Source of the DNA: Nitrospirota bacterium
GTDB taxonomy: Bacteria > Nitrospirota > Thermodesulfovibrionia > Thermodesulfovibrionales > JdFR-88
Assembly: GCA_021813405.1 (NCBI GenBank)
Contig: JAKAKS010000004.1
Coordinates: 1-32,581 of the forward strand
Length of the DNA: 32,581 bases
Direction of reading: 5' to 3'
Shown here: positions 1 to 32,581 of the stretch, in pieces
How positions within the stretch are numbered: position 1 is the stretch's first letter
Layout of the letters: the number at the start of each line of letters is the position of its first letter
The notes under the pieces: generated by a model
Seen by the model: only the letters and a program-made list of their open reading frames with translations
Told to the model about the DNA's origin: nothing
Databases searched by the model: none
Made by a program: the position numbers and the translations under genes

Positions 1-1829
1 TTACGGCGAAGATCGGGCAGATTTTGCTCGCATCTCATGTAATCACGGACGAACAGCTCAAACAAGCGCTTGCCAAGCAGAAACGTGATGGGGGAAGGCT
101 TGGAACGGCCCTTGTCCATCTTGGTTACATCTCAGAAGAAAATCTGGTCAGTTTTCTCAGCAAGCAATACGGGGTGCCTGCCCTTAACCTTGCCGAACTC
201 AGGATAGATCCCGCCGTTGTAAAACTGATACCGGCCGAAATGGCCCGAAAATACGAGATATTGCCCGTTTCCAGATCGGGCGCCACGCTGACAATAGCCA
301 TGGCGGACCCCTCCAACGTATTTGCGGTTGACGATATTAAGTTCATGACCGGATATAACGTGGAAATAGCGGTGGCAAACGAAAGCAATATCAATTCCGC
401 CCTTGGCACCTATTACGGAGGCGGCGCCAAGCAGGTTGTCAGGCAGGAAGAAAAAGCCGCTGAGCAAGACCCGATGGCCACTCAAAAGATACTTGAGGCC
501 AAGGATTTTACCGTAGATGAGCACGAGGACGGAGGCGGGGGCGAAGACGCTCCGATTACGGAGATGGTGGATGTAGACGAGTTCGACAAGGTGGTTGGCA
601 GCGCCCTTGACGACGTTGAAGCCATAGAAGAAAAAGAGGACACCGAGGCCGTAAAGGAAGTAGAGGCCCCGATAGTAAAACTGGTCAACGGCATACTGGT
701 AAACGCCATCAAGACGCGCGCCAGCGACATACATGTGGAGCCGTACGAGACGGCCCTCCGCGTGCGGTACCGCGTGGACGGCGTGCTCTACTCCGTGATG
801 AACCTGCCTATCAAAATAAAAGCGGCGCTCACTTCCAGGCTAAAGATAATGTCCAGGCTGGACATAGCGGAAAGGCGGCTTCCGCAGGACGGCCGCATAA
901 AGCTGAAACTGGGCAAGAAAAGGGAGATAGACTTCCGCGTGTCCGTGCTGCCATGCCTGTTCGGCGAAAAAACGGTTTTGAGGCTTCTGGACAAAAGCAA
1001 CCTGCAGGTGGACCTTACCAAGCTTGGCTTCGAGGAAAAGGCGCTTCAGGATTTCATGGTTGCGCTGGACAAGCCTTACGGGATGATCCTGGTTACCGGG
1101 CCTACAGGAAGCGGCAAGACCACAAGCCTTTACTCCGCCCTCAACTATTTGAACAAGCCGGGCATTAATATAATGACGGCCGAGGACCCGGTTGAATACA
1201 ACTTCATGGGGATAAACCAGGTGCACGTGAGGGAGGACATAGGGCTTACCTTTGCCGCGGCCCTGAGGTCCTTTCTGCGCCAGGACCCGGACATAATCAT
1301 GGTGGGCGAGATAAGGGACTTCGAAACGGCCGAAATCGGCGTTAAGGCGGCCCTGACGGGCCACCTGGTACTCAGCACCCTTCACACCAACGACGCCCCA
1401 AGCACCATAAACAGGCTTCTCAACATGGGTATCGAGCCCTTCCTTGTTTCCAGTTCCGTAATAATGATACTTGCGCAGAGGCTGGCCAGGAAGATATGCC
1501 CGCAGTGCAGGGAGGAGGAAAAAGTGCCCCAGAAGGCCCTCCTGGACGTTGGCTTCCCGCAGGAAGGCATTGAAAAGATAAAGGTATATAAAGGCAGGGG
1601 CTGCCCAGCCTGCAACAACACGGGCTACAAAGGCAGGATTGCCATCTACGAAGTCATGATGATCAAGGACGAGATAAAGCAGCTTGTGCTGGAAGGCGCC
1701 CCTACCGATGAGATTAAAAAAACGGCGGTAAGGCTTGGCATGAAGACGCTCCGCATGAGCGGGCTTACAAAAGCTGCCGAGGGAGTAACAACAATAGAAG
1801 AGGTCCTGAGGGTGTCCTTCGGAGACTGA
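1..1829 (+). CDS. pilB: Type IV pilus extension ATPase PilB (5' end cut by window edge)
   Basis: Hexameric cytoplasmic ATPase that drives pilus polymerisation. The frame is open from base 3 and already reads TAKIGQILL, the usual start of the MshEN domain, so the true start lies just upstream; the TTG at 24 is probably internal. Counting from that TTG: N-terminal MshEN/T2SSE_N domain 1-140, an acidic Gly-rich linker about 150-225, Walker A GPTGSGKT at 359-366, Walker B with DPDIIMVGEIRD, and a tetracysteine zinc site CPQC ... CPAC near 492-530. The zinc site and the extended N-domain mark PilB/GspE rather than PilT. pilT starts 36 nt downstream. PilB is clear; GspE is the only alternative and is disfavoured by the adjacent pilT. 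Confidence 0.95.
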   Translation, partial: TAKIGQILLASHVITDEQLKQALAKQKRDGGRLGTALVHLGYISEENLVSFLSKQYGVPALNLAELRIDPAVVKLIPAEMARKYEILPVSRSGATLTIAMADPSNVFAVDDIKFMTGYNVEIAVANESNINSALGTYYGGGAKQVVRQEEKAAEQDPMATQKILEAKDFTVDEHEDGGGGEDAPITEMVDVDEFDKVVGSALDDVEAIEEKEDTEAVKEVEAPIVKLVNGILVNAIKTRASDIHVEPYETALRVRYRVDGVLYSVMNLPIKIKAALTSRLKIMSRLDIAERRLPQDGRIKLKLGKKREIDFRVSVLPCLFGEKTVLRLLDKSNLQVDLTKLGFEEKALQDFMVALDKPYGMILVTGPTGSGKTTSLYSALNYLNKPGINIMTAEDPVEYNFMGINQVHVREDIGLTFAAALRSFLRQDPDIIMVGEIRDFETAEIGVKAALTGHLVLSTLHTNDAPSTINRLLNMGIEPFLVSSSVIMILAQRLARKICPQCREEEKVPQKALLDVGFPQEGIEKIKVYKGRGCPACNNTGYKGRIAIYEVMMIKDEIKQLVLEGAPTDEIKKTAVRLGMKTLRMSGLTKAAEGVTTIEEVLRVSFGD

Positions 1830-1865
1830 CCTCGCCAATACCGATGGCGGGATGGGAGATAAATA

Positions 1866-2945
1866 ATGGCGACGCTTTATGAATTCCTGAAGCTGATGAT
1901 CGACAAGGGGGCATCGGACCTGCATATCACAACCGGCAGCCCGCCCCGGCTGCGCATAGACGGAAAACTGCTGCCGATAGACCATCCCCCGCTGGATGCG
2001 GCGGCCACAAAGGCCCTCTGCTACAGCGTGCTTACAGACCAGCAGAAGCAGCGCTTTGAGGACCAGAACGACCTGGACTTCTCCTTCGGGCTTAAGGGCC
2101 TCTCCCGCTTCAGGGGCAACGTGTTTGTTCAAAGGGGCGCGGTGGCAGGCGCTTTCAGGTCCGTCCCGTTTGCCGTCAAGCCGTTTGAGGAGCTGGGGGT
2201 CCCGGAGATAATAATCGAACTGGCCAAGAAACCAAGAGGGCTTGTGCTTGTTACGGGGCCCACCGGAAGCGGCAAGTCCACCACGCTGGCCGCAATGATA
2301 GACCGCATTAACGCAGAGCGCAACAGCCATATAATAACGGTGGAAGACCCTATCGAATACCTCCACTCGCATAAAAAATCCCTGATAAACCAGAGAGAAA
2401 TAAATTCGGATACCCCTTCGTTCAAGAACGCCCTCCGGTACATACTGCGGCAGGACCCGGACGTTGTGCTGGTAGGCGAGATGAGGGACCTGGAAACGAT
2501 AGAGGCCGCCCTGACGGTTTCTGAAACGGGCCACCTGTGCCTGGCCACCCTGCACACCAACTCTGCCGTGCAGAGCATAAACAGGATCATAGACGTGTTC
2601 CCGCCGCACCAGCAGGAGCAGATAAGGGTGCAGCTGTCGTTCGTTCTGGAAGGGATAGTGGCCCAGCAGCTTCTGCCCAGGAAATCCGGCGTGGGACGGG
2701 TGCTGTGCGTGGAAGTGCTGATACCCAACGCAAGCATGCGCAATCTTATCCGCGAGGACAAGATTCATCAGATATATTCGTTCATGCAAACCGGCCAGGC
2801 AGTGTCGGGAATGCAGACAATGAACCAGTCCCTTTTCGATCTTTATTCAACAGGCAAGATATCGTATGATGAAGCGCTTGGGCATTCGTTAATACCGGAT
2901 GAGTTTTTGGCCATGACCAAGAAAATCCCCCCGGTAAGGAGGTAA
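1866..2945 (+). CDS. pilT: Twitching motility retraction ATPase PilT
   Basis: ATPase that disassembles the type IV pilus at the inner membrane. At 359 aa it has the normal family length. Walker A GPTGSGKST lies at 131-139, the Walker B region reads DPDVVLVGEMRD, and the PilT signature appears as SMRNLIREDKIHQ (the family motif is AIRNLIRE). There is no tetracysteine zinc site, unlike PilB. The ATG follows a GGGAG motif. It sits second in a pilB-pilT-pilC-pilS-pilR order typical of Geobacter-like and Nitrospirota pilus loci, and its last codons contain the AGGAGG ribosome site of pilC. Confidence 0.96.
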   Translation: MATLYEFLKLMIDKGASDLHITTGSPPRLRIDGKLLPIDHPPLDAAATKALCYSVLTDQQKQRFEDQNDLDFSFGLKGLSRFRGNVFVQRGAVAGAFRSVPFAVKPFEELGVPEIIIELAKKPRGLVLVTGPTGSGKSTTLAAMIDRINAERNSHIITVEDPIEYLHSHKKSLINQREINSDTPSFKNALRYILRQDPDVVLVGEMRDLETIEAALTVSETGHLCLATLHTNSAVQSINRIIDVFPPHQQEQIRVQLSFVLEGIVAQQLLPRKSGVGRVLCVEVLIPNASMRNLIREDKIHQIYSFMQTGQAVSGMQTMNQSLFDLYSTGKISYDEALGHSLIPDEFLAMTKKIPPVRR

Positions 2946-2954
2946 TCAGAATAA

Positions 2955-4190
2955 ATGGCTACCGCAACAGTTTTCAAATGGTCCGGAAAAAACAGGACGG
3001 GCTTGGTGGAATCCGGCGAGATTACCGCAATTTCCAAGGACGAAGTTGCCGCACAGCTTAAAAGGAGAAGCATCGTTCCGACCTCGATTACCGAAAAGAA
3101 GAAGAAAAAGGCGGGCGGCCTGTCGGCCGTATCCTTCGGGGGAAGCAAGGTCAAGGACAAGGACGTGGTGATTTTCACCCGGCAGTTTTCAACGATGATA
3201 GACGCCGGCCTGCCGCTTGTGCAGGCGCTGGAAATCCTGGCCTCGCAGGCAACCAACAAAGCGTTTGCCAATATTCTCACCCAGATAAAAAATGACGTGG
3301 AGGGCGGCGCCACGTTTGCCGACTCGCTGATGAAACACCCAAGGACGTTCAGCGACCTTTACGCCAACATGGTGGCCGCCGGTGAAGCGGGCGGCATACT
3401 GGATACCGTCTTGAACAGGCTTGCCATTTACATGGAAAAATCCATCAAGCTCAAAAGCAAGGTGAAGGGCGCCATGATCTACCCCGCCGTGGTTACATGC
3501 GTGGCCGCGCTGGTAATTACAGTTATTATGGTCTACGTTGTGCCTACGTTTTCGTCGATGTTCATACAGCTGGGCGGCAACCTGCCCACCCCCACAAAGA
3601 TAGTTATCGCATTAAGCCATTTCATTGGCGGCAAGGGCGGGCTGGCGATACTGGTGGCGGGCGTCTTCGCGTCAATCGGGTTTGTCCAGTACAGGCGCAC
3701 CGAGGGCGGCAAATACGTCACAGATGCTATTTTTCTGAAGCTGCCCATTTTCGGCATACTGCTTGTAAAGGTTGCTGTGGCCAAGTTCACCAGGACGCTG
3801 GGCACTCTTGTAAGCAGCGGCGTGCCGATATTGGAAGGGCTTGACATAACCGGCAAAACTTCGGGCAACAAGGTTGTGGAGAAGGCCGTTGCAGCCGTAA
3901 AGACGGCCGTGCAGGAAGGCAAGACACTCGCCGAACCCCTGGGCAAGGAGAAGGTTTTCCCCGACATGGTGACGCAGATGATAGCGGTAGGCGAATCGGC
4001 TGGCGCGCTTGACACGATGCTCAACAAGATAGCCGACTTTTACGACGAGGAAGTTGACGCCGCCGTATCAGGGCTCACCTCGATGATAGAGCCCCTGATG
4101 ATGGTGTTCCTTGGCGGCTCGGTCGGGTTCATAGTTGTGGCCATGTATCTGCCGATATTTAAACTTATGTCGCTGGTCGCCAATCATTGA
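2955..4190 (+). CDS. pilC: Type IV pilus inner-membrane platform protein PilC
   Basis: Polytopic platform that couples PilB and PilT to the growing pilus. It is 411 aa, the usual length, with two T2SSF domains. Each carries the family signature (MVAAGEAGGILDTVLNRLA in the first, MIAVGESAGALDTMLNKIA in the second), and three hydrophobic segments lie near 170-200, 215-240 and at the C-terminus. A perfect AGGAGG sits upstream of the ATG inside the end of pilT. Its TGA stop overlaps the TTG start of the next gene, which implies translational coupling. Confidence 0.95.
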   Translation: MATATVFKWSGKNRTGLVESGEITAISKDEVAAQLKRRSIVPTSITEKKKKKAGGLSAVSFGGSKVKDKDVVIFTRQFSTMIDAGLPLVQALEILASQATNKAFANILTQIKNDVEGGATFADSLMKHPRTFSDLYANMVAAGEAGGILDTVLNRLAIYMEKSIKLKSKVKGAMIYPAVVTCVAALVITVIMVYVVPTFSSMFIQLGGNLPTPTKIVIALSHFIGGKGGLAILVAGVFASIGFVQYRRTEGGKYVTDAIFLKLPIFGILLVKVAVAKFTRTLGTLVSSGVPILEGLDITGKTSGNKVVEKAVAAVKTAVQEGKTLAEPLGKEKVFPDMVTQMIAVGESAGALDTMLNKIADFYDEEVDAAVSGLTSMIEPLMMVFLGGSVGFIVVAMYLPIFKLMSLVANH

Positions 4191-5833
4191 CAAGAACCGA
4201 AAAGAGGTTTATCGCAGGGGACCTGCCGGCAAAACTTAAGACCCTTATCGCGTTCAGGGTGGCGCTTGCCTCCCTGTTGCTGGGGTCGTTTACCTTTTTC
4301 GAGATAGGGCAATCGGCATTCGTCTATTCCGCCTCGATATTCGATCTCATAATTGCCCTGTACGCGCTGACAATAGCCTATCTCATTCTGCTGCCGTACT
4401 GGAGAGGGGTGTCGTTCGCCTACTTCCAGCTTGCAGTGGACGTGCTGGCGATAACCGCTCTCATAGCGCTTACTGGCGGAATAGAGAGCTGGTTTTCCTT
4501 TCTGCTGCTTCTGATCATAATAGCCGCGGGGATAATAATCGGAGGGCGGGCAGGGTTTATAATAGCCGTCCTTTCCAGTATTTCCTATGGGCTTCTGGTG
4601 GACTTGCAGTACTGGCAGATTTTAAAGCTGCCCTACAGCCTGGACCTGCTGGAGAAGGACTTTTTCTATAACATATTTTCAAATATCATCGCGCAGTACG
4701 TCTGCGCCTGGCTGACCGGCTATCTGTCAATGAAGCTGGAGCGCACTTCTAAATCCCTTGAGGAAAAGACTGCGGACCTTATGGAACTTTCGCTTTTCAA
4801 CAGGGAGGTTGTGGAGAACGTGCCAAGCGGGCTGCTTACCGCCGGGGAAGACGGTAAAGTGCTTTTTTTCAACAAGGCCGCAGAGGACATAACCGGGATA
4901 AGCAGGGCAGACGCATTTGGAAGAGAGCTTTCTTCGATATTCCCCTTCCTTGGCAGCCAGTTCCGTGATTTGGGGGCCAGGACCGAAGGGCTTGTCAATG
5001 CCGGTGGAGCTGAAAAGGCAGTCGGGCTTACGGTGTCCCCCATGCGCAATACCAGCGGCATGAAGACCGGCTACATCGGCATCTTCCAGGACCTTACGCA
5101 CATAAAGGGCATGCAGGAAGAGATAAAGCGAAAGGAAAAATGGGCGGCCATAGGCGAGCTGGCCACCAATATCGCACACGAGATAAGAAACCCCCTGGCA
5201 TCCCTCCGGGCCTCCATGGAGATGCTGAGGAGCTCGGATCTGTCCCCAGCGCAAAAGGAGGCGCTTACCGGCATCGCGTTGTCCGAGATGGACAGGCTGA
5301 ACAGGATAATCACGGATTTCCTTATCTACTCCAGGCCCACAAGGCCCGAACTGCAACCCGCCAAGCTGGACCTGCTTGCGGCCAATGTGGCCGCCATGCT
5401 CACGAACCTCTCCAAAAAAGTTAAAGTGACAACAGAGTCCAACGGAACGGTCCGGGTTTTTGCGGACCCGCACCGGCTTGAGCAGGTGCTGCTTAACCTT
5501 GGCATAAACGCGATAGAGTCAATGCCCGAAGGCGGCAGCCTTGCTGTTACTTGCCTTAATGAAGGCGGCGAGGCGCGCGTGATTTTCAAGGACACCGGCA
5601 ATGGCATAGCCCCCGAGGTGGCGGACAAGATATTCTATCCGTTCTTCACCACAAAGGCGTCCGGCACAGGGCTGGGGTTGTCCATAGCCATGAGGATAAT
5701 GGAAGACCACGGCGGCACAATAAAGGTGAAGAGCGTTCCCGGGCAGGGCAGCGAGTTCATTGTTGCAATGCCTTCAAACAAAGGAAACGGCATGGACCAG
5801 GCGGCAATTAAAAACGGAGACCCCAAAAATTAA
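4187..5833 (+). CDS. pilS: PilS-like membrane sensor histidine kinase
   Basis: Sensor kinase of the pilus two-component pair. About six N-terminal hydrophobic helices (residues ~20-185) are followed by a PAS domain (~200-300), a HisKA domain with His331 in AHEIRNPLASL, an N-box (LLNLGINAIESM) and G-boxes (DTGNGI, GTGLGLSIAMRI). The six-helix plus PAS layout matches PilS, which monitors pilin in the inner membrane. The TTG start at 4187 overlaps the pilC stop (TTGA); the frame has a stop at 4160 and no other start codon in between. The TAA overlaps the response regulator ATG by one base. The name rests on domain order and context; no pilin gene is visible. Confidence 0.85.
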   Translation: MTRTEKRFIAGDLPAKLKTLIAFRVALASLLLGSFTFFEIGQSAFVYSASIFDLIIALYALTIAYLILLPYWRGVSFAYFQLAVDVLAITALIALTGGIESWFSFLLLLIIIAAGIIIGGRAGFIIAVLSSISYGLLVDLQYWQILKLPYSLDLLEKDFFYNIFSNIIAQYVCAWLTGYLSMKLERTSKSLEEKTADLMELSLFNREVVENVPSGLLTAGEDGKVLFFNKAAEDITGISRADAFGRELSSIFPFLGSQFRDLGARTEGLVNAGGAEKAVGLTVSPMRNTSGMKTGYIGIFQDLTHIKGMQEEIKRKEKWAAIGELATNIAHEIRNPLASLRASMEMLRSSDLSPAQKEALTGIALSEMDRLNRIITDFLIYSRPTRPELQPAKLDLLAANVAAMLTNLSKKVKVTTESNGTVRVFADPHRLEQVLLNLGINAIESMPEGGSLAVTCLNEGGEARVIFKDTGNGIAPEVADKIFYPFFTTKASGTGLGLSIAMRIMEDHGGTIKVKSVPGQGSEFIVAMPSNKGNGMDQAAIKNGDPKN

Positions 5834-7197
5834 TGAACGGCAAGCCCGATAAAGACAAAGCCAGCATACTGGTTGTAGAAGACGAGCATCATATGAGGGA
5901 GATACTGAAGATGCTCCTTGAGACGGAGGGGTACAATGTTTTTACGGCCGCAACCGGCACCGAAGGCGCAAGCAGCCTTGAAAAGGACATCTTCGACCTG
6001 GTGATCACTGATATCAAAATGCCGGGGCTGGACGGGTTCGGGGTACTGAGGAAGGCCCTGGACGTCAGCCCCCAGACCGCCGTGATAATGATAACCGCCT
6101 TCGGCACAACGGAGTCCGCGATAGAAGCGATGAAACTTGGCGCCTACGATTATATCCACAAGCCTTTCAAGATAGACGAGATAAGGATAATAATCAGGAA
6201 GGCGCTGGAAAAACAGAAGCTCCAGAAAGAAGTATCGATACTTAAAAAAATCGCCGTCCCGCAGCTTGAAAATATAGTGGCCAGAAGCCCCAAGATGAAG
6301 GAGATCCTCCGGATACTGCCCCGGGTCGCGGAGAGCAAGGCCAATGTGCTTGTAACAGGCGAATCCGGCACGGGCAAGGAGCTGATCGCAAACGCCCTGC
6401 ACAGCTTAAGCGACCGCAGGGACGCAGGCTTTGTGGCAATAAACTGCGCAAGCCTTCCGGAAGGGCTTTTGGAAAGCGAGCTGTTCGGGTACATGAGAGG
6501 CGCCTTCACCGGGGCCGCACAGAACAAGCAGGGCCTCTTCGAGATGGCCCATAAGGGCACCCTGTTCCTGGATGAGATAGCGGAAATGCCCATACAGCTT
6601 CAGTCCAAGCTCCTCAGGGCTATTGAGACCGGCACGTTCCGGAGGCTTGGCGGCACGGCGGACATAAGTGTGGATTTAAGGATAGTGTCCGCAACCAACA
6701 AGGACATGAAGGAGGCCGTCAGGGTCGGGCTGTTCCGGGGCGACCTGTTTTACAGGCTTGGGGCAATACCGGTGCATCTTCCACCTCTGCGTGAGCGCAG
6801 GGAGGACATCCCTGCCATTATCGAGCATATTTTAAGACAGCGCGGCTCAAAGGCGCAGTTTACAAAAAAAGCGATGGAGATGATGATGGGCCGCCAGTGG
6901 AACGGCAACGTAAGAGAGCTTGAAAACATATTGGAGAGGATATTGCTGTTTGCCGAAGGGGACGTAATCACCGAAAACGACATCCCCCCCGACTTGAATG
7001 ACACGCAGCCGGCCGGAAGCGGCCTGCTTGAAATAGGCGGCGATTTCAACCTGGAGCGCCTTATCGAAGGCCTGGAAAAAGACTACCTGCTTAAAGCCCT
7101 AAGCCAGACCAGCGGACACAAAACCGAAGCCGCCGCTCTCCTGGGCCTTTCCTTCCGTTCCTTCAGGCACAGACTTGCCAAATATGGTATAAAATAG
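5833..7197 (+). CDS. pilR: PilR-like NtrC-family sigma-54 response regulator
   Basis: Enhancer-binding activator of 454 aa. The receiver domain carries phospho-acceptor Asp60 (VITDIKMPG). The AAA+ domain has Walker A GESGTGKE at 176-183 and the GAFTGA loop at 223-228 that contacts sigma-54. A Fis-type helix-turn-helix closes the protein (TEAAALLGLSFRSFRHRL). The intact GAFTGA motif means it should activate sigma-54 promoters, classically pilA; I saw no convincing -24/-12 promoter in this window, so its target probably lies elsewhere. It overlaps the kinase by one base. Confidence 0.88.
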   Translation: MNGKPDKDKASILVVEDEHHMREILKMLLETEGYNVFTAATGTEGASSLEKDIFDLVITDIKMPGLDGFGVLRKALDVSPQTAVIMITAFGTTESAIEAMKLGAYDYIHKPFKIDEIRIIIRKALEKQKLQKEVSILKKIAVPQLENIVARSPKMKEILRILPRVAESKANVLVTGESGTGKELIANALHSLSDRRDAGFVAINCASLPEGLLESELFGYMRGAFTGAAQNKQGLFEMAHKGTLFLDEIAEMPIQLQSKLLRAIETGTFRRLGGTADISVDLRIVSATNKDMKEAVRVGLFRGDLFYRLGAIPVHLPPLRERREDIPAIIEHILRQRGSKAQFTKKAMEMMMGRQWNGNVRELENILERILLFAEGDVITENDIPPDLNDTQPAGSGLLEIGGDFNLERLIEGLEKDYLLKALSQTSGHKTEAAALLGLSFRSFRHRLAKYGIK

Positions 7198-7201
7198 TCC
7201 G

Positions 7202-8179
7202 ATGGCCGGCATCGGGGAAGCTCTGTTTAAAAGCGGGTTGGTGACAAAGGAGCATCTGCGCCTTGCGCTGGAGCGGCAGGTGGTCTTCGGTGGCCGGGTA
7301 GGCACCAATCTTGTTGAACTTGGCATCCTGAAGGAAGACGAGTTTCTTAAATTCCTCAGCGGGTTTCACAAGGTGCCAATGGTTGACCCCGCAACACTCA
7401 TGAACATAGACGCGGAAGTGCTTGCGTCCATAAACGCCAAGACGGCCGAGAAATACAAGGTCCTGCCCTTTAAAAAAGATAAAAACCGCCTGCTCGTGGC
7501 CATGCTGGACCCAAAGAATTTTCAGGCCATTCAGGAACTTAGCTTTATTACCGGCTTCGATATAGTCCCGCATGTTGTTTCGGAACTTAGGCTCCTTTAC
7601 TGCATGGAGCGGGCCTACGGCCTTAAAAGGGACCTGCGCTTCATAAGCATCCTGGACAGGCCGGATGAAACCGCCGCAAAGAAACCGGAAGACAAAGAGG
7701 AGATGATGGCCGAGCACCTGGCCAAGGTGAAAGAGCAGTTTGCCTCGGTCACGGACAGGGAAGAGGTGGCCGGCCTGCTGCTGACGGAATCGCGCAGGGT
7801 GGCCAAAAGGGCCGCCCTCTTTATCATAAAAGGGCACGAAATCGCCGGCTGGTCTGGCAAGGGTATTGACGTGCAGGGTTTCAAGACCGATGCCGCCCCG
7901 GAAAGCATTTTTGGTGATGTCATCGCAAGAAAGGCGTATTACAGGGGGCCGCTTTTGCAGGTAGGCGCCAATTCGGAATTTATTGAGCTGATTGGAAATG
8001 CCCCGGCGGATTGCATCCTGATACCGGTGTTCATAAGAGACAGGATAACCTGCATGCTGTATGCCGACAATATCCGGGACGTGCTGGACTCGAATATAAA
8101 TTACATCAGTAAACTTACCAATATCGCCTCCCTGGCCTTTGAGATCATCATAGTGAGGAAAAAGATACAGGAGTCCTGA
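7202..8179 (+). CDS. Stand-alone MshEN-domain protein with a possible GAF-like C-terminal half
   Basis: 325 aa. Residues 1-150 match the PilB/GspE N-terminal MshEN domain: two related motifs, beginning IGEALFKSGLVT (~4) and RVGTNLVELGIL (~34), then the KVLPFKKDKNRLLVAMLDP strand region. No Walker motif follows, so it is not an ATPase. Residues ~165-325 look like an alpha/beta sensor fold, possibly GAF (inferred from pattern only). MshEN domains in MshE bind cyclic di-GMP, so this could be a c-di-GMP-responsive accessory protein of the pilus motor. The ATG lies 4 nt after the pilR stop with no clear Shine-Dalgarno, suggesting coupling. Confidence 0.75.
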   Translation: MAGIGEALFKSGLVTKEHLRLALERQVVFGGRVGTNLVELGILKEDEFLKFLSGFHKVPMVDPATLMNIDAEVLASINAKTAEKYKVLPFKKDKNRLLVAMLDPKNFQAIQELSFITGFDIVPHVVSELRLLYCMERAYGLKRDLRFISILDRPDETAAKKPEDKEEMMAEHLAKVKEQFASVTDREEVAGLLLTESRRVAKRAALFIIKGHEIAGWSGKGIDVQGFKTDAAPESIFGDVIARKAYYRGPLLQVGANSEFIELIGNAPADCILIPVFIRDRITCMLYADNIRDVLDSNINYISKLTNIASLAFEIIIVRKKIQES

Positions 8180-8207
8180 AGTGGTTAAAAAATCCCGCCG
8201 CCAAGTG

Positions 8208-8213
8208 TATAAT
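8208..8213 (+). promoter_or_regulatory. Putative -10 box for the SEC-C gene
   Basis: A perfect TATAAT lies about 48 nt upstream of the SEC-C ATG. The matching -35 region (around 8185) is poor, so this is a moderate call. The resulting leader would be about 40 nt and contains an AGGA ribosome site. Confidence 0.45.
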
Positions 8214-8260
8214 AGAATCCTCGATTGTAAAAGCCGTGTACCACATAGGAAAAACCATAA

Positions 8261-8455
8261 ATGGGCCTGCTTAAAAAGATAACCGGGTTGTTCGCCGCGC
8301 CGCGTGGCGCAACAGAGGGGTGCGCAAAACCCGCCACCCTGCCCCGCAGGAACGCCCTTTGCTGGTGCGGAAGCGGCCTGAAATACAAGCGGTGCCACCT
8401 GGAAAAAGACCAGGTATCGAACAAGCCAAAGCAGGGCTGCAGCGGCCCCACCTGA
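8261..8455 (+). CDS. Small SEC-C zinc-motif protein
   Basis: 64 aa. The C-terminal half carries a complete SEC-C motif, C34-W-C36-G-S-G-x-K-Y-K-x-C45-H46, the zinc-binding tail also found on SecA and on many small proteins, where it can contact SecB or ribosomes. The N-terminal 28 residues are basic and hydrophobic with no recognised domain. It has its own -10 box and an AGGA ribosome site. It may be an independent gene rather than part of the pilus operon. Its specific role is unknown. Confidence 0.75.
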   Translation: MGLLKKITGLFAAPRGATEGCAKPATLPRRNALCWCGSGLKYKRCHLEKDQVSNKPKQGCSGPT

Positions 8456-8807
8456 AGCGGCCTGGGGTTCTAGCCGCCCGGCCGTGCGCCGGCCCATCGA
8501 GTTGCCGCTCCATCCCTGTCCACAGGAAACCCCGTAAAGCCTTAATTATCGCAAGCCTCTTTTTTACCTTGTATTCAAAAGCGCAACCTACCAGTTAAAT
8601 TAGCTTCCGGCTCCCCTATTTGCCTTGTTCAAACAAATCACTTGAAATGGATTGACGTTAACTGCGCCTGACAAGTGCCTCATACAGGCGCTATATGCAG
8701 AAGGCGGCGTATATAAGAGTGCGCCCAAAATCGGGCGAGTTGCCCGGTCCCGGTTTAGGATGCGGGTTACGGCCAGTATTAATGAGAGCGCCTACAAAAA
8801 TTCACCC
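8456..8807. other. 352-bp convergent gap, no gene recognised
   Basis: Lies between the SEC-C gene (+) and the end of the CheB/CheR kinase (-). Reading frames here are short, lack ribosome sites and run into the opposite-strand gene. The only structure noticed is the small hairpin at 8732-8746. Confidence 0.6.
8732..8746 (-). terminator. Weak terminator-like hairpin after the CheB/CheR kinase
   Basis: CGGGC and GCCCG arms around a 5-nt loop, about 60 nt past the stop on the minus strand and followed there by ATTTT. The stem is only 5 bp and the U-run is short, so termination is uncertain. Confidence 0.3.
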
Positions 8808-11800
8808 TCAAAGACGGGACGTGTCAAACCGTACGACTACGCCCGCACCTTTACCGCGCAATATTTCCAGACTGCCCTGGAGCTGTTTCCTGGCAAGTTC
8901 ATTTACCAATATGAGGCCAAGAGAGCTTGACCGTTCTATCTGAAACCCTGCCGGGAAGCCTATTCCATTATCCGCGAAGGTCAGTTCTATCTCATTTCCT
9001 TTCTTTCTCAAAGAGATGCTGATCTCCCCGCCCCTTTTGTTGGGGAAGGCATGCTTGATGGAATTCGATAGCAACTCATTTGCTATAAGGCCGCATGGTA
9101 TGGCTGCATCTAAAGAGACCGGGGCTGAATCTAGGTCCAGATTAAGCCTGACGTGCGCTGCCTTATAATCGGCGGCAACAGCCTTCACAAGCTCTTCCAG
9201 GTAGTCCTTCAGGTCCAGCCTCGAAAGTTCCTTTGTCTTGTAAAGCAGCTCATGCACAAGGGCCATAGACTGTATCCTGGCCCCGGTCTCTTTGAACATC
9301 TGCCGGACTCCCGCGTCTTTTATGGAGTTCATCTGCAGGCTTAAGAGCGCGGATATGGCGTTCATGTTGTTTTTAGTCCTGTGGTACACCTCTTTTAGCA
9401 GGACTTCTTTTTCTTTCAGGGCGTCTTTGAGAAAATCTTCCGCCTGCTTGCGCAGGGTAAAGTCTTCAATCGCAAGAAGTATCATCTGCTTTTTTTCGCC
9501 ATGCTGCACGATTCTGCGGGCATTAAGCAGCATCGTTTTCCTGCCGATTGCCGGGAAATCGTGCTCTACCTCAAAGTCACTTAAAACTTCATTCTTAGGA
9601 AGAATCCCGGAGAGGAGCTTTTTAAGTTGCGGAATATTCCACTGCCCGTTTCCCAACTCGAAGACACTCTTTTTTTCGGTTTCTTCTCTGATACCCCTGA
9701 ACATGGCGTAAAAGGCCCTGTTTGCCGTTATCACCCTGAGGCCGGCATCCAGTACCAGCAGGGGTTCGCGCACCGTATCCACAATGCTCTCCGCAAACAC
9801 GCTGGCGTCCACGGCCGATTGCTGGGCCTGTTTAGTTTCCGTTATGTCGGTAAAGGTGATCACCGTACCGTCTATTACATTTTCCACTGTGCGGTAGGGA
9901 AGGATCCTTATCAGGCGCCAATTGCCTTGTTTGGTCTGGACTTCCTTTTCCTTGTAAACAAGGGTTTTCATTACCTGCTCCACATCCCCAACCAGGTTTT
10001 CATCGGCCAGGTTGGTGGCAAACTGTTCCAGGGGCCTGCCGATATCGGAAGGGATTAGCTTCACAATGCCGGTAGCCATCGGGGTGAACCGCTTGATTCT
10101 AAGCCCGTTGTCAAGGAAGATGGTGGCTATCTCCGTCCCCGTAAGCAGGTTGTTCATATCGCTGTTGGACTGGGAAAGCTCATCCATCTTCTTTTGAAGC
10201 TCGGTATTCACGGTTACAAGCTCCTCGTTAACCGATTGCAGCTCTTCCTGCGAGGTCTGCAGCTCCTCATTCATGCTTTGCAGTTCCTCGTTAGAGGACT
10301 GGAGCTCTTCATTGGAGGATTGCAGCTCCTGGGTGGCGTTTTCAGCCTCGCGCACCACCGATTGCAGGTACTGCTTATTTGCGGCAAGCTGCTTTTCCAG
10401 TTCCCGTACGCGCCTGTCATTTTTGCCGGAAACAGCGGACTTCCCCTCCGGTTCCTGCGCGCCCGCCTGCCCGGGGACTTCCTTGAAGACTACCAGGGAC
10501 ATGCCTTGCGGCGATTCCGGCTGCTTAAGAGGGCTTACTTCGATTCTGACCGCCTCAAGCCCTCCGTTGCCCTTAAACGTAACATTTTCGCTTGCGATCG
10601 GTTTCTTCTGACGCGCGGCTTTTTCCAAAGCTGCGGCGAGCGCCGGCCTCAGTTCCCCGCGGGCCATCTTCAAGATATCAAGAGAGGGTCTTCCCCCGGG
10701 ATGCTCCAGGAATTTGGCCGTCCGCCCGTGGAAATAAAGGATGGTGTTTTTCGGGTCGACTATTACGCAGGCAGGCGTGTAGCGCTCCATCAGGATATTT
10801 TCAACAATTCCGCTGATGCCGGGCTCCGGGGTTTTTACGGCAATCCCCGTCCTCTGCTCTTCGGTAACCCCTTTTATGGCCGCGGAAGGGAACTCGACTT
10901 TCAAGGCCGATACGGTCTGCTTGCGGATGTAAATCTTCCATTTCCGGTCCAGCGCCTGAAAAAGATCCCCAAATTCCCCGATTGCCTCTGAAGGGCCCAG
11001 CAAGAGTATGCCGCCGGGATTTAAAACATAGTGAAAAAGAGGCAAAAGCCTTCTATGCGCCGCGGAATCAAGATAGATCATGAGGTTCCGGCAGCTCACC
11101 AAATCGAGCCTTGAAAAAGGAGGGTGGCGCAGGACATCGTGGGCGGCGAAAACCACCGTCCTGCGGATGTCCTTTTTTATCCGGTATGTGCCGCCTGATT
11201 TAACGAAGAAATGCGAGAGCCTTTCAGCCGTCACGTTCTTTTGCAGTGATTCGGCAAAAACGCCTTCCCGGGCCTTATCTATGGCCCGGGCGTCCACGTC
11301 GGTTGCAAATATCTGCACCTTGCAATCCACGTTCTCCTCATCCATGTATTCCCTGAGCATGATGGCTATCGAGTAAGCCTCCTCGCCGGTCGAGCAGCCA
11401 GGCACCCAAACCCTCACGGGCTGCTGTGCGGGTCTGTTTTTAAAGATAAGCGGCAAGGCCTTTTTCTTCAGGCCTTCAAAAGCGCCGGGATCACGAAAGA
11501 AGCTTGTCACCCCGATAAGGAAATGCCTGCTGAGCAGGTCAACCTCCCCGGGGTCCTGCTTGAGATAACGCATGTAAGCCGCGATATCATCCATCTGATG
11601 AAGGGCCATGCGCATTTCAATCCTTCGTCTGACAGTATTTTTCTTGTAAAAGGCAAAGTCCTGCCCTGTCTTGTTGCGGATGAGAAGAAGTATTTTATGC
11701 AGGTCCCCGGAGATTTGCTGGTCCGTGGCGCCTGGCGCCCGTTCAGCCCCGGCGATCCCATTCCCGGCGCCCTGCCTGGCCTCTATGATTGCAGAGTGTT

Positions 11801-12425
11801 TTATGTATTCAATAATTTTGCCAGGCATCTCTTCGGGAGGAAGAATGAAATCCGCCAATCCGGTGTCAATGGCGCTTTGCGGCATTCCATCATACTGCGC
11901 TGATTTCGGCTCCTGCACCATTGCCATGCCGCCATCGCTCTTGATGTCCTTGAGCCCCTGCGTCCCGTCGAATCCCGTTCCGGAGAGGACCACGCAAATG
12001 GCTTTTTGCCCCTGATCCAGCGCCAGGGAATGAAAAAAGAAATCTATGGGGTGCCTCAGGCCATGGGGCGACCGCGGTTCAAAAAGATGAAGATGTCCGC
12101 CCGTTATGCCCATGTCCTTATTAGGAGGAATTATATAAAGGTGGCCGGGCATTACCTTCACGTCATCCCCGGCTTCGGAGACCTCTATCTTCGCATATTT
12201 CTTAAGCAACTCAACCATCATGCTTTTGCGGGTGGGTTCAAGGTGCGTGACGAGGACAAAGGCCGCTCCGCAGCCAGAAGGAAGATGCGCAAAAAAGCGT
12301 TCAAGCGCATTCAGCCCCCCGCCGGAGGCGCCTATGCCTACAACGTAAGGGGTGGCGGGCAAAGAGCGTCCCTTTCTCTCTTTGGATTTTGAGACAACTT
12401 TTTTGCTTTCAGGCACGTTGTCCAC
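8808..12425 (-). CDS. CheB-CheR-PAS-histidine kinase fusion protein
   Basis: 1205-aa signalling protein from a GTG start. Residues ~25-210 are a CheB methylesterase without a receiver domain, with catalytic Ser34 (GASGG), His61 (LVTHLEP) and Asp153 (SGTGFDGT) all present. Next comes a CheR methyltransferase (~240-500) with the SAM site PGCSTGEEAYS and the NLMIYL strand. A long coiled coil of repeated SSNEELQ-type heptads (~680-780) leads to two PAS domains (~780-1000). The C-terminus is a HisKA_2-type kinase: H-box with HRTKNNM, N-box NELLSNSIKHA, G-box DNGIGFP. The architecture is known in environmental bacteria, and its substrate is usually undefined. It stands alone, with no receptor or CheA gene beside it. 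The HisKA_2 family often feeds a separate response regulator, none of which is adjacent. Confidence 0.93.
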   Translation of the reverse strand: MDNVPESKKVVSKSKERKGRSLPATPYVVGIGASGGGLNALERFFAHLPSGCGAAFVLVTHLEPTRKSMMVELLKKYAKIEVSEAGDDVKVMPGHLYIIPPNKDMGITGGHLHLFEPRSPHGLRHPIDFFFHSLALDQGQKAICVVLSGTGFDGTQGLKDIKSDGGMAMVQEPKSAQYDGMPQSAIDTGLADFILPPEEMPGKIIEYIKHSAIIEARQGAGNGIAGAERAPGATDQQISGDLHKILLLIRNKTGQDFAFYKKNTVRRRIEMRMALHQMDDIAAYMRYLKQDPGEVDLLSRHFLIGVTSFFRDPGAFEGLKKKALPLIFKNRPAQQPVRVWVPGCSTGEEAYSIAIMLREYMDEENVDCKVQIFATDVDARAIDKAREGVFAESLQKNVTAERLSHFFVKSGGTYRIKKDIRRTVVFAAHDVLRHPPFSRLDLVSCRNLMIYLDSAAHRRLLPLFHYVLNPGGILLLGPSEAIGEFGDLFQALDRKWKIYIRKQTVSALKVEFPSAAIKGVTEEQRTGIAVKTPEPGISGIVENILMERYTPACVIVDPKNTILYFHGRTAKFLEHPGGRPSLDILKMARGELRPALAAALEKAARQKKPIASENVTFKGNGGLEAVRIEVSPLKQPESPQGMSLVVFKEVPGQAGAQEPEGKSAVSGKNDRRVRELEKQLAANKQYLQSVVREAENATQELQSSNEELQSSNEELQSMNEELQTSQEELQSVNEELVTVNTELQKKMDELSQSNSDMNNLLTGTEIATIFLDNGLRIKRFTPMATGIVKLIPSDIGRPLEQFATNLADENLVGDVEQVMKTLVYKEKEVQTKQGNWRLIRILPYRTVENVIDGTVITFTDITETKQAQQSAVDASVFAESIVDTVREPLLVLDAGLRVITANRAFYAMFRGIREETEKKSVFELGNGQWNIPQLKKLLSGILPKNEVLSDFEVEHDFPAIGRKTMLLNARRIVQHGEKKQMILLAIEDFTLRKQAEDFLKDALKEKEVLLKEVYHRTKNNMNAISALLSLQMNSIKDAGVRQMFKETGARIQSMALVHELLYKTKELSRLDLKDYLEELVKAVAADYKAAHVRLNLDLDSAPVSLDAAIPCGLIANELLSNSIKHAFPNKRGGEISISLRKKGNEIELTFADNGIGFPAGFQIERSSSLGLILVNELARKQLQGSLEILRGKGAGVVVRFDTSRL

Positions 12426-12431
12426 CCTCGA

Positions 12432-12464
12432 ATCACCAGTTGCCAGGCAACTGGGTGATTTTTT
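12432..12464 (+). terminator. Strong hairpin with T-run abutting the CheB/CheR kinase start
   Basis: A 13-bp stem (ATCACCAGTTGCC pairing with GGCAACTGGGTGAT, one bulged base) is followed on the plus strand by six T. On the plus strand this is a textbook intrinsic terminator, though no plus-strand gene precedes it. On the minus strand it sits in the kinase leader, ending 6 nt before the GTG, where it could affect ribosome access. Confidence 0.55.
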
Positions 12465-12671
12465 GGAAAAAACGATTGCAACCTATTTTATTAGTATATA
12501 TTTTTTTGTTTTTTTGTATACCAGATCACCAAAACAAGAATAAGAGAGGGGCCTTAAGAGCGGAAAATCAAGAAAAGCAGGGAGGTTGCCGCTTAAGCGG
12601 ACTAAATCCGCCCTCCATAGCTGGCCCCTGCGAGCGCTGGTTTCCGCGAAAAACCATTCCCGTCTTCTCCA

Positions 12672-12715
12672 CATGACATAAACTTCATGACATATGTCAT
12701 ATTGACTATGTCATG
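12672..12715. promoter_or_regulatory. Nested palindromic operator with four ATGACATA half-sites
   Basis: Inner perfect palindrome ATGACATATGTCAT (12687-12700) and outer inverted repeat CATGACATA (12672-12680) / TATGTCATG (12707-12715) share exactly the same dyad centre, 12693.5. Half-sites of the same orientation are 14 bp apart. This is the pattern expected for cooperative binding of two dimers. The right half-site overlaps the -35 box of the promoter at 12703-12732, so repression is the simplest reading. The cognate regulator is not in the window. Confidence 0.65.
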
Positions 12716-12732
12716 TCCGGCCGGGTTAAAAT
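12703..12732 (+). promoter_or_regulatory. Sigma-70-type promoter under the palindromic operator
   Basis: TTGACT (12703-12708) and TAAAAT (12727-12732), each 5 of 6 to consensus, spaced 18 bp. It faces the small Lys-rich reading frame at 12901 across a ~165-nt leader and would run antisense into cheR. Confidence 0.5.
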
Positions 12733-12900
12733 GCCGCCTGTACGGGGGATTTGCCCCTTCTTTGCTCTTTGAAAAATAATGGATTGGGAAGCCGGAAAAC
12801 GCTGCCGGACAACAGGAGTTTTTAAAAGCCGCGGGTTTGAACAGGCTTGAACAGAAAAAGTGGAAAAACGGTTTAAAACCGGCCAGTTGCAGCTTTTCAT

Positions 12901-13125
12901 TTGAACACTGAAAAAAAGAAGCCTTTATATGGCGGCACAGCCCTTAATCTATCGAAGCGAGACGAGGCTAAACGGAGGCGAACACCGCCCGCGAAAAAAG
13001 TAAAAACTGGGAAAAAGCTTAAAGGCATATCGGCGAATGCCACAAAAATCAAAATGGATTTCCGGTTGATTCACCCGGAAATGACGGCTTATTGCGAAGT
13101 GACTGGAAGCGGCATAACGGCCTAA
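12901..13125 (+). CDS. Doubtful small lysine-rich ORF
   Basis: 74 codons from a TTG. The product is very basic in its first 45 residues (many KK, KRR and KK(P) runs) and resembles no family I recognise. No Shine-Dalgarno precedes the TTG. It lies downstream of the operator-controlled promoter at 12703-12732 and ends 8 bp before the convergent cheR. It could be a real small nucleic-acid-binding protein, or the transcript could be non-coding. Confidence 0.3.
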   Translation: MNTEKKKPLYGGTALNLSKRDEAKRRRTPPAKKVKTGKKLKGISANATKIKMDFRLIHPEMTAYCEVTGSGITA

Positions 13126-13132
13126 CGTGATT

Positions 13133-13960
13133 CTACCCCATCCTGTAATACAGCCCTCCGCGGGTACGCACCGGCCTAAAGCCGGTAAGGACCTCGTCCA
13201 TCAGGTCTGAACATCCGGCAAAGAGACAGCCTTTTGGCGAGATACACCTCCTGAAATGGGCCGTTATCGTCTTTACGGCCTGCGGCTGCATGTAGATGAA
13301 GATATTGCGGCAGAATATGAAATCCAGATTGGCAAGCCCGTCAAAGGTGCCTTCATCCATAAGGTTTCCGGTGCGGAAGGAAACGTTATTCTTCCACTGG
13401 GGTTTCAGCGCCAGCCTGCCGCCTTCCATCCGGTTGAAGTATTTTTCCTTAAGCGGAGCCTCGCTTTGGGCAAGCCTTACGGAATTTTCCCTGTAAACAG
13501 CCTCGCGCGCCCTGGCTATGGAGAACCGGCTGATGTCCACGCCTACAACGTTTACGTTCCAGCCCGCAAAAAGCCCGCTTTCGGTTATAAGGATGTTTAG
13601 TGAATAAGGCTCCTCGCCGGCCGCGCACCCTGCCGACAGCACTTTCAGATATCTGTCCCCTGCCCCGCCCTTTCTTGCCGCAACCTCCTTTAAAAGAGAG
13701 GAAAAAGCCGCAAGCTGGGCCCTGTCCCGGAAGAAATACGTCTCCTGGTTTACCAGGCCCGATACAAGGTTGCCAAGCTCATGCTGGTTTCCGGACAGTC
13801 TGGAAATGAATTCCTCCGGGGTTGCGGAGAGCTGCATGCAGCGGTCGATGGCCCTTCCCCTCAGGCATTCCAGTTTCAGGCCTTTTATGAGGATGCCGGA
13901 TTTTTTGTTGACGAGGTTTTTTAAATCGGCCAGCAGTGCGTCCGGGAAAAAATCCTCCAC
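13133..13960 (-). CDS. cheR: CheR-type protein-glutamate methyltransferase
   Basis: 275-aa SAM-dependent methyltransferase that would methylate receptor glutamates. It shows the family landmarks in order: VNQETYFFRD, the SAM motif AGCAAGEEPYS, the acidic strand VVGVDIS, and DFIFCRNIFIYM. There is no C-terminal TPR. It starts with GTG one base after the nrdR stop (TGA-C-GTG), so it should be translated as the last gene of the rpiB-glyA-nrdR operon. No CheB, CheA or receptor gene adjoins it; the fused CheB/CheR kinase is the nearest related gene. Confidence 0.9.
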   Translation of the reverse strand: MEDFFPDALLADLKNLVNKKSGILIKGLKLECLRGRAIDRCMQLSATPEEFISRLSGNQHELGNLVSGLVNQETYFFRDRAQLAAFSSLLKEVAARKGGAGDRYLKVLSAGCAAGEEPYSLNILITESGLFAGWNVNVVGVDISRFSIARAREAVYRENSVRLAQSEAPLKEKYFNRMEGGRLALKPQWKNNVSFRTGNLMDEGTFDGLANLDFIFCRNIFIYMQPQAVKTITAHFRRCISPKGCLFAGCSDLMDEVLTGFRPVRTRGGLYYRMG

Positions 13961-13961
13961 G

Positions 13962-14429
13962 TCAAACCCCGCCTTTTTTGCCCTCGAAAAGAGTCTTCAC
14001 CTCGTCCATCAGTTCGCTTATGTCCTTGAACTGCCTGTATACTGAAGCGAAGCGGACATAGGCCACCTTGTCCAGCTCCCGGAGGCAGGCCATAACCTCT
14101 TCGCCTACGGCGGCGCTTTGCAGTTCCTTCTGCCCGAGGGCCAGAACTTTTTTTTCTATCTCGCCCACAACGGTTTCAAGCCGCTCCATGGATACGGGCC
14201 TTTTTTCGCAGGCTTTTTTAAGGCCCTGGAGCACTTTCTGGCGGTCGAAGGGCTCACGCCGGCCATCCTTCTTTACGATGAGGGGAAGTATTTCTTCTAT
14301 GCGCTCGTAGGAGGTAAACCGGCGCTCGCATTTAAGGCATTCGCGCCGCCTGCGGATTACGTCGCCTTCCTTGCTTGTCCTGGAATCTATTACCTTGTCT
14401 TCAGGATGGGCGCAGAAAGGGCACTTCAT
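13962..14429 (-). CDS. nrdR: Transcriptional repressor NrdR
   Basis: 155-aa nucleotide-sensing repressor of ribonucleotide reductase genes. The N-terminal zinc ribbon has CPFC at 3-6 and CLKC at 31-34, followed by an ATP-cone domain (KKDGRREPFDRQKVLQGLKKAC). Length and layout are canonical. The ATG comes directly after the glyA TAG. The rpiB-glyA-nrdR order is a recurrent bacterial arrangement. No NrdR-box pair was recognised in the window. Confidence 0.96.
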   Translation of the reverse strand: MKCPFCAHPEDKVIDSRTSKEGDVIRRRRECLKCERRFTSYERIEEILPLIVKKDGRREPFDRQKVLQGLKKACEKRPVSMERLETVVGEIEKKVLALGQKELQSAAVGEEVMACLRELDKVAYVRFASVYRQFKDISELMDEVKTLFEGKKGGV

Positions 14430-15674
14430 CTAGTCTATCGGGAACCCCGCAGCCAGCTCCCTGGCCCTCCTGCCCGCGGACTCCAGCACGCCGGCGTCCT
14501 CCGGCGCGGATATCACCTGGTCTATAAGCTCCGCAATCAGTTTCATCTCTCCGGCCTTCATTCCCCTGGTTGTAACGCATGGGGTGCCTATCCTGATCCC
14601 GCTGGTAACGGCCGGGGGAAGCGGATCAAACGGGATTGCGTTTTTATTTACGGTAATGCCGGCCTTGTCCAGGGCCTCTTCGGCCTGCTTGCCGGTTATT
14701 TTTTTGTTTGCAAGGTCTATGAGCATCAGGTGGTTGTCCGTGCCGCCGGATATCAGTTTATATCCGTGCGCCACAAGCTCTGCGGCAAGAGCGCGCGCGT
14801 TGCCCACCACGTCCGCCTGGTAATCCTTGAATTCCGGCGCAAGGGCCTCCTTCAGCGCCACGGCCTTTGCGGCCACAACGTGCACCAGCGGCCCCCCCTG
14901 GATACCTGGGAATATCATCTTGTCTATTATCTTGCCGTACTCTTCCTTGCACATGATAAGCCCGCCTCTTGGGCCTCTGAGAGTTTTGTGCGTGGTTGTG
15001 GTGACAAAATCGGCATGGGGCACAGGCGAGGGGTGCAAGCCTACTGCAACCAGCCCGGCTATATGGGCGATGTCCGCAACCAGATGCGCCTGCACGGATT
15101 TGGCTATTCTGTCGAATGCGGCAAAATCGATTATGCGTGTATAGGCGCTTGCGCCCGCTAAAATAAGTTTTGGCCTGTGCTCGCGGGCAATCCTTTCGAC
15201 CTCGTCGTAATCTATTCTCCCCGTCTCCCGGTTTACCCCATATGAAACCGTTTTATAGAGCATCCCTGAAAAATTGGCGGGCGCGCCGTGGCTTAGATGG
15301 CCTCCGTGGCGCAGGTCCATGCCAAGCACGGTATCTCCGGGCTTCAGCATTCCAAGATATACAGCCATGTTTGCCTGGGTGCCGGAGTGCGGCTGCACGT
15401 TTACATGCTCCGCGCCAAACAGCTCCTTTGTGCGGGATATGGCAAGCGTTTCGACGGCGTCGGCGTACTCGCAGCCGCCGTAATATCTCTTGCCCGGATA
15501 ACCTTCGGCGTATTTATTTGTAAATACGGAGCCCTGGGCCTCCATCACCGCCTTGCTGGCGTAGTTCTCCGAGGCGATGAGGAGGATTTTTTCCCTCTCC
15601 CTGGCCCTTTCCTTTTCTATTGCGCCGAATATATCCGGGTCGGAATCCTTAAGGCTTCTATTTCTGGCCTGCAT
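14430..15674 (-). CDS. glyA: Serine hydroxymethyltransferase
   Basis: PLP enzyme interconverting serine and glycine with tetrahydrofolate, a main source of one-carbon units. 414 aa, the standard length. The PLP lysine lies in [14 protein letters not shown], and the N-terminal substrate region reads [15 protein letters not shown] with [13 protein letters not shown]. The ATG overlaps the 3' end of rpiB by 17 nt, and a GAGG ribosome site lies about 15 nt upstream inside rpiB. The stop touches the nrdR start. Confidence 0.97.
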
Positions 15675-16134
15675 TCTTTGAAAAAACCTCTTCCATGAAA
15701 GTTATTTTTGAAAGCCTTGCAGCGTGGCGGCCGCCGTCGAAGGGCGTTTCCAGCCATGTGCGCACAATCTCCGCCGCCATTACCGGGCCTATCATCCTGC
15801 TTCCCATTGCCAGCACATTGGCGTTGTTGTGCTGCCTGCTTAAGCGCGCGCTGACGGGCTCCGAGCAGAGCGCCGCCCTTATGCCGTGGCATTTGTTTGC
15901 CGCTATGCTCATGCCGATTCCGGTCCCGCAGATAAGTATGCCCATCTCCGCCTGGCCGCTTGCGACCAGTTCCGACACCTTCCGCGCATAGTCCGGATAA
16001 TCCACCGAAGCGGTCCCTTCCGGCCCCAGATCCACAGCCTGCACCCCCATCTGCTGAAGGCAGGCCATGATCTCCCGTTTCAGTTCAACCCCGGCGTGGT
16101 CCGAGCCGATTGCCACAACTTTAGCAACAACCAT
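15658..16134 (-). CDS. rpiB: Ribose-5-phosphate isomerase B
   Basis: 158-aa RpiB/LacAB-type isomerase of the pentose phosphate pathway, converting ribose-5-P and ribulose-5-P. It has the [11 protein letters not shown] start, the catalytic-cysteine loop [14 protein letters not shown], and the [15 protein letters not shown] motif. First gene of the rpiB-glyA-nrdR-cheR operon. The ATG has no Shine-Dalgarno and lies only 8 nt after a good -10 box, so the transcript may be leaderless. It diverges from sodB. Confidence 0.96.
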
Positions 16135-16142
16135 AGCAGATT

Positions 16143-16171
16143 ATGATAAATTAGCCCGAAATCTTTTTCAA
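16143..16171 (-). promoter_or_regulatory. Promoter of the rpiB operon
   Basis: On the minus strand TTGAAA (16166-16171) and TATCAT (16143-16148), each 5 of 6 to consensus, with a 17-bp spacer. The -10 ends 8 nt before the rpiB ATG, placing the likely start of transcription at or next to the ATG. Confidence 0.65.
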
Positions 16172-16230
16172 GGAAGAAGACCCGTGCCCCGTAATTCGCG
16201 GCCCGTTTCACGGTAAACGGCCCACTAATC

Positions 16231-16258
16231 TTGACACCCGCGCCCCCTGTGATAGCTT
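16231..16258 (+). promoter_or_regulatory. Promoter of sodB
   Basis: Perfect TTGACA (16231-16236), 16-bp spacer, and an extended -10 TGA-TAGCTT (hexamer 16253-16258). The leader of about 50 nt ends in a strong GGAGG ribosome site. No Fur box was evident by eye. Confidence 0.55.
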
Positions 16259-16315
16259 TTAACTAAGCGGCAACCCCGTACAAACTTCCCCCATAAAACG
16301 ATCGAGGAGGACAAT

Positions 16316-16930
16316 ATGGCTGTAAAACAGACCGCTTACCAGGCAAAGGACTATTCCGAGCTGATAGGGATGGAGGGCTTCAGCGACGAGCTGCTCAACA
16401 ATCATTTTACGCTGTACAAAGGCTATGTGGACAACACAAACAAGCTCCAGCAGATGATAGCCAATGCCGCAAAGGACGGCAAGGACCCCGGCTTTGCGGA
16501 GCTTAACAGGCGGCTGGGCTTTGAATGGAACGGCATGAGGATGCACGAATACTACTTCGACGCGCTTGGCGGCGAGGGCAGCATAAAAAAAACCGGGGGG
16601 CTTTACAAAAAGCTTTCCGACGAGTTCGGCAGCTTTGAGGAGTGGCAAAAGGCCTTCCAGGCGATGGGGAGTATACGTGGAATAGGCTGGGCCGCCCTGT
16701 ATCACGACCCAAACACAAACCGGTGTTTCAATTTATGGATAGAGCAGCACCACATAAGCCATCCAACCAGCTGCCAGCTTCTTCTGACGATGGACATGTG
16801 GGAGCACGCCTTCATGCTGGACTACGGCCTGGACAAGGCCGGCTACATCGAGGCGTTCATGAAGAATATTAACTGGGACGTAATTGAAGAACGCCTTGAG
16901 GCCGGCGCCCACATCTGGGCAAAGGCATAA
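16316..16930 (+). CDS. sodB: Fe/Mn-type superoxide dismutase
   Basis: 204-aa dismutase that converts superoxide to oxygen and hydrogen peroxide, with no signal peptide and so cytoplasmic. Metal ligands are visible as His30 (NNHFTLYKGYV), His77 (MRMHEYYFDAL), Asp160 and His164 (DMWEHAF). The subtype is the divergent branch found in anaerobes, so iron versus manganese cannot be told from sequence. GAGGAGG lies just upstream of the ATG. It is monocistronic, ending before a repeat and a terminator. Its presence indicates exposure to oxygen. Confidence 0.94.
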   Translation: MAVKQTAYQAKDYSELIGMEGFSDELLNNHFTLYKGYVDNTNKLQQMIANAAKDGKDPGFAELNRRLGFEWNGMRMHEYYFDALGGEGSIKKTGGLYKKLSDEFGSFEEWQKAFQAMGSIRGIGWAALYHDPNTNRCFNLWIEQHHISHPTSCQLLLTMDMWEHAFMLDYGLDKAGYIEAFMKNINWDVIEERLEAGAHIWAKA

Positions 16931-16955
16931 GGGAAAAACTAACATTAAAAGGCCA

Positions 16956-17068
16956 GTCATTCCGGCGAAAACCGGCATAGGGCAGCTTTCAGTCAAAGTC
17001 ACAGGACCTTGGCTCACATCCGGGGTGACGGCCTGAAAAAAGAAGGATTCCGGACAAGCCGGAATGAC
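16956..17068. repeat. 113-bp MITE-like element with 11-bp terminal inverted repeats
   Basis: Perfect ends GTCATTCCGGC (16956-16966) and GCCGGAATGAC (17058-17068). The right end itself forms ATTCCGG-N5-CCGGAAT (17047-17065). The motif resembles intergenic repeats common in Desulfobacterota and Nitrospirota genomes (from memory). No coding capacity. Confidence 0.65.
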
Positions 17069-17082
17069 AAACCTAAAACAAT

Positions 17083-17116
17083 AAAAAAAAGGGGCCCGGA
17101 AATCCGGGCCCCTTTT
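17083..17116 (-). terminator. Bidirectional terminator between the porin and sodB
   Basis: GGGGCCCGG (17091-17099) and CCGGGCCCC (17104-17112) form a 9-bp GC stem with a 4-nt loop. The minus strand (porin) gives a run of eight U; the plus strand (sodB side) gives four U. Strongest for the porin, whose stop is 23 nt upstream. Confidence 0.85.
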
Positions 17117-17138
17117 GAAATTCCCTTTGGGGGATTTC

Positions 17139-18548
17139 TTAGAACGAAAGCTCCAAGCCGTGCATTGCGACAACGGCGGTCTTCTTCTGGCCAATGCCGC
17201 TATCGGAATAGAAGCCACCGGCCACAAGGGCGCCGCCCTTCACAAAGTAGTTGAGGTTCTTGGAAATCGCATAATTGGCCTGCAGATCGTACTCAGAGCC
17301 GATGCTCTTGCTGACGTTGGGGCCGAATGCGGAAGTCTCGGTGGCCCTCAGCAGGTAAGCATCCAGCGCTACCTTCAGGTCCGCGGTGGGGTTCAGATCC
17401 ACACCCAGATTCAGCATCTCGGTGTTGGAGAGCTGGTTGAAGGTCCCCGAGCCGTTTGTCTGGCCCATGGCGTTGGCCACCTGGTAGCCGTACACAACCG
17501 TGTTGTACTGATTGGCGGACAGGAAGTTTATGAATTCATTCTGATTGGTCTGGCCATTTTTAGGACCGCTGCCAATCGCGCCCATCAGCCTTATGCCGGC
17601 CGGCCCAAGCTTGTAGCCGAGGTCCAGTTCAAGGGCATAACCCTTGAGATCGTTCTTCGTGCCGGCCGGGCCACCGATATACGAGCTGCCGAGGTTCTGG
17701 TCGTACTCAGCCTTATAGGTCAGGCCGCCGAAGCTGCCTGAAGCGTTGAGGCCGAGGTCCTGCAGCGCAATCTGGGGGCCAAAAGTAACGCTACCTAAGC
17801 CAGGAACCGGTATCGGCAGTCCGGCGGCGGGACCATTGGCATAAACATAGTACGCCTGGAGGTTCTGGCCTGCCAGCACCTGGTTCACCAAGCCCACGTA
17901 GATGTCCAGATCCTGCGCATTGGATGTGCCCAGCACCTCCGAACCCGGATCCGCATCTTTAGCCTTTATCGTCAGGCCAACGATGTGGGTGGACGGAGTA
18001 GGGTCAACCCAGCCAACGATGGCGTCATCGCCGAACTTGGTATGGTCAAAGAAAAGGGTGTCCGGACCAAGGGCCAAAGGCATATGGCCTACCTTGATGC
18101 CTGATCCCACGCCAAGCAGCCCGGTGCCGGTGTACTGAATCCAGGCCTCAAGGACGTCCATGCCAGACGGTTTCGAGTTGAAATTGCCCCAAGTGTAAAT
18201 ATCGTGAGTGCCGTTATCCCCATCAGGATTGCTGTTGGACTCCAGGTGGATCCTGCCGGATACGTCGCCCTGAGAGGCGTCAACAGCCAGCCTAACCCTC
18301 TGATCGTAGTAAGTCTGGTTCTGGCCGTCAACTATGGAGCTGCCGGTGCCGCCAAGAAAGGTGTTGGCAGCTACATTCTTCTTCAACCAGCCCCTTACCC
18401 TCAGGTCACCGCTGATGGTGATCTGGACGGTGCCTTTTGCTACAACGGCCTGCGTCTCGGACGGTATCTCCGCGTGTATCGCGAAGGCCGAGGCCGCGAA
18501 GCCAAACAATGCTATAAAGCCAATCGCCAAGCCTATAAACTTCTTCAA
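17139..18548 (-). CDS. Outer-membrane beta-barrel porin
   Basis: 469 aa from a TTG start with AGGAGG 8 nt upstream. Signal peptide MKKFIGLAIGFIALFGFAASAFA, shown here only as residues 1-23, is followed by an ISGDLRVRGW-type first strand, alternating amphipathic strands throughout, and a terminal aromatic (LELSF) that serves as the BAM recognition signal. It resembles the abundant general or anion-type porins annotated in Nitrospirota and Desulfobacterota. The substrate is unknown. A consensus promoter, a long leader and a strong terminator suggest high expression as a single gene. Confidence 0.85.
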   Translation of the reverse strand: MKKFIGLAIGFIALFGFAASAFAIHAEIPSETQAVVAKGTVQITISGDLRVRGWLKKNVAANTFLGGTGSSIVDGQNQTYYDQRVRLAVDASQGDVSGRIHLESNSNPDGDNGTHDIYTWGNFNSKPSGMDVLEAWIQYTGTGLLGVGSGIKVGHMPLALGPDTLFFDHTKFGDDAIVGWVDPTPSTHIVGLTIKAKDADPGSEVLGTSNAQDLDIYVGLVNQVLAGQNLQAYYVYANGPAAGLPIPVPGLGSVTFGPQIALQDLGLNASGSFGGLTYKAEYDQNLGSSYIGGPAGTKNDLKGYALELDLGYKLGPAGIRLMGAIGSGPKNGQTNQNEFINFLSANQYNTVVYGYQVANAMGQTNGSGTFNQLSNTEMLNLGVDLNPTADLKVALDAYLLRATETSAFGPNVSKSIGSEYDLQANYAISKNLNYFVKGGALVAGGFYSDSGIGQKKTAVVAMHGLELSF

Positions 18549-19008
18549 ATTCCTAACCTCCTTTTCCTGTACAAACGGGCTTTTCCTGCCCCCTCCGATT
18601 CCGCCAAAGGCGGATGTCGTTTTATACGCCCCGCGAACTGTTGCCAGCGGGCAACTTTTTTACCAGTGCGGGCAACCTCCTTACTCCCCCGGCATCACCT
18701 CCCTTAACTATATTTTCTCTCCAACGGTAAAAAAACCAATATGACGCCCGAAAATAAATTGCATTTTTATATCATCCGGGTACTTTCTTTGTCAAGGTTT
18801 TTTTATTCACCCGACAGCCCGGCTTATAACAGTCTTGTTTTGTAGCAAGAACAAGGCCAGAAGCCCTGTTCCAGGCGCAATCAGCAATTTCAGCAAGATT
18901 TGCGCGCAAGCCGGTTTTTATTTGTTGCCGTTTAGCAACAGTTGTTGATCATGGGACACAGAAAGCAGGTTAAAACAAAAACGGCGGCACGAGGTGCGGG
19001 AAAGGTTT
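18549..19008. other. 460-bp region: porin leader and promoter, folK 3' flank
   Basis: No gene recognised. It holds the porin ribosome site, hairpin TCCGCC-AAA-GGCGGA (18600-18614), a GTTGCC-AGCG-GGCAAC hairpin (18640-18655), a 9-bp direct repeat GCGGGCAAC (18647 and 18668, 21 bp apart), the porin promoter at 18766-18795, and a TGTTGC/GCAACA hairpin at 18923-18940. The folK stop is followed by a short GCAC-CTC-GTGC stem and T-rich sequence that may terminate the dapL-folK transcript. Confidence 0.55.
18766..18795 (-). promoter_or_regulatory. Strong sigma-70-type promoter of the porin
   Basis: On the minus strand a perfect TTGACA (18790-18795) and TATAAA (18766-18771) spaced 18 bp, or ATATAA at 17 bp. 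It gives a ~210-nt 5' leader, unusually long compared with other genes in this window. Confidence 0.7.
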
Positions 19009-19467
19009 TCAGCCTGCCCGCTTTAAGTTTTCCAGCAGTTCCCGCGCGGTCTTCTTAAGCACCGGATGCAGAACATCCGGTGCAATCTCGGCCAGGGGCG
19101 CAAGCACAAATTCCCTTTCGGGTATTGAGGGGTGGGGTATGGTAAAGCCGGGCGTGTTTATAACAACATCGTCATACAGAAGCAGGTCCAGGTCTATGTT
19201 GCGCGGCCCCCACTTCTCCTTGCGCACCCTGCCCATCATGTCTTCTATTTCGTGGAGCTTTGCATGCAGAACTTCGGGCGGCATGTCCGTTTCAAGCTCC
19301 GCCGCCATGTTTATGAAATCCGGCTGGCCCGTCATACCCCAGGGCCTGGTCTCATAAGCCCTGGACACGGCACGCACTTTTATCCCCATGGCGCCGATTA
19401 TGGACAGGGAGCGGCGGCAGTTGCCCTCCCTGTCGCCAAGGTTGGAGCCTATGGAGATGTAGGCCAA
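19009..19467 (-). CDS. folK: 2-amino-4-hydroxy-6-hydroxymethyldihydropteridine pyrophosphokinase
   Basis: HPPK of folate synthesis, transferring pyrophosphate from ATP to hydroxymethyl-dihydropterin. 152 aa from a TTG. It has the SIGSNLGDRE start, the ETRPWGMTGQPDFINM stretch, and the signature GPRNIDLDLLLYDD that binds the two magnesium ions and ATP. It starts 7 nt after the dapL stop, with AGGAG inside the end of dapL, so the two are cotranscribed. Confidence 0.95.
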   Translation of the reverse strand: MAYISIGSNLGDREGNCRRSLSIIGAMGIKVRAVSRAYETRPWGMTGQPDFINMAAELETDMPPEVLHAKLHEIEDMMGRVRKEKWGPRNIDLDLLLYDDVVINTPGFTIPHPSIPEREFVLAPLAEIAPDVLHPVLKKTARELLENLKRAG

Positions 19468-19474
19468 AGCCAGT

Positions 19475-20644
19475 TTACAGCGCTCCTTTTATACGTGCCA
19501 CAGCTTCCTCTATGCGTGCAACCGGCACTGTAAGGGCAAACCGGATATAGCCTTCGCCTGGGGCGCCAAACCCTACGCCAGGCGTACCAAGCACACCGGC
19601 TTTCTCCAGCAGATGCCTGGTAAAAGTTCTGGAATCGAAGCCGCGGGGGCACCTGGCCCAAAGGTAAAACGTGGCCTCCGGCCTGGCGCTGAATTCAAAC
19701 CCGATATCCTTGAGGCCGCCGTAAAGGGCGTCCCTTCTTTCCTCGTAGGTCTTGCGGATGGGGGCAAGCACGGAATCATCCGTATGGAGGGCGGCAACGC
19801 CAGCCTCCTGCACCGCCTGGAAAACCCCGGAGTCCAGGTTTGTCTTGATCTTCCCAAGCCCCGCCAGCACATGCCTGTTGCCAACGGCAAACCCTATTCT
19901 CCAGCCAGTCATATTGTAGGTTTTTGAAAGGGAATGGAATTCGATGCCTGTTTCCATACCCCCCTCGGCCTCCAGGAAACTGCCGGGCCTTTTATCACCG
20001 GAATAAATCTCCGAGTAGGCGGCATCATGGCAGACGATTATATTGTGCCTGGCTGCAAATACGGCCACGGACTTGAAAAAATCCAGGCCGGCCGTAGCGG
20101 CCGTGGGATTATTAGGATAATTCAGGAAAAGAAGCTTGGCCCGCTTAAGCACGTCCTGCGGGATGGCCGCAAAGTCCGGCCGGAACCCGTTTTTTTCTGT
20201 AAGCGGCAGCGGATAGCCTTCCGCTCCCGCAAAAAGGGCGCTTACCGGATAGACCGGGTAACCTGGCGAAGTATACAGGACAACATCGCCCTTCTCTGTA
20301 AATGCCAGCGGTATATGGCCGATGCCCTCCTTGGAGCCGATCAGCGAAAGCACTTCCGTTTCCGGGTCCAGATTTACACCGAAACGGGTTTTATACCAGT
20401 CTGCCACGGCCTGCCTGAAAGAAGGCATTCCTTCATAGGAAGGGTACCTGTGATTGGCCGGGTCCCCGGCGGCCTTCCTCAGGGCATCTATTATATGGGC
20501 AGGCGTGGGCAGGTCCGGGTCGCCAATGCTCAAATCTATAATATCGGCCCCCTTCGCCCTTGCCTCCCGCTTCAGGACATCTATTTCGGCAAAGAGATAT
20601 GGCGGCAAATCACGGATTCTGGAGGCAAGCTCGATTTTAAGCAT
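19475..20644 (-). CDS. dapL: LL-diaminopimelate aminotransferase
   Basis: Class I/II PLP aminotransferase of 389 aa. It converts tetrahydrodipicolinate to LL-diaminopimelate with glutamate, a one-step route to lysine and peptidoglycan precursors. The N-terminal region with LPPYLFAEID and LSIGDPDLPTPAHII is typical of DapL. PLP contacts appear as NYPNNPTAA and HDAAYSEIY, and the PLP lysine is in SLSKTYNMTGWR. A GGAGG lies about 12 nt upstream of the ATG, and a perfect TATAAT about 48 nt upstream. Other class I aminotransferases are the alternative, but the N-terminus favours DapL. Confidence 0.9.
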   Translation of the reverse strand: MLKIELASRIRDLPPYLFAEIDVLKREARAKGADIIDLSIGDPDLPTPAHIIDALRKAAGDPANHRYPSYEGMPSFRQAVADWYKTRFGVNLDPETEVLSLIGSKEGIGHIPLAFTEKGDVVLYTSPGYPVYPVSALFAGAEGYPLPLTEKNGFRPDFAAIPQDVLKRAKLLFLNYPNNPTAATAGLDFFKSVAVFAARHNIIVCHDAAYSEIYSGDKRPGSFLEAEGGMETGIEFHSLSKTYNMTGWRIGFAVGNRHVLAGLGKIKTNLDSGVFQAVQEAGVAALHTDDSVLAPIRKTYEERRDALYGGLKDIGFEFSARPEATFYLWARCPRGFDSRTFTRHLLEKAGVLGTPGVGFGAPGEGYIRFALTVPVARIEEAVARIKGAL

Positions 20645-20691
20645 ACCTGGAAAGACCTCCCCTTGAATTTGGTTAATGGAATTGGATTTTT

Positions 20692-20697
20692 ATTATA
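20692..20697 (-). promoter_or_regulatory. -10 box of dapL-folK
   Basis: TATAAT on the minus strand, preceded by TG, giving a leader of about 40 nt. The -35 position falls in the arm of the hairpin at 20707-20757 and does not match consensus. Confidence 0.45.
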
Positions 20698-20706
20698 CAG
20701 AAGAAG

Positions 20707-20757
20707 CGTGGCCCGTGGTTCGTTTTTCGTTTTGACGTGAAACGGACCACGGCCACG
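20707..20757. repeat. Long imperfect hairpin upstream of dapL
   Basis: Left arm CGTGGC-C-CGTGGT-T-CGTTT (20707-20725) pairs with AAACG-G-ACCACG-GCCACG (20740-20757), about 17 pairs with one bulge and one mismatch. It follows the PagL-like stop on the minus strand. No clear U-run follows, so it may be a processed 3' end, a weak terminator or a binding site. Confidence 0.5.
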
Positions 20758-20762
20758 GATTT

Positions 20763-21287
20763 TTAGAACTTATATCCCATCATTAGGTAGCCGGAGTCGA
20801 TCCCTTCGTTCACTTTAAAGAGCCCGCCGTTGGACATATGCCTGAAACGGTAGGAAACGGCCAGCCCGTTTTTAAACTCGACGCCTACGCCAAACACAAG
20901 GTCGAAGAGGAAATTGCCGCCCAGCTGGCGGCCGGCGAACTGGGAACGGCTGACCCCGTTGGCCCCGGCCCCAACGTCAAAAAACGGCGTGGCGGCGCCC
21001 ATGGGCGCCTTCATCCTTGCCACAAGCGAAGCGCCGCCATCAAACAGGGTCTGGCCGCTGGCACGGATATATTCCAGGGTGGGCTCCACCCTGATAAACA
21101 GGTTTTGCTTAAGCCTGTGCTCGCCTGCCGCAAGCACCATCGCCTGCCAGGTCCTGCTGCCGTCCATATTCCACCCTCCGGCTACGTCCGCCTCCTTTTG
21201 CCATGCGGCGGCGGCCGGAGATGCAAAAAGGGCCGCCGCCAGAGCAAGGGCTGAAACAAGTCTGAAACCGGCAATTTTAAATTTCAA
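20763..21287 (-). CDS. PagL-like outer-membrane lipid A deacylase family protein
   Basis: Eight-strand barrel family of PagL (lipid A 3-O-deacylase). 174 aa from a TTG at 21287, chosen because GGAGG precedes it and it gives a clean signal peptide (MKFKIAGFRLVSALALAAAL... cleaved after ASPAAAA). Upstream in-frame starts would overlap the cytochrome. The catalytic His-x-Ser-Asn motif is present (His150, Ser152 in FRHMSNGGL). The acid expected 12 residues after Ser is Asp164 rather than Glu, with Glu161 nearby. The C-terminus ends in GYKF. It lies 11 nt after the 13-heme cytochrome, so it belongs to that operon. It could modify lipid A or act as a small structural barrel. Confidence 0.75.
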   Translation of the reverse strand: MKFKIAGFRLVSALALAAALFASPAAAAWQKEADVAGGWNMDGSRTWQAMVLAAGEHRLKQNLFIRVEPTLEYIRASGQTLFDGGASLVARMKAPMGAATPFFDVGAGANGVSRSQFAGRQLGGNFLFDLVFGVGVEFKNGLAVSYRFRHMSNGGLFKVNEGIDSGYLMMGYKF

Positions 21288-21298
21288 ATTGCCTCCGC

Positions 21299-22354
21299 TC
21301 AGAAACTCTTTGTTGCGCTGTGGCAATTAGTGCACAGGTCAAATCTGTGCTGGGCCTTGTATCTCCACAATTTACCCCAGTCTGAAGAATGGGGGACATG
21401 GCACGACAGGCAGTTAAAAGGCTTGCCTTTCCTCTTGGGGTCCTGCGGCCCCTGCAGCGGATGGCCGGCGGCTGAAAATCCGCCGATCACGTGAGGCCCC
21501 TGCCATATTTCCGGATGGCATCCCCTGCAAAGGAAGGGCACAGGTTTCCTCAGCAGTTTATCATTCCTGTTGGCGTGCGGAACATGGCACTTAAGGCACT
21601 GCCCGGCTGCTACAGGCGGATGGACCACCTTTTTATGGAATTTCAGATCGTCTGGCATTGCAGAGTCGTCATGGCAAGTAAAGCAGAGCTGCGGTATCGG
21701 ATAATTCAGCATGCGCATATTGTTGGAAGAATGAGGGTTATGGCAGTACGTGCACATGCCCGCGGCAACCGGCGGATGGACATTCTTACCCTTGAACCTT
21801 TTTTTGTCATGGCAGCCAAAACACAGGTCCGGCGGCTCCTTCCTCAGCAATTTTTCGTTATCGCTTGAATGCGGGTAATGGCATTTCATGCACATTCCCG
21901 CCGCAACCGGCGGATGGACCGTTTTTTTGGTGAACATGCCTTGATCATGGCAGTTGAAGCACAGGTCCGGTATCTTGTAATTGAGCAGTTTATCGTTGTC
22001 GCTTACGTGCGGGTTATGGCAGAAGGTGCACATGCCCTGGGCCACGGGCGGATGCACGTCCTTCCTGTGGAACTTGTAATCATCAGGCACAGAGTCGTCG
22101 GTATGGCACTGGAAGCAAAGGTCCGGCGGCTGGGCGGAAAGCCCCAGCTTGCCCGTAAATTTATGCGGCACGGTCGAGGCGTCCACGCCCGTGTGGCATG
22201 CCGTGCAGCCCATCTGCACCGCAGGATGCACAACCTTGCCCTCCGCTTTGTCCTTATGGCATTTTACGCACTTGTCTCCGTCGGCCCAGGCCGGCCCATG
22301 CACCGCAAGGGCCGCTATCATGGCCAGGACCAAAATCAAAACGCTTTTCTTCAT
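21299..22354 (-). CDS. Exported 13-heme cytochrome c (doubled-CXXCH repeat family)
   Basis: 351 aa with an N-terminal signal peptide (about 24 residues) and 13 CXXCH motifs by direct count. The body consists of ~45-residue units, each with two CXXCH plus VHPPV and NPH histidines that can serve as distal ligands, so bis-His hemes are expected. Residues ~28-85 are almost identical to the start of the neighbouring 19-heme protein, and the last three-heme cap also matches. The module with DDSxMP and KFH occurs at heme 3 and again at heme 9, a trace of internal duplication. AGGAG lies 7 nt before the ATG. It lies 39 nt after the 19-heme gene. Periplasmic or extracellular electron transfer is likely. 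Confidence 0.93.
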   Translation of the reverse strand: MKKSVLILVLAMIAALAVHGPAWADGDKCVKCHKDKAEGKVVHPAVQMGCTACHTGVDASTVPHKFTGKLGLSAQPPDLCFQCHTDDSVPDDYKFHRKDVHPPVAQGMCTFCHNPHVSDNDKLLNYKIPDLCFNCHDQGMFTKKTVHPPVAAGMCMKCHYPHSSDNEKLLRKEPPDLCFGCHDKKRFKGKNVHPPVAAGMCTYCHNPHSSNNMRMLNYPIPQLCFTCHDDSAMPDDLKFHKKVVHPPVAAGQCLKCHVPHANRNDKLLRKPVPFLCRGCHPEIWQGPHVIGGFSAAGHPLQGPQDPKRKGKPFNCLSCHVPHSSDWGKLWRYKAQHRFDLCTNCHSATKSF

Positions 22355-22393
22355 TACAGACTCCTTTTAAAAAACGTTTTCACGCCGCCCCGG

Positions 22394-23854
22394 TTATTGC
22401 ATCTTTTCCGGATGGCAGTTTACGCATATATCGTACGGGTTCTTGGCCGGGAACCTGAATATGTACACCGAGTCGGACCCGTGCTGGTTATGGCAGCTCG
22501 TGCAGCAAAGCTCTCTGTGCGGCCGCCTGGGGTCCGGATACCCATGAGTGGGATGGCCCTTCTGGCTAAGCCCGGCTATGGCGTGGGGGCCTGCAACTTC
22601 CTGTGGATGGCACTGGTTGCAGACCTGGTTTACCTTTGGGAAAACCAGAAGCAGAGGGCTTTGAGATGTATGAGGCTTATGGCACATCAGGCAAAGCCCC
22701 GCGGCAACAGGCGGGTGCTGGACCTTGGGCAGAAACTGCACCTCCTGCGAGTGGCAGGTAAAACAGAGGTCCGGCACCGGCTTCCGGAGCAGCTTGTCAT
22801 TATCGGACTGGTGCGGAAAATGGCAGTACATGCACATCCCTATCTTCACCGGGCCATGGATCTTCCTGCCGCCCCAGAACTGCTGCCGGTCATGGCATCT
22901 GAAGCACAGATAAGGCGGAGGCACCCAAAGAAGCTTGGAATACCTGGATGAATGTGGAGAATGGCATTTAGGGCACATACCCGCCCTCACCGGAGGGTGC
23001 CCCACCGCTTTCCCGAATATAAGCGACTTGTCGTGGCAGTTAAGGCAGAGGTCCGGCGGCATCTGCACCAGCAGCTTCGGGTTGTCCGACTCGTGCGGCT
23101 TATGGCAGAAAAGACACATCCCGGCCTCGGCCGGCGGGTGCTTGTGCCTGTGGCCCATCAGCGCCTTTCCATCATGGCATCTGAAGCACAAATCCGGAGG
23201 TGTGGCCCTGAGCAGCTTTCTATGGTCCGACTGGTGCGGATAATGGCACATCAGGCACTGCCCCGCGAATACCGGAGGATGGACCGTCTTTTCCTTTACA
23301 AAATGCTTGTCATTGTGGCACATAAAGCACAGGTCCGGCGGCGGCTTCCGGAGCAATTTTTCATTATTGCTTGAGTGCGGGTTATGGCAGTAAATGCAAA
23401 GGCCGGCCATTACCGGCGGATGGATTGCGCTTTTGGCCAGGAATTCTTTTTTATCATGGCAGTTGAAACACAAATCAGGCGGCGTCTGTTTCAGCAGGTA
23501 CTTGTTTTTGCTTGTGTGCGGATCATGGCAGAAAGTGCACATGCCTTCGGCAACCGGCGGGTGGACCACAGATTGGTGGAATTTGAACCTGGCCGGCATC
23601 GCGGAGTCATCGTGGCACTGGAAGCACAGGTCCGGCGGCTGGGCGGAAAGCCCCAGGTCACCCGTGAACTTGTGCGGCACTGTGGATGCGTCCACCCCGG
23701 TATGGCAGGCCTCGCATCCCATCTGGACTGCAGGATGCACAACTTTGCCTTTGGCATGGTCTGCGTGGCATTTCAGGCAATCAGCCGACGAGACTCCTGC
23801 TAGGGAAAATACAAAAAAGAGCGCCGTGAGGACTGTGCGTATTGTCTTGCCCAT
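22394..23854 (-). CDS. Exported 19-heme cytochrome c (doubled-CXXCH repeat family)
   Basis: 486 aa from the ATG at 23854, which gives the signal peptide MGKTIRTVLTALFFVF...VSSA; upstream in-frame codons add a non-signal-like extension. Nineteen CXXCH motifs by direct count. It has a three-heme N-cap, 13 internal hemes in repeated ~45-residue double-heme units of the form DLCFxCH...VHPPVxAGxCxxCHxPH, and a three-heme C-cap containing GPHAIAGLSQKGHP. All hemes have nearby extra histidines. There is no lipobox, no TM anchor and no barrel, so it is soluble in the periplasm or secreted. An extended -10 box lies 12 nt upstream and no Shine-Dalgarno is visible. Paralog of the 13-heme gene downstream. 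Confidence 0.94.
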   Translation of the reverse strand: MGKTIRTVLTALFFVFSLAGVSSADCLKCHADHAKGKVVHPAVQMGCEACHTGVDASTVPHKFTGDLGLSAQPPDLCFQCHDDSAMPARFKFHQSVVHPPVAEGMCTFCHDPHTSKNKYLLKQTPPDLCFNCHDKKEFLAKSAIHPPVMAGLCIYCHNPHSSNNEKLLRKPPPDLCFMCHNDKHFVKEKTVHPPVFAGQCLMCHYPHQSDHRKLLRATPPDLCFRCHDGKALMGHRHKHPPAEAGMCLFCHKPHESDNPKLLVQMPPDLCLNCHDKSLIFGKAVGHPPVRAGMCPKCHSPHSSRYSKLLWVPPPYLCFRCHDRQQFWGGRKIHGPVKIGMCMYCHFPHQSDNDKLLRKPVPDLCFTCHSQEVQFLPKVQHPPVAAGLCLMCHKPHTSQSPLLLVFPKVNQVCNQCHPQEVAGPHAIAGLSQKGHPTHGYPDPRRPHRELCCTSCHNQHGSDSVYIFRFPAKNPYDICVNCHPEKMQ

Positions 23855-23866
23855 CGAAACATGGTC

Positions 23867-23875
23867 ATTATAACA
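23867..23875 (-). promoter_or_regulatory. Extended -10 promoter before the 19-heme gene
   Basis: Minus-strand TGT-TATAAT, a perfect extended -10, with only a weak TTGTTT at -35. The -10 ends 12 nt before the ATG, so the 5' leader would be about 5 nt. It lies in the 82-nt gap after the NHL gene and could give extra expression of the cytochromes. Confidence 0.5.
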
Positions 23876-23936
23876 CCACTTGGGGTAAAAACAAAAATTC
23901 ATGGCAGGCAAGGACTGCGCAGCGAAACGCAACCGC

Positions 23937-26116
<2,180 letters not shown>

Positions 26117-26149
26117 AAATTTGAAATTTCAGGTTTGAGATTTGAAATG

Positions 26150-26185
26150 AAGCAAGGGGACTAAAATCGTCCCCTTGCTTTTTAA
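26150..26185 (+). terminator. Intrinsic terminator of tgt
   Basis: Perfect 12-bp stem AAGCAAGGGGAC (26150-26161) / GTCCCCTTGCTT (26169-26180), 7-nt loop, then TTTTT. It lies between the convergent tgt and cyc2-like genes; the U-run favours the tgt direction. Confidence 0.9.
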
Positions 26186-26191
26186 TATGCT

Positions 26192-27598
26192 TTAGAACAC
26201 CACGTCCACAAGCACCTTGAATATCTTGTCCGTCTCGCTTGCCCCCTGTGCTACAGGAATAGTGCCGCCCGTCAGGTAATTGCTCTTCACATCGGCGTAG
26301 ATGAACTGCACCTTTGTGTTGTACCAGGGCAGGTAGTTCAGGCCCACAAGCCAGGTGTGCTGTGTTCTTGCGGGGTCGAAGTCGTTAGGGTCAACATGGA
26401 AATTATTCACCCAGTTGTACTGGCCCACTACGCCATACGTCCTGTTATAAAAATAATCCGCCTCAACGGCGCCGCCGTTAAAGCTCCTTTTATCGCCGGC
26501 CCCTAGTGTGCCCGGCAAATTACCCTCGAAAGTACCAAGCGGCGCCAGCCCTGTTTCCTGGCCGAAGCCGAAGATGCCCTTTGCCTCAACAAGGTGCTGG
26601 CCGGCATCGCCCAGGTCCTGCTCCAGGGAGGCGTCAATATATTGTCTGTTTACATGGGTGCTGCCTATGAAGGTCGTCACACCGGTATCAGACACGTTCT
26701 CCCGTCCGGTATATACCGCGCCGCCAAAAGTGACCGAGCCATGCGGCAGGCTCTGGTCCCAGGCAAGCCTTCCATACAGTCCAAACGGGTTGCCCGTTGC
26801 GCCCTCGGCAGTGCCAAAAGGCGTAGCCGGCAAGCTATGCATGAATGAAGCCGCAACCCCGTCGGCGTCTTCCACGTTGCCGCCCCTGGTTGCGCCTATG
26901 GCCGCATAGAGCCGGTTGTCCAGGAAATATCCGTGAATCACGCCGCCAAGGTTGTTGCCGTCCCAGAAATTGTAAGTCCAGCCCTTGTTCAGCACCCAGG
27001 GAAGCCCTTCGGTGTCCGGTGAGGCTATATCCCTGTCCCAGCCGCCGAAGCTGTTAAACGGGTCCGCGGCGGTCGGCAATCCGTAAAAAAGCACCGCTCC
27101 TATGGTGTCGCCGTTGCTGAAAGGATACGCGAAGGCCACCTTGGATACGGCCACGCTGAAGCTGCCACCCGGTATCGAGCCGCTCTCCACGCTGGTAAAC
27201 ACGCCTGCGTACTTGTAAATGCGGCTTGCAAAAAATATCTGCATGTTATCGATCTGGGTTGTGTTTACGTTGTAAGAATTATTTACCGGATTGGGATTGG
27301 GCGCAGAGCCATCCTGCTCAAGCTGGTATGGCTCAAAGATGATGCGCGCGGACACGGGAAACACGTAAAAAAGATTAAGCCTGTCGTTTTTGATGACGTT
27401 CCAGTCCGGCGACGCGTCCGTATATGCGTTTACCTTGAACTGCCTTCCGTACTGGTTTAAGTTGGGCCATACCGTATGGCAGGCCGAGCACGGCGCTTTT
27501 ATCTGCCTGGCAAAAGAAGGAACGGCCTCCGCCCTCTGCGTTACAGAAAAGACAAGAACCGGCATGAGCAAGGCAAGCAGCAGCAAAAGTTTCTTCAT
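26192..27598 (-). CDS. Cyc2-like fused monoheme cytochrome-porin
   Basis: 468 aa from the ATG at 27598, fixed by AGGAGG upstream and by the signal peptide (cleavage near Ala25). The mature N-terminus reads VPSFARQ..., one heme site C37SACH41, then TVWPNLNQYGRQFKVNAYT. This is the N-terminal pattern of Cyc2-type outer-membrane cytochromes, where a small heme plug is fused to a ~16-strand barrel. The remaining ~400 residues alternate as barrel strands and end in ...DVVF, a C-terminal Phe. Cyc2 oxidises Fe(II) at the cell surface, but related proteins occur in organisms not known to oxidise iron, so the donor is inferred. It lies 13 nt after the cupredoxin gene and is cotranscribed with it. Confidence 0.75.
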   Translation of the reverse strand: MKKLLLLLALLMPVLVFSVTQRAEAVPSFARQIKAPCSACHTVWPNLNQYGRQFKVNAYTDASPDWNVIKNDRLNLFYVFPVSARIIFEPYQLEQDGSAPNPNPVNNSYNVNTTQIDNMQIFFASRIYKYAGVFTSVESGSIPGGSFSVAVSKVAFAYPFSNGDTIGAVLFYGLPTAADPFNSFGGWDRDIASPDTEGLPWVLNKGWTYNFWDGNNLGGVIHGYFLDNRLYAAIGATRGGNVEDADGVAASFMHSLPATPFGTAEGATGNPFGLYGRLAWDQSLPHGSVTFGGAVYTGRENVSDTGVTTFIGSTHVNRQYIDASLEQDLGDAGQHLVEAKGIFGFGQETGLAPLGTFEGNLPGTLGAGDKRSFNGGAVEADYFYNRTYGVVGQYNWVNNFHVDPNDFDPARTQHTWLVGLNYLPWYNTKVQFIYADVKSNYLTGGTIPVAQGASETDKIFKVLVDVVF

Positions 27599-27611
27599 GC
27601 AATTCCCTCCT

Positions 27612-28346
27612 TTAGAAAGTTTTTCTGGCTGCGGTTTTCCTGTAAGGTATCTGGATTGTGGTGGCCCTACCCCCTGACACATTTACGTTTTTAACGTCCT
27701 CGGTCCCAAGGTCCGCATGCCAGGCCTCCACAGTATACGTGCCGGGCGGCACATTCCTTATCGCAAAATGCCCGTTAGAGTCCGTGACGGCCGCATACGG
27801 ATTATCGAATACGTAAAGATAACCGCGCATCCAGGGGTGGACATCGCAGGTTATCTTCATTATGCCCGTTTGGGTAAGCACTCTTGTCACCTGCGTTCCT
27901 TTCCCCTGCAGGCTAACATTGTAATAAGTAGTGTGATGCATGTATGTGTGGATATTGTGGAATATCGGGTCGGCATTTCTGAATATGAGAGGGCTGCCCA
28001 CAAAGCCTATTCCAGTGTGCGGCACGAATGCGCATTTGCTGTTGTCCACAACATAAGGCTGCCTTGGCGCCGGGGCCCCAGCCGGGATGTTTTTCAGGAA
28101 AACGACCACGTTCTGTATTTTTTTATTTCTGATCAGGTATTTTTGCGCCGGCATGGTCCTGGGGCAGTAATTCATATTCATCGTCGAGTGCACAACCGGG
28201 TCCCTGGGCGGCACGCCGTCAAACACAACCGTCCCTTCAACCGTTCCGCCATTGCTTACCATTCTCACTGTGTATGCGTGCGCCGGGACAGGCAACCGGA
28301 ATGCAAATATCAAAAGCAGCAATACCAAAAGGCGTTTCCTGAACAT
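27612..28346 (-). CDS. Exported amicyanin-like cupredoxin with carboxypeptidase-regulatory-like tail
   Basis: 244 aa from the ATG at 28346 (GGGAGG 5 nt upstream; the GTG 3 nt earlier is too close). Signal peptide ends near Ala24. The type-1 copper site is visible: His130 (DPIFHNIH), Cys167, His170 and Met173 in CDVHPWM, the tight Cys-x2-His-x2-Met loop of amicyanin. Residues ~180-235 (VTDSNGHFAIRNVPPGTYTVEAWH) form the carboxypeptidase-regulatory-like strand pattern. Such proteins recur in environmental bacteria without assigned function. Placed 13 nt before the Cyc2-like gene, it is a good candidate periplasmic partner, as rusticyanin is for Cyc2 in Acidithiobacillus. Confidence 0.82.
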   Translation of the reverse strand: MFRKRLLVLLLLIFAFRLPVPAHAYTVRMVSNGGTVEGTVVFDGVPPRDPVVHSTMNMNYCPRTMPAQKYLIRNKKIQNVVVFLKNIPAGAPAPRQPYVVDNSKCAFVPHTGIGFVGSPLIFRNADPIFHNIHTYMHHTTYYNVSLQGKGTQVTRVLTQTGIMKITCDVHPWMRGYLYVFDNPYAAVTDSNGHFAIRNVPPGTYTVEAWHADLGTEDVKNVNVSGGRATTIQIPYRKTAARKTF

Positions 28347-28429
28347 CACAACCTCCCTTGTAAGATCAACGCCCGTAAAGGGCGCTCCTCTTCTGTCACT
28401 CCGAACGGCAAAAGTAGAATGCTGTATAG

Positions 28430-28458
28430 TTTTTATCAGAAGGGCATATCCCTGTCAA
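28430..28458 (-). promoter_or_regulatory. Promoter of the cupredoxin/cyc2-like operon
   Basis: Minus-strand perfect TTGACA (28453-28458), 17-bp spacer, TAAAAA (28430-28435). The leader is about 75 nt and ends in GGGAGG. Confidence 0.6.
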
Positions 28459-28474
28459 GGAAAAAATTTGACAG
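28452..28474. promoter_or_regulatory. 23-bp dyad joining two divergent -35 boxes
   Basis: CTGTCAA (28452-28458) and TTGACAG (28468-28474) are perfect inverted arms 9 bp apart, and each contains the -35 of one divergent promoter. Two polymerases cannot sit here together, and a dimeric regulator could bind the dyad. Confidence 0.55.
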
Positions 28475-28496
28475 CACCCTTTAAAACAATTTAAAT
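28468..28496 (+). promoter_or_regulatory. Promoter of the pentaheme cytochrome
   Basis: Perfect TTGACA (28468-28473), 17-bp spacer, TTAAAT (28491-28496, 4 of 6), in an AT-rich block. The leader to the ATG at 28533 is about 30 nt. Confidence 0.55.
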
Positions 28497-28532
28497 TTTA
28501 AGGAAATTTCAATGGTGAACTGGAGGGTAAAC

Positions 28533-29999
28533 ATGAGAAAGTGCGCCGGAGCGTTCCTGGTGTTAATGTTGTTTGCAACCGTAGGCCTTTGCACCGTGGC
28601 ATCTGCCAACTCCGGGTACTTCCACGTGAACCGGGAATTTTACCCGTATTACCCTTCACTTGTCAGATGGAACAAATCCCATGCGCCTTTTACCGCTCCG
28701 GAGGTCTGCAAGGACTGCCACCCCAAGCAATATGAAGAATGGACGGGGTCACTGCATGCGCTTGCCTTCCAGGACCCGCTTTACCAGGGCGAACTGAATA
28801 AGACTTACAAGTTTGGAGGGCAGCAGGTTGCCCGCCAATGCAACGGGTGCCATTCCCCCGCAGGCATGGTCACGGGCGAGATAAAGGGGCCGGGCATAGC
28901 GGACCTGAGTTCGCTGGCCCTTGCCGGCGTTTCCTGCGACATATGCCATTCCATAAGCGGCACCACCCACCTTGAGACCCCAAGCCACGAGCCGGAAAAC
29001 GGCTCCTTCATACTATCGCCAGGCGTGGACTCCGAAAACGGGATATCACTGATAAAACGCGGGCCTTGGAAGCCGGGCAAGGACTGCGGCGGAGGCTTTC
29101 ATGAGTGCACAGTGTCGCCTCTGCACCTCAGTGCGGACCTCTGCGCGGGCTGCCACCAGGTGTACCATTATTCGGACCACTTCCCGCTGGAGACCACGTA
29201 TCTTGAATGGAAGCACGGCGCATATGCCCAGAAGGGGATACTTTGCCAGGACTGCCACATGGTGGACCTGAAAACTTTTATAAAGAGCGCAGACGACTAC
29301 CGCAAACCGCTCCGCAGCGAATACCGCCATTATTTTAACGGGGCCAACTATCTAATCTATTACCTGGCGGAGCAGGCCGCGCTAAAGGCCGGCAATGTGA
29401 AAAAAGCCGCCATCCTCAAAGACAAATACCAAATGGCCATAAAACGGCTCCAGCTTGCCGCGGACCTCTCCATCTCGCCCGTTTACAGGGATGGAAAGCT
29501 GGAGGAAATCAAGGTTGAGGTCAAAAATATCCGGGCTGGGCACAACCTGCCCACTTCGCTTACCAACGTCCGCCAGATGTGGCTGGAGCTTACCGCCCTG
29601 GATGGCACAGGCAAAGTGCTGTTTACCAGCGGGACCCTGGACGCCAGGGGCCATCTGCCCAAAAACACAAGGATATTTGATTCAGAAGGAAGGGGGGACC
29701 AGTTCCATTTCTTCCTGAACAGATGGGTTGTTACCTCCTTTACTAAAAACGAGACCATTCCGCCCAAGGGGTATAAGGACGTTTATTACGGGATAAACGT
29801 GCCCGCGGGGGTAAAACAGGTTACCATCAAGGCCAGGCTGCGTTACAGGCAGGCAGACCCCGTTGTGGCTGAGGACGTCCTGAGTGCCGTCCCGGCCAGC
29901 ATAAACCTGGAACAGACCTACGGGATTACCAATACCCCGGCCATGCCAGTGGTGGACATGGTTGTAAAACAGGCGGTATTCGGCTCCACGCGGCCATAA
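28533..29999 (+). CDS. Exported pentaheme cytochrome c, c554-like N-domain with beta-sandwich tail
   Basis: 488 aa. The ATG at 28533 is preferred over the one at 28512 because GGAGG lies 7 nt before it and it opens a typical signal peptide (cleaved near ASA). Five CXXCH motifs (CKDCH, CNGCH, CDICH, CAGCH, CQDCH). The first is followed by PKQYEEWTGSLHA, the pattern of the cytochrome c554/c-prime family, with distal histidines in the YxxW...HA segment. Residues ~310-480 are heme-free and beta-rich, with AGHNLPTSLTNVRQMWLEL. It is divergent from the cupredoxin/cyc2-like genes and shares their control region. An electron-transfer or oxidoreductase role is inferred. Confidence 0.88.
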   Translation: MRKCAGAFLVLMLFATVGLCTVASANSGYFHVNREFYPYYPSLVRWNKSHAPFTAPEVCKDCHPKQYEEWTGSLHALAFQDPLYQGELNKTYKFGGQQVARQCNGCHSPAGMVTGEIKGPGIADLSSLALAGVSCDICHSISGTTHLETPSHEPENGSFILSPGVDSENGISLIKRGPWKPGKDCGGGFHECTVSPLHLSADLCAGCHQVYHYSDHFPLETTYLEWKHGAYAQKGILCQDCHMVDLKTFIKSADDYRKPLRSEYRHYFNGANYLIYYLAEQAALKAGNVKKAAILKDKYQMAIKRLQLAADLSISPVYRDGKLEEIKVEVKNIRAGHNLPTSLTNVRQMWLELTALDGTGKVLFTSGTLDARGHLPKNTRIFDSEGRGDQFHFFLNRWVVTSFTKNETIPPKGYKDVYYGINVPAGVKQVTIKARLRYRQADPVVAEDVLSAVPASINLEQTYGITNTPAMPVVDMVVKQAVFGSTRP

Positions 30000-30001
30000 C
30001 C

Positions 30002-30023
30002 GGGCAGAAAACAGGACCTGCCC
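30002..30023 (+). terminator. Likely terminator of the pentaheme cytochrome gene
   Basis: GGGCAG (30002-30007) and CTGCCC (30018-30023) stem, 10-nt loop, directly after the stop codon. The following tract is CAAAATTGATTTTT, so the U-run is displaced and the call is moderate. Confidence 0.45.
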
Positions 30024-30096
30024 CAAAATTGATTTTTAAGCGGAAGGGCGATTTCAGCCTCTTGCAGCCAAAGGCGGTTTTTGAGACGGGTTCCAG

Positions 30097-31317
30097 CTAC
30101 ATGGCAAGCTGGATTTCGGAAGCGCCCCGGTTTTCCAGGGCCGCCCAGATGGCCAGGTAGTCCCTGATCTGTCTTGTGATCAGGAAGTTTTTGCGCACGT
30201 GCTCCCTGGCACTCCGGCCCATTTCCGAAATAAGCCTTGTGTTATTAAGCAGCTGCCTGGCCCGGAACGCGGCGCCTTCAATGGAGTAAACCAGAAAACC
30301 GTTTACCCCGTGGACTATCTGGCTTGTGATGCCCCCCACGGCGCTGCCTATCACTGGCTTGCCCTTCCACATCGCCTCGCTCACCGTAAGCCCAAAACCC
30401 TCTTTAAGGGATTTTTGCAGCACTATGGTGGCAAGCCGCTGGATTGCGTTTATCTCCGTGCCGCTGCCAGGCGGAAGAAGCAGTATTTTTATGTCCTTGT
30501 CCTGTCCGGCAAATTCCATCACCTCGTTTAATACCTTTTCTCCTTCGGGGTCGTCCGAGGCCGGGCTGCCTGCAAGCACAAGGCAGCAATCGTTGTATTT
30601 TTTTACAAGCCTGTACGCCTTTATTACCCCTATCTGGTCTTTGAACCTGTCAAAACGCGATACCTGCACAAGGACCGGCCTGTCCAGAGGGATGTCAAAC
30701 TTCCCTGCTATGGCCGATATATCGCTTACCGGAAGCCCCCTGTTTTTTTCGCTGAGCGGGTCTATGGAAGGCAGCACTACAAATTCTGGGCGGGCCAGCG
30801 GCGGGGCAAATTGGGCAACTGAAAAAACAGAGGCATCATATTTTTTTACGTATTTAAGAATACGCCTGGCCACGGTCCTTGATGGCGAGGACATATCTAT
30901 ATGGCAGCGCCATATCCATTTGCCGGACTTCTTTGCCTTTATAAGCGGGGCTGGCTGGGGGTCGTGAATGAATACCACATCTGCATTCAGGTCCAGCGCG
31001 TCCGCATTTTTGCCGTTTTCCTCCTCATAATGGTCCCACATGGCATGTGTGAACCTTTCCCTGCCGCCCTGCAGGGCGTTATGGATTTTCTTTGTGATCC
31101 CGAAAAAACCGTTGTCCGCCTCTATGGTCTCCCACCGCACGTCTATTCCCAGGTCCGTTAAAAACGGCACTATGCGGCCAAGCAGTTCGGCAACACCGCC
31201 CCCGCTTCTGGTGGAGTTCACATTTAAAAGACGCCTGCCGCTAAACCGCGCCCCCAAAATCCGGAGCAGGTCCAAATCCGCCGTTGGTGATATCCCCTTG
31301 TACTTATCTATCATCAT
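30097..31317 (-). CDS. treT: TreT-like trehalose glycosyl-transferring synthase
   Basis: GT4-family GT-B glycosyltransferase of 406 aa. TreT condenses ADP- or UDP-glucose with glucose to give trehalose. The N-terminal stretch with LLNVNSTRSGGGVAELL, the WETIEADNGFF segment and KKIHNALQGG is characteristic. The C-terminal nucleotide-sugar site reads SLKEGFGLTVSEAMWKGKPVIG, with the E-x7-E pattern. Its ATG overlaps the TGA of the DUF5752 gene (ATGA). Trehalose would act as a compatible solute. Other GT4 enzymes are possible, but the N-terminus favours TreT. Confidence 0.8.
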   Translation of the reverse strand: MMIDKYKGISPTADLDLLRILGARFSGRRLLNVNSTRSGGGVAELLGRIVPFLTDLGIDVRWETIEADNGFFGITKKIHNALQGGRERFTHAMWDHYEEENGKNADALDLNADVVFIHDPQPAPLIKAKKSGKWIWRCHIDMSSPSRTVARRILKYVKKYDASVFSVAQFAPPLARPEFVVLPSIDPLSEKNRGLPVSDISAIAGKFDIPLDRPVLVQVSRFDRFKDQIGVIKAYRLVKKYNDCCLVLAGSPASDDPEGEKVLNEVMEFAGQDKDIKILLLPPGSGTEINAIQRLATIVLQKSLKEGFGLTVSEAMWKGKPVIGSAVGGITSQIVHGVNGFLVYSIEGAAFRARQLLNNTRLISEMGRSAREHVRKNFLITRQIRDYLAIWAALENRGASEIQLAM

Positions 31318-32003
31318 CTGGCAGCCGCCGCTTCTTTGCCAAGTTCTTCTTCCACATAACCGGCAAGCAATTGCCTGATGTCCTCCGTGGAGTGCATGAA
31401 GGGGTCTATCGAGCTGATTTTTTCAGCCAATTCAGCCCCTGCCGGCGTGGACGATATCCACAGGGAAAAGTCGTCAGCGCAGGAAACCCTGCTTCTGGCC
31501 TCGTAGAAATGATAATAAATGGAGCTTGCGTCGGCCTGGCCGATGGCTGAAAGAAACTCCTCCAGGCTGCTTGCGGATAGCCCGGCCGGAAATATGAATG
31601 TTACCGTATCCATAAAGTAGAACTCATGGCCCGGCAGTACGTTTCCGGGGTTTGGGAAATTTAAAAGAAAGGCCTCTATCGCGTTAAGAAGCTCGTTGCG
31701 CAAGCTTTTAATGGATTTATGCGCGAACGGGTCAATTACCGACAGGTTGTCCCCAAGCACGCGCGCTTCAAGAAACTCCCCGGCCCAGTGCGCGAAATCG
31801 TTGGTATATTCGAGGGCGCGCCCCTTGAAATAGTATTCATACGTGTGGTGGTAAATGGAGGTTTCCGGCACTATCCTGATCAGGGACATCAGTTCCGAAA
31901 GGTTCCTGGCCTTTTTCCCTGTGGACTTCGCCAGCTTTATGCACTGGTTGAAACAGAACGGGTTTTTAGCGGCCCCGGCGCCGGGCCGGCATTGAGCCTC
32001 CAT
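31314..32003 (-). CDS. DUF5752 family protein, partner of TreT
   Basis: 229 aa, no signal peptide or membrane segment. Two related halves can be seen: IYHHTYEYYFKGRALEYTNDFAHWAGEFL in the first (shown in part) and IYYHFYEARSRVSCADDFSLWI in the second, each followed by an IDPF(A/M)HxSxxxLR motif. That suggests an internal duplication of a ~100-residue unit. The domain (DUF5752, by recollection) is often coded beside or fused to TreT-like enzymes; its function is unknown. GGGGGTG precedes the ATG. Its stop overlaps the TreT start by 4 nt, so the two are translationally coupled. Confidence 0.72.
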   Translation of the reverse strand: MEAQCRPGAGAAKNPFCFNQCIKLAKSTGKKARNLSELMSLIRIVPETSIYHHTYEYYFKGRALEYTNDFAHWAGEFLEARVLGDNLSVIDPFAHKSIKSLRNELLNAIEAFLLNFPNPGNVLPGHEFYFMDTVTFIFPAGLSASSLEEFLSAIGQADASSIYYHFYEARSRVSCADDFSLWISSTPAGAELAEKISSIDPFMHSTEDIRQLLAGYVEEELGKEAAAAR

Positions 32004-32314
32004 GCGTCACCCCCAGATGTATATGTTAATTATCCTGCCGAACCGGGATATAAACAAGCGGGAAGTTTGCATCAAAGGCACACCAAGAGCAAATCTGTTC
32101 TGGCCTTAACAAATTCTTACAGAATGTATGACTCGGACACGCCAAGAAATTGCTTCCAGTTACGTCCAGGATACCACACGAACTTAGGATGACTTTACGA
32201 TGCAGAATTCGCCCTCCACTCTGCGACGTTGCTGGGTCCGTGTTGTACGGATTTCCGGAAGAACATGTTATTAGGCGAGAATTTGATGCTCACATTACTA
32301 TTGCCTTTTGAGTC

Positions 32315-32351
32315 ATTGCGAGGGGCGCGTCCGTTTGCGCCCTGTGGCAAT
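32315..32351. repeat. Intergenic hairpin repeat
   Basis: Paired arms ATTGC (32315-32319)/GCAAT (32347-32351) and, inside, GGGCG (32323-32327)/CGCCC (32338-32342). The flanking TCATTGCGAGG ... GTGGCAATCTCGTC is the pattern of a dispersed intergenic repeat widespread in Desulfobacterota and Nitrospirota genomes (from memory). Confidence 0.55.
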
Positions 32352-32386
32352 CTCGTCGTTGCCTTTGGCCGTCATTTCCAAGTGTC

Positions 32387-32581
32387 TTAATCGGAAATCC
32401 ATTTTGATTCTATTCCCAAAAGGAAAACGGTCGCTGTCCCTATTTTGTCCTTCACCTGTGTGCGATTCTGCCCGTGAGACATCTGTGCTATGTCTTTCTC
32501 AAGCCTGCTGAAATCCGGCGGCGCCACCTTGGCAGGACCAGGCTGCCGCACCAGGGGCGTGTCTTCCTCGCGGCGCATTTG
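32387..32581 (-). CDS. Possible C-terminal fragment of an unidentified protein (cut by window edge)
   Basis: A minus-strand frame open to the window edge, with a final ~64 residues rich in charged and Pro residues (PPDFSRLEKDIAQMSHGQ). The last ~25 codons run through the transposase-tag-like sequence and look like read-through into junk rather than protein. It could be the tail of a gene truncated by repeat insertion. No family recognised. Confidence 0.25.
   Translation of the reverse strand, partial: QMRREEDTPLVRQPGPAKVAPPDFSRLEKDIAQMSHGQNRTQVKDKIGTATVFLLGIESKWISD

What the first reader, a model, noticed from the sequence alone, without database searches (positions are those of the whole stretch)
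21299..23854. Cap-repeat-cap pair of heme proteins built to two lengths (19 and 13 hemes)
The two adjacent cytochromes share a nearly identical three-heme N-cap (including CHTGVDASTVPHKFTG and LGLSAQPPDLCFQCH) and a similar three-heme C-cap (GPH...GHP then two CXXCH). They differ only in the number of internal double-heme units, 13 internal hemes against 7, a difference of three whole units. The DDSAMP/KFH module appears twice in the shorter one. This looks like a modular heme wire that grows or shrinks by unit duplication, perhaps two segments of one conduit or two nanowire subunits. The heme counts are direct; the wire idea is inference.
Basis: partly seen in the sequence, partly recalled or inferred. 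Interest (0 to 1): 0.75.

Follow-up and report, generated by a model that had tools for sequence, protein, structure and literature searches.

The report
Length-variable heme wires with fixed ends
Two neighbouring genes of a Nitrospirota bacterium make long heme-packed proteins with the same kind of ends and a middle built from two-heme blocks; relatives carry versions with anywhere from 7 to 45 hemes, always an odd number, so they look like electron wires, probably within the cell envelope, whose length evolution changes one block at a time.

Summary
Gene A (13 CXXCH) and gene B (19 CXXCH) have homologous three-heme ends and differ by three two-heme units. In Nitrospirota relatives I found 64 same-cap proteins with 7 to 45 hemes, all odd. 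Close cap relatives differ by whole units (19 vs 33; 9, 11 and 15), and one relative holds a 138-bp unit duplicated at 97.8% DNA identity. The same chromosomal locus carries long+short pairs of 19+13, 33+9, 45+17 and 23+11 hemes. A sister family built of the same kind of unit stays at 26 and 16 hemes.

Function is inferred. An NHL beta-propeller gene lies beside 27 of 42 loci. In one relative both cytochromes carry an N-terminal SPOR (peptidoglycan-binding) domain, and the locus has no large porin. I favour a monomeric periplasmic heme wire over a secreted polymer or an MtrA-type conduit. AlphaFold models were unusable (pLDDT 37 and 32), so heme spacing is untested. Long repeat-built heme wires with variable heme number are already known (PCC3, GSU1996), so this is a new variant of a known kind.

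The parts
22394..23854 (-). Gene B, long member: 19-heme doubled-CXXCH cytochrome with a Sec-type signal peptide (MGKTIRTVLTALFFVFSLAGVSSA) and heme 1 directly after it; the ORF can be opened to 23932 from a TTG
   Evidence: signal peptide read by eye; caps group with the 33-heme protein of G003 (100/95)
21299..22354 (-). Gene A, short member: 13-heme doubled-CXXCH cytochrome, Sec-type signal peptide, Shine-Dalgarno AGGAG before the ATG, 39 bp after gene B
   Evidence: caps nearest to the 9-heme protein of G003 and the 7-heme protein of G008
23612..23779 (-). N-cap of B, hemes 1-3
22103..22270 (-). N-cap of A, hemes 1-3, 89% identical in protein to that of B
22622..23611 (-). B internal array, 13 hemes between the caps, repeat spacing 141 bp
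21530..22102 (-). A internal array, 7 hemes between the caps, units of 138 bp (156 bp where the DDS..KFH linker is 6 residues longer)
22397..22621 (-). C-cap of B, last 3 hemes (GPH...GHP...DP.R, then two CXXCH)
21302..21529 (-). C-cap of A, last 3 hemes, 44% identical to that of B
23937..24998 (-). NHL-repeat beta-propeller, probable lipoprotein (LATSC; likely start near 24932), first gene of the apparent operon
   Evidence: PF01436 93.7 bits; homolog within 2.5 kb on the same strand in 27 of 42 cap loci
20763..21326 (-). PagL-like outer-membrane protein (PF09411), conserved downstream at the same locus in G003 and weakly in G005; role with the cytochromes unknown
19009..20644 (-). aminotransferase and HPPK-like genes that mark the conserved locus (syntenic anchor, not part of the system)
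   Evidence: names given by eye from the translations

Best explanation
A and B are monomeric, bis-histidine, peptide-minimised heme wires of the doubled-CXXCH (PF09699) type that most likely work in the periplasm. They would carry electrons between the inner-membrane side and the outer-membrane side, with the NHL lipoprotein as a cell-envelope partner. The three-heme caps are the fixed contact ends. The middle is a stack of self-contained two-heme units, each bringing its own two distal histidines. Unequal recombination between units therefore lengthens or shortens the wire in steps of two hemes, and the total stays odd. Shown: the caps, the unit structure, odd parity, the length series, the conserved locus, the NHL linkage, and the SPOR fusion in one relative. 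Inferred: linear heme stacking, periplasmic location in this organism, direction of flow, partners, and whether A and B act in series or in parallel.
For: Modularity: 64 of 64 same-cap proteins have odd heme counts, 7 to 45; B (19h) and the G003 33h protein are sisters by caps (100/95); a ladder of 9, 11 and 15 hemes with unit-to-unit matches of 78-84%; a 138-bp unit duplication at 97.8% DNA identity in L009; a 16-copy 132-bp array in the 45h gene. Self-contained units: distal His at -8 before the next motif after odd hemes and CXXCHxPH after even hemes; every family member has at least as many distal His as hemes. Wire-like: homology to MtrA, PDB 6r2q (E 7.5e-19 and 1e-16), and about 24 residues per heme, below the roughly 33 that PMC5566968 quotes for MtrA homologs and treats as a wire hallmark. 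Location: SPOR domain (PF05036, 26.2 and 37.6 bits, cut-off 21) fused to the N-terminus of both cytochromes in G005, which has the same NHL-long-short arrangement; no lipobox on A or B (by eye). NHL neighbour in 27 of 42 loci, against about five NHL-bearing ORFs in the whole own genome. The own genome has a separate MtrA-MtrB pair.
Against: The SPOR fusion is seen in one genome only, so the location does not transfer with certainty. Both structure models are unusable (pLDDT 37 and 32), so no heme spacing was measured. At roughly 10 A per heme (MtrA, 10 hemes, about 100 A, PMC5566968) B would be about 190 A, near the 200 A periplasm quoted in PMC7096707, but the 33- and 45-heme relatives would be far longer. 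No inner-membrane quinol oxidoreductase is apparent beside the pair. Fifteen of 42 loci have no NHL gene within 2.5 kb. No expression or biochemical data exist.
Confidence: 0.55

Rival explanations
1. Electron-storage protein: a periplasmic capacitor like Geobacter GSU1996, in which heme number sets charge capacity and not reach.
For: Very low residue-to-heme ratio and wide tolerance of heme number, 7 to 45, fit capacity tuning; PMC10138318 assigns that role to the monomeric periplasmic 'nanowires of hemes'. The SPOR fusion fits a fixed periplasmic store.
Against: Strong conservation of both end caps while the middle varies suggests defined entry and exit ends; conserved pairing of a long and a short gene with an NHL gene suggests a pathway.
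Confidence: 0.2
2. Secreted, polymerising nanowire subunits, as OmcS, OmcE or OmcZ, with A and B as two subunit types.
For: Heme 1 and the last heme sit at the very ends of the mature chains; tandem homologous cytochromes in one operon resemble omcS/omcT (PMC12977616).
Against: No sequence match to any solved nanowire cytochrome; SPOR fusion on both members in G005; subunit length varies enormously among relatives (7-45 hemes), unlike the hexaheme OmcS and octaheme OmcZ (PMC10138318).
Confidence: 0.13
3. MtrA-type cytochromes that thread an outer-membrane porin.
For: Closest solved sequence is MtrA; B scores 281 bits against the DmsE/MtrA-family model, cut-off 192.
Against: That score is summed over six repeat stretches; no large porin was recognised in the operon or at the syntenic loci examined; the genome has its own decaheme MtrA next to MtrB elsewhere; 13 and 19 hemes instead of 10.
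Confidence: 0.07
4. The length series is an artefact of mis-assembled repeats in MAGs.
For: Most genomes appear to be MAGs, and the freshest repeats (L009, L041) could be mis-sized.
Against: In the window no two same-length units of A exceed 70.3% DNA identity and those of B are below 67%, so reads cannot be confused; a second same-genus MAG agrees exactly; parity is 64 of 64 odd; the sister 26/16-heme family in the same class is constant.
Confidence: 0.03

Closest known systems
SEEP-SRB1-type operon: six-bladed beta-propeller, 16-heme and 26-heme cytochromes, peptidyl-prolyl isomerase (PMC5539420)
   Same: Beta-propeller gene beside a tandem pair of large multiheme cytochromes with signal peptides; the likely 16-heme counterpart in Nitrospirota has a recognisably similar C-cap.
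   Different: Heme numbers stay at 26 and 16 in the loci fetched from this class; different N-caps; no isomerase recognised at the window locus; the window genome has no 26-heme match at E 1e-60. That the Nitrospirota 26/16 pair is the same system is inferred from heme counts and pairing only.
PCC3 porin-cytochrome complexes (PMC5566968, PMC10734462)
   Same: Very long, low residue-to-heme, repeat-built cytochromes with variable heme number (periplasmic 21, 24, 27; extracellular 10-35 and more), proposed wires.
   Different: PCC3 needs a porin and an inner-membrane protein in the same cluster, not found here; listed PCC3 heme counts include even numbers.
GSU1996 / GSU0592 / GSU2210 periplasmic 'nanowires of hemes' (PMC10138318)
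   Same: Monomeric periplasmic linear heme chains with many hemes; GSU1996 repeats a small multiheme module, edge-to-edge 3-5 A.
   Different: Module in GSU1996 is a three-heme domain with one His-Met heme; here a two-heme unit with two distal His and distinct caps.
MtrA / DmsE-family decaheme cytochromes (TIGR03508, PDB 6r2q)
   Same: Homologous repeat units and ligand pattern; heme wire.
   Different: Ten hemes inside MtrB; here 7-45 hemes, no adjacent MtrB; a true MtrA-MtrB pair sits elsewhere in the same genome.
Uet pathway with undecaheme UetJ and NHL proteins UetHI (PMC10734462)
   Same: Doubled-CXXCH cytochrome with 11-12 hemes linked to NHL-repeat genes.

Membership tests
Doubled CXXCH / Paired_CXXCH_1 (PF09699, TIGR01905) | Matches to the approx. 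41-residue two-heme domain above cut-off | tested here: met
   A 6 and B 9 stretches, 243.6 and 357.4 bits against 20.6; TIGR01905 likewise
MtrA / DmsE-family decaheme cytochrome | Ten hemes | tested here: not met
   13 and 19
MtrA / DmsE-family decaheme cytochrome | Gene next to an MtrB/PioB porin | tested here: not met
   Only MtrB of the genome is on contig C17 beside a separate 10-heme gene
[quoted passage not shown]
   Genes directly around the pair are NHL, PagL-like, aminotransferase, HPPK-like, tgt-like
SEEP-SRB1-type 26/16-heme operon | 26-heme and 16-heme cytochromes with beta-propeller and isomerase | tested here: not met
   Beta-propeller present, but heme numbers and N-caps differ; no 26-heme gene at E 1e-60 in the own genome; isomerase not recognised
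GSU1996-type nanowire of hemes | Repeating three-heme domains | tested here: not met
   Unit is two hemes of about 46 residues; all copy-number differences are even
OmcS/OmcE/OmcZ polymeric nanowires | Sequence relation to a solved nanowire subunit | tested here: not met
   No such chain among PDB matches
OmcS/OmcE/OmcZ polymeric nanowires | Polymerisation into filaments | not testable with these tools
   needs cryo-EM or biochemistry
Linear heme wire (functional class) | Successive hemes within about 14 A | tested here: inconclusive
   AlphaFold2 models pLDDT 37.1 and 32.0
Periplasmic protein | Targeting or retention signal for the periplasm | tested here: inconclusive
   SPOR fusion on both counterparts in G005, none on A/B themselves; signal peptides read by eye
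UetJ | Homology of caps to UetJ | not tested
   sequence not in hand

The most novel reading that the evidence does not exclude
A phylum-wide family of periplasm-spanning single-molecule heme wires in which end caps fix the partners and the number of two-heme units is the evolvable variable that sets reach. The conserved gene pair would then form one route of two lengths, long and short, through or along the cell wall, with the peptidoglycan as scaffold.
Probability: 0.3. Interest if true: 0.75.

Novelty: new variant of a known kind. Interest (0 to 1): 0.55.

Why it matters
It gives a natural length series (7 to 45 hemes in steps of two, same ends) of one heme-wire family, including genes at the same chromosomal place that differ mainly in unit number. 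That makes it possible to measure directly how electron transfer depends on wire length, whether heme number tracks envelope width, and how heme chains evolve. The constant 26/16-heme sister family is a built-in control.

Tried and rejected
Recent gene conversion of the N-cap: A and B N-caps are closer to each other (89%) than to any relative compared (at most 80%), but 19 of 50 identical residues differ synonymously, so an old conversion or shared constraint both remain possible; not decided. Structure prediction of A and B with alignments of 6 and 5 sequences, the only ones permitted, gave unusable models, so no fold search was run. Mutual exclusion with the 26/16-heme pair: striking within the window's own family, but many genomes elsewhere in the class have both, so it was dropped. 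The single-CXXCH barrel-like gene at 26192-27682 as the outer-membrane partner: absent from the relatives that carry the pair, apart from the same genus, rejected. The tetraheme gene that precedes the long gene in G003, G018, G005 and G030 was not found in the own genome, so it is not an obligatory part. Plasmid carriage: one distant hit only. The apparent even-heme exceptions (L114, L059) turned out to carry a CX3CH motif. L045 was left out because its N-terminus is masked.

Full report
WHAT IS THERE. Two adjacent minus-strand genes encode multiheme c-type cytochromes: B (22394-23854) with 19 CXXCH and A (21299-22354) with 13. Read by eye, both have Sec-type signal peptides without a lipobox. 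The first heme motif comes within one to four residues of the likely cleavage site, and the last is followed by 5-6 residues. Pfam sees Paired_CXXCH_1 repeats in 6 and 9 stretches. The preceding gene, 23937-24998 (-), is an NHL beta-propeller with a lipobox-like LATSC. The following gene is PagL-like. The genome is a Nitrospirota MAG or very near one: a 99% identical copy of B lies in the MAG contig JAJYLE010000095.1.

THE OBSERVATION. The counts and the cap-repeat-cap layout are right. The N-caps are 89% identical in protein but only 81% in DNA, with 19 synonymous differences among 50 identical residues; the C-caps are 44% identical. The internal array is a 138-141 bp direct repeat.

THE KEY TEST. 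They do. Searching relatives and the class with B and with the N-cap alignment (N-cap match in 92 of 230 genomes of the class, and also in another class of the phylum), I collected 64 proteins with the caps. Their heme counts are 7(3), 9(5), 11(12), 13(14), 15(14), 17(2), 19(4), 21(6), 23, 33, 35 and 45: every one is odd. Forty-nine met strict spacing rules for both caps; 15 were added with looser C-cap spacing. The one apparent even count among them, L114, has a CX3CH motif in the missing place. These sequences are related, so 64 is not the number of independent events.

HOW LENGTH CHANGES. In a tree of the caps alone B is sister to the 33-heme protein of G003 (100/95); 15-, 11- and 9-heme proteins form one group (100/97); 21- and 13-heme proteins another (100/97); the 45-heme protein groups with two 21-heme ones (96/93). 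Unit by unit the 9-heme protein's two units match units 2 and 3 of the 11-heme protein (78 and 84%), and the 11-heme units match units 2, 3/4 and 5 of the 15-heme protein (78-84%), units 3 and 4 being a duplication. L009 carries a 138-bp unit duplicated at 97.8% DNA identity. The 45-heme gene holds 16 copies of a 132-bp unit. In every protein where it could be tested, the most similar pair of same-length units is offset by an even number of hemes.

WHY PARITY. Internal segments alternate: after odd hemes a histidine sits 8 residues before the next motif, and after even hemes the motif reads CXXCHxPH. Each two-heme unit thus brings two distal histidines. Total distal histidines never fall below the number of hemes, consistent with bis-His ligation throughout (inference).

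SAME PLACE, DIFFERENT LENGTH. Synteny: window NHL-19-13-PagL-aminotransferase-HPPK; G003 NHL-4-33-9-PagL-aminotransferase-HPPK; G018 NHL-4-45-17-(one ORF)-aminotransferase-HPPK; G092 NHL-23-11-aminotransferase-HPPK; G005 NHL-4-21-9-PagL; G030 4-21-9 (the last two without the anchor genes in the stretch read). An NHL gene lies within 2.5 kb on the same strand in 27 of 42 cap loci, while the own genome has only about five NHL-bearing ORFs. By contrast, the 26/16-heme pair made of the same kind of unit is constant at 26 and 16 in the loci fetched from the same class.

WHERE IT WORKS. In G005 (same GTDB family) both members of the pair carry an N-terminal SPOR domain, 26.2 and 37.6 bits against a cut-off of 21. 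SPOR domains bind peptidoglycan in the periplasm (established knowledge of that family). The fusion was found only in G005. No large porin was recognised at the locus, and the genome's MtrA-MtrB pair is elsewhere. I therefore favour a periplasmic wire. Taking about 100 A for ten hemes (MtrA, PMC5566968) and a 200 A periplasm (PMC7096707), 19-23 hemes would just about span it; this is arithmetic, not evidence, and the 33- and 45-heme cases do not fit unless bent or running sideways.

WHAT FAILED. Both AlphaFold runs gave pLDDT 37 and 32, so heme spacing is untested and no fold search was made.

COMPARISON. Long repeat-built heme wires with variable heme number are known from PCC3 (PMC5566968, PMC10734462), and monomeric periplasmic heme wires from GSU1996 (PMC10138318). 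A beta-propeller beside two large cytochromes is known from SEEP-SRB1 (PMC5539420). New here, as far as the open papers searched show: one cap family with strictly odd heme number from 7 to 45, syntenic length variants, a conserved long/short pair, and a SPOR fusion on both members in one genome. The library searched is open-access only, so earlier description elsewhere cannot be excluded.

Noticed in passing
G000 contig C17, 148733-152019 (L064 9734-13020): A separate decaheme MtrA-like gene directly followed by an MtrB/PioB porin (PF11854, 180 bits), with no extracellular cytochrome gene beside it: an MtoAB/PioAB-like two-gene conduit in a Nitrospirota genome.
   Followed up: partly
window 26192-27682 (-): Barrel-like outer-membrane protein with one CXXCH right after the signal peptide (PSFARQIKAPCSACHTVWPNLNQYGRQFKVNAY), resembling Cyc2 fused cytochrome-porins from memory; conserved at 64-71% in several genomes of the same family, not linked to the cytochrome pair.
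   Followed up: partly
window 28512-29999 (+): Five-heme protein with weak similarity to the ExtKL (seleno)protein model (42.7 bits, cut-off 250) and a cytochrome c554 domain.
   Followed up: no
window 8808-12425 (-): 1205-aa CheB-CheR-coiled coil-PAS-histidine kinase fusion.
   Followed up: no
L009 9986-11017: A 138-bp two-heme unit duplicated in tandem with 97.8% DNA identity: a snapshot of unit duplication (or an assembly error worth checking with long reads).
   Followed up: yes
L042 (G005) and G005:C7:85965-86288: SPOR domains fused to both cytochromes of the pair, and a third ORF (302 aa) elsewhere in the same genome that matches the SPOR-bearing N-terminus.
   Followed up: partly
L034, L035, L022 and others: 26-heme plus 16-heme pair in many relatives, constant in heme number; the end of the 16-heme protein resembles the C-cap of the family studied here.
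   Followed up: partly
G093:C10:26482 (L104, 35 hemes) and G141:C22:2376 (L113, 892-aa ORF): Further very long members of the cap family, whose gene neighbourhood was not examined.
   Followed up: no
L047, L049-L053, L056, L061, L066: In other families of the order the cap genes sit among membrane glycosyltransferase-like proteins, TPR proteins, an unknown lipoprotein (cluster c3) and several NHL genes, hinting at an envelope or exopolysaccharide context.
   Followed up: no

Follow-up and report, generated by a model that had tools for sequence, protein, structure and literature searches.

The window analyzed here (32,581 nt, contig C13 of the 2.9-Mb genome of a sulfur-cycling member of the Nitrospirota) carries two neighboring genes whose products are probably a heme channel in the outer membrane and a copper protein in the periplasm, exchanging electrons with each other. 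The pair is real and conserved, and it is a variant of the Cyc2-plus-cupredoxin design. From the gene pair, its conservation, the predicted folds, the metal-ligand residues, and the repeated association of the two protein kinds, all of which are observed, we infer the electron transfer, its direction, and the donor, and we lean moderately toward a relay that would run inward across the outer membrane to the periplasm, from Fe(II) or a similar outside donor to an oxidase. The closest named relatives of the window are MAGs labeled "Nitrospirae bacterium"; one more distant relative is labeled Thermodesulfovibrionales. In the open-access literature, we found no paper on the environment or pH of these MAGs in which the bins are named; those of PMC9948709 carry other names.

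Organization of the locus

Both genes lie on the minus strand. The upstream gene, P0002 (27612..28346; 244 aa), has an ATG at 28346 preceded by a GGGAGG ribosome site and encodes a signal peptide followed by a cupredoxin apparently nested in a CarboxypepD_reg/transthyretin-like domain. After an intergenic gap of 13 nt comes P0001 (26192..27598; 468 aa from the ATG at 27598, with a GGAGG ribosome site and a signal peptide), which encodes a Cyc2-like fusion of a monoheme cytochrome and a 16-strand outer-membrane barrel. A 12-bp GC-rich hairpin read from the sequence 3′ of the barrel gene (26150..26180, minus strand) is a possible terminator (it is absent from the list produced by the terminator scan). 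The 13-nt gap and the hairpin after the second gene make a two-gene unit likely, and both reading frames agree with an earlier note on this DNA, which had described a two-gene operon of a heme barrel and a copper protein with a Cys-x2-His-x2-Met loop.

Divergent from the pair, and separated from it by a shared 165-bp intergenic region, is P0003 (28512..29999, plus strand), a pentaheme c554-like cytochrome (PF13435, 43.2 bits) also found in locus L050. Its similarity to ExtKL is weak (42.7 bits, against a cutoff of 250), and we reject it as a constant third member, since among the loci inspected it adjoins the pair only in the genus of the window. Elsewhere in the window, two minus-strand genes (21299-22354 and 22394-23932) encode multiheme cytochromes, with 13 CXXCH motifs in the first and 19 in the second; the latter matches the DmsE/GSU2203 doubled-CXXCH kind, and a gene for an NHL-repeat protein (23937-24998) adjoins them.

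A type-1 copper domain probably nested in a split sandwich

The predicted model of P0002 is confident (mean pLDDT, 90.9), and its best Foldseek match is an amicyanin. The cupredoxin domain (27807..28064, minus strand; residues 95-180) aligns with plastocyanin 1bxu (Z 12.6; 83 aligned residues; rmsd 1.6) and with amicyanins (Z about 11), and it combines this fold with His ... Cys-x2-His-x2-Met, as a type-1 cupredoxin does. In ATG numbering, the predicted copper ligands are His130 (27957-27959), Cys167 (27846-27848), His170 (27837-27839), and Met173 (27828-27830), all encoded on the minus strand, the last three within a loop, CDVHPWM, whose C-x2-H-x2-M spacing is that of amicyanin. All four ligands are invariant in 9/9 close relatives (His131, Cys168, His171, and Met174 in GTG numbering), and the loop is kept in all 9 cupredoxins of the "pair" group and in all 17 from Nitrospiria; the amicyanin-like copper domain proposed in the earlier note is upheld, with its ligands kept in these groups. 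Also invariant in the alignment of the nine close relatives are Cys62 and Cys106, which may form a disulfide. The likeness to amicyanin and plastocyanin is one of fold (Z 11-12.6) and, for amicyanin, of loop spacing: identity is only about 20 to 25%, the domain is apparently nested in another, and the partner is a barrel rather than methylamine dehydrogenase or a photosystem.

In the intact P0002, the CarboxypepD_reg match found by Pfam is confined to the C-terminal part of the domain (27630..27806, minus strand; residues 181-239; PF13620, 37.6 bits, profile positions 30-79), which had been read as a tail that could anchor or dock the copper protein. That reading gives way to one in which two halves of a single domain flank the cupredoxin. 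A match of the model to teneurin 8fia (Z 10.7; 91 aligned residues) spans residues 25 to 239, as expected of a sandwich lying on both sides of the cupredoxin, and when residues ~25-94 (28065..28274, minus strand) are joined to residues 181-239, the PF13620 score rises from 37.6 to 43.8 bits and the profile start moves from 30 to 12 (12-79). Halves joined likewise in a paralog (L028) score 43.8 bits against CarboxypepD_reg (profile 15-79). Together, the teneurin span and the gain on joining argue, with moderate confidence, that the copper domain is nested inside a split CarboxypepD_reg-like domain.

Two better-known identities for P0002 were considered and rejected. No rusticyanin family model occurs among its NCBIfam matches up to an E value of 1 (NCBIfam presumably includes such a model). 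AcoP structures do appear among its fold matches (TMt about 0.45), but P0002 differs from AcoP in the presence of the second, split domain and in the lack of an adjoining oxidase. The earlier statement that rusticyanin is a different type of cupredoxin holds for the protein family; as a comparison of operon position it needs amending, as Cup/AcoP has no less a claim than rusticyanin to be the counterpart within the rus operon.

A Cyc2-like barrel in a separate deep clade

The barrel model has 16 strands (pTM, 0.70; mean pLDDT, 65, with the heme segment under 50 and its placement relative to the pore thus of low confidence), and its PDB matches are 16-strand porins (Z 20-22.5), among them OprO 4rjw (Z 20.5) and OprP 2o4v (Z 20.3), the porin templates named for Cyc2 in PMC8406198. 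The N-terminal sequence runs in the order AVPSFARQI-KAP-CSACH-TVW-PNL, with a single heme c attachment site (CSACH, 27476..27490, minus strand), and the final residue is Phe. As such, the 16-strand barrel with one heme c site that had been anticipated is borne out at the level of prediction. Like the Cyc2 proteins of Mariprofundus and Acidithiobacillus and Cyt572 of Leptospirillum, the protein has a signal peptide, one N-terminal CXXCH followed by PXL, a predicted porin-like barrel of 16 strands, a C-terminal Phe, and a length (468 aa) above the 365-aa minimum for Cyc2; a single CXXCH with PXL just after it is found in all eight barrels of the "pair" group.

The published Cyc2 motif draws the line elsewhere. 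This motif, AXPXFAR[QK][TY] upstream of CXXCH, with PXFAR[QK][TY] used as a filter (PMC8406198), has its counterpart in the window at AVPSFARQ (27503..27526, minus strand), where AVPSFARQI ends in I. None of the eight "pair" barrels passes the strict motif or the filter and all eight pass a relaxed form, whereas of the 61 barrels outside this group, the strict pattern together with CXXCH fits 44 and the shorter filter fits 46. When 69 Cyc2-like barrels are placed in a tree, the eight form one clade on a long stem (100/100). Their sister is a FARQT-type clade to which plasmid-borne copies of A. ferrooxidans, Caballeronia, and others belong, a placement with support of only 84/49 in a tree built without cluster 1 or 3 references. 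Judged by its sequence, the window barrel is Cyc2-like and belongs to a separate deep clade; since it failed the test of the published motif, we do not file it as Cyc2. The likeness to Cyc2 claimed earlier stands for the heme site, the PXL, the strand number, and the relaxed motif and falls short on the strict one.

Conservation of the pair and its neighborhood in close relatives

A close barrel (43 to 100% identity) occurs in 8 of 61 related genomes, and the cupredoxin gene is directly upstream in every one of the eight, which answers the survey of adjacency suggested in the earlier note; a ninth named locus, L056 (UBA9159), also has a cupredoxin beside its barrel. This conservation is far above chance.

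What follows the pair is less constant. A CydA-like protein is encoded downstream in G006, G010, and G037, and a broken copy in G008, whereas the window, G001, G007, G011, and L056 have neither a CydA-like gene downstream of the pair nor any oxidase gene adjoining it. Two CydA-like neighbors that were tested match PF01654 (46.2 and 52.5 bits); the G006 copy has 14 hydrophobic segments and is followed by genes for monoheme and diheme cytochromes c and by a Usp gene. Eight of the 11 rows compared retain the His that corresponds to the first heme His in Geobacillus CydA; the three distant rows have Met there, and two of these (L088 and L107) are the same gene. In G008, the CydA-like gene (L100:7955-8851 onward) is broken by internal stops while the pair is intact, indicating that the oxidase can be lost without loss of the pair. 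At L107:21-9123 (G005), genes for a CydA-like protein and two monoheme cytochromes adjoin those for an enzyme of the type II DMSO-reductase family (alpha, beta, and gamma subunits and a chaperone), an arrangement that suggests an exchangeable bd-like/cytochrome module.

Cyc2-like barrels and cupredoxins across phyla

Profiles for the two proteins match widely in Nitrospirota: that for the barrel in 170 of 395 genomes (E values up to 1e-3) and that for the cupredoxin in 204 of 395 (up to 1e-15). Among the matches listed, a listed cupredoxin lies no more than 5 kb from 28 of 149 Cyc2-like barrels (24 of 110 genomes), against about 0.43 expected by chance if genomes of 3.2 Mb are assumed. A scan of named genomes gave 29 barrel loci: the cupredoxin gene is beside the barrel in 14 (L050-L057, L067, L073, L074, L076, L077 [in part], and L078), one (L075) ends after the barrel, and 14 have no cupredoxin in the available flank (13 annotated; L065 left unannotated). 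By phylum, five of six Gemmatimonadota loci from the barrel scan have the cupredoxin (one cut by a contig end) and the sixth ends after the barrel, and the 11 proteobacterial loci have none in the available flank (10 annotated; L065 cut and unannotated). A pairing peculiar to the lineage of the window is therefore rejected: the same cupredoxin family adjoins other barrels in Nitrospirota and Gemmatimonadota. Many barrels of Nitrospirota, the phylum of the Cyc2 homologs of Nitrospira and "Ca. Manganitrophus," adjoin this cupredoxin family, although the sampled Nitrospiria barrels fall in clades other than that of the window. In the open-access literature (subscription papers were outside the scope of the search), we found no report of a Cyc2-cupredoxin pairing for Nitrospirota or Gemmatimonadota; PMC9040806 discusses the Cyc2 of Nitrospirota, and its main text has no mention of cupredoxin, plastocyanin, or copper.

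The Acidithiobacillus rus operon has the order cyc2-cyc1-cup-coxBACD-rus (PMC10654088) and likewise encodes a Cyc2-type barrel together with a cupredoxin. Gemmatimonadota loci L076 and L078 (barrel-diheme c-cupredoxin-COX2-COX1) share that order, whereas no cox genes adjoin the window pair, whose cupredoxin has an amicyanin-like C-x2-H-x2-M loop within a split CarboxypepD_reg-like domain.

In many Nitrospirota regions, the gene order is barrel-diheme c-cupredoxin, often followed by a histidine-kinase-like gene, one of which (in L174) was confirmed by Pfam. Such neighbors raise the thought that the relay is sensory, informing a kinase or chemoreceptor of iron or of redox conditions outside the cell instead of serving respiration. 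A PAS-histidine kinase after the Nitrospiria cluster L174, a chemoreceptor after the pair in L053, and iron sensing as raised for Cyc2 in PMC12016527 are in line with this idea, but no sensor gene adjoins the window pair and oxidase genes adjoin the pair elsewhere, and we regard sensing as very improbable.

Probable repeated joining of the two proteins

In the cupredoxin tree, "pair" cupredoxins group with nos-type ones (99/96), apart from those of Nitrospiria and Gemmatimonadota, and the L067 cupredoxin falls inside the nos-type group (the "nos" label covers 23 rows, and the neighborhoods of 13 of these, from seven loci, were inspected). Forcing together the 31 Cyc2-linked rows of the 55 (including L105, a second G007 copy with no barrel in view) carries a penalty of 103 log units and is rejected (AU p, 2.3e-6). 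The linked rows of the barrel tree require five changes, and a single clade is again rejected (AU p, 1.8e-59; 27 linked against 41 rows, with one cut row left out). Both tests are to be read with caution, as the neighborhoods were already known when the linked groups were defined and long branches are present. With that proviso they reject one ancestral pairing and indicate that the pairing in the window arose separately from other Cyc2-cupredoxin pairings, in keeping with the independent origin that had been proposed. Because a single clade is rejected for both linked cupredoxins and linked barrels, the simplest account of these trees is that the same two protein kinds were joined repeatedly, which favors a working partnership.

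Paralogous cupredoxins, along with the same CydA-like/cytochrome set, also occur in nos clusters. Six loci (L096, L097, L101, L102, L104, and L108) are nos-type clusters with two cupredoxin paralogs, one of which lacks the copper Cys (SNxHxWM/L type) and carries an insertion following its first His. These clusters contain NosR- and NosD-type matches, with other neighbors judged by eye; L101 is the sole locus with NosZ matched by a model (TIGR04244, 809 bits). The company of nos genes (NosD- and NosR-type matches, NosZ, and others assigned by eye) and the paralog type without a copper Cys would suit a role in copper handling, with the cupredoxin carrying or chaperoning copper and the barrel acting as a redox-gated channel for copper or iron. 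We consider this improbable: linked cupredoxins retain the type-1 loop, the heme site is retained in 8/8 barrels, and the neighbors are cytochromes and oxidases.

Direction and energetics of the proposed relay

In the inward relay that we favor, the barrel protein, whose N-terminal segment would bear a single heme c and whose channel would open to the outside, would be reduced by a soluble donor outside the cell, Fe(II) being the simplest candidate. Its heme would in turn reduce the type-1 copper protein of the periplasm, the copper domain of which would be held inside the transthyretin-like sandwich. From there, electrons would pass through c-type cytochromes to a terminal oxidase: in some relatives a bd-like subunit encoded next door, in Gemmatimonadota the coxBA pair next door, and for the window genome perhaps an aa3-type oxidase encoded elsewhere. 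That genome has such an oxidase (PF00115, 479 bits, with the aa3 label taken from neighboring subunits by eye) and also encodes subunit I of a bd oxidase, at 446 aa of ordinary length. Given 208 mV for the Cyc2 of Mariprofundus (PMC8406198) and +120 to +370 mV for most single-domain cupredoxins (PMC4059628), transfer from Fe(II) through heme to copper can be downhill at neutral pH, to the extent that values from related proteins apply.

Several observations count against this relay or its direction. The strict Cyc2 motif failed, and the heme segment of the model is not confident. In the window and in four of its relatives (G001, G007, G011, and L056), the pair has no oxidase gene beside it. 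In nos clusters, electrons or copper would flow past the paralogous cupredoxins toward a reductase, and dsrA, present in 13 of 13 genomes tested, that of the window included, makes an anaerobic life with electron export possible. The last two points lend themselves to a relay running the other way, in which electrons from the quinone pool would reach the copper protein by way of a bd-like membrane protein and c-type cytochromes and would leave through the barrel to an outside acceptor, e.g., Fe(III). Family-wide dsrA, the nearby multiheme cytochromes of the window, and the bd-like/cytochrome sets in nos clusters and beside the DMSO-reductase-family enzyme, which make quinol-to-reductase flow plausible, are all compatible with such export. 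A single-heme barrel is, however, the characterized design for Fe(II) oxidation (PMC8406198), and Gemmatimonadota place the same set beside COX1 and COX2, so that we hold the outward direction to be unlikely and retain the inward one.

A separate observation concerns cytochrome c oxidase subunit II, the genes for which have an in-frame TGA at the first CuA cysteine in G000 (L195:6202-7125, minus strand; TYDIF-U-TEYCGVGHSDM) and in G011 (L196:4747-5691, plus strand; TYLGT-U-NSFCGMGHADM); the G006 protein has Cys at this position. In both G000 and G011, selB is above the cutoff, and a short hairpin can form after the TGA, with fold z-scores that are not significant. On the strength of these sequences, a selenocysteine copper ligand is possible in the two oxidases, and we found no paper on selenocysteine at the first CuA cysteine of this subunit.

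Implications

The periplasmic exit of electrons from Cyc2 is best known for acidophiles with rusticyanin. Recurrence of the pairing in other bacteria points to a wider iron-oxidation-like wiring, and the broader proposition, to which we give slightly less than even weight, is that cupredoxins nested in a split transthyretin/CarboxypepD_reg-like domain generally serve the Cyc2-type heme porins of Nitrospirota and Gemmatimonadota as electron partners in the periplasm, recruited several times (once by the clade of the window) into a rusticyanin-like role feeding bd-like or heme-copper oxidases. The "pair" barrel clade also illustrates that Cyc2-like families can be missed by the published motif filter. 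If the recurrent copper partner holds, it would provide both a two-gene marker and a protein pair that can be expressed and tested, would identify the carrier still missing for a large share of the bacteria with Cyc2, and would help to explain the presence of Cyc2 genes in organisms without known iron oxidation.
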